A DNA stretch of 64,000 nt from Tridacna crocea (Eukaryota > Mollusca > Bivalvia > Cardiida > Cardiidae): NCBI GenBank assembly GCA_943736015.1, contig OX031064.1, positions 40,537,361-40,601,360 on the forward strand. The letters run 5' to 3'. How positions within the stretch are numbered: the first letter of the stretch is position 1; every line of letters starts with the position of its first letter. The notes below the pieces were generated by a model that saw only the letters and a program-made list of their open reading frames with translations, was not told the origin of the DNA and searched no databases. Both the position numbers and the translations under genes were made by a program. This document shows, in pieces, positions 1-64,000 of the stretch.

Positions 1-700
1 CCATTGTGAAGGAAAGATGTTGTGGCCGTATATATCTTTAATCACCGGTCAGATCCCGATTGGGCCTCTACCAGCGCAAGACGGAATATTTTTAAGACCG
101 ATTGAACCCCTGTTTATCGCCGTTTACACAAACAGCTTGAAATAAGGTCACCTATGACAACCGATAAAAAAGCGAAAAAATTTGAAATAATGACACCGAT
201 TTGAAATGGATGTAAGCCCGACAATCTGTGTAACCGGGGTGTTACATAGTACTGTCTCGAAATAGATTGTTTGATGTGAAATAATCTGATGAAAAGAGAC
301 GGAGAAAATATACTAATCGCAATTTTTAGATATACTTTTCTGACCTAAAGTCTTTTTATTTGGTTCTAATTTCATACCCTTTAGAAAGGATAAATTCGTA
401 ACCAAATATTCCTTTGTTTTAATAATCGTGAGAGGAAGACAGGTTTTTAGAAAATATTCTGGGAAAAGGAGATATTGCTTGTAATCAGCACGTACTCCTT
501 TTTGTCCTAGTCTTTCCCCACTTTTAGAGACAAATCCTCATCTTTATAGTCACCTTAAGTTTGTTGTCTGCAGCTGTTTTTGATCATGGAGGAACAAAAT
601 TTTTTTCCTTTGGTAAAGCGTTAATTAAGGTTGTTTGTGAACGAGGAAAGCGCCTTCACCTTCTCTGTGCTGAATCAAAACTCTTCAGGTTTTGCCGACA
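1..700. other. No recognised feature
   Basis: AT-rich unique-looking sequence. I see no gene, RNA or member of the repeat families found elsewhere in the window. Confidence 0.5.
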
Positions 701-705
701 CTGAA

Positions 706-759
706 GATTAAGATCAGACTGCACACAACGTGTAGTCTGATCTTAATCTACACTGTCCG
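706..759. repeat. Family B hairpin core
   Basis: A palindrome built on AGATCAGACTGCA and its complement, followed by TACACTGTCCG. This is the core of the family B MITE whose full form is seen at 46374-46574. The outer arms with TTAA ends are not clear here. Confidence 0.6.
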
Positions 760-986
760 ATACGTGGTGTGATATTGTGGCCACTACTGTAATGAAATAA
801 CTAAAACGGGTGTTTTTTTTCCAAAACAACTAACGACGGTCCTGCTCTTTAATTCAAAACTTAAAGGCTAAAGTCTCGCTGCACTGACAGAGTAACTAAA
901 TCTCTTTCTGAAATCGATAAATACAATTCTGCAGCTAATTGAATAATTCAATAAACTCTCAGAATGGAGAAGAATGACTGATGAAA

Positions 987-1064
987 CGGATGGCGTAGAT
1001 CTAAGATCAGACTGCACGTTTTGTGCACGTTTTGTGCAGCCTGATCTTGATCTAGGCCGTCCGC
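987..1064. repeat. Family B' hairpin core with internal duplication
   Basis: Starts CGGATGGCGTAGATC and ends GGCCGTCCGC, the variant of the B palindrome also present at 27268, 48788 and 58868. The loop contains ACGTTTTGTGC twice in tandem, a local 11-bp duplication. Confidence 0.6.
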
Positions 1065-1429
1065 AAAACCTAATAATGTCCGCGCCATAGGATAAAAGGG
1101 TTGAAAACAGGAAGGAAAAACTACAGTATAGGGTAAGCTCTTGGAAACAACTAATTAATTCCTGGATCTCAGTCTCGTCTAAGAACGCGTCTTCCTTTTC
1201 TTCCATTCCTGTACTGGCACTAATATAGAAGAGAACTGAATAGAAAGTTAATTACGGAACTACGGAACCAACACAGCAAAATCCCTCTAATTCGACAAAC
1301 TGTGAGTCCATGAAATATTGTCGAGTAATTCGTGTATACAGATTTGATTTATTGATTGGTGTTAAACGCCATTTTCAACATTATTGAAGATATGTAGCGG
1401 CGGTTAGTGAACCTATTTATGCTTCCCTG

Positions 1430-1600
1430 GAGGTTCTTTTACCAAGATATTCTTTGCAAACCACTGGCTGCTTTCCCACATAACAATCGTCGAAGGAACG
1501 GTCAGCGATGGAAGAGGAATGAATGCTTTCGCAATGACTATCAGCAATCAGAATGAAAGTCGAATCGGGGATCGAACCCGCGTTTTCTTTCGGATATAAA
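1430..1600 (-). mobile_element. tRNA-derived SINE fragment
   Basis: Resembles the SINE at 25955-26242 over its body (CCCACAT...GTCGAA...GGAAGAGGA...GACTATCA) and keeps the B-box complement GGATCGAACCC near 1567-1577. The A-box end is missing or unrecognisable, so this is a truncated, diverged copy. Confidence 0.5.
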
Positions 1601-1650
1601 AAAAACAGAAATAATAATTGTGATAAAGTTAAAGATAGATATATAAATGA

Positions 1651-1905
1651 ACCATGTTCTGACAAAAAGGGGCTTAACGCGTCTCCGTAATCCTTCATAC
1701 CAAGCTATAACAAGTTTATGGATTCATAACAGGCACTATTTCGACAATCAACTCGATCAACTCGAGTTAAACTGGTCCTTAAACATGCATGAAATTGGCC
1801 AATAGCGAAAGTTTTCGGCCAAGGTCAGCCTGCGAGGACTGTGCAATCTGACCTGGGTCGATAGTTTTCAAGATGCTTTAAGCCTTCTTTTCTGAGAGCA
1901 CGGCA
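1651..1905. mobile_element. Family D MITE
   Basis: Begins with CCATGTTCTGAC and an AAAAGGGGCTTAA block and ends with a diverged inverted counterpart. An internal imperfect palindrome, AGGTCAGCCTGCG with CAATCTGACCTGGGTCGATA, marks the family (compare 7226-7464, 47602-47851). Confidence 0.6.
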
Positions 1906-1944
1906 CAAATGGTAATATCAGAAAATCTGTAAAAGACAATGTAT

Positions 1945-2172
1945 CTACGAGCCATACTGTATGAAAAGGGGGCTTAATTAATGCATCTCTTTGATGGATT
2001 ATACCAAGTAACTCGTCACGGATCCATAAAGATCTATCATTTTTTTTAGAACCGATTGAATTATGAGGCAGGTTGGTCAACTGACATAAAGAAAATTAAC
2101 ACATAGTGAAAAGTTTCGGCCTGGGACAGCTTACGCGAACTGCACAGGCTAACCTTCCTCAGATGCGTTAAC
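1945..2172. mobile_element. Family D MITE, 3' truncated
   Basis: Starts with the AAAAGGGGGCTTAATTAATGCATCT end of family D and keeps the AAAAGTTTCGGCCTGGGACAGC core. It stops at AGATGCGTTAAC, just before a family A copy. Diverged. Confidence 0.55.
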
Positions 2173-2186
2173 TTTCCTCAGATGCA

Positions 2187-2414
2187 TTAACCCTTTCCCA
2201 AACAATCCCTGGTTTTTATGGGTCTCGAATAGTAGCCTTTTGAAAACATCGTGGGAAAAGGAGAAAATGCTGGTAACCAGCATTTCTCCTTTTCCCACAA
2301 TGTTTTCTACACTATCATAGACAGAAATCATGTTTTCAGCAAGAGTTGAATTGTCGTCTGCAAATGCTTTCGATTTTGTCTAGTCCAACAGTTTGTCGTT
2401 TGGGAAAGGGTTAA
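2187..2414. mobile_element. Family A MITE, full length
   Basis: Bounded by TTAACCCTTTCCCAAAC and its inverted counterpart GTTTGGGAAAGGGTTAA. Contains the family's ~60-bp near-perfect hairpin (GTGGGAAAAGGAGAAAATGC and its complement). TTAA at both ends is the presumed target duplication. The TIR begins CCC as in piggyBac-type elements; no transposase is encoded. Confidence 0.85.
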
Positions 2415-2493
2415 GCCATCTTTTCACAGTCTCATATTTAGCTTCCCATCCGAGACATCTGAAACACTTTTTAACTCTTTATAATAGCGAACG

Positions 2494-2708
2494 ATGAACT
2501 TTTTAACTTGTCCAAATTGAAAGCAATTGCAGACAAAAAAATGAATGCGACTCAAAAGTTGGTATTTGTCTTTGAAAGGATAGAAAACTTTGTGTTTATC
2601 GGAGAAAATGCTTGGTTATGAACATTATCTCCTAATCTCTGAACGTTTTTAAATGCCACTTTCCTCATATTTGTTAAAACACATAAATGTTCGGTAAAGG
2701 GTTTTAAA
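2494..2708. mobile_element. Family A MITE, strongly diverged
   Basis: Keeps the order of family A segments (ACTTGTCCAAATTGAAAGC, GCAGAC, GGATAGAAAAC, GGAGAAAATGCT, then GTAAAGGGTTTTA), but the hairpin has decayed. Confidence 0.5.
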
Positions 2709-2868
2709 TGCTGCAACGACTTTCTTGATAAAAAAACTTTTTCATTTGCTAGTGTCACATAAAACTGTTTAAAAAAGGAGTAAAATACATACATATATTA
2801 TGTGCAGCGCTACTAAACTTTCCCTGGAGAAGCGTTACAGAAACTGCTGAAACTATCAAATAGATTGT

Positions 2869-3103
2869 TTAACTCATTACCAAACGGCAATATTTTAGCT
2901 TTGTCCAAATCGAAAGTACATGTATTTGCAGACGACAAAATAAAAGTGACTGAAAAGCTGAAATTTGTTTTGTGAAGGGTAGAAAACATTGTGGAAAAAG
3001 GAGAAAATGCTGATTACCAGCATTTTCTCCTTTTTCCACAATGTTTTCTAAAGGCTTCTTTCTCAGGGTCGTCAAAAGTAGGGATTGTGTGGTAATGGGT
3101 AAA
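2869..3103. mobile_element. Family A MITE, inverted
   Basis: Runs from TTAACTCATTACCAAAC to GGTAATGGGTAAAT with the intact central hairpin. Very similar to the copies at 16805-17033 and 47394-47578, which define a subfamily with CATTACCA/TGGTAATG ends. Confidence 0.8.
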
Positions 3104-3440
3104 TCACAATAAACGGATACGCAAATAAACACGACAAAGTATTTCATGCCATTCGAGTCACATACATCATACGTTAGTTTCAAAACGGATTCTATCATTT
3201 TTAGCACGCTTGATAATTACTTTCCGATAAGCCTGTCGGGACTCCAGTGTAGGAAAGGGTCATTCCAAAGATTGATTTTTCATCAAAGAAATCTACACAA
3301 AAAACCTAGAGTATGACATTCTTCCCCACACTTTGATCCTTTTGTAAAGTTTGGTAACCGGTAATCGAAAAGACACCCCATTCAAGCCAATAAGCGGGTA
3401 GATGGTTCAAACAACAACTAGCCGACCGAACGCGCCGGCA
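3104..3440. other. No recognised feature
   Basis: Unique-looking sequence between a MITE and the 61-bp satellite. Confidence 0.4.
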
Positions 3441-4683
3441 AAGCAGGTCGAAGTATTGAATGCAGACAGTAATAACAGCGAATCACCCCTGACAGATCAA
3501 TAGCATTGTTGGAGTTTTGAAAACCTTACAGATACATTGCATAGTTGCAGTAAAATACCGCCAGCAGTAACTTCGAGGGACCCTTTGCAGTGGCACGGTA
3601 CAGCTGGAGTATTGAGAGATCCCTTGCAGTGGCATGGTACAGCTAGAGTATTGAATGCCATCATCAATTACTTAGAGAGATCCCTTGCATTGGCACGGTA
3701 CAGCTACAGTATTGAATGCCGTCATCAATTACTTAGAGAGATCCCTTGCAGTGGAACGGTACAGCTAGAGTATTGAATCCAGTCATCAATTACTTAGAGA
3801 GATCCCTTGCAGTGGCACGGTACAGCTGGAGTATCGAATGCCGTCATCAATTACACAGAGGGGCCCCTTGCAGTGGCACGGTACAGCTAAAGTATTTAAT
3901 GCCATCATCAATTACTTAGAGAGATCCCTTGCAGTGGCACGGTACAGCTAGAGTATTGAATCGAGTCATCAATTACTTAGAGAGATCCCTTGCAGTGGCA
4001 CGGTACAGCTGTAGTATCGTATGCCGTCATCATTTACACAGAGGGACCCCTTGCAGTGGCACGGTACAGCTAGAGTATTGAATGCCGTCATCAATTACTT
4101 AGAGAGATCCCTTGCAGTGGCACGGTACAGCTAGAGTATTAAATGCCGTCACCAATTACTCAGAGGGATCCCTTGCAGTGGCACGGTACAGCTAGAGTAT
4201 TAAATGCCGTCACCAATTACTCAGAGGGACCCCTTGCAGTGGCACGGTACAGCTGGAGTATCGAATGCCGTCATCAATTACTTAGAGAGATCCCTTGCAG
4301 TTGCACGGTACAGCTGGAGTATAGAATGAGGTCACCAATTACTCATACGGATCCCTTGCAGTGGCACGGTACAGCTGGAGTATTGAATTCCGTCATACAT
4401 TACTCTAAGGGACCCTTTGCAGTGGCACGGTACAGCTGGAGTATCGAATTCCGTCACCAATTACTCATACGGATCCTTTGCAGTGGCACGGTACAGCTGG
4501 AGTATCGAATGCCGTCATCAATTACTTAGAGAGATCCCTTGCAGTGGCACGGTACAGCTGGAGTATCGAATGCCGTCACCAATTACTTAGAGGGATCCCT
4601 TGCAGTGGCACGGTACAGCTAGAGTATCGAATGCCGTCATCAATTACTTAGAGAGATCCCTTGCAGTGGCATGGTACAGCTAG
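3441..4683. repeat. 61-bp satellite array, left part
   Basis: About 18-19 tandem copies of a 61-bp unit containing CCCTTGCAGTGGCACGGTAC, then GTATTGAATGCCGTCATCAA. The first copies (about 3441-3570) are degenerate and the phase then becomes regular. Units differ by scattered substitutions, such as AGAGAGATCC and AGAGGGATCC variants. The array is split by a retroelement at 4684-5536 and resumes at 5537. The unit is not a multiple of 3, so the open frames across it are fortuitous. Confidence 0.9.
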
Positions 4684-4988
4684 TCTTACGAACGAAGTCC
4701 GTAACAAAGAAACAAATGAATAAATGCATGGCAGAAATAAGGGTCGGAGCGGGATTCGAACTCCGGAACTCCCGGATACAAGACCAATACCCTAACCACT
4801 GAGCCAAAGAGATATCTCCCTGACGCAGTAGCCAGGTATTGTATTTAAATCGGGAGTATGCCATGCAGGAAGGAGTGGTCTCCCATAACACACCCCCTCT
4901 TAAAGTCATCATTTATTGATGACTCAAAGCCTTATTAGGCAGGAAGTCCGATTTTGGACAACAAATGGGATTAATGGCTCAATGGCCA

Positions 4989-5006
4989 ATCCCGGACGAG
5001 CCCCCA
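4989..5006 (-). other. Primer-binding site, tRNA-Pro type
   Basis: On the - strand this reads TGGGGGCTCGTCCGGGAT, directly after the LTR. From memory it is identical to the tRNA-Pro primer site of murine gammaretroviruses. It recurs at 5312-5329 and 11364-11381. This is the main evidence that the repeats are LTRs rather than SINEs. Confidence 0.9.
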
Positions 5007-5074
5007 TCTTACGAACGAAGTCCGTAACAAAGAAACAAATGAATAAATGCATGGCAGAAATAAGGGTCGGAGAG

Positions 5075-5129
5075 GGATTCGAACTCCGGAACTCCCGGAT
5101 ACAAGACCAATACCCTAACCACTGAGCCA
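5075..5129 (-). promoter_or_regulatory. tRNA-like A box and B box inside the TRIM LTR
   Basis: On the - strand the LTR contains TGGCTCAGTGGT (5118-5129), matching the A-box consensus TRGCNNAGYNGG at 11 of 12 positions, and GAGTTCGAATCC (5075-5086), a near-perfect B box. The spacing is as in a tRNA gene. The equivalents in the other LTRs are A 4795-4806 with B 4752-4763, and A 5441-5452 with B 5398-5409. The acceptor stem does not fold, so this is a promoter-like relic, not a tRNA gene. Pol III use is inferred. Confidence 0.75.
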
Positions 5130-5213
5130 AAGAGATATCTCCCTGACGCAGTAGCCAGGTATTGTATTTAAATCGGGAGTATGCCATGCAGGAAGGAGTG
5201 GTCTCCCATAACA

Positions 5214-5224
5214 CACCCCCTCTT
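5214..5224 (-). other. Polypurine tract
   Basis: On the - strand reads AAGAGGGGGTG, immediately upstream of the LTR start TGTTATGGG. The same tract lies at 4891-4901 and 11266-11276. It is the expected plus-strand priming site of an LTR retroelement. Confidence 0.8.
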
Positions 5225-5536
5225 AAAGTCATCATTTATTGATGACTCAAAGCCTTATTAGGCAGGAAGTCCGATTTTGGACAACAAATGGGATTAATGG
5301 CTCAATGGCCAATCCCGGACGAGCCCCCATCTTACGAACGAAGTCCGTAACAAAGAAACAAATGAATAAATGCATGGCAGAAATAAGGGTCGGAGAGGGA
5401 TTCGAACTCCGGAACTCCCGGATACAAGACCAATACCCTAACCACTGAGCCAAAGAGATATCTCCCTGACGCAGTAGCCAGGTATTGTATTTAAATCGGG
5501 AGTATGCCATGCAGGAAGGAGTGGTCTCCCATAACA

Positions 5537-5870
5537 CTAGAGTATTGAATGCCGTCATCAATTACTTAGAGAGATCCCTTGCAGTGGCACGTTACAGCTA
5601 GAGTATCGAATGCCGTCATCATTTACTTAGAGAGATCCCTTGCAGTGGCATGGTACAGCTAGAGTATCGAATGCCGTCATCAATTACTTAGAGGGATCCC
5701 TTGCAGTGGCACGGTACAGCTAGAGTATTGAATGCTGTCATCAATTACTTAGAGGGATCCCTTGCAGTTAAATGGCATAGATTAGTTGGAGTATTGAATG
5801 CCGTCAGCCGTAATACCCAGGAACCACTTAAAGATGCATGGCGCAGGTAGGGTATTGAATGCGATCAGCA
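5537..5870. repeat. 61-bp satellite array, right part
   Basis: About four regular units, then one or two degenerate ones ending near GTATTGAATGCGATCAGC. It continues the phase of the left part, so the array was continuous before the TRIM inserted. Confidence 0.85.
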
Positions 5871-5924
5871 AATTCAGACGTTCCATTTTTTTTTTAAAGA
5901 ATTTCAGCCAAATCCAATTAACTT

Positions 5925-5996
5925 CGGTTTACTTAAAAAAACCTCGTAACTACAGCTTGTTTCAAGCTGTAGTTACGAGGTTTTTGAAGTAAACCG
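5925..5996. repeat. 72-bp near-perfect palindrome
   Basis: CGGTTTACTT...ACCTCGTAACTACAGCTTG is mirrored by CAAGCTGTAGTTACGAGGT...AAGTAAACCG, with only a few unpaired bases at the centre. No other copy is in the window. It may be a tiny MITE. Confidence 0.8.
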
Positions 5997-6233
5997 ACGT
6001 TTGTATTATCTAATATTACTTTCAATTACTTAATTTATTAGGCATCGTTTTCTGTAACTCAAGAAGATATGGAAGGTCAGAAGGTAACTCGGGGAAAAAG
6101 TGTAACAGATAGCCCCAGTCTCCCTGAAAGTGTCAACATTATCCTATACCTTCATTGGGTATGGATCTACCCTCTTCATGTGTCTACAAGCAACATATAG
6201 ATCGCAAAAGATATAAGTAAGATATCATTTTCT

Positions 6234-6445
6234 GTCTAAATCTGTACAAGACGACAAAATAGAAGTGCCCAAATTGAAAGAATTTTTAAACGACAAATTT
6301 AGGTTAAGTTAAATATTGAATTTGTCCATGATATAGTAGACAAAACGTATTGTGGGAAAAGGAAAGAAAAATCCTGGCTATCAGTATTTTCTTCCTTTTT
6401 CAGTAATATTTTCAAAAACCTTTTCCCCAAGAGCGTTTATTGAGT
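6234..6445. mobile_element. Family A MITE, diverged
   Basis: Recognisable by GACGACAAAAT, TATTGTGGGAAAAGG and a degraded hairpin around 6350-6410. The ends are not clearly preserved. Confidence 0.5.
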
Positions 6446-6888
6446 TTGTTTGATAAAACTGCTTCGGACATCTTCGAACATAAGACCAATATGTGTAATG
6501 TTTGTCATTCCTTCATTTCGAATGAAACAGTGCCACAAAAGTACCGGATATGTACATATTTCTTTCATCGACTACTTTGGACGATTACAGTCCGAGAGCG
6601 CCGAGCTTGGTAGGTCAGTCGGTGATGCAAATAGTTTGAAACCCGGGGAATGCTGCTTCAGTCCTCGCTCTGCTAAATCATTTACAAGTGTACGATAGAT
6701 ACCAGAGTCATTGTTCAAGTTTATTTCCTCTCTCGCTTTAAGCATTGCTTCGACGTGGGAGAGCAGCTAGTTGCTTTTCAAGAATATTGTGACAAAAGAA
6801 AAGCTGAAAGAAAGTGCCGAAAAGGGTTGTCCTATGCACTTGACCAATTTTTGAGAATTTTCTACATTTCAAGGTCAAGCGATTTCAG
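6446..6888. other. No recognised feature
   Basis: No gene or repeat family recognised. A weak tRNA-like stretch near 6600-6670 is not convincing. Confidence 0.35.
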
Positions 6889-7084
6889 GGTTCGTACATA
6901 CCAACCATTCATCAGAGCGCCCTTTGTCTTAATCGGCAAGATTTTCTATCTGTGAAAGTAAAAGAACTTCTGATTGGCTAAACCAGTTGGTTTAGCCAAT
7001 CAGAAATTCTGTTACTTTTACATTGACAACATTCTGAAGAACAAGACTAAGAATGTTCTTAGATTGGTTGGTGTATACGGATCC
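6889..7084. mobile_element. Family E MITE
   Basis: Ends GGTTCGTACATACCAACCATTC and its inverted partner GGTTGGTGTATACGGATCC. The centre is a strong hairpin, TTCTGATTGGCTAAACC with its complement. It matches the better preserved copy at 31875-32072. Confidence 0.7.
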
Positions 7085-7225
7085 TGATCGACCCAACTAT
7101 TTGATTCAGGAGGTAAAAAATGTTGTTGCTTTCTAGATTTAGAAAAAAAAAACCAACAAATGCTTGGAATTGTTGGCGAGTGCAGATACAAGAAATCGAG
7201 AATTCATACAATAGTAATAATTCAA

Positions 7226-7464
7226 CCATGCTCTGGCAACAGAGGGCTTAATGCACCTCCGTGATACCAAGGAAGTCATCAAAGAATTATAGATCTATAA
7301 CACTGACTAACAAACGACTGAATAGGAAGGTAGTATGGTCCTTTGCAATGCAGAAAATTTACCAGCAAAAAATTTCCACCCAGGTCAGCCTGCGTCGACT
7401 GCGCAATCTGACATCGGTCGATAGTTTTTGCAGATGCGTTAAGTCCCCTTCGCTAGGAGCATGG
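7226..7464. mobile_element. Family D MITE, near full length
   Basis: Starts CCATGCTCTGGCAACAGAGG and ends with the inverted CCTTCGCTAGGAGCATGG. Contains the AGGTCAGCCTGCGTCGACTG core. It is one of the clearest copies for defining the family's ends. Confidence 0.75.
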
Positions 7465-8530
7465 CTATTATTCAGAGAGGTGGACACTGCCCCTGGTGTC
7501 ACACCGCGTGTCTAAGGTGAGAGCATAGCGACTAGTTTCCTCGCCAATACCTGCAATGTATATTCACCACCATTAATTATCGACACAGAATGTGATAACG
7601 TGAGCTTGACTCCATTGTCGTCGCTTAAATGTGAATCCCTTCATCTATTTTTTAATGTGCAAATAATAATAATATAAAATATTACGAGGTATTTTAGTCT
7701 GGGATTTATATGAAGTAGCCAACAGTGTATATCCAAGATCAAACGGCACGTTCTGAGCAGTCTGATGTTGAATCTACGAAAGGAATTGATGTCATCAAAG
7801 GCGACTACAGGGTTGAGTAGATTGTCAATAGCGGGGGTAAATAATGTCAAACGTTTCTATTGGAACCAATCCTTGTTGAATTCACTTACAAAACCATCTG
7901 TCAATGAATAGCAGCCAAATCGATTACCAATTAATTACCAGTGAAAACCATTGTTAACGGCGAATTAATGAAAACTGGGCAAATCCTTGGTAAAGGTGGA
8001 TGTTTAAACATCATGCCTGAAATACTGTAATATCTGAACTGTTGTTATCGGAATGAAAACATGTACAGTAAACAATGTAGCAGTGGAAATTGTGATTAGA
8101 GTATTCTTGGGTTGCTTTTTTATCTTTATCTACATTGCCGAAAAATTCTGGTATATCTGGAACTATATCTGTCCGAGCATTTTGGGTCGTTTTAATTGAA
8201 ATGCAAAGATAAACTACAAACAATCTAGCGGTAGAAATCGTGATCACACCATTCGTGATTTGCATGCTGATGTTTACCTACATTTCCCTCAGAAAGACTT
8301 TTTAATCTACAACAAAACATAGATCAGAAGTCAAAGAATTCCTTACAAATGGCAGTGCGACATCTTGAAAAAGGTACAGCATTTTCCTCAAATTTGATAG
8401 TTTGAAAATATAGTGTTTTTTCCCCTAAATCTACTCCCCTTTGTCCCGATGGGTACCAACAACATTGGGTTTTTTGAAGCTGTTAGAATAAATTTAAACT
8501 GTTCACATATATCTAATCGTCTATTTGAAG
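7465..8530. other. Mostly unrecognised; degenerate B hairpin near 7724-7778
   Basis: No gene recognised. At about 7724-7778, GATCAAACGGCACG...GCAGTCTGATGTTG is a decayed family B palindrome. Confidence 0.4.
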
Positions 8531-8665
8531 TTACCAAACGACAAAACGTATCCTTGTCCAAAATTAAAAGCGCTTGTAGATGACAAATGTTTCTTAAAAC
8601 ATGAAAGTTGTCCTTTACAGGGTAAAAAACGTGGGAAAAGGAGGAAATGCTGGTTACTGGAATTG
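8531..8665. mobile_element. Family A MITE fragment
   Basis: One arm only: ACGACAAAACGTATCC through GTGGGAAAAGGAGGAAATGC. The second hairpin arm is missing. Confidence 0.55.
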
Positions 8666-8719
8666 TTATGTTAAAGATTACTTCCACATCTGAGATATCC
8701 CCCTAGTTTAGTCTGTGGT

Positions 8720-8944
8720 TTAACCCTTTACTGCACAACAAAAGTTTAGACCTGTCGTAACTGAAAGTATTTGCTGATGATAGTTTCAAGTTGGCTCATA
8801 ATTATTTTTCTTTGAATGGGTAGAAAACATTGTGGGAAAAGGAGAAAATGCTGGTAACTAGCATTTTCTCCTTTACCCACAATGTTTTCAAAAACCTTCT
8901 CTTTCAGGGGCGTTAAAAGTCGTCACTGTGTGGTAAAAGGTTAA
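8720..8944. mobile_element. Family A MITE, full length
   Basis: TTAACCCTTTACTGCAC at the left and GTGTGGTAAAAGGTTAA at the right, with a near-perfect 60-bp hairpin at about 8828-8887. Confidence 0.85.
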
Positions 8945-8969
8945 ATGACCTTGAAAAAGAGCGCTTTGT

Positions 8970-9291
8970 CAACAATTGTTGGAAAAAAGAAAAATGCTGG
9001 TTACGAGCATTTTTGTTTCCTCTCCAGAATGATTTCTACCCTTTCAAAGCTTATTTCGATCATCTTACTCTTTCCACCACAATCCCGACCTTAAAAGACC
9101 CTGAGAAAGAAAACTTTTTAAAACATTGCGAGAAAAGTAGAAAATGCTGGTAACCAACATTTTCTCCTTTTTCCACATTTTTTCGATCCTTCGCAAACCA
9201 AATTTCAAATTTTCAGTCACATTTATTTTGTCGTCTACAAATGCTTTCAATTTGGACCGGTCTATTATTTTGTCGTTTGGTAAACATTTAA
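8970..9291. mobile_element. Two family A fragments in tandem
   Basis: A hairpin-only fragment (about 8970-9050) is followed by a nearly complete copy (about 9080-9291) ending GTTTGGTAAACATTTAA. Confidence 0.6.
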
Positions 9292-9720
9292 TCAGTGCTT
9301 ACCTTGTCGCTTGCAAATGCTTCCCAGTTTAGAAAATGTCTCAAATTTTCTGGTAGAGAGTCAAAAGTGTATACAATTTATTTTTTTCCAAAGTTTTAAC
9401 GTAACTAACTAACCTTCCCAAGTACATCAAAGCTCTCGTCGTAATACTCTCGTCTCGTAAACTTATTCCGAAGATGTCATTAAATACAGCCAGACGCCTG
9501 TCTTAAGCCTCTTTTTCCCAGTAAATAATTTTCTGCTTGCCTCGAAATGTCATCTATAAAAACCACACACTATCTCTTCCGACAGGCGTGTTTAAACAAA
9601 GTCAGCAGACGACCAGAACATCATTCGCTCCCAAGAATGTTCACCGATCGATAGCAGTCCCGTAATGCTCTATGTAAGCTAGTCTTTTGATAGCTTCGCC
9701 CAATTTATTGCCTATTTACA

Positions 9721-9785
9721 GACAATGTAGATCCAAGATCAGACTGCACGAAGCGTGCAGTCTGATCTTGGATCTACACTGTCCG
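9721..9785. repeat. Family B hairpin core
   Basis: An almost perfect palindrome: GTAGATCCAAGATCAGACTG on one side and its complement on the other, loop CACGAAGCGTG, ending ACACTGTCCG. Confidence 0.75.
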
Positions 9786-10140
9786 TTACGGTTGGATTTT
9801 ACCTGCAAAAAGAACGTTCGAATTGTTATATTAAGACTAAATATCTACAAAAGATTTTCATCTATTTTATTGAACAGTTAAAGGACTAGAATGCTATTTT
9901 ACTTGAGGTGGGCTTTGCGTGCTGGGACTGAAAACGGATGGTCGTATCGATCTTTACGTTTAGAACAGATAATTGCTTTCAAATGTATATTTTTAACGTG
10001 TTTTTTTTTGTGTGTGTGTTCTCATTACTGTTCGGTAAGATTGCTATTAATCATTCTTTAGCCCCTGAGAGAATATAATTGCAGGTGCCTTTGAAAACAT
10101 CATTACGACGGAATTTCAATTAAGGTAATTAGAATGAAGT
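9786..10140. other. No recognised feature
   Basis: AT-rich. No gene or known repeat seen. Confidence 0.4.
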
Positions 10141-10142
10141 CT

Positions 10143-10515
10143 TTATAAAACGATAAAAGTTTGGACAAGTCCAAAATGAAAATATTTGCAGACGACAAAA
10201 TAACAGAACAGAACAGAATTTTATTGCTATAAGTAATAACAATACTTCTAGTAAACATAAATGAAAATATTTGCAGACGACAAAATAACAGAACAGAACA
10301 GAATTTTATTGCTATAAGTAACAACAATACTTCTAGTAAACATAAATGAAAATACACATAACTCAAAAATTGAAATTCTTTTCTGGGAAGGATTGTGGGA
10401 AAAGGTGGAAAGTGCCGATGATCAGCATTTTCCTCTTTTTCTCACAATGTTCTCAAAAGCTTTTATTATTCAGGGTCTTTTAAACTCGGGGTTTTATGGT
10501 AAAGGTATAGGACAT
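10143..10515. mobile_element. Family A MITE containing an 85-bp tandem duplication
   Basis: A family A copy (CGATAAAAGTTTGGACAAGTCC...GGTAAAGGTATAGG) is expanded by an 85-bp direct repeat. The unit starting ATGAAAATATTTGCAGACGA occurs at 10176 and 10261, with a partial third start at 10346. The unit includes AACAGAACAGAATTTTATTG, which is foreign to family A, so another element's end was captured and duplicated. Confidence 0.7.
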
Positions 10516-10588
10516 TTAATACAAAACAGGATACTAGATCTAGTCGACGAAATTGTGAACGTTTTTCACAGAACAAGCGGTCTGATCT

Positions 10589-10804
10589 TTAACCCTTTAC
10601 CAAACAATCCCTGGCTTTTACGACCCTGAGATAGAAACCGTTTGAAAAATTGTGGAAAAAGGAGAAAATGGTAATAATCAGCACTTTCTCCTTTTCACAC
10701 AATGTTTCTATCCTGCTCAATTTTTGAGTTACGTTTATTTTGTCGTCTGCATGTGCTTTCAATTTGGACCTGTGCAAAATTTAGTCGTTTGTTACAGAGC
10801 TTAA
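10589..10804. mobile_element. Family A MITE, full length
   Basis: TTAACCCTTTACCAAAC at the left and a decayed GTTTGTTACAGAGCTTAA at the right. The hairpin is slightly diverged. Confidence 0.75.
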
Positions 10805-11059
10805 GAACACTGAGATTTTTCAAGAATACAATACTGACAGAAATTCGGAATATTTTTGGCGTTTACACTGTTTATGTTCCTCTCATTTATGAATAACTCT
10901 ATTTCAAAGCCTTTTTGAAACAAGACCTTAAGCACCCGAATTCCTTGATAAAAGGGTAATGATATCGTCTGTTTCCAGTTTTGTTTGGCACATGTCTGTC
11001 GTTAATTGTTAAAGATGTTAATTTTGCCAGATGTTCTGTAGACATTTTCCAGGCCCTTG

Positions 11060-11587
11060 TCTTACGAACGAAGTCCGTAACAAAGAAACAAATGAATAAA
11101 TGCATGGCAGAAATAAGGATCGGAGCGGGATTCGAACTCCGAACTCCCGGACGCAAAGCCAATACCCTAACCACTGAGCCAAAGAGATATCTCCCTGACG
11201 CAGTAGCCAGGTATTGTATTTAAATCGGGAGTATGCCATGCAGGAAGGAATGGTCTCTCGTAACACACCCCCTCTTAAAGTCATCATTTATTGATGACTC
11301 AAAGCCTTATTAGGCAGGAAGTCCGATTTTGGACAACAAATGGGATTAATGGCTCAATGGCCAATCCCGGACGAGCCCCCATCTTACGAACGAAGTCCGT
11401 AACAAAGAAACAAATGAATAAATGCATGGCAGAAATAAGGATCGGAGCGGGATTCGAACTCCGAACTCCCGGACGCAAAGCCAATACCCTAACCACTGAG
11501 CCAAAGAGATATCTCCCTGACGCAGTAGCCAGGTATTGTATTTAAATCGGGAGTATGCCATGCAGGAAGGAATGGTCTCTCGTAACA
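11060..11587 (-). mobile_element. TRIM retrotransposon, complete (LTR-int-LTR)
   Basis: Two 206-bp LTRs (11060-11265, 11382-11587) flank a 116-bp internal segment (11266-11381) with the tRNA-Pro primer site at 11364-11381 and the purine tract at 11266-11276. The two LTRs look identical by eye, which suggests recent insertion or gene conversion. LTR A boxes are at 11170-11181 and 11492-11503, B boxes at 11128-11139 and 11450-11461. No matching target duplication is visible (left CCTTG, right AAATC), so ectopic recombination between copies is possible. Confidence 0.9.
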
Positions 11588-11693
11588 AAATCAGAAATGG
11601 ATCGAGCCCGTATGGACCCCCTTTTTTTCTATAATGTAAATATATAAACAGGTGACCGACAAAGGGGGTCTTTTATGCATTATAATTGGCTTT

Positions 11694-11940
11694 CAACACG
11701 CGAAAATTATTCGGACAATTTGGGTAAAGTGTCGTCTCGGATCAGCCTACGTAGTCTGCATAGGCTAATCCGAAATGACACATTTCGTTTCTATGTGATT
11801 TCCTGTTTTGCACAAGTCTGCTGCAGTTCAGAATCCAATGTAGTCGTAAAGTGCCGTCTCGGATGAGCCTGCACAGACTGCGCAGACTGATCCGAGACGA
11901 CACTTCACGCAAAGGTCCGAATGTCTCTTTTCGCGTGTTG
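11694..11940. mobile_element. Family C MITE with two internal palindromes
   Basis: Ends CAACACGCGAAAA and TTTTCGCGTGTTG are inverted repeats. Inside are two palindromes based on AAGTGTCGTCTCGGATCAGC, separated by a TTTTGCACAAGTCTGCTG spacer. An inverted copy lies at 12396-12650, a third at 15608-15829. Confidence 0.8.
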
Positions 11941-12021
11941 CAAACCATATCAAGAAAGTCTTTACATAGTTATCGGCTATAAAATCTATGTTGTGCAACA
12001 ACTGTCTAAACTATGATGTAG

Positions 12022-12095
12022 AATGATCCTTGGACATGCAGAAAATTTACAAATAAGCAAATGCTTCGACCTAGGTCAGCCTATATATCATCAAC
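12022..12095. mobile_element. Family D fragment
   Basis: GGACATGCAGAAAATTTAC...TTCGACCTAGGTCAGCC matches the middle of family D. Both ends are missing. Confidence 0.5.
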
Positions 12096-12158
12096 TATTA
12101 TTTCGTAGAGAATGACTCATTAAGTTTTTGTTGAAGACGAAGAACTTAAAATACATTA

Positions 12159-12377
12159 TTAAGCTGCAAGTCGCGACTCACTGACCTTTAGCGGACAGTG
12201 CAGGTCAAGATCAGACTGCAAAGAACTTAGAGTCTGATCTTGGACCTACACTGTCCGATAAGGAGATGTGAGGTGTAAGGTGATTTTTTTTCACCAAAAG
12301 CACGTTTGAAATGGAAATACTTGGGTGTTTACCATCGGCTTGAAAGTTTCCTTTGAAATTATATCGAAGGACAATTT
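12159..12377. mobile_element. Family B MITE
   Basis: Starts TTAAGCTGCAAG..., then GACTCACTGACC and the palindrome from GGACAGTGCAGGTCAAGATC to GACCTACACTGTCC. The 3' terminal repeat is degraded. Confidence 0.6.
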
Positions 12378-12395
12378 AAATAAGTATACGGCTTG

Positions 12396-12650
12396 CATCA
12401 CGAAACAAGGAGCATTCGGACATTTCGGTGAAGTGTCGTTTCAGATCAACCTGCGCAATCCTCGCAGGCTAATCGGAGACGACACTTTACGATTACATTA
12501 GATTTTGTGCTATAGTAGACTTGCACAAAACAGAAAATTACATAAAAGAGTGTCGTTTCGGATCAGCCTGCGCGCACTGCACAGGCTGATTCGAAACGAC
12601 ACTTTAAGCAAATGTCCGAATGCCCCTTTTCGCGTGTTGTAAGCCAATTA
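12396..12650. mobile_element. Family C MITE, inverted copy
   Basis: Reverse-complement relative of 11694-11940, with both palindromes and the spacer TTGCACAAAACAGAAAATTA. The right end is TTTTCGCGTGTTG. The left end is diverged. Confidence 0.75.
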
Positions 12651-12699
12651 TAATGCTGTTGTTTGGTAAAAATTTAACACCTATATTTGTCATTAGTAT

Positions 12700-13350
12700 T
12701 CTCCCTTTATCCAACAAGGTATTCATTTGCGTAGTTGCTCGACTTTCAAGCCAATTTTTTTATTAATATTTCTTTTCCAAACTATTAATTTTACAAATCG
12801 GCTTCCTTTACAAATTCCACTTCAGCGTTCTCAATGCTTTGAATTTTTACGGTTTATCTGATTATGCTGGTTTTGACGTACTTCATGGTTATTTATATAC
12901 TGGAATGAACAAAATGTAATTTGCGATTAGTAAAATAATATGGCCATGTTTATTCTCTCAGTCCCTGTAGGCCTTTTTGCCGACAAATCTATGACAACTA
13001 TCGCTAATATTTCATGTAACCCTTCTTTTGCTAAATAATTGGAATGGAACTGTCAAGCCGACTAAAATATCCCAAATTTTGCTACTTCAAAGGTAATTCT
13101 TAAGAAAAGATGTCTCCTTATCGGACAGTGTAGATGCGAGATCAGACTCCCCTTCTGTGCAGTCTGATCTTCATCTACAATGTCTGCAAAAGGTCCCGGG
13201 TTCGTGCCCAAAAGCCTAAGGGTTACCTATAATCAATATCTGGAATCCTATGCCTATATCTTTTTTTAAACACATTAATCTTAGCAACAACTGCTTCTTT
13301 TCCTACGATGATTTTCGTCAATATGATACTTTGAAAAATGTACATTAAAA
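12700..13350. repeat. Dispersed repeat K, copy 1
   Basis: Patchy similarity to about 17150-17440: TGGAATGAA...GTAATTTG...CATGTTTATTCTC...GTCC..GTAGGCC and CAACAACTG..TTCTTTTCCTA. A family B core is inserted at about 13118-13190. Type unknown. Confidence 0.4.
13118..13190. repeat. Family B hairpin core inside repeat K
   Basis: TCGGACAGTGTAGATGCGAG then ATCAGACT and GCAGTCTGATCTTCATCTAC. It has the same layout as other B cores and interrupts the K similarity. Confidence 0.6.
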
Positions 13351-13504
13351 AAAATTCACCATTCAACAAAATCTAAAACAATGAGAAAAGGAAGCAATTG
13401 CCAAGGTGTTACTTTTCAGTATTTCTCAACATGGCACTAAAGTGTTTCAATTTTTATATTGCATTACCTTTCACATCGTCTAGCTTTTTTTAAAGATTGA
13501 ATTT

Positions 13505-13735
13505 TGGTGTTGCTCTTGCAAAAAGGGGCATAATGCATCTCCATAATGCATTATTGCAAGAAATTCAGCACATAACTATACATTCATACAGTTTATTTTG
13601 TCTAACGATCGACTGGACGTGGAGGTAGAACGGTCTCTTGACATCCCAAAAATGACCCATATCAAAAAGTTCCGACCCATGTCAGCCTGCGTCTTTTTTT
13701 AGATGCATCATTCAGCCTTTTAGCAGAGCGTAACA
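13505..13735. mobile_element. Family D MITE
   Basis: GCTCTTGCAAAAAGGGGCAT at the left, CAGCCTTTTAGCAGAGC at the right, and a GACCCATGTCAGCCTGCG core whose second arm is mostly lost. Confidence 0.6.
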
Positions 13736-14005
13736 GAGATATTTCTTGTTTCTATTTAGATTATAAAGATAAGAATATTGCTATAGATACCTGACTCCGA
13801 ATCCATCTTATTCCAGCTTGCAATTTGATAAACCATTTTCCCCTTTTGCGTCTAAAGTTTGCACAGGATTCTCCATTTTCACATTGCATTCACTTTGTTT
13901 AACATATTGAAACACCATCCTGCAAAACTTATACCTCCAAGACAGTATCACTAAAGAGCATTGCTTTGAAACTGTAAGAAAAACCAATGCACCAATCCAA
14001 TGCAA
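13736..14005. other. No recognised feature
   Basis: Nothing recognised. Confidence 0.35.
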
Positions 14006-14007
14006 CT

Positions 14008-14335
14008 ATTTAACACAAAAACGTCCGACTTGTCCAAAAAACTTGCAGACAACGAATTAAATTTTGATGAAGTAATATTGCCTTTCTTCAAAAGTGTAGA
14101 AGACACTGTAAGAAAGAGAAAATCCTTTTGCCACCGTGTTTTCAAGAGCCTTCCCCTCCCAGGTCGATTGCACTCGTGATTTGTGGTATAGGGTTACACA
14201 TGGTATTATTACTTTTCAATGATCAGCTTTTGATTGATGCTTTTGAAAACTTTAAAACAGATTTACTTTGTCGTCTGCAAGTGCTTTAAATTAGAACCTG
14301 TCTAAAATTTTGTCGTCTTGGAAAGAGTTTATAAA
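14008..14335. mobile_element. Decayed family A copies
   Basis: Two remnants: 14008-14198 (one arm, GTAGAAGACACTGTAAGAAAG) and about 14255-14335 (the GTCGTCTGCAAGTGCTTTAA end segment). Confidence 0.45.
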
Positions 14336-14339
14336 TATT

Positions 14340-14720
14340 CATGACCTATCATGAGAATGAGTGTCCAATGTAGGAATAACAGACATTACTTATTATTTTC
14401 TATTTCATAATAAATACGCTTATAGATGTTTCAAAAGAAATAGAGAAAACAAATTTATAAAAGTTTTATTTGAAAAAATGTTTATTTATATATACCTAGA
14501 ATTCATAATTGCAAACACAAACTAGTTCCCATCTTTGGTTTATAACACAGGTATAGATCCTTATCTGGTTTATTTCCTTTGTTAATATTTTAATGAGTAG
14601 CAATAACCAACTGGTCTATATATTATTATCCTTCATTATGTTGCAAGTATCTTTCTAGCAGCAGATTCAAAGTCAAAGATCATTGAACTCTAAAAATAGT
14701 AACGGATGTGAGATAAGAAG
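14340..14720. other. No recognised feature
   Basis: AT-rich. No gene or repeat family seen. Confidence 0.4.
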
Positions 14721-14724
14721 AGGG

Positions 14725-14963
14725 TTAACACTTCACCATTTAAACACACAATCCCGTATTTTATCAATCCTGAAAAAAGACAGCATTTTAAAACAGTGTG
14801 CGAAAAGTAAAAACTGCTTATTACTAGCATTTTCTCTTTTCCCCACAAGGTTTTCTATTCTTTCAAAGGCAATTTTGACTGATTTGGACAATATTTGATT
14901 GGTCGTCTGCAAACGCTTTCAAGTCAGATTGGTGTTGAATTTTGTCGCCTGGTAGAGGCGTAA
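14725..14963. mobile_element. Family A MITE, diverged
   Basis: All segments are in order from TTAACACTTCACCATTTAAA to GGTAGAGGCGTAA, with a degenerate hairpin around 14790-14850. Confidence 0.6.
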
Positions 14964-15046
14964 CGCAACGCTCGTTTTCAATTGGTTAAAGGACAAAAAT
15001 ATCCCAATTCAAAAACTGTTTTTGTCAGTATATACCATAAATTAAA

Positions 15047-15110
15047 GGATAGTGTAGATCAAGATCAGAAGATACTGTCTATGCATTCTTATCATGGTCT
15101 ACACTTGTAT
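15047..15110. repeat. Family B hairpin core, diverged
   Basis: GGATAGTGTAGATCAAGATC at the left arm, decayed TTATCATGGTCTACACTTG at the right. Confidence 0.5.
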
Positions 15111-15607
15111 GAGCAGATAAAAAAGTCTTTTGCGTTGAAGGAGTTAATGAGAAGTGAAAACTGGTTATTTACGTCAAACCCAGATGCCGTTTCCCCTTTC
15201 CTGTTTAGAACAATATTTTCCGTTATCTCAAGTCAGTGAATGCATCTAGATAAAGCTGAGACAGACAAACATTGTCTCGTATATTTGATAACAGTCTGCA
15301 GTTTGATTTTAACTGAAAAACTAAAGTGTGCTTTCTTGCCTACGGGAAAAAAACAAGGTTTTACATTTAATCAGACTGGGTCAAGACAGAGAAAGGGCAA
15401 CTGAACGGAAGTGCGAAAGCAGTCTATCTTTGTCGACATTTCAACTTCCGCTAAGGGAAATACAGTACTTATAAAACTTTTTTCTGTCGTAGACAGACAA
15501 GAACTTTGCGTCATTTTACTAGTGTATGGATCTATTAGAACACTCGTCCGTTTGCTAGTTTGTCTGTTTATTTGCTAACCCCATCACCACGTTATCATTA
15601 TGGTCTG

Positions 15608-15829
15608 TAACATGCGAAAAAGGGGATTCAGACATTTGCGTAAAATGCTTCGGATTAGCCTGCGCATACTGCGTTTTTATGTAATTTTCTGTTTTGCACA
15701 AGTCTTCTGAAACACAAAATCTAATGTAGTCGTAAGGTGCCGTATCGGATTAGCCTACGCGTACAGCGCAGGCTAATCCGATACGACACTTTACGCAAAT
15801 GTCCTGATGCCCCCTCTTAGCGTGTTGCA
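15608..15829. mobile_element. Family C MITE
   Basis: Ends AACATGCGAAAAAGGGGATT and CCCCCTCTTAGCGTGTTGC. The first internal palindrome is half deleted; the second (GTGCCGTATCGGATTAGCCT with its complement) is nearly perfect. Confidence 0.75.
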
Positions 15830-16059
15830 GGATATATAAAAACGGCTATTTAAGGCTTTCTAGGCGCTGGATGGATTTTGAAGACATTGTGACGGAAATA
15901 ATCGAAACATTTCAACAGGAATTTGCCTGATTACAGTTGATATAATCAAAACATAAAATCTGCGCAGTCTATATCAGGGGCTTTTAATGTTGTTGTTAGT
16001 ATATTGTATTTATTCATTTACTTTCAATGGGTGGGATGGGGGGGTACATAGTCCTTTGC

Positions 16060-16125
16060 AGACTCTTAGATCAAGATGAGACAGCACAGAACTTGCGGTC
16101 TGATCTTGGACTCGTACATTATCCC
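16060..16125. repeat. Family B hairpin core, diverged
   Basis: TTAGATCAAGATGAGACAGC and GCGGTCTGATCTTGGACTCG form the palindrome. Confidence 0.55.
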
Positions 16126-16697
16126 TTCCATTCGCTGGATTATGACCAGAATAATAGTCCATTTAAATAAAAATCTTCATAATTATATAACCAATAAAGA
16201 ATTGTTTATTTATTACGTTGGCTTCGAGACAGTTAGGTAGGTACATGTAGCTATAAGTTCTGAGACAAAACATTTAAGCGACCGGCTGCTCTTCAACTTG
16301 CACAAAGTCGAACCAATATTTAGCCACCAGAAAGGAATAAACTCGTTACGAGGACGATCAATAATCCTAAAAAAGAAATTCGACTTGACGAGCACAGGAA
16401 TTCCATAACCAGGATGTAAAATTCACTCCTTGTCGTCCCCTACCCTCACAGCCTATAGAGATCTCAGTCAAAACTGTTTATACATTGATAACTAATTAAA
16501 AATAAAAGTAACGCCGGAATAAAAAAAAAAAGTAATAAAACTATCAAGGAAAAAGTCAAAAGCTGAGAACTTAGCTCCTCGCCTTGTATGAAAGAAAGGA
16601 TCATTTTGAAGTAGGTGGCACAGAGTAAAACCAGACAGAACTCATTTCCAAACCAGATATCGCCTCTACAGTACTATAAACACGACGTTATCCATTT

Positions 16698-17110
16698 GAG
16701 CCATGCTCTGGCAAAAGGGGGCATAGTACATTTCCGTGATATACTATATCACAAAAGACAACTTAATTACGGTACCATAAAATCCGTTTCGTCAACCAAC
16801 TGACTTGACTCTTTACCAAATGACAATATTTTAGGTTTGTCCAAATAGAAAGCATTTGCAGACGACAACATAAAAGTGACTGAAAATTTGAAATTTGTTT
16901 TGTGAGGGGTAGAAAACATTGTTGGAAAAGGAGAAAATGCTGGTTACCAGCATTTTCTCCTTTTCCCACAATGTTTTCTAAAGGCTTCTTTCTCAGGGGC
17001 GTCAAAAGTAGGGATTGTGTGGTAATGGGTTAATATGGAGGTAGAATTATTTGACATTCAGAAAGTTTGAAGATAGCGAAAAGTTTCGGCTCATATCAGC
17101 CTGCGAGGGA
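16698..17110. mobile_element. Family D MITE interrupted by family A
   Basis: D starts GAGCCATGCTCTGGCAAAAG and continues after the insertion with AATATGGAGGTAGAATTATT...AAAAGTTTCGGCTCATATCAGCC. Family A occupies 16805-17033. Confidence 0.65.
16805..17033. mobile_element. Family A MITE nested in family D
   Basis: CTCTTTACCAAATGACAAT to GTGTGGTAATGGGTTAA with an almost perfect hairpin. It is close to the copies at 2869 and 59040, and younger than the D copy it splits. Confidence 0.8.
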
Positions 17111-17149
17111 TACGGGTTCATTTCTTTCTCCCTACGCCATTACAAATCT

Positions 17150-17440
17150 TCTCGGACTCCTAGCTTTCTGCGTTGCTAAATTTGCAGGCCTTTTACCTTT
17201 TTTATGGTATAGATGCAATGGAATGAATAAACAGTAACTTGTGAATGGTCAGATATGTAGACATGTTCATTCTGCGGTCCTCGTAGACCCGTGTATGATA
17301 CTATGATACTATTGCTTATTGTCGCTTATGTGTTCGATCCATAACCCATTATTTTATTACAAATAGAATCTACATTTATTTTTAGAAACACTGTTTCTTT
17401 CAGCAACTGTTCTTTTTCTAACAACGACTTGCTATAAATT
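17150..17440. repeat. Dispersed repeat K, copy 2
   Basis: Similar in order and spacing to parts of 12700-13350 without the family B insertion. No terminal structure is visible. Confidence 0.35.
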
Positions 17441-17870
17441 GTAACGGCAAAGAATTTGATCTTTTCTTTTTAATACGTGCAAAGTAAAAGTAGTTCCTGT
17501 GTCGCCTGGTGGTGTTATTGTTGACACGAACGATATACACGGACTCATAAACCACATAGACTTACCCGAATCAGAGATCGTAAATAGATCTCTGCCCAAA
17601 TTGCAAGTTCTATCCAGATGTTTCCGAATGGGCGAGTCGGAAAGCTGTCTATACCAAGAAAAAGATAAATATGGTATACCTAAATGATGCTTGGTATGAG
17701 GAACAACTTATGTATATCTATGTATTTTTGGCTCTCACATTTTCATGTCGACTGTCGATTGACGCTTCTAAGGATTCAGGGAGAACACTCTCAAATAGAT
17801 ATCTCGTATAAGGGCGTTATCTCCCTTTAATATCATTTCATGAAATCTGCAGCATGGTAGTAACGGAAGC
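17441..17870. other. No recognised feature
   Basis: No gene supported. An open frame here has no recognisable domain. Confidence 0.35.
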
Positions 17871-17872
17871 AT

Positions 17873-18045
17873 TTAATTTGTCGTCGGCAATACTTCCAGT
17901 TTTGGCGTTTGTAGAACTTTGTCTTTTGTTGAATGATAGAAAAACATTGTGGGAAAATGAGACTAATGGTTACAAGCATTTTCTACGTTACCCGCATTGC
18001 TTGCAAAAGGTTTTCTTTTCTAAGCGTAAAAACACGTTTTTTGTT
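17873..18045. mobile_element. Family A fragment, diverged
   Basis: TTGTCGTCGGCAATACTTCC...AACATTGTGGGAAAATGAG...TTACAAGCATTTTCT. The hairpin is partly decayed. Confidence 0.5.
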
Positions 18046-18175
18046 AATACGATTATCCAATAAAGAACGGTGTATATCAGAGATCAGACTACAGGTTTGG
18101 GCTGAATTAAGACGTGTATTCTTATTAGCCCAGCTGAATGTAACAATTTATTTACATTTACTGGTATTCAATAAT

Positions 18176-18262
18176 CTGTCTATTGTCTGTCTGTATGTCT
18201 ATCTGTCTGTCTCTCTTTGTCTATCTGTCTGTCTGTCGGTCGGTCTGTCTGTCTGCTGGCCC
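18176..18262. repeat. (TCTG)n-like microsatellite
   Basis: Imperfect run of CTGT/CTGTCTAT/GGTC tetranucleotides. Translations across it are low-complexity and not genes. Confidence 0.8.
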
Positions 18263-18589
18263 ATAACAGTATTTCCTGAGAGGTTAAGGGTTAAACACGG
18301 AAATGCGAGCAATATTTTTTATCCAATGTTGTATACTTCGACACGTTTATGGAGCAGACACGTTCTGACAGCAAGGTGCACTTTACATGATAATGCACTC
18401 AATAAAAGCGGTTAAAACTGTCACCTTTCAAAGAAAGATTCATCTAAAGTAGTTTATGGGAACAGAACAGAACATTATTTCATTCAGGCGTGTGCTTTGC
18501 ATTCATCTTCTTGGCACAGTACGATACAAAATCATTATTTGATGCCACGTGGTTCTACCTCGATTCATCATGAAAATGCATATAGGCTA

Positions 18590-19035
18590 TATAATTATAC
18601 TACTCAAAATTTGCTAGGGATCACCCTAAAAGATTCACTCGAAATATATATGTGGCATGTATCATGTATGGTTTTACAACATATTGCATTGCTACACTGA
18701 TCAATAAAATGACCAGTGGAAATAGATCTTTAAGCCTTTACCTCACAATGCCGACTGTTTAAGACACTGAGAAACAAGCCTTTGGAAAACATTGTTGGAA
18801 AAGGAGAATATGCTGGATATCAGCATCTTCTCCTTTTTCAACAATGTTTTCTACCCTATTACAGACAGCTTAGTGCATGTTGCATTTAGCTTTTGGTCAG
18901 CAAATGCTTTCAACTTGGACAAATCTAGAGTTTTACAGTATGGTAAAGAGTTTATGCAAAACTGTTGTCACTTAAAAACCCATACAGAAATATGTAAGTG
19001 ATCCCTATCAAAGTTTGAGTAGTATACATACAAGG
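18590..19035. repeat. Dispersed repeat J, copy 1, carrying family A
   Basis: Aligns with 49830-50272 on both sides of a family A MITE (18730-18954): GGGATCACC...ATCATGTATGGTTTTACAA to the left and AAATATGTAAGTGATCCCTA to the right. The unit is therefore larger than the MITE. Confidence 0.65.
18730..18954. mobile_element. Family A MITE inside repeat J
   Basis: TTAAGCCTTTACCTCACAAT to GTATGGTAAAGAGTTTA with a clean hairpin (AACATTGTTGGAAAAGGAGA and its complement). Confidence 0.75.
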
Positions 19036-19208
19036 ACAATTTGTATGCAGGCTGTAGACGTGTTCTAATTTGCGCAAAAATGATGATTGAAAATTTTAAG
19101 TAAAAGATTGGGATAACTAATAATTATACTGAAAAGACGGATAAATAGATCAATGCTTAATACCATTAGTAGCTTCAATATAGCGTTATTTGGAGCTGTT
19201 TAGAATAC

Positions 19209-19541
19209 GGAATACCGCTAGGGCCATCGCCTGTGAATTTGTTTATTTCAAACGCGATACTCGATAGTACGATGATGATAGTGCGATAAAATATCACGTT
19301 ATCGCACCATCGCATATCACCATAGCACTATCGCGTTATCATCATCGTTCTATCGCGTTAACACCATCATACTGTGGCGTTATCATCATCGTGCCATCGC
19401 GTTATAATCATTGTACTATCGCGGTTTTCGTCATCGTATTATAGCATTATCGTCATCGTACTGTCTCGTTATCACCATCGCACTATAGAGCATCGTGTCT
19501 AAAATCAATAAATTCATAGGCGATGGCTCTAACGGTATTCC
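19209..19541. mobile_element. TIR element enclosing a 22-bp minisatellite
   Basis: Terminal inverted repeats GGAATACCGCTAGGGCCATC (left) and its near-perfect counterpart ending AACGGTATTCC (right). Inside, about 19297-19490, are roughly nine 22-bp units like CGTTATCATCATCGTTCTAT(CG). A non-autonomous DNA element with a tandem-repeat core is the simplest reading. Confidence 0.75.
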
Positions 19542-19945
19542 TTAATTAAATGCACTGTTGATCCTAGAATTCATTTTCGGTTTTCACAATTTAATTGTAA
19601 CCTTTTGTAAATGATAATGGAAATAAAAAAAATGGGGGAAAATGGACTAGACTTCTAGTTGTAACGGTGGCAGTTGCTTCATTCAAAGGCTGTTATAGGT
19701 CAAAAGGTTTCTTGTGATAGGGCGTAGTAATTCAGTTTTGTATACAAACGTTTTAAGACAATATATTCAGCGGTCTTGACACTAATGATAATCATAATTA
19801 TGACTTTTACAATTGTCATGTAAAATCATAAACGTGTCAGGTATTTTACACGCCTTAAAAAAAGTAAAGGGACTTGTAATAAAGATACCAAAGGATGCTA
19901 TGACATATTTTTCTATTACCTTCGAAGCTGTCGGTGAAGGATTGA
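19542..19945. other. No recognised feature
   Basis: AT-rich. Nothing recognised. Confidence 0.4.
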
Positions 19946-20173
19946 ACTCCAAAATCTTTACCAGATGACAAAATTTTAGCCTCCTCTAAATCACAAACAC
20001 TTGCAGATGACAACTTAAATGGGACTCAAATAATGTAACCTTGATAGGGTAGAAAACATTGTGGGAAAAGAAAAAAGTGCTGGTTACCAGCATCTTCTCC
20101 TTTTCTCACAATATTTTCAAAAGGCTTCTTCCTCAAAGGTGTTGAAAGTCGTCATTGTTTGGAAATGGATTAA
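19946..20173. mobile_element. Family A MITE
   Basis: CTTTACCAGATGACAAAATT at the left, GTTTGGAAATGGATTAA at the right, with the hairpin around 20050-20115. Confidence 0.7.
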
Positions 20174-20301
20174 AGGCCGAGAAGAAGCTAAAAGTAAGTT
20201 ATATTTCGACGAAATGCTCTTTAACGTAGGCAACAAGACATCAGCTGTGCAGCGTGTTTAAATTATTATGTTAAACCTTCGACTACATAAATAACTTTTG
20301 C

Positions 20302-20372
20302 AGATAGTGTAGACGCAAAACCAGACCGCTCTGAAGGTGCAGTCTGATCCTCTGCACTACACTACCGGCTGT
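20302..20372. repeat. Family B hairpin core, diverged
   Basis: GATAGTGTAGACGCAAAACC to CTGATCCTCTGCACTACACT palindrome. Confidence 0.5.
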
Positions 20373-20771
20373 TTGCTCATGCACAATACCGCCCCCCCAC
20401 CCCCAATTTTTTTCCAACGACGAATAGCATTTTTTCTGTCGAAAAAGGTGAATATATTTTTCTAATTTACTAATCGAAGGATGAAACTTTGAATTGTGCA
20501 ATAGAGGATCCATGTATATTTGAATATAACATTTTTAGATGGAGTTATAACAAAGAAGTCTAAAAAGAAAATTAATTCATTTGTAAATAAATCATACATG
20601 TAAAGTTGCTATCAAATTAGCATAGATATGAAAACCGGGTTCTAATGACATTTTAAATACAGAGTTAAATGCATTAGGGGAGGAAAGAACAACAAAGTAA
20701 GTACTGAATAATTTGTGTCTTCATTAATTTGTTTCTCCCTGTTAAATGCTCTATATGCCAATTTCAGTTGT

Positions 20772-20996
20772 TTAACCCTTTATTGCACAATGCCGACTTT
20801 GAACGATAAGGAAACAAGCCTTTTGTAAATATTGGGGGAAAAGGAGAAAATGCTGGAAACCAGCATTTCTCCTTTTCCCTCAGTGTTTACTACCATATCA
20901 AAAGCAAACTGCACCATTTGACCCACAATGAAATCTTAAATCTGCATTACTTTCAGATTTGGAAAAGGCTAAAATTTCGTCATCTGTGAAAGAAAT
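20772..20996. mobile_element. Family A MITE
   Basis: TTAACCCTTTATTGCACAAT with the hairpin at about 20833-20890. The right half is diverged. Confidence 0.7.
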
Positions 20997-21099
20997 AACT
21001 TATTTCATGGCGACGGTTTAGGTGTTCCTGTCTTTCTTGGTCATCCATGTCGGGTCTTGTAGTCTAATATGAGTACCTTCGTGGACGAGGATTGAACTG

Positions 21100-21259
21100 A
21101 GAAGAGAGAAAGAGAGAGAAAGAAAAAGAGTGAGAGAGGGAAAGAGAGAGAGAGAAAGAGGAGTGGTAAGGAGAGAGAGAGAGAAAGAGGAGGGGCTAGG
21201 AGAGAGAGAGGAGGGGTAAGGAGAGAAAGAGAGAGAGAAAGAGAAAGAGGAGGGGCAAG

Positions 21260-21290
<31 letters not shown>

Positions 21291-21321
21291 GAGGGGCAAG
21301 GAGAGAGAGAGGAGGGGTAAG

Positions 21322-21361
<40 letters not shown>

Positions 21362-21368
21362 GGGTAAG

Positions 21369-21406
<38 letters not shown>

Positions 21407-21410
21407 GGGT
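21100..21410. repeat. (GA)n-rich simple repeat
   Basis: Long GAGA tracts broken by a recurring GGAGGGGTAAGGAGA motif at irregular spacing. The - strand translation is Ser/Leu/Pro low complexity and not a gene. Confidence 0.9.
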
Positions 21411-21500
21411 AGGCAGTCAGACAGGCAGATATGAAAGATTTATTTGTACTTACTGCAATGATTAACGTCTGTAAAAGAAAACTGGGTCACATACATAAGA

Positions 21501-21600
21501 TCCATGCTATATAAAAATGGGGTTTAATGGATCTGAAAAAATATTGATCTATATGGGTCTGCCTAGGCTGACAAGGGTCGAAACCTCATATCAGTTTCCT
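21501..21600. mobile_element. Family D fragment, diverged
   Basis: CCATGCTATATAAAAATGGG...AGGCTGACAAGGGTCGAAAC keeps one end and part of the core. Confidence 0.4.
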
Positions 21601-22418
21601 GCCTGTCTATAGTCCATCTGATGCAGCCATACAAAATAAATTTTATGAAATGTGATGACTTGGATTGTCTACTGCATCCCTGAGATATATGAAAATGCCT
21701 TTTTACAGAGGTTGGCTCATATATGGAATAGCCTGCCTATGAGCTTGTTTGAAAATATACACACAAATCAAATAATAGACAAGACATGACAAAATGCCGT
21801 CTTGAAAATGTCTATCATCTTTATGTCGGATGGAAAGTTGGAATATAATCAGAATGAAACACACCTGTTTAAGTCAGATTAAGATATTTTTTCTGTTCTA
21901 TTCTATTCGTTTAAAGAAACAATATTCAAATTAAATCTTTACCAAACGTCGAAACTTGTGTGATAAATGATTTTACATAAAACCTTCATGGGGACTAAAA
22001 ACTACAAAAACTACACGTTTTAATACTGTTTTAACATTCTGTGACCATATTGTGCAAAGTACGGCTAAAGAAATTCCAGGATAGCATGGTTAGGTGTACT
22101 GGTCCAAGGGATGAAACTCAAATTTTATAAAATTTAAAACTGTTTAAACAGTTCTGAACAAACAAACAAACCAGATATATAGAGATACTCTAATTTAAGA
22201 AAAAGAACTGCCAAAAATCGTTGCAAGACGTTGTTGTCTACTAAATAAAGATACACCCTTCAGTATACTGGTTTGCAAGGTTACTGCACCACTTTCTATA
22301 TAATTACAAATAGGTTCTTTCAAACTTTTTTTCCTTTTATGTCACTCGAACGTGCAGACAGTTTGTCCAAATATAGACTGTACAGTAATGTACAACACTG
22401 AAAATTACATGTATCTCC
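21601..22418. other. No recognised feature
   Basis: AT-rich. No gene, RNA or repeat family recognised. Confidence 0.4.
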
Positions 22419-22660
22419 TTAACCATTTCCCAAACCATTAATTTTAGACCGGCCCAAAGTGGGATCATCTGAACACATCAAATTTGAAAATGGTGCCAAA
22501 TAATTCAAGGTCTCTGACAGAGTAGAAAATATGGTGGGAAAAGGAGAAAATGTTGGTTACCAGCATTTTCTCCTTTTCCAACAATGCTTTCAAAAGGCTT
22601 CTTTCACAAGGCTTCTTCCTAGAGATCGCGAAAACAAGGAATTGTTTGGTAAAGGGTTAA
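22419..22660. mobile_element. Family A MITE
   Basis: TTAACCATTTCCCAAACCAT to GTTTGGTAAAGGGTTAA. The right arm has a small local duplication of AAGGCTTCTT (about 22593-22620). Confidence 0.75.
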
Positions 22661-22737
22661 ACAAAGTGTGAAACAAAATTATTGCAAAATATGGATATCT
22701 AATATTTATTGCATGGTTTGGTTCGTCTTTCTTGTGT

Positions 22738-23106
22738 TTAAAGGTGGGTATTTAGATTTTTCACATCACACCAAATTAGAAAATATATACATATCACCGA
22801 AATTTATACGAAAAAAAAAACACACACAAATCATCAATAATTAAGAATCATAAAATCACAAAAGAGAATTGGATGGTATTCCCCTAAAAGGCTACCTAGC
22901 ATCTTAAGCTATTCTTAGATTTCGCGCCAAAAAAAAGTATGTGGGAATGTTAGGTGACTGCCACGAGACGAATGACGCTTAAATTCCATAAGATAACAAA
23001 CATGTAATGATTTACCAGCCGATATAGCTCAGTAGGTAGAGCGTGCGACTCGTGAACACAATGTTTCGGGTTCGAATGCCCGGCTGGCCAACTAAAAGTT
23101 CTGATA

Positions 23107-23137
<31 letters not shown>

Positions 23138-23583
23138 GGTGTGACGGTGCTATACGCCGAGCACGTTAAAGAACCAGGCGAAGCTCTCAGTAGTTTCGAC
23201 CTGTATCCTTGCCCTATCCCCCGTAACAACTTACCGTCTTCTGGGGGTGTCGCTCAGATGGGCAACCGGTAGCGACGATAGACAAACGGAAATAACCAAC
23301 CAACATGTAATTATTTTCCATAATGTCTTCTTCAGACGCTATGTTTGAAGCTTCGTCCGTGTATTTCCAGAATGTAGATGAGTGAGTTGCTCACTATAAA
23401 AATAGACCGTGTTTCCGGTCGGTGTCGACCTGGTTGTAGTAAATCTCTAATTTCTCTTGTTGTCGGGATGGTTTTCGGCTACTGTGTTCTATCAATGAAA
23501 ATTGTAAGGCTTTGGGAGTATAAGGATGATTTTTTTGTATATTTGAAAAAAATTCGTCCCAAAATCTGAAGAGCCACCTTTAA
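22738..23583. mobile_element. Family F element interrupted by a SINE
   Basis: Starts TTAAAGGTGGGTATTTAG and ends GAGCCACCTTTAA, so the short TIR is AAAGGTGG/CCACCTTT with TTAA at both edges. Without the SINE (23015-23302) and its duplicated target it is about 540 bp. Two more copies are at 36431-36954 and, inverted, 47934-48478. TTAA targets and purine-rich termini recall Kolobok-type elements, but no transposase is present. Confidence 0.8.
23015..23302 (+). mobile_element. tRNA-derived SINE with Meta-like central domain
   Basis: The head is a tRNA-like sequence: A-box region TAGCTCAGTAGG and B box GGGTTCGAATGCC. The body, CTTTCGGATGAGAC through CCGAGGTCCGGTGTG and GCACGTTAAAGAACC, matches my memory of the Meta-domain shared by animal MetaSINEs, including bivalve families. 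The tail ends ACCAACCA. It is flanked by a ~15-bp target duplication, ACATGTAATGATTTA (23000-23014) and ACATGTAATTATTTT (23303-23317). The F copies without the SINE have this sequence only once. Confidence 0.85.
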
Positions 23584-23961
23584 GGTAGTAGACCTCCAAT
23601 GCTTCTAGTACAACATGGAATAAACTTCTTGATGGATGATGAATAAGAATTTATAGAAATATAATACATGTACTTTAACACGTTTTTAACCGACCAGAAA
23701 TTCCTTTGATGCCTATCTTTAAATTATTTGTTGATACTTTTGTTAGTTTTCAGAAAAGGGATGTAATTATCATTTCATTTTGTTGTAGGAAAAAGGAGTT
23801 TTCAGATGTATAGATGATATTTCTAAGAAGGAAAAAAAAAAGAGAGAAAAAAGTGGCTCGGTTAGAGTAGTAAAATAAGACTAATTTTTAATCACAGCAA
23901 ATTTTGTAGGATAATATTATAGTGGAAATGGCCCTTTTCTCTTACGGGTTTACTACCTTAA
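23580..23961. mobile_element. Family H element
   Basis: Inverted ends TTAAGGTAGTAGACC and GGGTTTACTACCTTAA. A second, inverted copy is at 35980-36349. Its left TTAA is shared with family F, its right TTAA with family B. No coding capacity. Confidence 0.75.
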
Positions 23962-24163
23962 ACCTTAGGCTGCTAAGCGCAACTGATTGACCTTTTGCGG
24001 ACAGTGTGGCTCAAGATCAGACTGCACCAAACTTGCAGTCTGATCTTGGATCTACACTGTCCGATTATGAGATATTATTCCCCAGAATATGACTCTGAAG
24101 TAGCAATATTTCAGTTTTCACTATCGAATTGAAAATTTTGTTTTAGTTATTTAGCAGGATAAG
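23958..24163. mobile_element. Family B MITE, full length, 3' end interrupted
   Basis: TTAAACCTTAGGCTGCTAAG at the left and TTTAGCAGGATAAG at the right, with the palindrome CAGTGTGGCTCAAGATCAGA and its partner. The expected final GGTTAA is missing because the long-inverted-repeat element begins here. AAGAGTTT after that element may be its remnant. Confidence 0.75.
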
Positions 24164-25927
24164 ACACGGCGGGGAATGACGTGACACAACAAGAACAACA
24201 ATGGAGGACATTTAGAGAAATTTCACCGCATTAGGTAAGAAAATCTTCAATAATTCCGTGAATACGTGACTGATTTGAAATTGATTTGAAGCAGAGAAGG
24301 CGGAAAAACGCCAGGGATTTGTGGTTTGAGGTAGATCTTCTTACAACACCTGATAAAAAAGTTATTGACGAGCAAACAAATTTTTACCCTGGATAACGTT
24401 CACGCCGAAAATAAATAAAACACAAACAAGCCACATTTCTTCTTTTTGTGCTTATTGTGTTCCCGTATGCATAAAATATGGAGAGCATAGGTAAAAAGTC
24501 TTGTTACTATCAGTGCTTTTTTATTTGAAGACTTTTTTCAGGTAAACAAGATTATTTTCTAAAATGATAGTTCACGTCAGGAAATTTTTATGATAACTTT
24601 CACGTCATAAGTAGAATATAGAATATACATTATTTCATCATCTTAGTTGCGTCATGTTGTCTTGAATATCTTGTTAATGCAGACTTAAAATTATAAAAAT
24701 GTCTTGATTTTAGCCATATTTACATGTATTACGTGTCGTATGTAGCTGTTTCAAGCATGTACAAAATGTATTCTTATTTAGTACTGATTACGCGCTGAGG
24801 TCCTACTAAAATACGCCGTAGAGAATTTATACGCCATGGATACTGTGAAATTTGTCGAAACTACGTAATTTCTCGATCTTCGTGTGTAAAGAAAGACAAA
24901 TTTCACAGTAATTATGATATATTAAGCATTGCGATTGAACCACAGAAGAAATGTAGCATATTTACACAATCATAATAAATTTTTGTCCTCTTCAATCGAT
25001 ATATTATTGCTCTGACGAGCAAAGTTTCATATTTCATACTTATGTCATAAGAGTTGTCTCCCTTTGTTATTTATCACAATTTCAAAGGCAAATTAGCTTG
25101 CAAAGTACGATTTTTTCTACCGATGAAACTTTAATATCTGACGTAAAATGCATATATCAATATATTTTACTAGTTAATATATTATTTCACTGCTATGGAA
25201 CAAATGTGGCGTGCAAAAACTCCAATGGCGTATCCATGGCGAATAAATTTTCCATGGCGTATTTACTAAGACCCCAGTGCGTAATCAGCACTAAATAAGA
25301 ATACATTTTTTACATGATTTAAACAGCTACATACGACACGTAACACATTTACATATGGCTAAAATCAAGACAATTTTTATAATTTCAAGTATGCATTTAC
25401 ATGATATTCAAGACAACATGATGCAACTAAGATGATGAAATATATATGTTCTCTATTCTACTTACGACGTGAAGGTTATCATAAAAAATTCCTGTCGTGA
25501 ACTCTATCATTTCAGAAAATAACGGTTTTTTTTTTACCTAAAAAATCGTATTCAAGTAAAAAAGTATTGATAGTGACAAGGTTTTTTATTCATGCTCTCC
25601 ACATTTTATTAATACGGGAACAGAATGAGCACTAAAAGAAGAAATGTGGCCTGTTTGTGTGTTTTATTTATTTATATTTTTTTTAACGTAAACATTATCC
25701 AGGGTAAAAATTCGTTTGCCCGTCAGTGACTTTGTTATCAGGTGTTGTTAAAAGATCTGCCTCAAACCACAAATCCCAGGTGTTTTTCCGCCTTCTCTGC
25801 TTCAAATCAAATTCAAATCGGTCACGTATTCACGGAATTATTGAAGACTTTCTTACCTGAAGCGAGGAAATTTCTTTAAATGTCCGCCATTGTTGTTGTT
25901 GTTCTGTCACGTGATTCTCCGCCGTGT
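24164..25927. mobile_element. Long-inverted-repeat element (foldback), 1.76 kb
   Basis: Two arms of about 650-670 bp (about 24164-24830 and 25260-25927) are reverse complements with moderate divergence. The outer ends are ACACGGCGG and CCGCCGTGT, flanked by AAG on both sides (24161-24163, 25928-25930). The ~430-bp centre codes for nothing recognisable. The only copy in the window. Confidence 0.8.
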
Positions 25928-25954
25928 AAGAGTTTCCATTTCAAAACTATTTCA

Positions 25955-26242
25955 TTCGTATTGCTTAGACTGATACACACACCAATCCAATCCATGTTTT
26001 CCCAGAATTTCTTTTACAAGTACATGTACTTCACCCAATAGGCTCTCTAAACAACTGACTACTTTTCTAATTCCCACATGACCGCAGTCGAAACAATGAA
26101 CGTTGGTGGAAGAGGAGTGACTCATGAGGCAAAGACTATCACCAATCCTCGAAAAGAAATTAAGCCAAGCTGGGGAATCGAACCATAGATCCCCTTTTGT
26201 TTCAGGCCATGTACGTGACCGACTGAGCCACTCATCTCGGCC
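25955..26242 (-). mobile_element. tRNA-derived SINE
   Basis: Read on the - strand it starts GCCGAGATGAG and has A box TGGCTCAGTCGG (about 26218-26230), a full match to the consensus, and B box GGTTCGATTCC (26174-26184), also a full match. The body continues to about 25955 and shares blocks with 1430-1600. It lacks the Meta-like domain, so it is a different SINE family from 23015-23302. Confidence 0.75.
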
Positions 26243-26900
26243 ACAGCCATAAATGGACATTGTAGTAATGTAATAGAACATAGGTATGACAGACGGTCAC
26301 GTTGTGAGCTGTAACGCAGTGACAAAATATATGTCATCTTTAATGAGTAGCATGACGGCTCGACGCTTTTCCACAATGACAATATACAACACATTTCAAG
26401 TGTTTCGATACCTATAGCTGTATATCGCTTTTTGAAAAGCATTGTACGAAAGGAACAAATTGCTTTTTAAAAGGAATTCTTCCTTTTTTTTCTCACCATC
26501 TTCTGCGTACTGTTTTGGAAAAACAGCTACAGAACAATGAAATAAAAGATACATCTATCTTTCCTTTTAATGTTTCTACATGTAGTTTTTTAATTCCTTT
26601 TCTTTATCCTCTACTTAAGTCACTTGTCCCAGTGCTTAATTTAATTTTGCAATAAATAACTAAGCTTAACACAAAACACTGTGACAAAGAAGCAATTTAA
26701 TGAAATCTATGCAAACACATTTTGTACAGCTTTACAATTGGCAATTAGAAAGACATTCATGCACTTAAAAGAAATATCATTCAAAGAAGTTTTTCCTTAT
26801 TGTGTACTTTAAGCTTTTTCAGCGTCAAACATGTCATCTCGAATTCTGAGGGTACTATTTGCCCAGACTTGGAGCTATTTAATAGATCTTTATCAAAACA
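26243..26900. other. No recognised feature
   Basis: AT-rich. Nothing recognised. Confidence 0.4.
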
Positions 26901-26902
26901 GC

Positions 26903-26968
26903 AGACATTAAAGAGTCAGAATCAGACTGCACATTCTGTGCAATATGATCTTGATCTATACCGTCGGC
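26903..26968. repeat. Family B' hairpin core
   Basis: GAATCAGACTGCACATTCTG and TGCAATATGATCTTGATCTA form the palindrome, ending CCGTCGGCG. Confidence 0.55.
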
Positions 26969-27084
26969 GAAAGCCCCTTTTTTCACATAGAACACCAACA
27001 GGGCTAAAGAAAAGAGATATTTCTTTTCCGTTTGTACTGTACGTCATCCATAATTAAGTACATACGTTTTTTCTCCCATAAATC

Positions 27085-27359
27085 TTAACCCTTATCCTGC
27101 TAAGTAACTAAAATTGAATCTTCATTGATATAGTAAAAACCGAAATGTTGGAATTTCAAAGATATGTTTGAGGTATCTTCTTGTCACACTGTGTAGATCA
27201 AAGATCAGACTGCACGTTCTGTTCTTAAATTTATGCTATTGACTCGACTGAAAAAGTTGTCGGTTTTGATCAAAGATCAGACTGCAAGTTCTTTGTAGTC
27301 TGATCTTGGTCTATGTCGTCCGCCCCCATTTTTTTGGCGTATGGCGCTGACAGGGTTAA
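27085..27359. mobile_element. Family B copy and B' copy side by side
   Basis: 27085-27225 begins with the perfect family B end TTAACCCTTATCCTGCTAAG and breaks off inside the palindrome. 27268-27359 is a B' palindrome ending ACAGGGTTAA. Together they look like two partial, oppositely placed copies. Confidence 0.6.
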
Positions 27360-27690
27360 TGGGTCACATTTTTTGGTAAGAACGGTCTAACAGGGAGAAG
27401 GGAGGAGGGTCTATTTCTCGCTTACACTAGCCCCATTGTTCTTTTTTTAACATCTATAAAGTATACCAGAATAGGTTTCGTTGATAACACAGTGACGACA
27501 ACTTTGTGAGAAACTGCAGTCGTGTTCAGTTTGTGTTTTGAATATGGCATATAATTTATAAGGATATTTCAAACGTGTGTGTGCTCATAATGTATATTCC
27601 AGCAGTTTTCATATGAACTTTGAACGATATATAAGGTAATACGAACCAATTTTATATCTCATCCAAATGATAAAATTTTAGGCTATTCAC
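27360..27690. other. No recognised feature
   Basis: No gene recognised. Confidence 0.35.
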
Positions 27691-28330
27691 GGAGTAAAAT
27701 AAATTAATGAATGTACGGTGTTTAATGGCTTATTGACAGATGGGTCATTTATCGCATGAAGAGAAGTTTAAAAAATACGGAAATGACAGTTTCCAACTGT
27801 ATGGAATTAGGAGACGACATAATATGGAGAAATATTTGCCAAAAAAGGGAAAGGTATGAGAAAATAACGAGTGCCATAAGGCACTCGCTATTTTCGCGGA
27901 CCTTTCCTTTTTGAGACAAATATTTCCCATATTAACCACAAGCTGATGAAATAAATTAGTGTATTATATTTCATGTGTCTATTTTCCTCAAAAGGGAAAG
28001 GTCCGCGAAAATAACTCGTGCCTTACGGCACTCGTTATTTTCGCATACCTTTCCCTTTTTCGGCAAATATCTCCCCGTATTAACCACAAGCTGATGAAAT
28101 AAACTCTATATATTATATTTCCTCTAATTATTTTGTCAACGAATGCTACTTTTAAAATAAGTGATTTTCTATAAAAACTATTGATCTCAAGTTAATTAAT
28201 CAGGACAGGAGGAAAATATTCACTGTGACGGGGAAATAATCTCCCCAGCTTAAATGACGTCATTTCTTTACCTATAACATTTCTTAAAATAGACACATGA
28301 ATATTACATAAAATGTGACTGAATGAGGAA
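27690..28330. mobile_element. Family I element with two hairpins
   Basis: Two tandem hairpins (about 27826-27935 and 27990-28085), each pairing GGGAAAGGT...GCGAAAATAACGAGTGCC with its complement around a GGCACTCG loop. The flank from about 28140 to 28330 is the reverse complement of pieces at 35930-35980, 36350-36430 and 36955-37145. This copy lacks the F and H insertions seen there. Confidence 0.75.
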
Positions 28331-28880
28331 ACTTTGTCTTTGAACTAGACCTAGTCTAGTCTAGTATCAACATATTGCATATTTTTGCAAAATATAGAAA
28401 AGTCTATATCATTATTACAGCGCCGCAACAGTATATCGTGACACTCAAAATGTGCAGTGTGAAAGAGCTAGCCCCAAAACAAAGCTGCTGTTGGGTTGAT
28501 TGCTTGGATGACCTTTTATGCTGCTTTCAACTCAATACAGTCAAAGCATGACAATAACTTTTTAATTAGTCGCTGCGCAGAAGCTCGCGACTCATTTTTA
28601 ATAGTTTTTCGAGTTAGGACATGGGCATTGGGATTTCTTTTTTAATAGGGGTATTAATGTTAACAAGCAATCTTTTTATTTCGCCGAAAAATTGCGTTTC
28701 CATTCATACTTAAAGGACTAAGTGCACAATACTGATACTGTTTTTGTTCTGTTAATACTTACAACATAAAAAAATCCACCCAAGTAATACTTTTATTTTC
28801 GCGATTCGTGAGAAATGGACTCATTCTAATACGTGAGTGCCTTGTTTCCATTGGTCGAGGCAGTACTTCTAGGGTTCCAG
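28331..28880. other. No recognised feature
   Basis: Nothing recognised. Confidence 0.4.
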
Positions 28881-28885
28881 TCATT

Positions 28886-29042
28886 TCGAACCTAGGTCAT
28901 TTCGTACGATTTTTGTCATTTCGTACCTAGGTCATTTCGTACGATTTTTTTTTTTCATTTCGTACCTACCTATACTTTCTACTTTGGTCATTTTGTACCC
29001 ACTTGATCATTTCGTACCCACTTTGGTAATTTCGTACCCAAG
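28886..29042. repeat. Short interrupted tandem repeat of TCATTTCGTACC
   Basis: About eight or nine copies of a (G/A)TCATTTCGTAC motif with variable spacers, first CTAGGT and GATTTTTG, later CACTTTG. Translations are meaningless. Confidence 0.8.
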
Positions 29043-29494
29043 TTTAATTATCATTTTGATAATTTAGTAACTAGTTTTTCCTAATATTTTTGTGTTTTAT
29101 TTTTGTTGAAAGACCACTGCTAAAATGGCACATTACGGAAATTGTGTTAAATTCAGTCCCCGAAGAACGAATATGATGACTATGACTGTATTTGACCATT
29201 ATTGGTTACTTCTTTCTAAGTTTAGTTTTTAAAACAAAGATTGTTTAGAACTCCTTTATCTATTTCTCACCGAGTTCTGCATAAATTTAATATGTAGAAA
29301 AAAATCTTGAGAGAGGCCACTTTTTCGCTGTGTTGTTCATAAATGGCTATGTAAAACCATGATTATTTGTTAACACTGTTCACCAAGCAGTATAGTTTTA
29401 GACTTGTTTAAATTTAGATCATGTCTTGCAAACTTACGTCCCCTTGAATCATACCTTCTTAGTACAGTAACATTTTAGTAACTTAGCCCTGTTT
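29043..29494. other. No recognised feature
   Basis: Nothing recognised. Confidence 0.4.
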
Positions 29495-29722
29495 TTAACA
29501 CTTTCCCAAACAAACACGGGTTATTACATACATGCTGTCAAATTCGTTCGGAAAAACATGTTGGATAAGGAGAAATTGCTCGTTATGAGCAATTTCTCCT
29601 TTATCAAATATTTTTCCACACTACTAGCGAATTTTCCACCATTTTTGCAACTTTTTAAGTTGTCGTCTGCCAACTCTTTGAATTTGGAAGAGTCTGATAG
29701 TTGTCGTTTATGAAAGAGCTAA
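29495..29722. mobile_element. Family A MITE, variant hairpin
   Basis: TTAACACTTTCCCAAACAAA to TTATGAAAGAGCTAA. The hairpin reads GATAAGGAGAAATTGCTCGT with its complement, so both arms changed together relative to other copies. Confidence 0.7.
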
Positions 29723-30764
29723 GAGAGCACTGTGCAAGGATATTAGGTACTTTGTGACACACGTGAACTATTGTTTCTCTTTAAAATCCCATTTTTGATT
29801 TTTTATTACTGAAAATTATCACTTTATTTTTGTAATGAAAATGATACATGCTCTTATTTTAGTTTCACATGCATATAAGATTGAAACTATTTTTATGCTC
29901 TTGTTCTAATGTTTCATTAATATGAACCTATACACAAAACACCCCAATTTTTACCAATACAACCCTGTTATTGATATCAAAACGGTTTTGGAGGCCTATA
30001 TTGCTTGCAAGCATTCTTTCCTTTTACTCAGAGCTTTCGTAGTTTATTGGTACATTTTCCTCTTATTTCACTTTTCAGTTATGTTCAAAACTGTAACACA
30101 AGACAAGTTTTGATATAGATTCACAGTCACATCATTTTCATAATATGTTAAAAAATCTGTTGATGAGAACTGACATTAACTTACTTGTCCCGTATTTCTT
30201 GAGGAATTAAACATTTTTTTGCGGCGACTTTCATGCTTTGCATCAACTTTTTCTTGTTCATATATGTCATGGTTTTCACTCGGATCAGGGCATTGCAATG
30301 TGTTGCCCATAGATACATGTACTCCAAGGAAAATTCCTGTCTTAGAGTGAGACACAAACTCGGGACGTCTAGATTACCAATTTTACACTATACTGTTGAG
30401 CCATGCAGGACCCCGGCTGCTTGTAGGCACTTTATACTGGTGCTTAAATTAAGCACTCTATACAATAGACTTGTCGGTGGCTATCGCTGTAGATTTGTAC
30501 TGGTTCATGATTCCTTTGCATGTCCGTTCACGATCCGCGGCTCTGAGTAAATGTTCCTGCGATGATCAACTCCAATAGGGCAATAATCCTCCACACATAA
30601 CAGGTAGACTGACAAGCAGCCCGGGGCAGGGAAATCAACATGTAAAAATGAGATACATCGTGGAAACTAGGATTCAGAGGAAAGTCTAACGGCCGCCGCG
30701 GAATAACCAAGGTACTCTTGAACAAGGCTTGAAGAAGGATTACCATAGAAATTTATAAATAGAA
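29723..30764. other. No recognised feature
   Basis: No gene supported. Open frames near 29922 and 30233 have no recognisable domain. Confidence 0.4.
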
Positions 30765-30880
30765 GTCATGCTCTGTGAAAAGGGGGCTTAATGCATCTAG
30801 AAAAAGTATCGACCATGTCAGCCTGCGAAATTCGCGCATGCTGACATGGGTCAAATTTCTGTATATCAAAGGACTATTCT
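30765..30880. mobile_element. Family D fragment with clean core palindrome
   Basis: CATGCTCTGTGAAAAGGGGG then GACCATGTCAGCCTGCG and GCATGCTGACATGGGTCAAA, a nearly perfect stem. Confidence 0.6.
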
Positions 30881-30932
30881 ACTTGCAGAATCAGTCGAGT
30901 TTCAGAAAATAATCAATTTTAAGGAGCCATAG

Positions 30933-31139
30933 TGTTACGGGAGACCACTCCTTCCTGCATGGCATTCTCCCGATTTAAATACAATACCTGGTTACTGTGT
31001 CAGGGAGATATCTCTTTGGCTCAGTGGTTAGGGTATTGGTCTTGTGTCCGGGAGTTCCGGGGTTCGAATCCCGCTCGGACCCTTATTTCTGCCATGCATT
31101 TATTCCTTTGTTTCTTTGTTACGGACTTCGTTCGTAAGA
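30933..31139 (+). mobile_element. TRIM solo LTR
   Basis: A single 207-bp LTR of the TRIM family in + orientation, TGTTACGGGAGACC...TTCGTAAGA, with no internal segment. It is flanked by ATAG on both sides (30929-30932, 31140-31143), a 4-bp target duplication, so it arose by LTR-LTR recombination after insertion. A box TGGCTCAGTGGT at 31017-31028. The B box GGTTCGAATCC at 31061-31071 is a full consensus match, better than in the other copies. Confidence 0.9.
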
Positions 31140-31143
31140 ATAG

Positions 31144-31874
31144 TGTCATGGTGACTTGCTTGGTATGATGAATCACAAATATGTATGGAACTCCATTTTT
31201 CCTGAATATGTCTCAATTACTATGAAAGAAACACACAGATACAACATTCAGATATCCTCCTGCGGACACATAAATAATAATGGCTTCACGGAAGTCAAAG
31301 TTTACCTATAAAATAAACTCATACAAATGGACCTGTCAAAAGATAGGTACTTGCCTTCCTGTTATTAAACTGTACTATGCACTGAAAAGCTGTATTTGAC
31401 CTTATTGAATGCATATGCAGAAGAAGAATGCATAAATCAAACGTGGCTCAAAGAATACGGTTTATCTTTAAATGGATAAAAATTATGGAGAAGTTATAGT
31501 ATACTGGTTAAGATCTCTCTTTCCCCCACCTCAGAATTGTTTTAGAATGGTGAAAACAGTAGTTGTTTGGCAAAGGGTTAATTGCACTGTCAGAAATTGT
31601 CATTGCGACTACCGACAGATACAAAGTATCTCTTTAGATGGCAAACTGCCTCTATAACTTCCTGTAGAGACAGGTGTGTAGAGGTAGAGTGTTAGCATCT
31701 TGCATCAGAGGAGTTCAAATTCCGCGATGAGCTTGTCAATCTTGAGACTTGTCAACTGAAACAGCAGACACTTTATCATTGTATACTTTAATGGTGGCAT
31801 TGTACGCTTCTCCCACCATACGGCAGATCTTGCAGCTATACTACTACAAAAAAACATTGGATGCTCGACCGCCA
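31144..31874. other. No recognised feature
   Basis: No gene recognised. A tRNA-like stretch near 31677-31735 is too degenerate to call. Confidence 0.4.
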
Positions 31875-32072
31875 GGGCCCGTATTCACCAACCATTCTTG
31901 AGAATATTCTTAGTCTTATTCTCCAAGTTTTTCTAAATTTGTAAGTAACACAACTTCTGATTGGCTAAACCGAATGGTTTAGCCAATCAGAAGTTGTGTC
32001 AATTACAAATGTAGAAAAATCTGGAGAATAAGACGAAGAACGTTCTTGAGAATGTTTGGTGAATACGGGCCC
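31875..32072. mobile_element. Family E MITE, best copy
   Basis: An almost complete 198-bp palindrome: GGGCCCGTATTCACCAACCA at the left, inverted TTTGGTGAATACGGGCCC at the right, centre ACAACTTCTGATTGGCTAAA with its complement. Target duplication not clear. Other copies: 6889, 47908-48635, 63429. Confidence 0.85.
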
Positions 32073-33704
32073 AGATGTCTCAGAATAAGATTTAAGTTAT
32101 GACCAGGTTGTAATGCACAGCAATATCTCGTGCCCTGTCTCTCAAATGACCGGTGTTTATCTTTCAAGGATTTCACCAAAGAGCACTGCAGTTCTTGAAG
32201 GTGATGATATCTGGTGAGATTTGTTGAGCAGTGGCTGGGGTTTTACTTCTTCTTCGAGCACAATACTGCGGATTAAATTTTTACGCCAAAAGAATCACTT
32301 AAACAAACTTCGTAGAGGTCCACGTGTGATACTACATGACAAATATTTAAACTCTTGGCCATCTGGGGTCATCTTTGCGAGCAGAGTTTACGATCACTAC
32401 CTGGATCTTACCTTGGCGGATCGAGCCCGATTTCGTGATTTCTGCGATACGCCTCCAATTGGGTGCTGCTTATTATCTCTGTTTGCATCATATTTCTTAT
32501 GGCCAATGAAATATCGTTTTACAAACCGCTTACGAAGACAATAAGGTGTCACACCACTTGTTTTGGACCATATTGAAAATAGAGTGAAATTGGCTATCTT
32601 TGAAGCCTCACAGATCGCTTAATGGCAAAACTTTTGCTTTCCCGTCTCTTGCTGTCTAAAGTACGTCGATAGTCCTTCAAAAAAATGCATTAAAAACAAC
32701 ATGTTCACCGATTGCGTTTTTCGCTAAATCTCAAAACGGCGGGCACTTTAGAATTTTCCCTTTCAAAAACACCTGTTCACCGCCATAACCCCAATTTTTT
32801 ATTCCTCTAGTGACACAAATAGTTACTCAATATACAATAAAAACTCGTCTAACTGGTCCCCCAATAAGTAAATTTGAAGCAAATCTAAATGATATACACC
32901 AAGCCCTCTTAGCTCCATACAACAGTGCAACAAAGGTGCTACTGCAAATTTTCACTTTGAACAACTTTTGACTACTACGAACCGGATGCAGTCTCGCAAT
33001 GGTGCGACACCATAATTCAACACGAACGTACTTCGACATTCCATTGTCATGTGCTAAAACCGACGATAATTGATTGGTCACATTGAAAATTTCTGTAAAT
33101 ATTGTTCGTCTATGTTGTTGTTTTTTTTTTCCGGTAATAAATCATTACAGATCATGCACACATCCATGGAGGTATTCATGTTTACCTTCTATTTTCATCC
33201 GAACAAGGTCGCGACTTTGTTCTATTGTTATCAAAGATGAAATGCTACGAGCGATTTGATTCGTGCAGTTAGAGCTAGCTGCAACCAATGAAAATGCATG
33301 TCGGGGGAATTTCGAATGTCGAAGCTCTATCCGCCAAGGGTAGGGTAGCGTAGTGGATCGTCACCCTTGGCTTGCGAAGATGATCTGGGGTAGAATCTGG
33401 GTTTTATCGATTTGGCAATGAAATTACGGTATCTTACATTTTAGAAAACAAAAAAGTCAGTCCAAATAGAAAAACAAAGTTGGTACAGGCTCTATCTGGT
33501 AATGAAAGTACCATATTTTTACATGTATGTCACAGTATATAAAAAATAAAAAAAGAAACCACAGAACCAGTCCAAATAGTAAACAATGCGGCTACCTCTA
33601 CAGGTAAACGCGAAAAACGATAAAGTGCCGCCGCTCATGCGGCGCCACAATGAATGATTTATGTCTAGAACAGACAGTCTGCTAGTATCAAGGCATTTGT
33701 GTTA
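32073..33704. other. No recognised feature
   Basis: The longest frame (32221-32544, +) has no recognisable domain and no clear splice context, so I do not call it. A weak tRNA-like stretch near 33345-33410 is also left out. Confidence 0.4.
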
Positions 33705-33860
33705 TGCTCTGTGAAAAGCATGGTGCAATGAATCTGCAGGAGGTATTGACCCATCTCACCCTGAGCAGTCCATGCAGGTTGACTCTTTGCCATTATTAAA
33801 TTTTCTGCATGGCTATGTTTGTACAATGCATTAAACCTCTTTTTGCCAGAGTGTCGCTCA
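33705..33860. mobile_element. Family D MITE, internally deleted
   Basis: TTATGCTCTGTGAAAAGCAT at the left and AAACCTCTTTTTGCCAGAGT at the right. Most of the middle is missing. Confidence 0.55.
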
Positions 33861-34290
33861 TGTGAATCAGAATAGAAAGGTCGAGGAAAATAACGGAACT
33901 ACAACATGCAAATATACTGTACACAACTATTTCATGTACGTCTTGTTACCTACATGTATATCCAGTAGATACATGTACCTGACATGTCATGTTAATGTTC
34001 TTTATTGTCGTAGAAATGAATAAATTAGGATTTTTGACGTAAATGGTACAGAATGTTTCTTCCATCAACTGTCAGCCCCAAAGTCATAGAGAAGAAGTTA
34101 ATCATTAAGGCCCCCAACCGTCAAAAGTAAACAAATCGGGGGTCAAATGCAGGCAAACCTAATTCATACCATTTAAAAGTATGATGTCATTATGAGTCTC
34201 ACATGCGTTACAGTGCAAGTTGTCAATGTCAGATTTGCAGGACGGAAAATGCATCGTAAACCTAGAATTAAACAGCCAACTTCAACTTTG
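33861..34290. other. No recognised feature
   Basis: Nothing recognised. Confidence 0.4.
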
Positions 34291-34293
34291 ATT

Positions 34294-34490
34294 TTAACCT
34301 TTTACTGCGGCTGCTTAGCGCGATTCACTGACTTACTGCGGACAGCGTAGACCAATATCAGACTGCAAAGAACGTGCAGTCTGATCTTGGATCTGCACTT
34401 TCCGATGAGGAGATACTTTTTATCTAAAATACGATAGAAATAGGACAATTTGGATGTTTACTATCGGCTTACAAAGTTTATTTCTTTATT
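34294..34490. mobile_element. Family B MITE
   Basis: TTAACCTTTTACTGCGGCTG then CTTAGCGCGATTCACTGAC and the palindrome GGACAGCGTAGACCAATATC with its partner ending GCACTTTCC. The right end is decayed. Confidence 0.65.
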
Positions 34491-34704
34491 TATGATGTGA
34501 ATTATATTTTTGTATAATTCTACCACTGAATTGTTTACCTTTAGCCATAAGTGGGCCTCTAGGCTAATTTTTCTTGCCAAGGAACTTTCCTTTTTGTGCC
34601 ATATTACAAAAAAATCAGATCCAGCTTTTTGCCATAGGGCTAGCTTTTCCTGCGATGTTTGGAATTCATCTCTCTATCTCCATGAAAGTAAACTGTATTA
34701 CAAC

Positions 34705-34925
34705 TTAACCCTTAGGCTGCTAAGCAAGACTCACTGACCCTTTGCGAACATTATGGATCAAGATCAGACAGCATATAATGGGCAGTCCAGTCTCGGATCA
34801 ACACTGTCCGACAAAGGGAAAGCTTTCTCGAAAAAGAAAAATTTGAAATAGCATCATTCGGGTTCCTTTTTTTTTTTCTGTCGACTCGAAAGTTTTTACC
34901 TAATTTAATAGCAAGATAAGGGTTA
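34705..34925. mobile_element. Family B MITE, full length
   Basis: TTAACCCTTAGGCTGCTAAG to TAGCAAGATAAGGGTTA. The palindrome is diverged but both terminal repeats are present. Confidence 0.75.
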
Positions 34926-35527
34926 CGAATTTTAGGTTTACTCACAAAGCTGCACTGAAAAGTTTACGGCCGCTTTAATGATACTAACTGCATGACCTTG
35001 TCTTCTATCCAGTATTTCATTACTATGAAAGCGACAAGTCGAGATTTATCACATAGTCTCCCTTGGTTTCTGTGAAATATTAACTCATATAAAATTTTTC
35101 TCAGCTTCCTCACGTTTGATATACTTAGCATTATTATGCCGTCATGAATATGCGACGCTATATTATACTCCTTTAAGAGAAGGGACATTATCTGTACAAA
35201 TTACCACGTGTGCATGTATGGTTTTGCATATTCTGACAATTAATTCTTTAAATAATGTTATGTTATAAAACATTCTAGAGTTCTTTGGCTTTTGCGATGA
35301 AACTTTGTTAAACTCATCAAAAAACTCTCATTTAGCTCTCCCGAAGCTCAACTGATAACATTTTTTTTTATACGTTTGATAATATTTAGTGAATTTAAAG
35401 ACTATAAAATGTCAGCTTGTATCAGATGGTCCATCTGCATATTACTTGAAAGGACTTCCGAAGTATTGGTTTTCCAAAACGGAATAGTTAGCAATACCTA
35501 CGTACAACATTATTAGTTATACGATCA
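34926..35527. other. No recognised feature
   Basis: Nothing recognised. Confidence 0.4.
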
Positions 35528-35632
35528 GGTGGCAGGGGACTTGGAAACTTGTTCACGGCTGTGAGCCTTCGGCTCGAAGAGATATGATTCATCACAGTCG
35601 TGAACAAGTTTCCAGGTCCCCTGCCACCTTAC
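35528..35632. repeat. 105-bp palindrome
   Basis: GGTGGCAGGGGACTTGGAAA...TTGTTCACG is mirrored by CGTGAACAAGTTTCC...GTCCCCTGCCACC around a short GAGCCTTCGGCTC hairpin. Single copy here. Confidence 0.85.
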
Positions 35633-35929
35633 CGTACAACGAATTGATTATACTGCAAAGTTTTACACTTTCAAAGCGCGTTAATCGAAATTTTTCCTGT
35701 ATTATAATCTCACGAATCGAATATGCTGACGGAATAGAAATTCCCTTCTGAGTGCCCCAATTCAATGAAAATAATGTATAATAATCCTTTCTGTTCCTTG
35801 TAAAAAGAAATAAAGCAAGTCTTAACGAAAACAGAAGATTGTGCCGACACAAATTGTTTCAGTAATTCAATAACGTCACAACTGCAATGATAGTGTATTG
35901 TGTGATGGGGAAAAACGTACTTATATCAT
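35633..35929. other. No recognised feature
   Basis: Nothing recognised. Confidence 0.35.
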
Positions 35930-35979
35930 AGTTCATGTGTCTGTTTTTAGATATGTTATGGATAAAGAAATGACGTCAT

Positions 35980-36349
35980 TTATCGTTGTGGAACCGTAAT
36001 AGAAAACAGCAATATCCACTATAATATTACCCTACAAAATTTTCTAAGATCAAAAATGAGTATTATTGTACTTCTTTCACCGAGCCACTTTTTCTTTTTT
36101 GTCCTTCCTAGAATTATCATTTATAAATCTAAAGCCGCTATATTCTCATTACAAAGGGATATGATAATTACCTCCCTTTTCTGAAAACTAATAAAAGTAT
36201 CAACAAATAATTTCAAGATAGACATCAAAGGAATTTCTAGTCGGTTAAAAATGTGCAAAAGTATTATATCTATATAAATCTATCTTTATCAACTGTCTAG
36301 AAATTTTATGTCATGCTGCCCTTGAAGTATTACGGGTCCACTACCTTAA
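35980..36349. mobile_element. Family H element, inverted copy
   Basis: Reverse complement of 23580-23961. The right end is CCACTACCTTAA; the left end is decayed (TTATCGTTGTGGAACCGTAA). It lies where family I copy 1 has CATTTAAGCTGG, so the target was TTAA. Confidence 0.7.
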
Positions 36350-36430
36350 GCTGGGAGAATTATTTCCCCGTCACAGTGAATATTTTCCTCCTGCCGAAAA
36401 TCTGGTTAATTAACTTGAGATCACTCGTTT

Positions 36431-36954
36431 TAAAGGTGGGTATTTAGAATTTTCACATCACACCAAATTTTAAAAAAGTATATGTCACTGAAATTTATAT
36501 GAAAAAACAATAAAATTCATCAGTAATTAAGAATAATAAATTTACAAAAAAAAAAAAAAAATTTTAGATTGTATTCCCTTAAAAGGCTACGTAGCCCCTT
36601 AAGCTATTTTTAGATTTCCCGCCAAAATAAAAAAAAAAAAAAAAAAAAAAAACATATTCCATAACATTGCAAACGTACTTATTCTCCATAATGTCTAGAA
36701 CTTCGGATGTTATGTTTGAAGCTTCGTCTGTATATTTTCGGTATGTAAATCGGCGAGTTGCTCATGTAAAAATAGACAGTGTTTCCCTTCAGTGTCGACC
36801 TGGGCTGTAGTAAATCTCTAATTTATCTAGTTGTCGGATGATTTTCGACTACTGGGGTTTAATGAATGAAAATTGTAAGGCTTTTGGCTCATAAAGATAT
36901 TTCTTTTGTACTTTTGTAAAATTTTGGTTCCAAAATCTGAAGCGCCACCTTTAA
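36431..36954. mobile_element. Family F element
   Basis: TTAAAGGTGGGTATTTAG to GCGCCACCTTTAA, without the SINE of copy 1. It has long internal A tracts (about 36545-36650). The empty site in family I copy 1 contains a single TTTTAAAA, showing TTAA duplication. Confidence 0.8.
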
Positions 36955-37264
36955 AAGTGGCATTCTTTGACAAAATAATCAGATAATATATAATATATTT
37001 CATCAGCTTGTGGTTAATATGGGGAAATATTTGCCTCAAAAGGGAAAGGTCCTTGCGGCATTCGTCATTTTCGCATACCTTTCCCTTTTTCGGCAAACAT
37101 TTCCCCATATTAACCACAAGATGATGAAATAAACTCTATTCATATCATAAACAAACAGATGTTCAATTCTGCTCTGTACCATGATATACGTACAATCGTT
37201 TAGAAGTGATTGGCGGGAACATATATATGATTCATTATCACGTACATACCTGTATAGATGATAT

Positions 37265-37425
37265 ATCGTTTTACCAGACGACAACCTTGTCAAAAATATA
37301 AAGCATTTGCAGACTAAAAGTTAAATGTGACTCGAATGATTGTATTTGCCTTTTAAATGTCTGGAAATTCTTTAAGTAGAAAATGCTGCTAATCAGCATT
37401 TTGTTCTTTTCCCATAGTGAAGGAG
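37265..37425. mobile_element. Family A fragment
   Basis: CCAGACGACAACCTTGTCAA through AAAATGCTGCTAATCAGCATTT. The right half is missing. Confidence 0.5.
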
Positions 37426-38600
37426 AAATGACCATCCAGCAAGTTGAACGTCAAAATCATAGCATTTTACTGATTTTAACTGTCTATTTTCAAAATAGTC
37501 CAGTCAAACTAACAGATGGGTTGGAACTAATTGCAAAAGTTTTTATTTTTACATTCCACGAAAGAAAACGAACATAATAATCACAAGAAAAAAGTTGCAC
37601 TGAAAATTCATTGCCCGAAAAGAGTTATTTGTAATTTAAAATTGCAAATTTCGGTAAAAATATACGTGCTCGACGATGGCCCGAATAGCCGCCGTATTCA
37701 ATACTATGCAACTTACGTCACAGTTATCACGCGCCATTCTGTGAGTTAAATGTAAACACAGAGGAGGATGACCAGCAAAACGTACTTTGACTGAGAAATT
37801 TAATCTACCGATGTATGAACGAAACTTCTACGATGACTTTAAAGGTATTTATCTCTCACTCACTGGTATCTTTTATAACAGATTGATGTTTAAATTCGAA
37901 AATCGACTTCAATTTTAAGTCCACTATTTCAAAATCGTCGATGATCAACTGACGAGTGTCAGATCATGTAATACCCACTTCATTGTTTACAAAATTGTAC
38001 ATCAGCTTCATAGATCGCCAAAATGTCATTTATAAGATAACAGAATGATTTTCCGGGCCATCTTTTGTGTCGGCGCCAAGTGTGAAAGAAACCTAAAGAT
38101 GTTGATGAAATTTGATGACGTCACTACAAGCGATAGTTGCAAATAATGTACGGTAGCGCTTTAGTGCCTGAATTTCACCGCATCGTTATCGATTTCCCGA
38201 AATTATTTCTTTTAGCGTGTAATTACTATTACTGTTTACAATTAACATTTTAGGTTTTCTTTTTAAATGTATTGTATTCAAACATTCTGTTCAGTTTATT
38301 TGTACTTGAATTGTCTCATTCAAATAGATAAATAATATTTAAGCTGAAAATAGATTGAATGAACTAATTAATTCCAAACCCAAGTAGTTATAACAACAAG
38401 ATGAATGGTAGTCTAATTCATATCGATTTTACAACAAAAGTTGAAGCACGTTAAAACTTTTATTCAGTGTTTGATGATTTAGAAGGCTTTACTGGTTTTC
38501 ACCAATGTTTCATCGATGGATATGACAGCAAACTTTACTTAATCATGTAGTCCATTGGTTTCAAAGTGCTAAACTCCCTATCAAAAAGATACTTGCACGT
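37426..38600. other. No recognised feature
   Basis: AT-rich and free of the repeat families. No gene recognised. Confidence 0.4.
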
Positions 38601-39265
38601 GACCAATGACGCTAGTAGGATTTAATTAAAGGTCGCTTTGATTAAAAATCCAACCCTTCAGCAATGAAACAGGTGATATTGCGTAAGTGCTGAAAGCTGT
38701 TTAGTCCTACTATACTTGTAGTACGAAAGCATGCTTGTTTTCTTAACAGAATTATAATGTTTATCTTTAAGCATTCCCTGTGACCATGAAACACAAAAGA
38801 AGATGCTACATGTACAAAACTTATGATAATAAACAGATTTAGATTATAGGGAGATCTTTATAACAAATGTAGCGTTTTCCTCTTTTAGAAAAATGGCTGA
38901 TGTCTTAAAAATAGGAATTTACTGGCAAATACGACCAATGACGTTAGTAGAATTTCATTCAAGGTCCCCTTGATTAAAAATCCAACCCTATAGCAATGAA
39001 ACACAGATGGTCTTACATTAGTGCTGAGAGCTGTTTAGACTTACTATACTTGTAGAACAAAAGCATGCTTGTTTTCATAACAGAATTATAATATTAATCT
39101 TTGAAGATTCCTTGTGAACCTCAAACAAAAAATAAGATATTACATTTACACAACTTACGATAATCAACATATTTAGATTATAAGGTGATTTTTACGACAA
39201 ATGCAGTGTTTTCCCTTTGAGAAAATGACTGATGTGTCCAAAAGAAGAATTTACTGGTGAATCAA
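38601..39265. repeat. 332-bp tandem duplication
   Basis: Two diverged direct copies: GACCAATGACGCTAGTAGG starts at 38601 and GACCAATGACGTTAGTAG at 38933. Shared blocks include TTGATTAAAAATCCAACCCT, AAAGCATGCTTGTTTTC and AACAGAATTATAAT. No coding frame survives in both. Confidence 0.8.
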
Positions 39266-39860
39266 TTACAATTGGGAGAACCAATAAATGAATACTATAA
39301 GATTTTTAAGCCTAAAAATTGGAGCAAAAGATACGCTAAAATATGACAATAAAGCAAAATATCGACTTATTTTATCAAAATAAATTCAGTAAAATTCTGC
39401 CAATGAAAAAGCAGATACCTTGAGAAAAAGAAGAATAGACCTTACCCATTTAAAAGCAGAGATACATATATTTTCAATACCTTGCTAAAGCCTTTTAAAT
39501 AGAATATGATACAAAAGGAAAAGTTCTCCAAAAATCGAAAAGTCCTTGAATTTATCAAAATTTGCCAGCTTTGTTTCATTAACAAAATTGTGAAGTTAGT
39601 CCTTGCTATGAAATGTTCTCTATTTCCTCAAGAAGAGCACTGATTTATAAGGTCCACGGCCCCTAACTCTCATATTAAAAGACAGAAGCTGCCGAAATGG
39701 GCCAAAAAGCCTTTAAGAAAACAATCAATGTTACATGATGTATAGCGATGAGTTAATGAGTCTCCAGCCCTTTACTCTCACAATAAGATGCGGATGCTGC
39801 CTAGAATGGCCGAATAGCCTTTATGAAAAATTCTATGTTTACCATGGGTTAGGGGCGTAA
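39266..39860. other. No recognised feature
   Basis: Nothing firmly recognised. Loose internal repetition (CTCTCA..AAGA..GC..TGCC, AAAAAGCCTTTA) at 39660-39840. Confidence 0.35.
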
Positions 39861-39864
39861 CCCT

Positions 39865-40170
39865 TAAGTGGATTATTGCTGCACAAGGCTTTGCTTGGCG
39901 TCCATGCAAAGCAGTGTTATTTATGGAACGGAGGAGAAAAGATTACCATGGCCAAACAGACACATCCATTTATACAGGCTTCAAATGAACTGTTTTCTGT
40001 TCTCAAATGAGTGCAGGATTCCATTATCTACACCAGAGGCCAGAGGCTCGTGGCACTAGAGTTTGGTGTTGGAAGAATGAACATGTTAGTGATGCTTGTA
40101 TTATCAAGCCTGACCATAAAGATGGTTAATCAGTTCATTTATGGGCAGGCGTAAGCCAATTAATCAAAAA
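39865..40170 (+). pseudogene. Tc1/mariner-like transposase fragment
   Basis: In one frame, RLPWPNRH...LFSNECRIPLS resembles the Tc1 stretch around the second catalytic aspartate (W-A-x2-H ... LFSDE-x-RF). After a frameshift near 40055 a second frame gives RVWCWKNEHV and then SVHLWAGVS, resembling the R-V-W-R and S-V-x-x-W-G-G-I-S motifs. The catalytic Asp position reads Asn. Frameshift, stops and short length show it is dead. No flanking inverted repeats identified. Confidence 0.5.
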
Positions 40171-40839
40171 CACAATGCCCTCATCAAACAAGTTTGGCGA
40201 TGTGTGTTTTTTTTTTTAGGTCAAACTTTAGACAAGCATACAATATATATGGCGGTACTGCTGCGTGTACAGCTGTTTTCACATTAAACTTTTTTTTACC
40301 AGAACTACATTAAATTGTTTTATAGGGTGCATTATCCATTGATATTGCACTTAGTGAGCATGTCGGGGATGACTCGAAAATAATCTGTGTATAACAGCGC
40401 TAAAACCCCAACAATCCCTCTATAACTTTGCATAGCATATCTGGAGGAACTGAACTGCATTCTAGATCACTGAACAACCTCACAGTGTTGTAAGTGAGGC
40501 GAAGCAGGCAAGGTTTTATAAATGCAAAATGTGTTCATATATGCGATGTTAATCATGTGATTATGATTAGTTTCTTTGTATTTGTAAAGCCACTCCCTGC
40601 TAATATAGTGGACTAAACATGAAGGAATCTCCAGATGAAAAAAAGAACAGACTTTGTAAGAATGATAACTGTATGAAATGGTGGTGGATGGGGGAGGGGG
40701 GAGGGGGGAATGGGAACTACCCGTTACTGGCAATTTCCCTCTTTTCCTCAATGTATACAACTGTTGAATGCTGTAGAAACTCCAAAGTCCAATGGGGGCG
40801 GGAGAGAAAGGTTAAAATTCAATAGAGACAAGTACTAAT
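40171..40839. other. No recognised feature
   Basis: Only a short G-rich run (about 40690-40710) is notable. Confidence 0.35.
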
Positions 40840-41010
40840 TTAACCCTTTACCCAGGACGAGAAAATTAGATTTGTCCAACTGCTAAGCACTTGTACTCCA
40901 CAAATTAAATGTGTCTCAAATGTCAGAGTTTGTGAGTGAAAGGACAGAATCCAATGTCTAGGAGAGGAAATGCTGGTTATCAGGGTTTTAAGAGCTTGAT
41001 TTCGATTTAA
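40840..41010. mobile_element. Family A fragment
   Basis: TTAACCCTTTACCCAGGACG then TTTGTCCAACTGCTAAGCAC and GGAAATGCTGGTTATCAG. The second half is lost. Confidence 0.5.
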
Positions 41011-41440
41011 ATATTGACAATGTTGTACTTGAAATGAAGCTGCTAAAAGTTTTGCTTCCAAACTTTGTTCCAGACTAAAGACGCTGAAATTGTTTACACT
41101 GTTAAATCTAAAGTTCCTCCAGATGAAAAAATGAACGTTTATACAGGTTATTACGTTGTCTGCGCATGTCATATTCTTCGAAGATGCGACCTGTCTTATA
41201 TGGCGCATCACTCTCCCGGGTCCCCCGGTATTGGGGAGATTGCAGTAATACGCACTATGAAGTACCAATGGAGAAAATGGCTTCAATCAATACGTTTGAG
41301 GAAAAATCAGGCCTGTTTTAGCTCCAGATGTATCTAAACTGCTGAGCATACTGAATGAATGGCACTAGGTAGCATTTTACTAAGTAAAGATTTATTTCAT
41401 TTTGAAATTCAAAGTAACAGTTGTCGCGTAGAAAAGTAAT

Positions 41441-41647
41441 CCGGTTTTGTACCCAGGATGCACAAATTAGATGAGTATTTGTAGAATGCCATCTAGCAGG
41501 AGATAATGCAGGTTTTTATTGAAGAAAATACCTTGGATATAAGAGAACTTACTCGTCTTGATCCACTTTCGCCTAAAATTTCTCAAAACTTTTCAAAATG
41601 CATGTTTGTCAGACAAGTAAAACATGGGATTGTTAATAAAGGGTTAA
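41441..41647. mobile_element. Family A copy, strongly diverged
   Basis: TTTTGTACCCAGGATGCACA at the left, as in the copy at 40840, and AATAAAGGGTTAA at the right. The hairpin is not recognisable. Confidence 0.4.
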
Positions 41648-42950
41648 AAAGTGAAATTAAAAAGGGAAATGTTGCAATATTGGCAACTGTAGTGCTGTAA
41701 GAATTCTAAATTTGATTGTTCCTTTGTAATAATTTATATCAAAAGGCAAAATTTTAATGTTTTTGGGCTATGACAAAGACTCAGATACATGTACTATTTA
41801 CTATAGATCTATAGATAGTTACCGCTCCCTCTTCTGTGGATCTGCATTTTGTATTATATACGCACATGATAATGATGTTTTGCCATATACAGGTTTTATT
41901 TCAAACAGACATATGTATCATATGTATTTAATGTGTTGCAATTCATTAATCTACAAAAACAAAATGAAAAATGCATCATAGGCTAAGTGGGTGGGGTAAA
42001 TTAATACGGTTTTGCAACAATCAACTTCTATTTATTTTCTTGTTTTAATCTGAAAACAAACGATATTGACATTACAATCTGTCCTGCAATACCAATTTCA
42101 CAAATTAGATAACAAGACATCATTTTCCATTGAGTAATTCGCATAAAATGGCATTTTGTTGAAAAACTAGACGATGATGGGAAATTTATGGTGGACCTAT
42201 TCGAAGACAATTTTTAGTAACTTCCCCTCATAGTTCAGCTTGCAACTTTTTTCTTGAGATTACCAAGGTATTACATGAAACAAAAATGATAAAATCATTT
42301 CTTTTGCAACTAGTTCCAAGTTTGGTGCTTTTTTCGGCTAGGTTGACTGGCCTAAAACATCGTGGGGAAGGTATGAAAAACCACTGTTGTCAACTCCAAC
42401 AGAATAGGCGTTTTACGTTGATGCGTCTTGGGTCTAACAACAAAACACTTTCGAGAACATTGTTTTGTAAAAAAAGGGATTTGCTCGTTATTTCCCACTT
42501 CTCTTTTAAATACAATGTTTGCACATGTATTTATATATTGAGCCTAAATTGGGGTGGTTTTTTTTTTTTATAAAACAAGTGGTCTACTAGAAATTTTTAT
42601 TTAGAATTTAACAGTCGACTTAAAAAAGTAAATCAGTGCCACTATGACAACCGTTGTTATTTATGCCATGTACCATCTGAATTTACGGCAATTTGCTCGA
42701 CTCGTATGAGCACTATCAGTAAAGCCAAACATCAAATCAAGTCAAGCATGAAAGGTTACTATAGTACCACACAAAGTTGTCTCCCTTGTTTCTCTCTCTC
42801 TCTCTCTCTCTGCACTGACAACTGATGGTACAAACTGTAGTGTCTCCTGAACATACCTTACATTATTGAACGGACTTGTGTAATATACAGAGCTCAAGAT
42901 AGAGGAAGTGATTTTGATTTCAAAATTGAAAATATCAGCTATTCTCCACT
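41648..42950. other. No gene; short (CT)n run
   Basis: Unrecognised apart from a (CT)n microsatellite at about 42790-42811. Confidence 0.4.
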
Positions 42951-42952
42951 AA

Positions 42953-43026
42953 ACCCTATGTTATAGGTATCCATTAGAATCTTCTGGTCGAGACGATTCT
43001 AATGAGTACCCACAACATTGGGTTTG
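42953..43026. repeat. Imperfect palindrome
   Basis: AAACCCTATGTTATAGGTA...CATTAGAATC pairs with GATTCTAATGAGTACCC...AACATTGGGTTT. Confidence 0.65.
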
Positions 43027-43197
43027 GAAGAGAAATAATGAATCTAGATTACTACCACTCCCTCTTATCTGGAGCTCTGGTATAATAACAGAAAAATGCC
43101 AATTTTTACTATTTTTTCAACTAACAAGTATACATATGAAGGCGTTAATCGATGGTCTTTAATTACTATAATAAACTAAATATTTCTCTTACATTGT

Positions 43198-43400
43198 CCC
43201 AGATGACAAAATTTTAGACTTGCCCATTTAAGAAAAAAATAATGTTTTCAGACAAGGAGGAAAATGTGGTTCACATGATTGGTTATTGGTCTAAAATGTT
43301 AGAAAACAGTGTTGGTAAAGGAGAAAATATGGTTACTATAGCATTTTCTCCTTTTCCAACAACGTTTTCAGAAGCTTTCTTGCTCGGGTTGCTTGTATGA
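43198..43400. mobile_element. Family A MITE
   Basis: CCCAGATGACAAAATTTTAG to CAGAAGCTTTCTTGCTCGGG with the hairpin at about 43310-43370. The terminal repeats are mostly lost. Confidence 0.6.
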
Positions 43401-43574
43401 ACAAAACGATTTTTGGCCAACTTATTCTCGCTAGTCATTTTTACTTGGGCAAAGATATTTATCTGGTTATACCCGCTCTGCAAATTTCTTACTTTGAGTC
43501 GGGCGACATACAGGTCAAGTACTTGTCATGAATATGTCAGCAGTGGCCGTGATATGACTGAAATAATGTTGAAA

Positions 43575-45085
43575 GCGGCTGAAAACTAGGTTTAATGTAT
43601 GTCTGTGATGTACTATATACCAAGCAAGTCATATACAGGTAATTGTGGAACCATTAATACTATTCAATACCCACTGAATCATGGGATAGAATGAACTTGT
43701 AACTTGCAAATAAATGGCCAACAGCGCAAAGTTTCGACCCGGGACAGCCTGAGGACTGAGAAGGCTGACCTTCCTTGATTTTTATGCTCCCCGAAGGGCG
43801 AGCATATAGTCGCCGCTTCGTCTGTCCGTCCGTCTGTCCGTCCGTCCGTCCGTCCGTCCGTCCTTCCGTCCGTCTGTCCGTCCGTCCGTCCGAAGCGATT
43901 TCTCCACAACCCTTGGACCAAATTGGATGAAACTTCATATATGAACTCCTTGGGGTAATGCGCCGATATACTTTTCCCGGATTTTCAATTTGACCCCGTG
44001 TCATGGAAAAAAGGGGCTTAATGCAAAATTGCAATTTTTACCAATATCTCATTCAGTTTTTGTCAGAATATCATGAAACTTCATGGTTATATTGTTTATG
44101 GAAAGTCTTAGCATGTGCCCTTGCTATTTTTAATCTGGGCATTTTTTAAGTTGACGTTCTGTCATGGAAAAAGGGGGCTTCTTGCAAGATTCCAATTTTT
44201 ACTAATATTTCATTCAGTTTTGGTCAAAATTTCATTAAACTTCATGGTTATATTGTTTTTTAAGAGTTTCACCATGTGCTCTTGTTTCTTTATCTATGTG
44301 TTTTTCAATTTGACCCTCTTTCATGGAAAAAGGGGGTTTCTTGTAAAATGAAAAAGGGGCCCTAATGCAAAATTGCAATTTTTACTAATATCTTGTTCAG
44401 TTTTTGTCAACATTTCATGGTTATATCTTGTTTTACAAGTTTCAACATGTGCCCTTTGTTTTTGCAATCTATGAATTATTAATGCGCAAATACGTCTTTC
44501 CTGGTTTCTCAAATTAAGGCTGCATCATGGAAAAAGGGGACTTCATGGAAAAAATTGTTTTTCACTAGGTTCTCCTTTATCAGTGCTCAGACCTTTGTGA
44601 AATTTCAAATCTGAACTTGTTGGAACGTTGCCCAGGTACCTCTCTTCCTTTTTCTCAATTTCAGGCTGCGTCTCGGAAAAAGGGGGCTTCATGTAAAAAA
44701 TTGTTTTATGTAATATTTAATACATGACTTCTCAAAATTTTATGAATTTCGAATTTTTAATTATTATTAAAAAATGCCACAAACCACACACCCGTTGTAT
44801 TTATTGCAATGATCCAATACTGTCTTATGGGAAAAGGAGGCTTAAAGGGGGCTTATTGTCCTCTACAAGTTTATGTTGGCTATCTCTAAGATAGTAATTG
44901 CCTTTTCACTTCAAATTTTGGGGGGCGTGAACAGGTTCTTCTAGGATAAAAGAAGTGAATTTATATCACTTTCTTATATTTTATGACAAGCACTTGTTCG
45001 GGGAGCATAACCCGTCTCTGACGGCTCTTGTTGTTTCCAGTTTTGCAAATGCATTAAACCCCAATTTCATAGAGCCTTGCCACAG
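43575..45085. mobile_element. Family D MITE split by a pearl-like element
   Basis: Left part 43575-43772 (GGTTTAATGTATGTCTGTGA...TTTCGACCCGGGACAGCC...GGCTGACC) and right part about 45032-45085 (CAGTTTTGCAAATGCATTAA ACCCC) are consecutive segments of family D. The interval between them is the insertion. Confidence 0.65.
43773..45031 (+). mobile_element. Pearl/Helentron-like element
   Basis: Starts with the short hairpin ATGCTCCCCGAAGGGCGAGC, followed by a (CCGT)n microsatellite (about 43820-43892). Then comes a core of about five ~160-200-bp tandem units, each marked by TCATGGAAAAAGGGGGCTTC-like blocks (about 44002, 44163, 44322, 44526, 44672). It ends with the hairpin CCGTCTCTGACGG followed by CTCTTG. 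This layout matches bivalve 'pearl' elements. The hairpin plus CT-rich terminus and lack of TIRs suggest a Helentron-type mechanism, which is inferred. Open frames through the (CCGT)n tract are not genes. Confidence 0.7.
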
Positions 45086-45926
45086 GCGTTCGTTTTGTGA
45101 CAAACTTCGCCATCTACGTAACATTTACATTACAGTGCATACGAGTAGATTGTGAAGTTCGTAAAAAACACCAGAACGCCGGTGTGTTTGGCTCATTTAA
45201 ATTCTATAACCGACGCATCACTGTGTTGTAAAACTCAGAAAAACTAGTCGCTGAAATATGTGGATGGTTCATCCGCGTGGTCTTTACGGTACTGTGTAGA
45301 GCTACGCAAAGTATCTTGGATTGTATATACATGTATATAAATAAATACGTTCCCTTCGTAATCCAAACTTGTGAGTTGGCGTAAAGTTATGCAAACATTT
45401 ACTGAAATCATGAAAATATACAGTATGATGAAACTTTTTTTTTCAAACTCTTGATGCAAGCTTGCTTACCTAAATTGCATTCGCGAGTTTCATGTGTACG
45501 CATTTTAGTGAAAGCCAGCCATATACAGCTTTTGAGAGCTTTTGCAGGAACTGCTTCGTTCACAAAAAGTGACTTTTCCGCACTAAGAATATTACTGTGT
45601 AGGTGGATTGTTTTGTTAGAAATTTTCAGTATATAATATACAGGAATGGAAAAGGTCGGCAAAGTCGGTTATAGCAATAACGATTAACACCGAGATGATG
45701 TCGGCTTGTGCCGATTAAACCCTATCAAAGAGATCATTATTAATTTACTGCCAAAGACAAATTGGCGGGCAGTGAAAGATAAAGGATTCTACATAAGTTG
45801 GCATGAGACATAGAATTTTATCAAACCAGTCAAAGACAAATGGTAGTAAGCGAGCTTCTTCAAAACATTTCACTTTTTAGTCCCTTTAATAAATATTTAC
45901 CTCAAAAGCCAGTACACGTCAGATCC
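45086..45926. other. No recognised feature
   Basis: Nothing recognised. Confidence 0.4.
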
Positions 45927-46150
45927 TTAACCCTTTCCCAAACAATCCCTGGTTTTTACGACCCTGAAATAGAAGCCTTTTGAAAACATTCTGGGGAAAG
46001 GAGAAAATGCTGGTAACCACCATTTTCTCCTTTTCCCACAATGTTTTCTACCCTTCCCTAGGCAAATTTCAATTTTTGAGTTATGTTTTATTTGTCATCT
46101 GCAAGTAGTTTCAGTTTGGACCAGTCTAATATTTTGTCATTTGGCAAAGA
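45927..46150. mobile_element. Family A MITE, full length
   Basis: TTAACCCTTTCCCAAACAAT to TTTGTCATTTGGCAAAGACA with the near-perfect hairpin at about 45985-46045. It is 0.8 kb upstream of the host gene's start codon. Confidence 0.8.
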
Positions 46151-46373
46151 CAAAATAATATTGTATCTAGAGTTGTAGTTTATCATACAAGTGTTAATAC
46201 ATATAAGCCATTTTGCGTGTACCTGTGTATTTAAGTTCACGTGAAGCATATTCGCCTCCATGACAGGTGTGTACATCACGGACAAGAAAGAGGTCGAAAG
46301 AATCTCGCATACAATTGATTCAACCTGAAGATGACAAATTTCACACTTTCATTAGGATCATCGACTTTGGCAA

Positions 46374-46574
46374 TTAACCCTTATCCTGCCGTTGGCGACC
46401 ATGGATGACCCGTGCGGAGACTGTACAGCACATACGTGCAGTCTGATTTTGCTCTACACTCTCCAGCTGCATTATCGGTAGTTTGGATCATATAAGCCTA
46501 GCCCAGTGCCCGCACACCTAGCAAATCCTTTTTCGTAAACGTCACCAATCTGTATTTGGCAGGATAAGGGTTAA
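46374..46574. mobile_element. Family B MITE, reference copy
   Basis: 201 bp with a perfect 17-bp terminal inverted repeat, TTAACCCTTATCCTGCC / GGCAGGATAAGGGTTAA. The central palindrome is diverged. It defines the ends of family B: TTAA target, then CCCTTATCCTG. Confidence 0.85.
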
Positions 46575-46973
46575 CACAGAAATCTAGGTCAGCTAGAATA
46601 ATGCGTATGGTTGCAGAACTTTGGCCAAGTACCGCTTAACTCAAACCCGAGTAAGAGAACTTACAATGGCTACATTAGATTGAAAATAAACGTGGTTATG
46701 TGATAAAATGCTATACTTCACAGGTCGAATGGTCCGGTCCACTTTGGGTTTTATGTTTGTTGTCTAGGATGTACATGACAAAATAACGTCTTTGAATCTA
46801 GAACATCAGGGATTTTACAGAATGACTTTATCTATTTCAGCTATTCGATAGGCCAACTCTAACTATTTCCACAACATGAGATATACTCGTATATTTCTTT
46901 GCAGTCAGAATGAACACTGATCTTGAAGAATAACTGGAAGAGATCTCGAAGAACACAAACAAAGCCAGCAAGA
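46575..46973 (+). promoter_or_regulatory. Upstream region and 5' leader of the cysteine-rich gene
   Basis: No convincing TATA or Inr can be fixed. TTTCTTTGCAG at 46894-46904 looks like a 3' splice site, so the leader may begin in an upstream non-coding exon. A seven-codon upstream frame (ATG 46910, stop 46931-46933) precedes the main ATG and could dampen translation. Confidence 0.35.
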
Positions 46974-47133
46974 ATGTCTACACACAAGGACCAAATTTTA
47001 CTAGTGATATCAATATTTATTCTACTACCACAATGTTTTACACAAGATTGTCGTTATGTACGTTGTGATCCACCCCAGTGCACTAATCCTGTGTCCATTC
47101 CAGGGAGATGCTGTCATGTCTGCCCTCCGAAAG
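46974..47133 (+). CDS. Cysteine-rich secreted protein, exon 1 (signal peptide + half-VWC module 1)
   Basis: First coding exon of a five-exon partial gene. ATG 46974 is the first in-frame ATG and opens a signal peptide: MSTHKDQ, then a hydrophobic ILLVISIFILLP stretch, with likely cleavage near FTQ-DC. The mature start holds six cysteines spaced C-x4-C-x4-C-x9-CC-x2-C, like the C-terminal half of a von Willebrand factor C domain. The exon ends AAAG|GTTTGA after one base of a codon (phase 1), and all later exons keep that phase. The product is extracellular. A shell-matrix, inhibitor or signalling-modulator role is inferred from domain company only. Intron 1 is 2055 bp and full of repeats. Confidence 0.75.
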
Positions 47134-47293
47134 GTTTGATCTCACCAATTCTATCCATATTCTCCCTTCTTTCCCCCCATTTTTTATTTCTGATCAACAA
47201 AGTCATATTCTATCCGTTTTCTTTCTATTCATATTCAGTTTCATTCCCATCAGTTACGTATAGTTCTTCCTCTTGAATTTCATTTACCAAATC

Positions 47294-47378
47294 ATTCCTC
47301 CTCGTCCTCTTCTTCTTCTTCTTTTTTCTTCTTCTTCTTCTTGTTCTTCTTCTTGTTATTGTTCTTGTTCTTCTTCTT
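47294..47378. repeat. (CTT)n microsatellite in intron 1
   Basis: Imperfect TTC/CTT run with occasional GTT units. Confidence 0.85.
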
Positions 47379-47393
47379 CTAAAATTATTCATT

Positions 47394-47578
47394 TTAACTC
47401 ATTACCAAACAACCAGACGACAAAATAAAAGTGACTGAAAATTTGAAGTTTGTTTTGTGAAGAGTAGAAAATATTGTAGGAAAAGGAGAAAATGCTGGTT
47501 CTCCATTTCCCACAATGTTTTCAAAAGGCTTCTTTCTCAGGGTCGTCAAAAGTAGGCATTATATGGTAATGGGTAAAT
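47394..47578. mobile_element. Family A MITE, hairpin arm partly deleted
   Basis: TTAACTCATTACCAAACAAC to ATGGTAATGGGTAAAT. The right hairpin arm has lost about 20 bp (CTGGTT then CTCCATTTCCC), and part of the left segment is also missing. Confidence 0.7.
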
Positions 47579-47601
47579 CAACATAATGTCCAATACATGA
47601 T

Positions 47602-47851
47602 CTACACTTTGGCAAAAAGGGAGCTAAATATATCTGCATGATGTATTATGCTAAGCAAGGCGAAACATAGTTATGGGACAGTAAAAGCTACTTCCTTTAA
47701 CAACCGACTTAATTATAGGCTAGACTTGCCCTTGGACATGCAGGATGTTGACCAATAACGAAAAGTTTCGGCCTAGGTCGGACTGTGGAGGCTGGCCTGT
47801 GTCGATACTATTCGAGGATGCATAAAGCCCTTTTTTTACAGAGCAAGCTTG
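47602..47851. mobile_element. Family D MITE
   Basis: ACTTTGGCAAAAAGGGAGCT at the left, GCCCTTTTTTTACAGAGCAA at the right, and a diverged GGCCTAGGTCGGACTG core. Confidence 0.65.
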
Positions 47852-47907
47852 GGCCATATAATTTCAACCGTTTTCGAGACGAACTGCTGGACTCGAACCA
47901 CGGTTTG

Positions 47908-48635
47908 TATTGGCCAGCCATTCTTAAAGGTGGCCCTTCAGATTATGGGACAAAAATTTTACAAAAATACAAAAAAATAATCTTTATACTCCCAAAGCTT
48001 TATAATTTTCATTCATAAAACCCCAGTAGTCGAAAACCATCCAACAACAAGAGAAATCAGAGATTTACTACAGCCCAGATCGACACCGAAGGGAAACACG
48101 GTCCATTTTTACATGAGCAAATTGCTCATTTACATTCTGGAAATGCACAGACAAAGATTCAAACATAGCGTCCGAGGAAGACATTATGGAAAATAATTAC
48201 ATATTTGTTATTTTATGGAATTCAAGCGTCATTAGTCACGTGCCAGTCACTTAACATTCCCACAATTCTTGTTTTGATTTTTGACACGAAATCTAAAAAA
48301 TAGCTTAAGGGGCTACGTAGCCTTTTAAGGGAATACCCCCCCCCCCATTTCTTTTTTATAATATTATATATTTTTATTGATGATTTGTATTGGGGGGGTG
48401 TATTAATTTCTGTGATAAATATATATTTTTTTCTAATTTGGTGCGATTTGAAAAACCTAAACTGATATGCACCTTTAAGAACACTTTCAGTCTAATTCTC
48501 AAGAAATTTCTAAATTTGAAAGTAACACAACCTACGACTGTCTAAACCAAATCTTTAGACAATTAGAAATTGTTTTATTTTCTTAATCTATCTTTAGAAC
48601 AAAAGTGTTCTCAAAAATAGATTGTGAATATGATC
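47908..48635. mobile_element. Family E MITE split by family F
   Basis: Left remnant 47908-47937 (TTTGTATTGGCCAGCCATTC) and right part 48475-48635 (TTAAGAACACTTTCAGTCTA...GTAACACAACC...) together follow the family E order. Family F sits between them at a TTAA. Confidence 0.6.
47934..48478. mobile_element. Family F element, inverted copy
   Basis: TTAAAGGTGGCCCTTCAGAT to GATATGCACCTTTAA, the reverse complement of 22738-23583 without the SINE. It shows the uninterrupted SINE target (AAATAATTACATATTTG at about 48190). It also contains a C(10) run and a G(7) run (about 48335-48400). Confidence 0.8.
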
Positions 48636-48787
48636 ATAAATTTTAAATTTGTGGTCTAATTTGTGGTCAGCCATTACTTTTAATACGCATGCACGCGTCT
48701 ATTTAAATTCATTTCTACAGTATGGTAATGTGCTGCATTTAATTTCAATCATTTGATTACCCTAAACGAAAATGCGGGGGTTTTTTT

Positions 48788-48857
48788 TAGATGGCATAGA
48801 TCAGGATCAGATTGAGCAGAACGTGAAGTCAGATCTTTGACCTATACCATCCGCTTG
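48788..48857. repeat. Family B' hairpin core
   Basis: AGATGGCATAGATCAGGATC to TGACCTATACCATCCGC. Confidence 0.6.
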
Positions 48858-48956
48858 TTTTGTCTAAACCAATAAGATGATTTTTTCTAAAATTTTAGTG
48901 GATTATATCTTCAGACGTCGAAAGAGGTTGACTTTATTTATTTGGCGTTGAAGGAT

Positions 48957-49175
48957 TTAAAAATTTATCACACAGTACGTACTTTTCACTGAACAAGAGA
49001 AAGAATACTTGAAAACATTGTGGGAAAAGGAGAAAATGCTGGTAACCGGCATTTTCTCCTTTTCCCACAATGTTTTCTACCTATCAAAGACGACTTCCAA
49101 AACATTTAATGTAGTAGCTACATTATGCTTTGTATTTGGATATGTCTAGCATTTTGTCCCTTGATGAAGGGTTAC
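48957..49175. mobile_element. Family A MITE abutting the WAP exon's splice site
   Basis: TTAAAAATTTATCACACAGT to CATTTTGTCCCTTGATGAAGGGTTAC, with a near-perfect hairpin at 49014-49077. The right end lies 12 bp upstream of the acceptor AG (49187-49188), so the branch point and most of the pyrimidine-rich tract must lie in MITE sequence. Confidence 0.8.
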
Positions 49176-49188
49176 ATATATGTTACAG

Positions 49189-49332
49189 GAAATACCGCCC
49201 CACAAGGGAGATGTCCAAGGGCAGATATCAGTTTTCCTTGCGGGGATCACTGTAGAACCGACTCAGATTGCTCGAATAACAGAAAGTGTTGTGATCATGG
49301 GTGTGGTCGATCCTGCAGGACCACAGTGACAG
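49189..49332 (+). CDS. Cysteine-rich secreted protein, exon 2 (WAP domain)
   Basis: 144-bp symmetric phase 1-1 exon between acceptor TGTTACAG|GA and donor GACAG|GTAGGC. It encodes one complete four-disulfide-core (WAP) domain. The eight cysteines run GRC, FPC, then DHC-x5-C-x5-CC-x3-C-x3-C, the canonical spacing. WAP domains are often serine-protease inhibitors or antimicrobial, and occur in molluscan shell proteins such as lustrin and perlwapin. Because the exon is symmetric, skipping it would keep the frame. Confidence 0.8.
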
Positions 49333-49829
49333 GTAGGCATGTGTTGTTGTGGTGGGGGTGTTAGACTGGGAAAACTAGTCTTTTACCAAGACGACCATTT
49401 GAAAGCACATTTCAGTATGTAAAATCGTATATTTGTCGACGTCCAAGTGTTCACTGCTTCTTCCGAAAGTATAAATTAATGTTCATATAATATATTTAAC
49501 CGAATCTTATTTGACTTGAAATGATGTTTTAAATGAGCTCTGGTCATATTTCAATTGTAGCCTTAGACTTCGTGACTAATCAAAAGTTTTTCTCGTTAGT
49601 CTACCTTTTAAAGTAGGCTTTTAAATGGAAGATAAAAAAAAATAAACAGAAGTTACCTGCTATACGCATATCGAAACATGTAAAAGGACTGATTTTGATG
49701 AATGTTTTCTTCTTTCAACAACTGAATTAGAATTATCCCCGCAATTAAACTATGGACCCACTTATCGACCTTGCTGGTTGGTTTGGCTGCAGCACGGTCA
49801 TGCGTCTTTCTGTTCGTCCATGTATAATA
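49333..49829. other. Intron 2, left unique part
   Basis: No repeat family or extra exon recognised. Confidence 0.4.
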
Positions 49830-50272
49830 ATATACTAATCAAAATTTTCGAGGGATCACCATATTAGATTAACCATTGAGCTTGCTGTGGCATCATGTAT
49901 GGTTTTACAATGCGTTTCATTGCCACACCAATTGATAAAATCATCAGTGGAAATGGATCTTTAACCCTTTACCATAGGAAGCCGACTGTTAAAGACACTG
50001 AGAAAGAAGCCTTTGGAAAAAATGTCGGAAAAAGGAGAAAATACTGAATACCAGCATTTTCTCCTTTTCCAAAGATATTTTCTACCCTTTGACTGACAGT
50101 TTATTGTACTTTGCTTTTGGGGTTCAGTCAGCGAATGTTTTCAACTTGGAAAAATCTAATTTTATTGCGTGGTAAAATGTTTCTGCAAAACTGCAGTAAC
50201 ATATACGTATATACTCATACTGAAAAATGTAAGTGATCCCTATCAAAGTGCGAGAAGTATATATATAGTAAC
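49830..50272. repeat. Dispersed repeat J, copy 2, carrying family A
   Basis: Aligns with 18590-19035 on both sides of the MITE at 49961-50182: TTTTCGAGGGATCACCATAT, ATCATGTATGGTTTTACAAT, GTAAGTGATCCCTATCAAAG. The LTR retrotransposon starts exactly at its right end. Confidence 0.65.
49961..50182. mobile_element. Family A MITE inside repeat J
   Basis: TTAACCCTTTACCATAGGAA to GCGTGGTAAAATGTTTC. Hairpin diverged. Same position within J as at 18730-18954. Confidence 0.7.
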
Positions 50273-50805
50273 TGTTACGAGCCACCAGTAACAAGAAAGA
50301 AAACCAGCAACAAGCCTTTAACAGTTAACAATATTTATTAATGAACAAAGACAAAAAGGTACAATAGGAGTTAAGTTTGAATGAAATTTTGTCAATTCTA
50401 ATCTTAGAATGTTGAAATAAAAGAAGTCCCTCAAAATTAAGGATAATGTTTAGACTACAAAAGAATGAAATTTCTGGTTCCTAAAACCTATATTAACAAT
50501 AGTGTCAAAGTAGATATGAGCAACCTTCAACAAAAAAAGTTATTCCAACTTACAGATGTATATCCCAGGTTAAACCCAACACTTTTCACTAATTCTGTAT
50601 CTTCCATGCCACAAATCTAACTTCAAAATCCAAAATCATGAAGTAAGTTACTCAGGACTATTTATATCAAATTGGAAAATTTTAAATCTAGAAAGATGAC
50701 ATCATTGATTAGTAAACAGCCTGATTCTAAAAATAACCACAGTTGAAAAACGTGGTTCTAGAATATTCTGAAAACAGGTCACTGTATATTCTATCTACAT
50801 AACTG
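50273..50805 (-). repeat. 3' LTR of the Ty3-type element
   Basis: 533 bp, LTR termini TG...CA decayed at one end. On the - strand it has TATA-like GATATAAATAG (around 50660-50670) and AATAAA (around 50333-50339). It is longer than its partner because the other LTR has lost a ~35-bp segment. Confidence 0.8.
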
Positions 50806-50820
50806 TTCCCCTCCTAAAGG
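50806..50820 (-). other. Polypurine tract
   Basis: On the - strand reads CCTTTAGGAGGGGAA directly before the 3' LTR. Confidence 0.7.
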
Positions 50821-50949
50821 AAAAGAAACTTTCTTTTGTTTGAAGATAGAAAATATCATTACAAATAAAATGTACGTGGACATACATTATACATATAGAC
50901 AAATATTAGCTATTTACAAATTCTAGACATTTAGCATCAGGGATACAAT

Positions 50950-51300
50950 TATCCCTACCTTTTGTGTGTCTGATACCCATGTTTTATTCTTGTAAAAACA
51001 GACTCCTCCGGAGTAAACGTTGATTCATGTTTTTCATTTCATGGATAAAACTTAGAGGATTATGATCACTTTATAAGATGATGGGTGCAAGAGAAGACGA
51101 CAAAATGCTGAAGAGCAAGAATAAGAGATAAACACACTTTTTCTATTGTTGAGTAGTTTTTCTGATGTTTGTTAAACTTTTTTAGAAATATAACTAACTA
51201 GATGATCTGCACCATTGTAATCTTCTTGAAGTAAAACATGTCCTGCACCCATATCACTAGCATCTACTTCAGCTTAAATTCCTTTCCAAAATTAGGTGCA
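50950..51300 (-). pseudogene. RNase H domain remnant
   Basis: The - strand translation gives EVDASDMGAGHVLLQ, the first RNase H aspartate motif, then KKFNKHQKNYSTIEK and, after a frameshift, SDHNPLSF and NQRLLRRS, the usual end of Ty3-type RNase H. Stops interrupt it. It joins the RT domain without a gap. Confidence 0.75.
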
Positions 51301-51398
51301 AAAAGAACTTTAATTTTTTAGTATGGTTTTTACTTTATCGAAAGCTTCTTGACAATCATCATTCCATATGATTTTTTTGTGTTTGATGAGAAGACTTG

Positions 51399-52175
51399 TC
51401 AGTGGCTCAGCAATGACAAAAAATTACCACAGAATTTCCTGTAGTAACCAGCCTTACCAAGAAATCTCATAAGTTGTATTTTGCATGTAGGTACATGAAA
51501 ATCAGAAATAGCTTTTGCATTAGCTTCTATAGGTTTTACATGTCCTTGTCCAACATCATGACCCAAAAATATTAAACTAGCATGACAAAATTCACTTTTA
51601 ACAAGATTAATTATTAATTTGGCTTTACTCAGTCTGTCAAAAATTCTCTGATCGATAGTCTTTAGATGGTGGTTCCGATCATCGCTGTAAATGATGACAT
51701 CATAAATGTAGGCCCTACAGCCGTCCAATCCAGATATTATCATGTTGATAACACGTTGAAATGTAACTGGCGAGTTTTTCATCCCAAAAGGGACAACATT
51801 GCACTGACAAAGTCCATCAGGAGTTACAAATACAGAGATTTTTTTAGTTCTTTCAGAGAGTGAAATTCGCCAAAATTTTTAGAAGATCAAATTTGGTAAC
51901 ATATTTAGCATGACTAAATATTGTCAATGCAGTCATCTACTCTTGGCACTGGAAAAGAATCAGTCTTGGTCACAGTATTAACTTTTCTATACAGTCAGTG
52001 AACATAATGAAAAGTTCTGGCTTTGGTACAAGAATATAGAGAGGACTCCATTTACTTTGACTAGTTTCAATGAAGTCATTCTCCAATGGATACCGGATTT
52101 CCTCTCTAAGATGCTCCAATTTCTTGGAATTCGATATGGATGTTGTTTCACTGATTTTGAATTTTCATCTTCCAC
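51399..52175 (-). pseudogene. Reverse transcriptase remnant
   Basis: The N-terminal part (51987-52175) has HPYRIP, typical of Ty3-type RT. The later part (51399-51782) has the palm motif and then FLGKAGYYRKFC. The catalytic Y-x-D-D position reads YIYD (51699-51710), so the first aspartate is replaced by tyrosine and the domain is dead even apart from stops between the two parts. Confidence 0.8.
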
Positions 52176-52660
52176 ATCATGGTATATTGTATCTGTGCAT
52201 GTTGTAATATCAGCTTAGAAACAGGTGCTCATATTCAGAAATTAACTTTTTCAATGTATCTTCGCTATTATTGTCTAAATGTGAAAGTTTTTTATCTACA
52301 TGTAAATTTGATAATATTTCAAAATTCTGAAGTTCTGAACCAACAGGGTTAGACTTATCAAAGTTCATGTCTTCACACGATTTATGTCTTCAGGGTTAAT
52401 GTGATTTAGATTTTGAGGGACAGAGGAAACTACATTTATTGGTGAAATATAAATCTCTATCAACATATTCTTTTAACATATAAATATGACATAATTGCTT
52501 TTGTTTTCGCCTGTCAGAATTGTTATCAATATTTTAAGCCACTGACCTTTCTTCTCTACAGAATAAAAACCAAAACATCGAGTTTTCTCTAAATTTGATT
52601 TCGCTTCCTCACAAGCTTTAAATAATCTGTTTCTAAAGTCAGATACATACTGAGGTAAAT
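52176..52660 (-). other. Decayed pol sequence between integrase and RT
   Basis: Expected linker between the integrase C-terminus and RT. Frames are broken and no motif is clear. Confidence 0.4.
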
Positions 52661-53482
52661 TTACAAAGAGTCTACTTGTGAAAGAAATGTTTCTTGTAAA
52701 AGTTTTAAAGGTCCGTGAACTGTGTAACCAAAAACAAGATCAAAAGGACTAAATCCAAGAGATTCCTGTGCAGACTCCCTTACTGCAAAGAGTAAAAGAT
52801 ATATACCTTCATCCCAATCCTTTTGTGGGTCAAAGCAATATGACCTTATCATATTTTTTAAGGTCTGGTGTAATTTTTAAAGGACACATTGGCTTTCAGG
52901 ATGATATGCAGATGACGTATATTGTTTAATTTCCATCTCGTGCATTACTTGTTGAAAAATGCCAGTCATAAAATTTGGCCCTTGATCAGATTGTACAGAT
53001 TAAGGAAGTCTTACAAAAGTAAAAAATTTCACTACAGCTTTGACAATTGTTTTTGATTTCATATTTCTTAAAGATATTGCTTCAGGAAAACGGATGGAAG
53101 CACACACAATTGTCAGAAGGTACTCATTGCCAGCCTTAGTTTTTGGCAAAGGACCTACACAATCAGTTATAATCCTGCTAAAAGGTTAATCAAATGCAGG
53201 GATAAGCTGAAGTTTAGCCGTAGGTGTGACCTTACTGGGTTTGCCTACCATTTGACAAGTATGATATGACCTACAATAATGTGATACATCTGCTTTTAGG
53301 CCAGGCCAATAAAAATGGATAAGAATTTTGTGATAGGTAATATCGATACCTAAATGACCTGACATAGGTGTTTCATGAGCAAAGTTAAATATTTCTGATC
53401 TATAAGATTTAGGTATGACAGCTTGATGATTGACAGCCCACTCATCATCAACAGAAACTTCAGGAGGGCGCCACTTTCTCAT
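52661..53482 (-). pseudogene. Integrase remnant (HHCC + DDE core)
   Basis: 53186-53482 holds the zinc-binding domain (H-x3-7-H then C-x2-C: FAHETPMSGHLG ... YCRSYHTCQ). The core follows with TDCVGP (first Asp), SDQGPNF (second Asp) and HPESQ (Glu), then ESLGFSPFDLVFG, a typical Ty3 integrase motif. At least three stops break it. It lies upstream of RT in transcription order. Confidence 0.85.
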
Positions 53483-53496
53483 TAATATTCCATCTT

Positions 53497-53844
53497 TTAT
53501 ATAAAAACAGGCTCCTGTGAAAGATCAGTTTCACTGACAGCATTTGAAAGTGTTATTTCTGCATCATTGTGCTGGTCTTCACTTTGTTTTGACCTTGATC
53601 TTGCATCATGGCCTTCTTTAACTAAAGGGGAAGATGTATTATCAAATTCTGATGAATTATGTTTAGAATTCATCTGACTTTCAGACAGGTTTTGTGAAAT
53701 AGACCTCTTAATTTCAGTTTTAAATAAATGATCCAACAAGGAATCAGATAAGTTAATATCAGACTGATTTTCAGTCAAAATGACTTTCTTTGCCATAGCT
53801 CTGGTAACTGCACATGAAGATAAAGGTCGGGAATTGTTCCTCAA
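53497..53844 (-). pseudogene. Spacer region between protease and integrase
   Basis: Open for 115 codons on the - strand and Ser/Asp/Glu rich. It starts near SSCAVTRAMAKK, resembling the linker ahead of integrase in metazoan Ty3-type polyproteins. No catalytic motif. Confidence 0.5.
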
Positions 53845-54029
53845 TCGGATTGGGTGATTGATCCATGCAAGGTGCGTCAGTTACAAGAGGATTAACAATT
53901 ACCTTATCACCGGCTAAATCATTGCCTAATAACAGATGAACACCTTTAAGAGGTAAATCTTTTCGAATAACCACAGTCACTGGACCATGATTTAAGGCTG
54001 AAGACAAATAAATGTTATGAAGCGGAACA

Positions 54030-54239
54030 TTAACAAATCCACAGTCTACTTCCTGAATAAGGACACTTGAAGAAGAAGAAGAATTTAGAAGAAGTTTTCT
54101 CAGAAAAAGGCAGGACATCCGCTGAAATAAGAGATTGAGAAGTTCCAGTATCACGTAAAACTTTAATTGGGGTAGACTGGGCAAAATCACTTTTTAGTGA
54201 TACAGAACTATCTGATAAGAATGGTTCATAAATCTCCAT
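54030..54239 (-). pseudogene. Aspartic protease remnant
   Basis: VLRDTGTSQSLIS (around 54125-54160) is the retropepsin active-site motif D-T-G-x-S. The downstream part continues in a shifted frame (53771-54190). Confidence 0.7.
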
Positions 54240-54307
54240 AACAATATCCGTTTCAGGTACTTTGGCCTAGACAAAAGTTTGGTCTTTAAAACATGACAGG
54301 TGTAACG

Positions 54308-55654
54308 TTAGACTTCAATCAAGTAAAGCTTGTACGCATAAAATTTTCTTGTTTTTTCCCATTTTCTTTTTACACCAGGACATTCAGAAATAGTATAACC
54401 TGATTCTTTGCAATGATTACAAGTGGGTCGAGAGAAGGGGTTTTGTTTTTCCTGTTTTCTTTTTAAAACAGAACATTTAGAAATGATATGACCCGATTGT
54501 TTGCAATAATTACAAGTAGGTCGAGAAAAAAGATTTTGACCTTTAGATTCATAAGTAGACTTGGATTTGGGACTATTCCGGTTGGAATTGATTGTCATAA
54601 AATTGATTAGAATTTGGCTTAGAACCAGTAGATGCATAAAAAGGTTTTCGAGGGTTTCATTTATTCAAGAAAGATACCTCCTACGTCAGTGCAAAGTTGT
54701 CTGCTAAGCAATCAGCTTTTTCTAAAGTTTCAACTTCGTTCTCGTCTAAGAATTTTTTGCATAGAAAGCAATGCACCTTTTACATTCTTCAACTAATAAA
54801 AGTTGTCTAAGTTCTCCATGATCTGAACCTATTTTCTTTGAATGGCACCACCTATCAAATAATTGTTCTTTAGCTCTGGCAATTCAACATGGGGTTGATT
54901 ATTTTCTTTCCTGCAATTTCTAATTTTTTGTCTATACGCTTCAGGTACCAATTCATTAGCCCTTAGAATCATTTCCTTAACATTATCATAATTATAGAGC
55001 TATTCATTACTTAGTTGCTAAAAGATATCACGAGTCTTTCCAGTTACAACACTTTGCAATAGTAAGGTCAAGTGTTCTTTTGCTCATTTCAAATTTTCAG
55101 CAAATCTTTCAAAATGTGAAAAGCATTTATTAACCTCTTTTTCTTGAAATGGCGGAACAAGCCTGGGGTGTTTTAGTATGTCAAAGTCATTAACCACATG
55201 CAAAGATGTTTTTTCTTTATTTTTCATTTCTAATTATTTTATTCTGATCTGAAATTGCCTATCATTTTCTCGTTCTTCAGCACGCATTTTAATTCTTTTT
55301 CTGTTATTCTTTCTTCTCGTTCTAATTCTTTTTCTTTCATTCTTTCTTCTTGCTCTAATTGTAATTTTATCTCCTGCAATCTCTTTTCTTTTTCTATCTG
55401 TAACTTTAATTTGTCTGTCTCAGTATATAGATTTTAATGTCTGTCTGAGACACAAGAATAAGATCAGACGAGTCAAGTATTTCTACCTCAAATAAAAACT
55501 GAACAATAGAATTTTTAATTTCATGCTTTAACATAATACCTTCAATGGCAGTCAATTTTTAATGAGAAGCAAGATCTAACAAATAAGACTTTTTTGCCAA
55601 ATTTAACAACTCCTGTGACTGCTCAGCAATACATATTTCAAGATCAGAAGACAT
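54308..55654 (-). pseudogene. Gag remnant with two zinc knuckles
   Basis: A plausible gag ATG is at 55654 on the - strand (MSSDLEICIAEQSQELL), with a stop about 30 codons later. A Glu/Lys/Arg-rich coiled-coil-like segment follows (about 55250-55440). Near the C-terminus are two CCHC knuckles (about 54400-54535): the first is intact (C-x2-C-x4-H-x4-C), the second has Tyr for His. Confidence 0.7.
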
Positions 55655-55781
55655 GATTGCTTTTTGCTCGTTCAATAAAATGAAAAACAAACTGTATTTT
55701 TTATTATTATTTTCTATCTAATAACCTTTAATACTATCACAAGTTCAACTTCAAAGTATATCAGAATTGACTAAATGATCA

Positions 55782-55799
55782 GTCTCGGACTAGCCTCCA
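55782..55799 (-). other. Candidate primer-binding site
   Basis: On the - strand TGGAGGCTAGTCCGAGAC, five bases after the 5' LTR. It begins with the TGG complementary to tRNA CCA. I cannot name the tRNA. Confidence 0.5.
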
Positions 55800-55804
55800 A
55801 TTTC

Positions 55805-56305
55805 TGTTACGAGCCAAGCGTAACAAGAAAGAAAACCAGCAACGAGCCTTTAACAATTAACAATATTTATTAATGAACAAAGACAAAAGAGTACAATAGG
55901 AGTAAGTTGGGATGAAATTTTGTCAATTCTAATCTTAGAATGTTGAAATAAAAGAAGTCCATCAAAAATAAGGACCTGAATTAACAATAGTTTCAACTTG
56001 CTAGTATATATGAGCAACCTGTATAAAAAAAACAAAATTATTTTAACTTACAGATGTATATCCCAGTTAAACCCAACACTTTTCACAAATTCTGTATCCT
56101 GCAAGCCACAAGTCTTACTTCAAAATCACCAAGTAAGTCACTCTTTTTTAAATCAGATTGGAAAATTCTAGATCTAGAAAGATGACATAAGATTAGTAAA
56201 CAACCTGATTCTAAAAATAACCTCAATTGAAAAAACAATACATGTTCTTCATCGTTCTAGAATATTCCGAAAACAGGTCACTCTACATCCTGTCTACATA
56301 AAACA
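55805..56305 (-). repeat. 5' LTR of the Ty3-type element
   Basis: 501 bp, TGTTACGAGCC...CATAAAACA on the + strand. Differs from the 3' LTR by many substitutions and a deletion, so the insertion is old. Confidence 0.8.
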
Positions 56306-56674
56306 ACCAATCCACACTCTCGTCTTTTTAGTTTTCTCAAATTTCACGTAAATAAATGCAACAGTAAGGAATGATGGTAGGGGGATAACGAATGAGACAT
56401 GAATTGAAATTTGATATTCATGAAATTAAATTAGATAAGTCTTACAAAATTATATTGAGCAAGCATCTGGCGAGCTTAACAACATTTTTACATACAAAGT
56501 TATCATTATTATTATTAATAACTCTTTCACTCTGCTTTGATGTAACACAACGATAACTTACAAACTATTGGTCAGAATTTGTGAAAACATTCACACACAC
56601 ACAAATGGTAATTTCCACGAATACCCGCTTCTTTAAGAGGAGAATAAAATGATTTTTAGAAAGAGGTTGTTAGT
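56306..56674. other. No recognised feature
   Basis: AT-rich intronic sequence. Confidence 0.4.
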
Positions 56675-57475
56675 AGACGAGCTGTTTACTAACTTATGAT
56701 GTCATCTATCTAGAAAAGACTAATCTAGAATTTTCCAAGCTGATATAAATAGGAGTGACTTACTTGGTGATTTTGGATTTTGAAGTTAGACTTGTGGCTT
56801 GGAGGATAAAGAATCAGCGCAAAGTGTTGGATTTAACTTGAGATATACATCTGTAACTTGGAATTATCATTTATTCAAAGAGGTTGAACTACACTTGTTA
56901 ATTTAGATTTAGGAACCAGAAGTTTCTTTTTTTTGTAGTCTAAACATTATTCTTAATTTTGAGGAACTTATTAGCTCCACTGGCCGAAGGCCAGCGAGCT
57001 CTTGTCATGGCGTTGTGTCCGTCGCGCGTCCGTACGTCCGTCCGTCCGTTCGTCCGTGCGTGGCTGCGTGCGTCCGTAAACTTTTTCTTTAAAAAACTTC
57101 TCCTCAGAAACTATTAATTGGATTTTTACCGAATTTCACAGGAATGTTCCTTAGGTGGTCTTCTTTCAAATTCCTTCAAATAATAGTGTTCCATGAAGAA
57201 TTCTGGTTGCCATGGCAACCGAAGTAAAAAAAACTTTAAAAATCTTCTCCTCCCAAACCGCTAATTGGATAGCATTATTATTTTGCAGGAATGTTCCTTA
57301 GATAGAGGTTTTATAGAATTCCTTTAAAAAAAAAAAAAAGATCCGTAAAAAAACATGGCTTCTATAGGAGACTCATTTTCTTTTTTATGGTATTAAGTAA
57401 AATCTTTGAAAAATTTCTTCTCTCAAATTATTCGTTGGATTTCATTGTTATATTGTAGGTAAGTTCCTTTGGTGG

Positions 57476-57715
57476 TAAGTCTCTACCACACAATTCCAAC
57501 TTTTAACGACCCTAAAGAAGAAGTCTTTGGAAAAAACTCTTGGAAACGGAGAAAATGCTGGTAATAAATGCTGGTAATCAGCATTTTCTCCTTTTCCCTC
57601 AGTGTTTTCTACTGTATCAAAGAGAGAAATCATCATTTCATCAATGTTTAATTTGTTGTCTGCAAATATTTTCAGTTTGCACACATCCCAAATTTTGTCA
57701 TTTGGTAAAGGGTTA
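57476..57715. mobile_element. Family A MITE nested in the pearl-like element
   Basis: CTCTACCACACAATTCCAAC to ATTTGGTAAAGGGTTAA. The hairpin loop holds a short duplication (ATGCTGGTAATAAATGCTGG). The third nesting level here: LTR, pearl-like element, MITE. Confidence 0.75.
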
Positions 57716-57994
57716 AATAGGGTTGCTTTACATAATCTAAAGTCCTTTTCATATAAAACAAGAGACCCTCTGCACTTTTATTAGTTTTGGTAAAAGTTAG
57801 TTGACCTACTGGTGACCTAGTACAAAGTGGGAGAGCTTTACTGTTGTGATAAGGCATTTGTTATCCAATCAATCTGATACTGCAACTTCAATAAAACAAT
57901 TGATACAATACATATTTTCTATACTTTGATGTTTCCCCACCCAAATGGTTTGTGACAAGACCCTCTTTAACTGTAACCAGAAGTCAAAATTTCT

Positions 57995-58185
57995 ATAACT
58001 GGTCATAATTGAAAGATGTTGCAGACAACATAATGTACCTTCAAATTAGTACAACTTGTATCAAAAAGGGTAGAAATTATTGTGGAAAACTAAGAAAATG
58101 GAGGTTACTATTATTTTCTTCTTTTCTCACAATGTTTTTCATAGCTTTTTTTCTTCAGTGACCTAAAATGCAGGAATAAATGTTA
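57995..58185. mobile_element. Family A fragment, diverged
   Basis: GTTGCAGACAACATAATGTA...GGGTAGAAATTATTGTGGAAA and a decayed hairpin. Confidence 0.5.
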
Positions 58186-58471
58186 ATTGTTAAAAACTTC
58201 TCTTCACCGTTACAGAAAAATCAGGCCTGTGAAGCGATACAGGCGCTCAAGCGCCTCTAGTTTTATTTCTTGTTCTGGGATTAGAATTGACAAAATTTCA
58301 TTCAAACTTAACTCCTATTGTACTCTTCTGTCTTTAGTCATTAATAAATACTGTTAATTGTTAACGACTTAATGCTGGTTTTCTTTCTCGTTACGCTTGG
58401 ATCGTAACATAATACAAATGTAAAAGTGAATTTATCAGCGCAACTCTTCTGAAAAATCCTTCTATTTTCAG

Positions 58472-58600
58472 TGTCCTCTGCTGCGTGCCCATATGGAGGA
58501 TCCATTCCGAGCACGGACTGTGAAAAGTTAAGTGGAATACCGTGTCCTGTGGGATATTATTGTAAATATTCTCTGACATCCGGGTTGTCGGAATGTTGTA
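58472..58600 (+). CDS. Cysteine-rich secreted protein, exon 3 (lustrin-like module)
   Basis: 129-bp symmetric phase 1-1 exon, acceptor CTATTTTCAG|TG, donor TTGTA|GTAAGT. Six cysteines in the order C-x10-C-x7-C-x5-C-x10-CC, with GGSIPSTDC and IPCPVGYYC. It resembles the lustrin-type cysteine repeat (Pfam Lustrin_cystein) found in molluscan shell matrix proteins, nematode and arthropod secreted proteins, often beside WAP or Kunitz domains. The family assignment is from memory of the pattern. Confidence 0.75.
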
Positions 58601-58867
58601 GTAAGTAGTTCCCATCCTTGAGATCACTGCTCCAATCTTTATTTACTGGATTTGTTTCATTTTTTGTAAAGATATGCAAAAATGGAAAACCGATATCAGC
58701 TTTAAACAACCATCATTATTTGTATCTTTCACTCTTACTTTTAGTTAACTAGCTGTCATTTCTATGCATTAACACTTTCAAATATATTAACTGGATCCTT
58801 TGTGACAGATGAGAATACACACCTTCTAAGTCTCCGAAAGAGTTCTATATTTTGCTAGACTAAACAA

Positions 58868-58930
58868 ACGGATGGCATAGATCAAGGATCAGGCTGCAGT
58901 CTGATCTTGATCTTTGCTGTCCGCAATATT
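58868..58930. repeat. Family B' hairpin core in intron 3
   Basis: CGGATGGCATAGATCAAGGA then TCAGGCTGCAGTCTGATCTT, a compact palindrome with almost no loop. Confidence 0.65.
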
Positions 58931-59039
58931 TAGTCCCTGTTTCGCCTACGACGTCAAAAGGGTTGATAACTGCAAGAGGTCGAGGTAATAGAGCTAAAGG
59001 TAGGAATTACAAACAAATATTTGTTGTTATAGAGACGAC

Positions 59040-59268
59040 TTAACCCATTACCACACAATCCCTACTTTTGACGCCGCTGAAAAAGAAGCCTTCAGAAAAC
59101 ATTGTAGGAAAAGGAGAAAATGCTGGTAACCAGCATTTTCTCCTTTTCCCACTATGTTTTCTACCCTTCACAAAACGAATTTCAAATTTTCAGTCACTTT
59201 TATTTTGTCATCTGCAAATGCTTTCTATTTGGACAAGCCTAAAATATTGTCGTTTGGTAATGAGTTAA
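59040..59268. mobile_element. Family A MITE, full length, in intron 3
   Basis: TTAACCCATTACCACACAAT to GTTTGGTAATGAGTTAA with a near-perfect hairpin. Opposite orientation to 2869-3103 and very similar. Confidence 0.85.
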
Positions 59269-60124
59269 ATCACTGTGATACAAGCCATATACTCTGAAAT
59301 TGAAACAACATCTGTTATGAAAACCTGGCAAGACAAATACATTGCTCCAGAAACCATTAGACAGGCTAAATCACTCTCTTGCACTCCGGATCATTCACAT
59401 TCACCTCTGTAGTGGGCTCAGAAAGTAGTCCGTCATTACGTGATACTTTCGTCACATGACAAGAACTCAAAATGGCGACACAAACGCCGGTGAAAGAAAG
59501 ACTTTGTGTGCTTTTCAAACAGCATACGACGAATCAGACTAAGTGGTAGGAAATTCGAAAAAGAGAGATTTTCTGAAAAGCTAAAATGTCTTTTAAAGGA
59601 CCACAACTTGTTTATTAATCTTATAAACCAAGATACATCGGTGTGTCAAAACTGTTGTCATCATTCATGGGCGCGGCCGTTATTGTTAAAATTGGTGATT
59701 AGTAAAGAGGCTCTAAAAAAATAGTTCCATTGTATACAGATAAATTCATCAGTTTGAATGCACTTAAATGTATCCAGAATCATATTTTCTTTGTCCACTT
59801 TATAATGTTACACATGAAACAGTTAAACAGTAACAAAACATGTTCTCCTCGGTTTCACAAGATTCTTGACATTTAGCCCACTGCAGAGATGTATGGTGAA
59901 AGTAACGAACGACAACTCTGCTCGGAGATTGAGGCTAAATACGACAGCACTGCAACACTAGCAGTATGTGGTGCTAAAATATGGCAGTGAATTCTTCTTG
60001 CATTGACAAGATTTTTTTTTTCAATATCGTTTGTGTCATTTTGTGAATGCAAACATCCATGCTGTCCTAAAGTTTTTGTAACCACCAGTGAATTCAAAAC
60101 ATAGCATACTGTTTCCATTTCTAG
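59269..60124. other. Intron 3 remainder
   Basis: No repeat or extra exon recognised. Confidence 0.35.
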
Positions 60125-60247
60125 CTTCAGCTGAATATAGTTCATACCAGCCACATCCATGTGCGGATGCTGTTTGTTCAGCAGTATATTGTGCAAAGAC
60201 CCATATACCACAGGGACAGTGCTGCCCAGTATGTACTCCTGAACAAG
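60125..60247 (+). CDS. Cysteine-rich secreted protein, exon 4 (half-VWC module 2)
   Basis: 123-bp symmetric phase 1-1 exon, donor GAACAAG|GTATAT. It encodes a second C-x4-C-x4-C-x9-CC-x2-C module with the exact spacing of exon 1, including the IPQGQCCPVC end. The acceptor is TTTCTAG (AG at 60123-60124). A second acceptor, CTTCAG, six bases later would also stay in frame and drop two residues. Confidence 0.75.
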
Positions 60248-60386
60248 GTATATATTTGTTGTTCCACCTAATTCTTGAAGATGATAATACATTCGACTCA
60301 CGACTCATCTTTTTGTTTCGATTTTCCATGCATTACCTTATTGTCTACCTACAGTCAACCAATCCAATATGTTGATAAATTACTGT

Positions 60387-60600
60387 TTAACCCCTTTACC
60401 ACACAATTCCGAATTTAAAAGAACTTGATGCGTTTTGAAAACATTTTGGGAAAAGAAGAAAATGATAGTAACCAGTTTTCTCCTTTTCTCACAATGTTTT
60501 TCTATTAATTTTTTTGTCTGAAGCTAAACTTTACACCAGCATTTTCTCCTTTTCCCATATTTTTTCTACCCTTCCAAAAAAGTAAATAGATTGTGATCTT
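60387..60600. mobile_element. Family A MITE, rearranged, in intron 4
   Basis: TTAACCCCTTTACCACACAA then a shortened hairpin (about 60440-60500) and a second CAGCATTTTCTCCTTTTCCC arm at 60537-60556. A rearranged copy or two overlapping insertions. Confidence 0.6.
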
Positions 60601-60733
60601 ATTTTCTTTTTTATCAGGTATGTGTCCTTTGTGTAGAATTGTAAAAGTTTTAATTCTATGTTTATAATTCAATGTTAGTTTTTTTCCCTGTCATGAACAT
60701 GGGCGAGTTCTGATTGGCTGTTTTAAAGAAAGC

Positions 60734-60953
60734 TGTGCCGGTGTAATGCAGAGAAATGACCCTCCCCTACAAAATGACCCATGCGTTATTTCTCTACGTG
60801 GAGAAATTATCCGGGTCATTATTCTACGTAGAGAAATATCCCTCTGGGATCATTTCTCTACATAGAATAATGACCCGGGTCATTCCTTTACGTAGTGAAA
60901 TGGCCCATGGGTCATTTTGTAGGGAGGGTAATTTCTCTGCATTACACCGGAAC
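60734..60953. mobile_element. 220-bp palindromic MITE in intron 4
   Basis: CCGGTGTAATGCAGAGAAAT at the left and the exact inverted counterpart at the right, with GGGTCATT / AATGACCC blocks and repeated CTACGTAGAGAAAT units inside. The whole element can fold into one long hairpin. No second copy in the window. Confidence 0.8.
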
Positions 60954-61302
60954 TACCTTTGCAGTGAAACTAAGGTAAACAAACAAGTAGATCGTTATGA
61001 GATTTCATAACGCTTTTCTTTCTGATATTACATCTATTACTTCGAGTCCGAAGTTAAAATTGCTTGCTAAATTTATTTTTCTGAATATTGAAAAAAAATA
61101 TCCAACAGTAAATTCCAAAGAGAGAGCTTACTTCTTTGTCACTTTGCTAGGTTCTAACAGTCTCATTTTCAGCTTAATTTTAGCGTATTCAGCGTATACT
61201 GATAATAAACCTACTAAATCTGCAAATTTTCAATATTAGTCTATAATGACGTCACGAATTTATGTCATTTTTACATCATGAAAGGGCTTGATGATATGTT
61301 TA

Positions 61303-61487
61303 AGAAATAATCTTCTTTCTATCGTGGTTTTATCATTTAATAACCACTTTTGTAAGTTATGAGGCACAATGAATAATCCACGAGGGGGATAACTCGACTG
61401 ATGTATTCATTGCGCCTCATAACTCACAACGTGATTTGTATTGAAAGATTAACCGCGACAGAAAGAAGATTATTTCGATTCTAACAA
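61303..61487. mobile_element. 185-bp imperfect palindrome in intron 4
   Basis: GAAATAATCTTCTTTCTATCG...AAGTTATGAGGCACAATGAAT mirrored by ATTCATTGCGCCTCATAACT...ACAGAAAGAAGATTATTTC. MITE-like. Confidence 0.75.
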
Positions 61488-62874
61488 GACCGACTCTTAA
61501 TCAAAGTAAAACAAGTTCATCTTAGAGTGAAAACGTGGATGCAGATTATATTCCATTGAATAACTTACTTTGTACAGAATGACGTCACTGTACATAGAAT
61601 AACGTAGATTTTATCACGCTTTCGTTGCACTAAAATTATGTATTTTTAGTAGACTATTTTTTCATGTATAAACATGCAAGAAAAGAAAAAACTGGGCGAA
61701 AACTCCTATTTCTTAAGTACTCCTTTCTAAAGAACTCGGCCATATATTTAAACACAAACATTTTCTTTTTTTTTTGCTTAAGAAAATAAGAAATCAAGTT
61801 TTATAAGTGTTAGTTTATTCATTTATGGGATTTTTTTATTTATAATTTTTGTTATATTACTGTTTCATCTCTTGTGCATGTGTATACAAAATCTTTTAGA
61901 AATTTTACTGAAAAAAATGAAAATAATACTAAGGTAGCCGCCCAATATCTTCGTGCTTGCAAAGAAATATCAGCCACGCTCTGTAAACGGGGGGTTTGAT
62001 GTATCTGTGTTCCACGATTGAATTCTTGATTATTCTACTTATTTTATAGATTTATATTGCTGCATGAATATACCACTTTGCATCTGCATGAATCCTAATT
62101 TAGTGATAGATTTAGTTATGATTACTCACTTACCTCAAGGAAATGACTAGTTTGCATCTTCCAGCACTTGAAGAAAATTTGTGACAAAAAAATAAATATT
62201 ACCAGTTACATGCAATTTCTCCTTTTGCTACAATGTTTAGTTTTCTTAATCACGTGTTTTTTTTCTATGTTGATTGTCTATAGACATCTTATAAGCCGTA
62301 TTAAAGTCAGCTGTCGCACATTATTTATACGAGGACTGGTGGCTTTTAGGATATTCGACACGTATGCGAGTTCTCGCATGAGATGTTTTTTTTTTTTCTA
62401 TAAAACTGACAAAATTACATTAGAGTATTTGTTTATGGAATAGAATACATGTACGAGTATTAGTTTCTGAAGATTGCAAAGTACAAGTTCATCTGCCTTT
62501 GACAAAAGCCAGATTACACAGACCAATCTTTCGGCCATAGCTATTACCCCCCTTCAGCAAAGTTAGTAAGTTAATCATACATAGATTAGTTCAACTGGTG
62601 ATATGTTTCTTTGCACTTACATTTACATGAAGATAATTTAAGCTGAAATTAAAGCCACATTATGGAATTGTTGGCACTGTTTTGCTAACGATGCACTTAA
62701 AAAGTTTTGATTGAATTCCCGAGACATGTATTTGACAGCCTTTGGTTGTTCTATCTCTGGTCTGATCTTGAATCGACTTTCTCTAAAGCCATACACTTGT
62801 GCTTTTACTCTTGTTTGGAAAATAGACAATTGACTCAGCAATTTATGATCCTGGTTGTTTTAAATTTCTTTCAG
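61488..62874. other. Intron 4 remainder
   Basis: A small family D end (CACGCTCTGTAAACGGGG, about 61976-62020) is the only repeat recognised. Confidence 0.35.
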
Positions 62875-63216
62875 TATACACTACTGTGCCTACTAGCGGG
62901 CCTTTTTATGCGCAGCAAAACCTACAACAGTCAAACTTTTACACCCAGCCAAATCAACAACAGTCAAATTTTTACCCGCAGCCAAATCAGCAACAGCCGA
63001 ATTTTTATTCACAGCCAAATCAACAGCAGCCAAATTTTTTACAACAGCCAAATCAACAGCTATTCAATCCTTACCAACAGCCAAATCAACTGACAAATTC
63101 TTACCACCAGCCAAATCAACTGTCTAATAACTATTGTGCACAAGTAAATTGTCCTCCTGCTAACTGTTATAACCCAGTTGTTCCACAGGGTGCATGCTGT
63201 CCAACATGTGTAAATG
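62875..63216 (+). CDS. Cysteine-rich secreted protein, exon 5 (Gln/Asn-rich repeat + half-VWC module 3)
   Basis: 342-bp symmetric phase 1-1 exon, acceptor TTTCTTTCAG|TA, donor AAATG|GTATGG. After VYTTVPTSGPFYAQQN it has about six imperfect 10-11-residue repeats of the form NFYxQPNQQQP, rich in Gln, Asn, Tyr and Pro. The third C-x4-C-x4-C-x9-CC-x2-C module follows and ends at the donor, so the protein continues past this exon and probably past the window. The repeat looks like an extensible or aggregation-prone linker, as in secreted structural proteins; that is inference. Confidence 0.75.
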
Positions 63217-63428
63217 GTATGGTTCGTGTGCGTGTGTTAGTTTCTAACTCTACTTAATCAAATTAAATGTGTTTGCAGTCAACACATAAAAATGTGGCTC
63301 AAAAATTGGATGTGTGGCAAGAACAGTTTGTGGGTAAAGAAGAAAGTACAGATTCGTCTTTCCCCATGATCTTTTTAAAAGCTCTTAGAGTACGCAGAAT
63401 AGACAACATGATCAGAATATATAATCTC
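63217..63428. other. Start of intron 5
   Basis: No further exon recognised before the window's end. Confidence 0.35.
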
Positions 63429-63608
63429 GGTCCGTATTCACCAATCATTCTTGAGAACATTCTTAGTCTTGTTTTCCAAGATTTTCTGTATTTGACAACA
63501 ACACAACCTTTTGATTTTGCCAATCAGATGTTGTGTTACCTTCAAATAAAGAAAATTATGAAGAATGAGACTAAGAACATTCTTAAGAATAGTTGGTGAA
63601 CACGGACC
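63429..63608. mobile_element. Family E MITE in intron 5
   Basis: GGTCCGTATTCACCAATCAT at the left, inverted ATAGTTGGTGAACACGGACC at the right, and a weaker central hairpin (ACAACCTTTTGATTTTGCCA with its partner). Confidence 0.75.
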
Positions 63609-64000
63609 CTGATATTTTCCTGATTTTTCTTCGCTTTCTGTGAAATAAATATGAAAAAGTCTAGGCAAGGCACCATTTTTATTTCAATGTATTACACAGT
63701 TCTTCTTATTTCAGTGTAATTCAGCCATTATGAAATTTGTTATCTTACACACCTTTGAGAGAATCAAATACATGTACATGTAAATTTCAATACATATGTA
63801 CATGTATGCCTATGTTTTAACACATCGTGGATTAGAATTACATTAGGCTATATATTATATTTATGTGATAAAATGATCAGAATTGCATTGGTTTATGTAG
63901 TTAACGTTGAATTAAACACGTCAAAAAGAAAGGGTACAGAGGATTGGGTTTTTTTTTTTTTGTGAAAGATCGAAATGTATTTCATCCAGTGGACACCATC
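63609..64000. other. No recognised feature
   Basis: AT-rich, presumably intronic. Confidence 0.35.

What the first reader, a model, noticed from the sequence alone, without database searches (positions are those of the whole stretch)
4684..5536. Miniature LTR retrotransposon with a tRNA-like Pol III promoter inside its LTR
Seen: ~207-bp direct repeats, an 18-nt tRNA-Pro-type primer site directly after each LTR, a purine tract directly before the next, and inside every LTR an A box (11/12 consensus) and a near-perfect B box about 44 bp apart. Known: plant Cassandra TRIMs carry 5S rRNA in their LTRs. Inference: this is an animal analogue in which a tRNA promoter drives an LTR element. I do not recall a described molluscan case but cannot exclude one.
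Basis: partly seen in the sequence, partly recalled or inferred. Interest (0 to 1): 0.92.

Follow-up and report, generated by a model that had tools for sequence, protein, structure and literature searches.

The report
Tiny retrotransposon with built-in tRNA promoter
A very small, non-coding jumping element carries a tRNA-type promoter in each of its repeated ends; this kind was described in 2024, but some of its genomic copies are mirror-image DNA pieces that may show where its RNA begins and that two of its RNAs can be copied together.

Summary
On the minus strand, 4684-5536 is LTR-internal-LTR-internal-LTR (207/116 bp) inside a 61-bp satellite, with a 4-bp duplication (CTAG), a tRNA-Pro primer site, a purine tract and A/B boxes. 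The window holds two further insertions. The host genome holds 1,870 exact LTR-PBS junctions; 56 of 62 sampled full elements have duplications of at least 4 bp, so it is an LTR element, not a SINE or satellite. This kind is known: it meets the Helenus features I could test (Kojima 2024: 51 bivalve families, some with tRNA-Pro primers). A Gypsy family sharing its primer site is the likely helper. New as far as my searches show: (1) the LTR looks like an old decayed palindrome, and its RNA folds far better in sense than antisense; (2) 37 loci carry an exact palindrome centred just before the A box. Six of 13 read lie between exact 4-bp duplications, and some have arms from two subfamilies. My reading: strong-stop cDNAs of two co-packaged RNAs primed on each other, which places the RNA 5' end beside the A box. 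Pol III use fits but is unproven.

The parts
5330..5536 (-). LTR 1 (5' LTR in the element's sense), 207 bp, TGTTATGG...CGTAAGA
5214..5329 (-). internal region 1, 116 bp, non-coding; PBS at 5312-5329, purine tract AAGAGGGGGTG at 5214-5224
5007..5213 (-). LTR 2 (middle), identical to LTR 1
4891..5006 (-). internal region 2, identical to internal 1; PBS at 4989-5006, purine tract at 4891-4901
4684..4890 (-). LTR 3 (3' LTR), one base different from LTR 1
5312..5329 (-). primer binding site, 18 of 18 complementary to the 3' end of tRNA-Pro (tRNA recalled)
4795..4806 (-). A box TGGCTCAGTGGT in LTR 3 (also 5118-5129 and 5441-5452)
4752..4762 (-). B box AGTTCGAATCC in LTR 3 (also 5075-5085 and 5398-5408)
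4809..4818 (-). 10-nt palindrome GAGATATCTC (LTR positions 73-82), apex of the predicted LTR hairpin, centre of the genomic palindromes and inferred place of the RNA 5' end
   Evidence: RNA start is inference
4680..4683 (.). target site duplication CTAG, right side in sense
5537..5540 (.). target site duplication CTAG, left side in sense
11060..11587 (-). second insertion, canonical LTR-internal-LTR; 206-bp LTRs identical to each other, internal identical to the first insertion; no target duplication
30933..31139 (+). third insertion, solo LTR, target duplication ATAG
50272..56301 (-). decayed Ty3/Gypsy element (approximate limits) that resembles the candidate helper: LTR end CTCGTAACAG, PBS-like TGGAGGCTAGTCCGAGAC (14 of 18 by eye), zinc-knuckle-like stretch 54308-54664, reverse transcriptase 51399-51878, integrase zinc-binding 53186-53524
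   Evidence: relation by motif comparison only

Best explanation
It is a Helenus-type TRIM: a non-coding LTR retrotransposon whose LTR carries the A and B boxes of a degenerate tRNA (closest to tRNA-Thr(TGT) among four recalled tRNAs tried). Inferred cycle: an RNA starts in the GAGATATCTC palindrome, 8-12 nt upstream of the A box, probably made by Pol III, and runs through the internal region into the 3' LTR. tRNA-Pro primes minus-strand DNA at the PBS. Proteins of a Ty3/Gypsy family with the same primer site copy the RNA and insert it with a 4-bp duplication. Because the RNA begins in a palindrome, the minus-strong-stop cDNA has a self-complementary 3' end, so two such cDNAs from co-packaged RNAs can prime on each other. 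The product is a linear palindrome with a U5 end at each side, and some of these integrate. The present LTR looks like an old decayed palindrome of this sort. Shown: anatomy, duplications, copy number, palindromes and, in several, arms of two subfamilies. Inferred: RNA start, polymerase, helper, priming route, origin of the LTR.
For: Anatomy and duplications: (56 of 62 full elements with duplications of at least 4 bp). Copy number: (1,870 junctions, reversed control 0). Helper: 766 PBS sites preceded by C, G or T; of the 100 listed, 96 have T; 6 read: all have the same or nearly the same LTR end and 21 of 21 bases from the PBS on identical to Helenus; only L106 was read further and has an open 723-aa frame with zinc-knuckle and protease motifs. 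tRNA-Thr likeness: (48, 34 and 43 for the three insertions; best of 300 shuffles 24, 25 and 22). Palindromes: 37 loci, reversed control 0; 13 read; 6 with exact 4-bp duplications TTTT, AGAC, TTGT, ATCG, TCAT, CCCA, the first and third judged by eye. Arms from two sources: (10 loci; 22 of 35 arm differences are between alleles shared in the family, which exist at 11 of 130 columns; L117 and L121 differ at all of 108, 109, 113, 123, 125 and 148). Palindromes at two other centres: TTCGAA 0, ATGCAT 0. LTR as decayed palindrome: (1, 0 and 2 of 2,000 shuffles reach the score). Sense fold.
Against: No expression data. A TATA-like box suits Pol II as well. Rfam's tRNA model does not hit the LTR. Among young copies the A box is not significantly more conserved than other stretches (29 of 197 windows as conserved or more), and the B box is not at all (118 of 197). 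Absence of TTTT is rare by composition (P about 0.006 for insertion a) but 23 of 138 overlapping GC-matched window segments also lack it, 62 of 66 sampled 5' LTRs lack it on the antisense strand too, and 5 of 66 3' LTRs have it in sense. Pol III would then stop only in flanking DNA, leaving the RNA 3' end unexplained. The palindrome search fixed the centre, and the two control centres are 6 nt long against 10 nt here, so the place of joining may partly reflect palindrome strength. 24 of 37 palindrome loci were not read. Seven of the 13 read do not show an exact duplication at both ends. Of the 10 loci compared, 4 (L112, L118, L120, L123) have no arm difference at shared alleles. The sampled copies share ancestry, so counts over them are not independent.
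Confidence: 0.7

Rival explanations
1. Helenus-type TRIM transcribed by Pol II from the TATA-like box TTTAAATA (LTR 42-49), with the A and B boxes only inherited from an old SINE or tRNA insertion.
For: TTTAAATA lies 31-35 bp before the inferred start (for its place); A and B boxes are not significantly more conserved than the rest of the LTR among young copies.
Against: In insertion (a) the LTR has no AATAAA or ATTAAA; the only one is in the internal region before the 3' LTR, where use would remove R. The A box is intact in 64 of 67 rows.
Confidence: 0.3
2. A tRNA-derived SINE, copied by a LINE, that happens to lie in tandem or in pairs.
For: Promoter half resembles tRNA-Thr.
Against: 4-bp duplications, PBS and purine tract directly at the LTR borders, LTR pairs identical in 19 of 61 elements with median divergence 0.96%; 77 of 100 listed LTR ends lie in LTR-internal-LTR elements.
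Confidence: 0.02
3. The palindromes come from intramolecular fold-back of one cDNA, or from quasipalindrome correction of the LTR at the DNA level, not from two cDNAs.
For: The normal LTR already has the 10-nt palindrome and decayed arms; arms of L118 and L123 are identical, and those of L112 and L120 differ only at private sites.
Against: Arms of L117, L119 and L121 carry different subfamily alleles including an indel; four palindrome-only insertions run from U5 end to U5 end between 4-bp duplications.
Confidence: 0.2

Closest known systems
Helenus (TRIMp3; Kojima 2024, PMC10886601; abstract, Methods, Results, Discussion and tables read)
   Same: TRIM with tRNA-derived sequence in the LTR, PBS and PPT, 4-bp duplications in animals, tRNA-Pro PBS in some bivalve families, Gypsy helper inferred from shared PBS; tandem arrays noted for LTR-11_DR
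   Different: The paper's main text has no occurrence of hairpin, palindrom, inverted, self-prim or strong-stop; identity with a catalogued family not testable here (supplement and Repbase not held)
biv-TRIM (Satovic 2019, PMC6934838; abstract, first part of Results and Discussion read)
   Same: Bivalve TRIM of similar LTR length (202-218 bp), tandem and solo forms
   Different: Internal 77-80 bp, PPT mostly GGGGAGA, no clear PBS, no tRNA promoter described in the parts read
Cassandra (plants; passages in PMC10853983 and PMC10886601)
   Same: Pol III-type small-RNA promoter inside the LTR of a TRIM
   Different: 5S rRNA rather than tRNA; plants
Self-priming of HIV-1 minus-strong-stop cDNA (passages of PMC4668388)
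   Same: Structured R end lets strong-stop cDNA prime aberrant DNA
   Different: There described as heterogeneous, abortive products (intramolecular by recall); here joined products are found integrated between target duplications

Membership tests
Helenus | tRNA-derived sequence with A and B boxes in the LTR | tested here: met
   (tRNAs recalled); but no hit to the Rfam tRNA model
Helenus | two LTRs with PBS and PPT, short, non-coding (311-1263 bp) | tested here: met
   canonical copy 528 bp at 11060-11587; open frames overlapping the three insertions no longer than 108 aa
Helenus | 4-bp target duplication (animals) | tested here: met
   two of three window insertions; 56 of 62 sampled full elements have at least 4 bp
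Helenus | PBS complementary to a tRNA 3' end | tested here: met
   18 of 18 to tRNA-Pro, tRNA sequence recalled
Helenus | Gypsy helper sharing the PBS | tested here: met
   same 21 bases in 6 of 6 loci read, gag-protease-like open frame in the one read further (L106); helper role itself not tested
Helenus | Pol III transcription | not testable with these tools
   no RNA data; the author too states that it needs experimental validation
Helenus | sequence match to a published Helenus consensus | not testable with these tools
   supplement and Repbase not held
biv-TRIM | 77-80 bp internal with PPT mostly GGGGAGA and no clear PBS | tested here: not met
   116 bp, PPT AAGAGGGGGTG, 18 of 18 PBS (family features)
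Cassandra / Ajax | 5S rRNA sequence in the LTR | tested here: not met
   no 5S family among Rfam matches with E up to 10
SINE | LINE-type insertion without LTRs, PBS or PPT | tested here: not met
Satellite DNA | repeat confined to tandem arrays | tested here: not met
   62 of 70 sampled rows are two-LTR elements with both ends, most with their own duplications

The most novel reading that the evidence does not exclude
LTRs of this family are born by cDNA dimerisation. Because the RNA starts inside a palindrome, strong-stop cDNAs of two co-packaged RNAs prime on each other and integrate as U5-R/R-U5 palindromes with normal duplications; the U3 of today's LTR is an ancient inverted R-U5 made this way, and selection has kept its pairing in the sense RNA, perhaps so that the 5' R and the 3' U3 of the genomic RNA can pair end to end. 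The palindromes are then a natural record of RNA 5' ends and of co-packaging.
Probability: 0.4. Interest if true: 0.68.

Novelty: new member of a known kind. Interest (0 to 1): 0.45.

Why it matters
As an element it adds a high-copy, recently active case to a class named in 2024 whose promoter function is untested. The integrated palindromes would matter more. If read correctly, they let one infer from genome sequence alone where a retrotransposon RNA begins and that two RNAs of different subfamilies were reverse transcribed in one particle, and they show integrase accepting two U5 ends. They also suggest a simple origin for an LTR's U3 region. All of this can be checked in other Helenus families.

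Tried and rejected
Rfam and ARAGORN for a tRNA in the LTR: none. One element pattern each in the viral and prokaryote collections: 0 matches. Conservation of A and B boxes as proof of selection: a first test used boxes placed one to two bases off; with correct places the A box ranks 29 of 197 and the B box 118 of 197, so this is not claimed. Covariation within the hairpin: of 8 stem pairs with a shared variant, three keep sense pairing in 65 to 67 of 67 rows, four lose it in 6 to 13 rows, and one (34/123) is mostly gapped. Not enough. Between the arms, G-U pairs number 6 against 1 A-C pair in sense, suggestive only. Other recalled tRNAs: tRNA-Pro and tRNA-Lys also exceed shuffles slightly in some insertions, tRNA-Val does not. 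Loci L101-L105 as helper elements: all are Helenus relatives, and window RT and integrase pieces find nothing in them. The antisense LTR half as a second tRNA: no (465 of 1,000 shuffles as good). Low-score Rfam microRNA hits on the LTR reflect the hairpin and sit far below gathering scores.

Rows dropped: L047, L058 and L059 (same arrays as L046 and L057) before counts; also L031 and L056. L045 and L058 were incomplete. L114, L115 and L116 (diverged, or unequal arms) were left out, which used 10 of 13 palindrome loci. Of the 100 junction places listed (1,870 in all), 70 of the first 74 were read, all on contig 1; two tandem pairs were skipped and the last 26 not read.

Papers: PMC10886601 (abstract, Methods, Results, Discussion, tables and legends read; passages of the rest); PMC6934838 (abstract, first part of Results, Discussion); PMC10853983, PMC12859917 and PMC4668388 (passages only); all others search listings only. 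The statement that integrated strong-stop palindromes were not found in print rests on the listings (10, 8 and 10 papers shown of 65, 34 and 251) and on the word searches; it is a weak negative.

Full report
What is there. On the minus strand, 4684-5536 reads LTR-internal-LTR-internal-LTR, 207 and 116 bp, period 323. Two LTRs are identical and the third differs at one base; the two internals are identical. The array sits in a 61-bp satellite and is bounded by CTAG on both sides; joining the flanks with one CTAG restores the satellite at 157 of 160 bases, whereas the eight other offsets tried give at most 100. Two further insertions lie in the window: a canonical LTR-internal-LTR at 11060-11587 with identical 206-bp LTRs but no duplication, and a solo LTR at 30933-31139 with ATAG duplicated.

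Signals. Each LTR that is followed by an internal region meets TGGGGGCTCGTCCGGGAT directly; three exact hits in the window, none in 100 shuffles. It complements 19 nt of a recalled human tRNA-Pro(AGG) with CCA. AAGAGGGGGTG precedes the next LTR. A box 11/12 and B box 10/11 (11/11 in the solo LTR) start 44 bp apart. The A-to-B stretch aligns to a recalled tRNA-Thr(TGT) at score 48 against a best of 24 in 300 shuffles for insertion (a), 34 against 25 for (b) and 43 against 22 for (c). ARAGORN and the Rfam tRNA model find no tRNA. So the LTR keeps the promoter half of a tRNA, not a tRNA.

The family in the host genome (1.05 Gb, unnamed). The exact LTR-end plus PBS junction occurs 1,870 times, reversed control 0; the last 25 bases of the LTR occur 2,563 times, control 0. 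Of 70 junction loci read on contig 1, 64 rows have both LTR ends, 4 are truncated and 2 incomplete; after removing repeated arrays 62 full elements remain, 56 with duplications of at least 4 bp. LTR pairs differ by a median of 0.96% and 19 of 61 pairs are identical, so the family moved recently. Of the first 100 LTR ends listed, 77 lie in LTR-internal-LTR elements, 5 of them judged by spacing alone, and 23 are solo or have a mutated partner.

Known kind. Kojima 2024 (PMC10886601) describes this architecture as Helenus, with 51 families in Pteriomorphia bivalves, 4-bp duplications in animals, bivalve primer sites that include tRNA-Pro, and Gypsy helpers inferred from shared primer sites. The window element meets the Helenus features I could test, with the reservation that the Rfam tRNA model does not hit it. 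biv-TRIM (PMC6934838) differs in internal length, purine tract and lack of a clear primer site.

Helper. The same primer site preceded by C, G or T occurs 766 times, control 0. Six were read; all have the LTR end CTCGTAACAG or a close variant, then AAAT, and share the first 21 internal bases with Helenus. The one read further, L106, has an open 723-aa frame with a zinc-knuckle-like stretch and DTGASQS, a protease-like motif (motif names recalled). A decayed element of similar make-up lies in the window at about 50.3-56.3 kb. That this family moves the element is inference.

The LTR as a decayed palindrome. The LTR RNA folds to about -80 kcal/mol, z -6.6; the three insertions give z -4.9 to -7.0 in sense and -2.1 to -3.0 in antisense, and the sense-minus-antisense difference exceeds all 200 shuffles in each. 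Sense folds better in 62 of 62 copies over 90% identical, which share ancestry. With LTR 72-81 left out, the first 71 bases align to the inverted rest of the LTR better than all but 1, 0 and 2 of 2,000 shuffles in the three insertions; controls run on insertion (a) (direct R-U5, internal in both directions) do not stand out. The A box lies in the hairpin's 3' arm; the apex GAGATATCTC is LTR 73-82.

Fresh palindromes. L031, one of 66 sampled rows, has its U3 replaced by an inverted R-U5. The exact 36-mer junction, searched with its centre fixed, occurs at 37 loci, reversed control 0. Thirteen were read. Six show exact 4-bp duplications: L031 TTTT, L112 AGAC, L113 TTGT, L119 ATCG, L120 TCAT, L121 CCCA; L112, L119, L120 and L121 are palindrome-only, running from U5 end to U5 end. 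L115 has GATT/AATT; L117, L118, L122 and L123 run into internal or PBS sequence on one side; L114 and L116 are diverged. In ten loci with usable arms, 22 of 35 arm differences are between alleles shared in the family, although only 11 of 130 columns carry such alleles; L117 and L121 differ at all six sites of one haplotype, L122 at four shared sites, L119 at three, L031 at two, L113 at one, and L112, L118, L120 and L123 at none. Palindromes centred on TTCGAA and ATGCAT in the same LTR gave 0, with the caveat that these centres are shorter.

Reading. Both ends of the palindrome-only loci are U5 ends next to 4-bp duplications, so they were integrated as linear DNA. Arms from two subfamilies mean two templates, at least in those loci. 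The simplest source is two minus-strong-stop cDNAs from co-packaged RNAs whose 3' ends, copied from RNA 5' ends inside GAGATATCTC, anneal and prime on each other. This puts the RNA start 8-12 nt before the A box, near where a tRNA-type Pol III promoter would start (spacing recalled), and also 31-35 bp after the first base of a TATA-like box, so it does not settle which polymerase. Strong-stop self-priming is known for HIV-1 (passages of PMC4668388); I saw no report of integrated products in the listings.

Limits. No RNA data, no host name, no Repbase. The helper, the polymerase and the priming route are inferred. Absence of TTTT on the sense strand of the window copies (P about 0.006 for insertion a by composition; but 23 of 138 overlapping GC-matched segments also lack it; sampled LTRs lack it in 65 of 66 5' LTRs and 61 of 66 3' LTRs in sense, and in 62 of 66 5' LTRs in antisense) fits Pol III read-through only weakly and leaves the RNA 3' end open.

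Noticed in passing
window 50272-56301 (-): Decayed Ty3/Gypsy element, LTR stretches up to 93-94% alike; its PBS-like site is 14 of 18 to the Helenus PBS by eye and preceded by the same AAAT spacer as the genome-wide helper candidate.
   Followed up: partly
window 23010-23300 (+): tRNA-type A and B boxes followed by CTTTCGGATGAGACAATAAACCGAGGTCC, which from memory resembles the conserved central domain of widespread animal SINEs; looks like an ordinary SINE.
   Followed up: no
window 5917-6004: Near-perfect long hairpin (23-bp perfect arms within about 40-bp arms) beside the satellite; perhaps a small palindromic transposon.
   Followed up: no
window 49011-49086, 50016-50091, 59095-59170 and others: Recurrent family of short palindromic repeats (GAAAACATTGTGGGAAAAGGAGAAAATG ... 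inverted).
   Followed up: no
window 3614-4683 and 5537-5768: 61-bp satellite array, 88 and 94% matches, that served as the target of the insertion.
   Followed up: partly
window 49110-49364 and 62826-63257: Coding pieces with a WAP domain (Pfam, E 3.4e-10) and a weak VWC match (below Pfam's cut-off) after Asn/Gln-rich repeats.
   Followed up: no
L118 1-88: Beside the palindrome the locus continues into PBS sequence joined to B-box-like sequence, suggesting a further template switch.
   Followed up: no
L074: Both LTRs are 218 bp; the 5' LTR has an extra 12 bp (GAGATATCTCTT) at the apex palindrome, so an altered apex was probably copied into both LTRs during replication.
   Followed up: no
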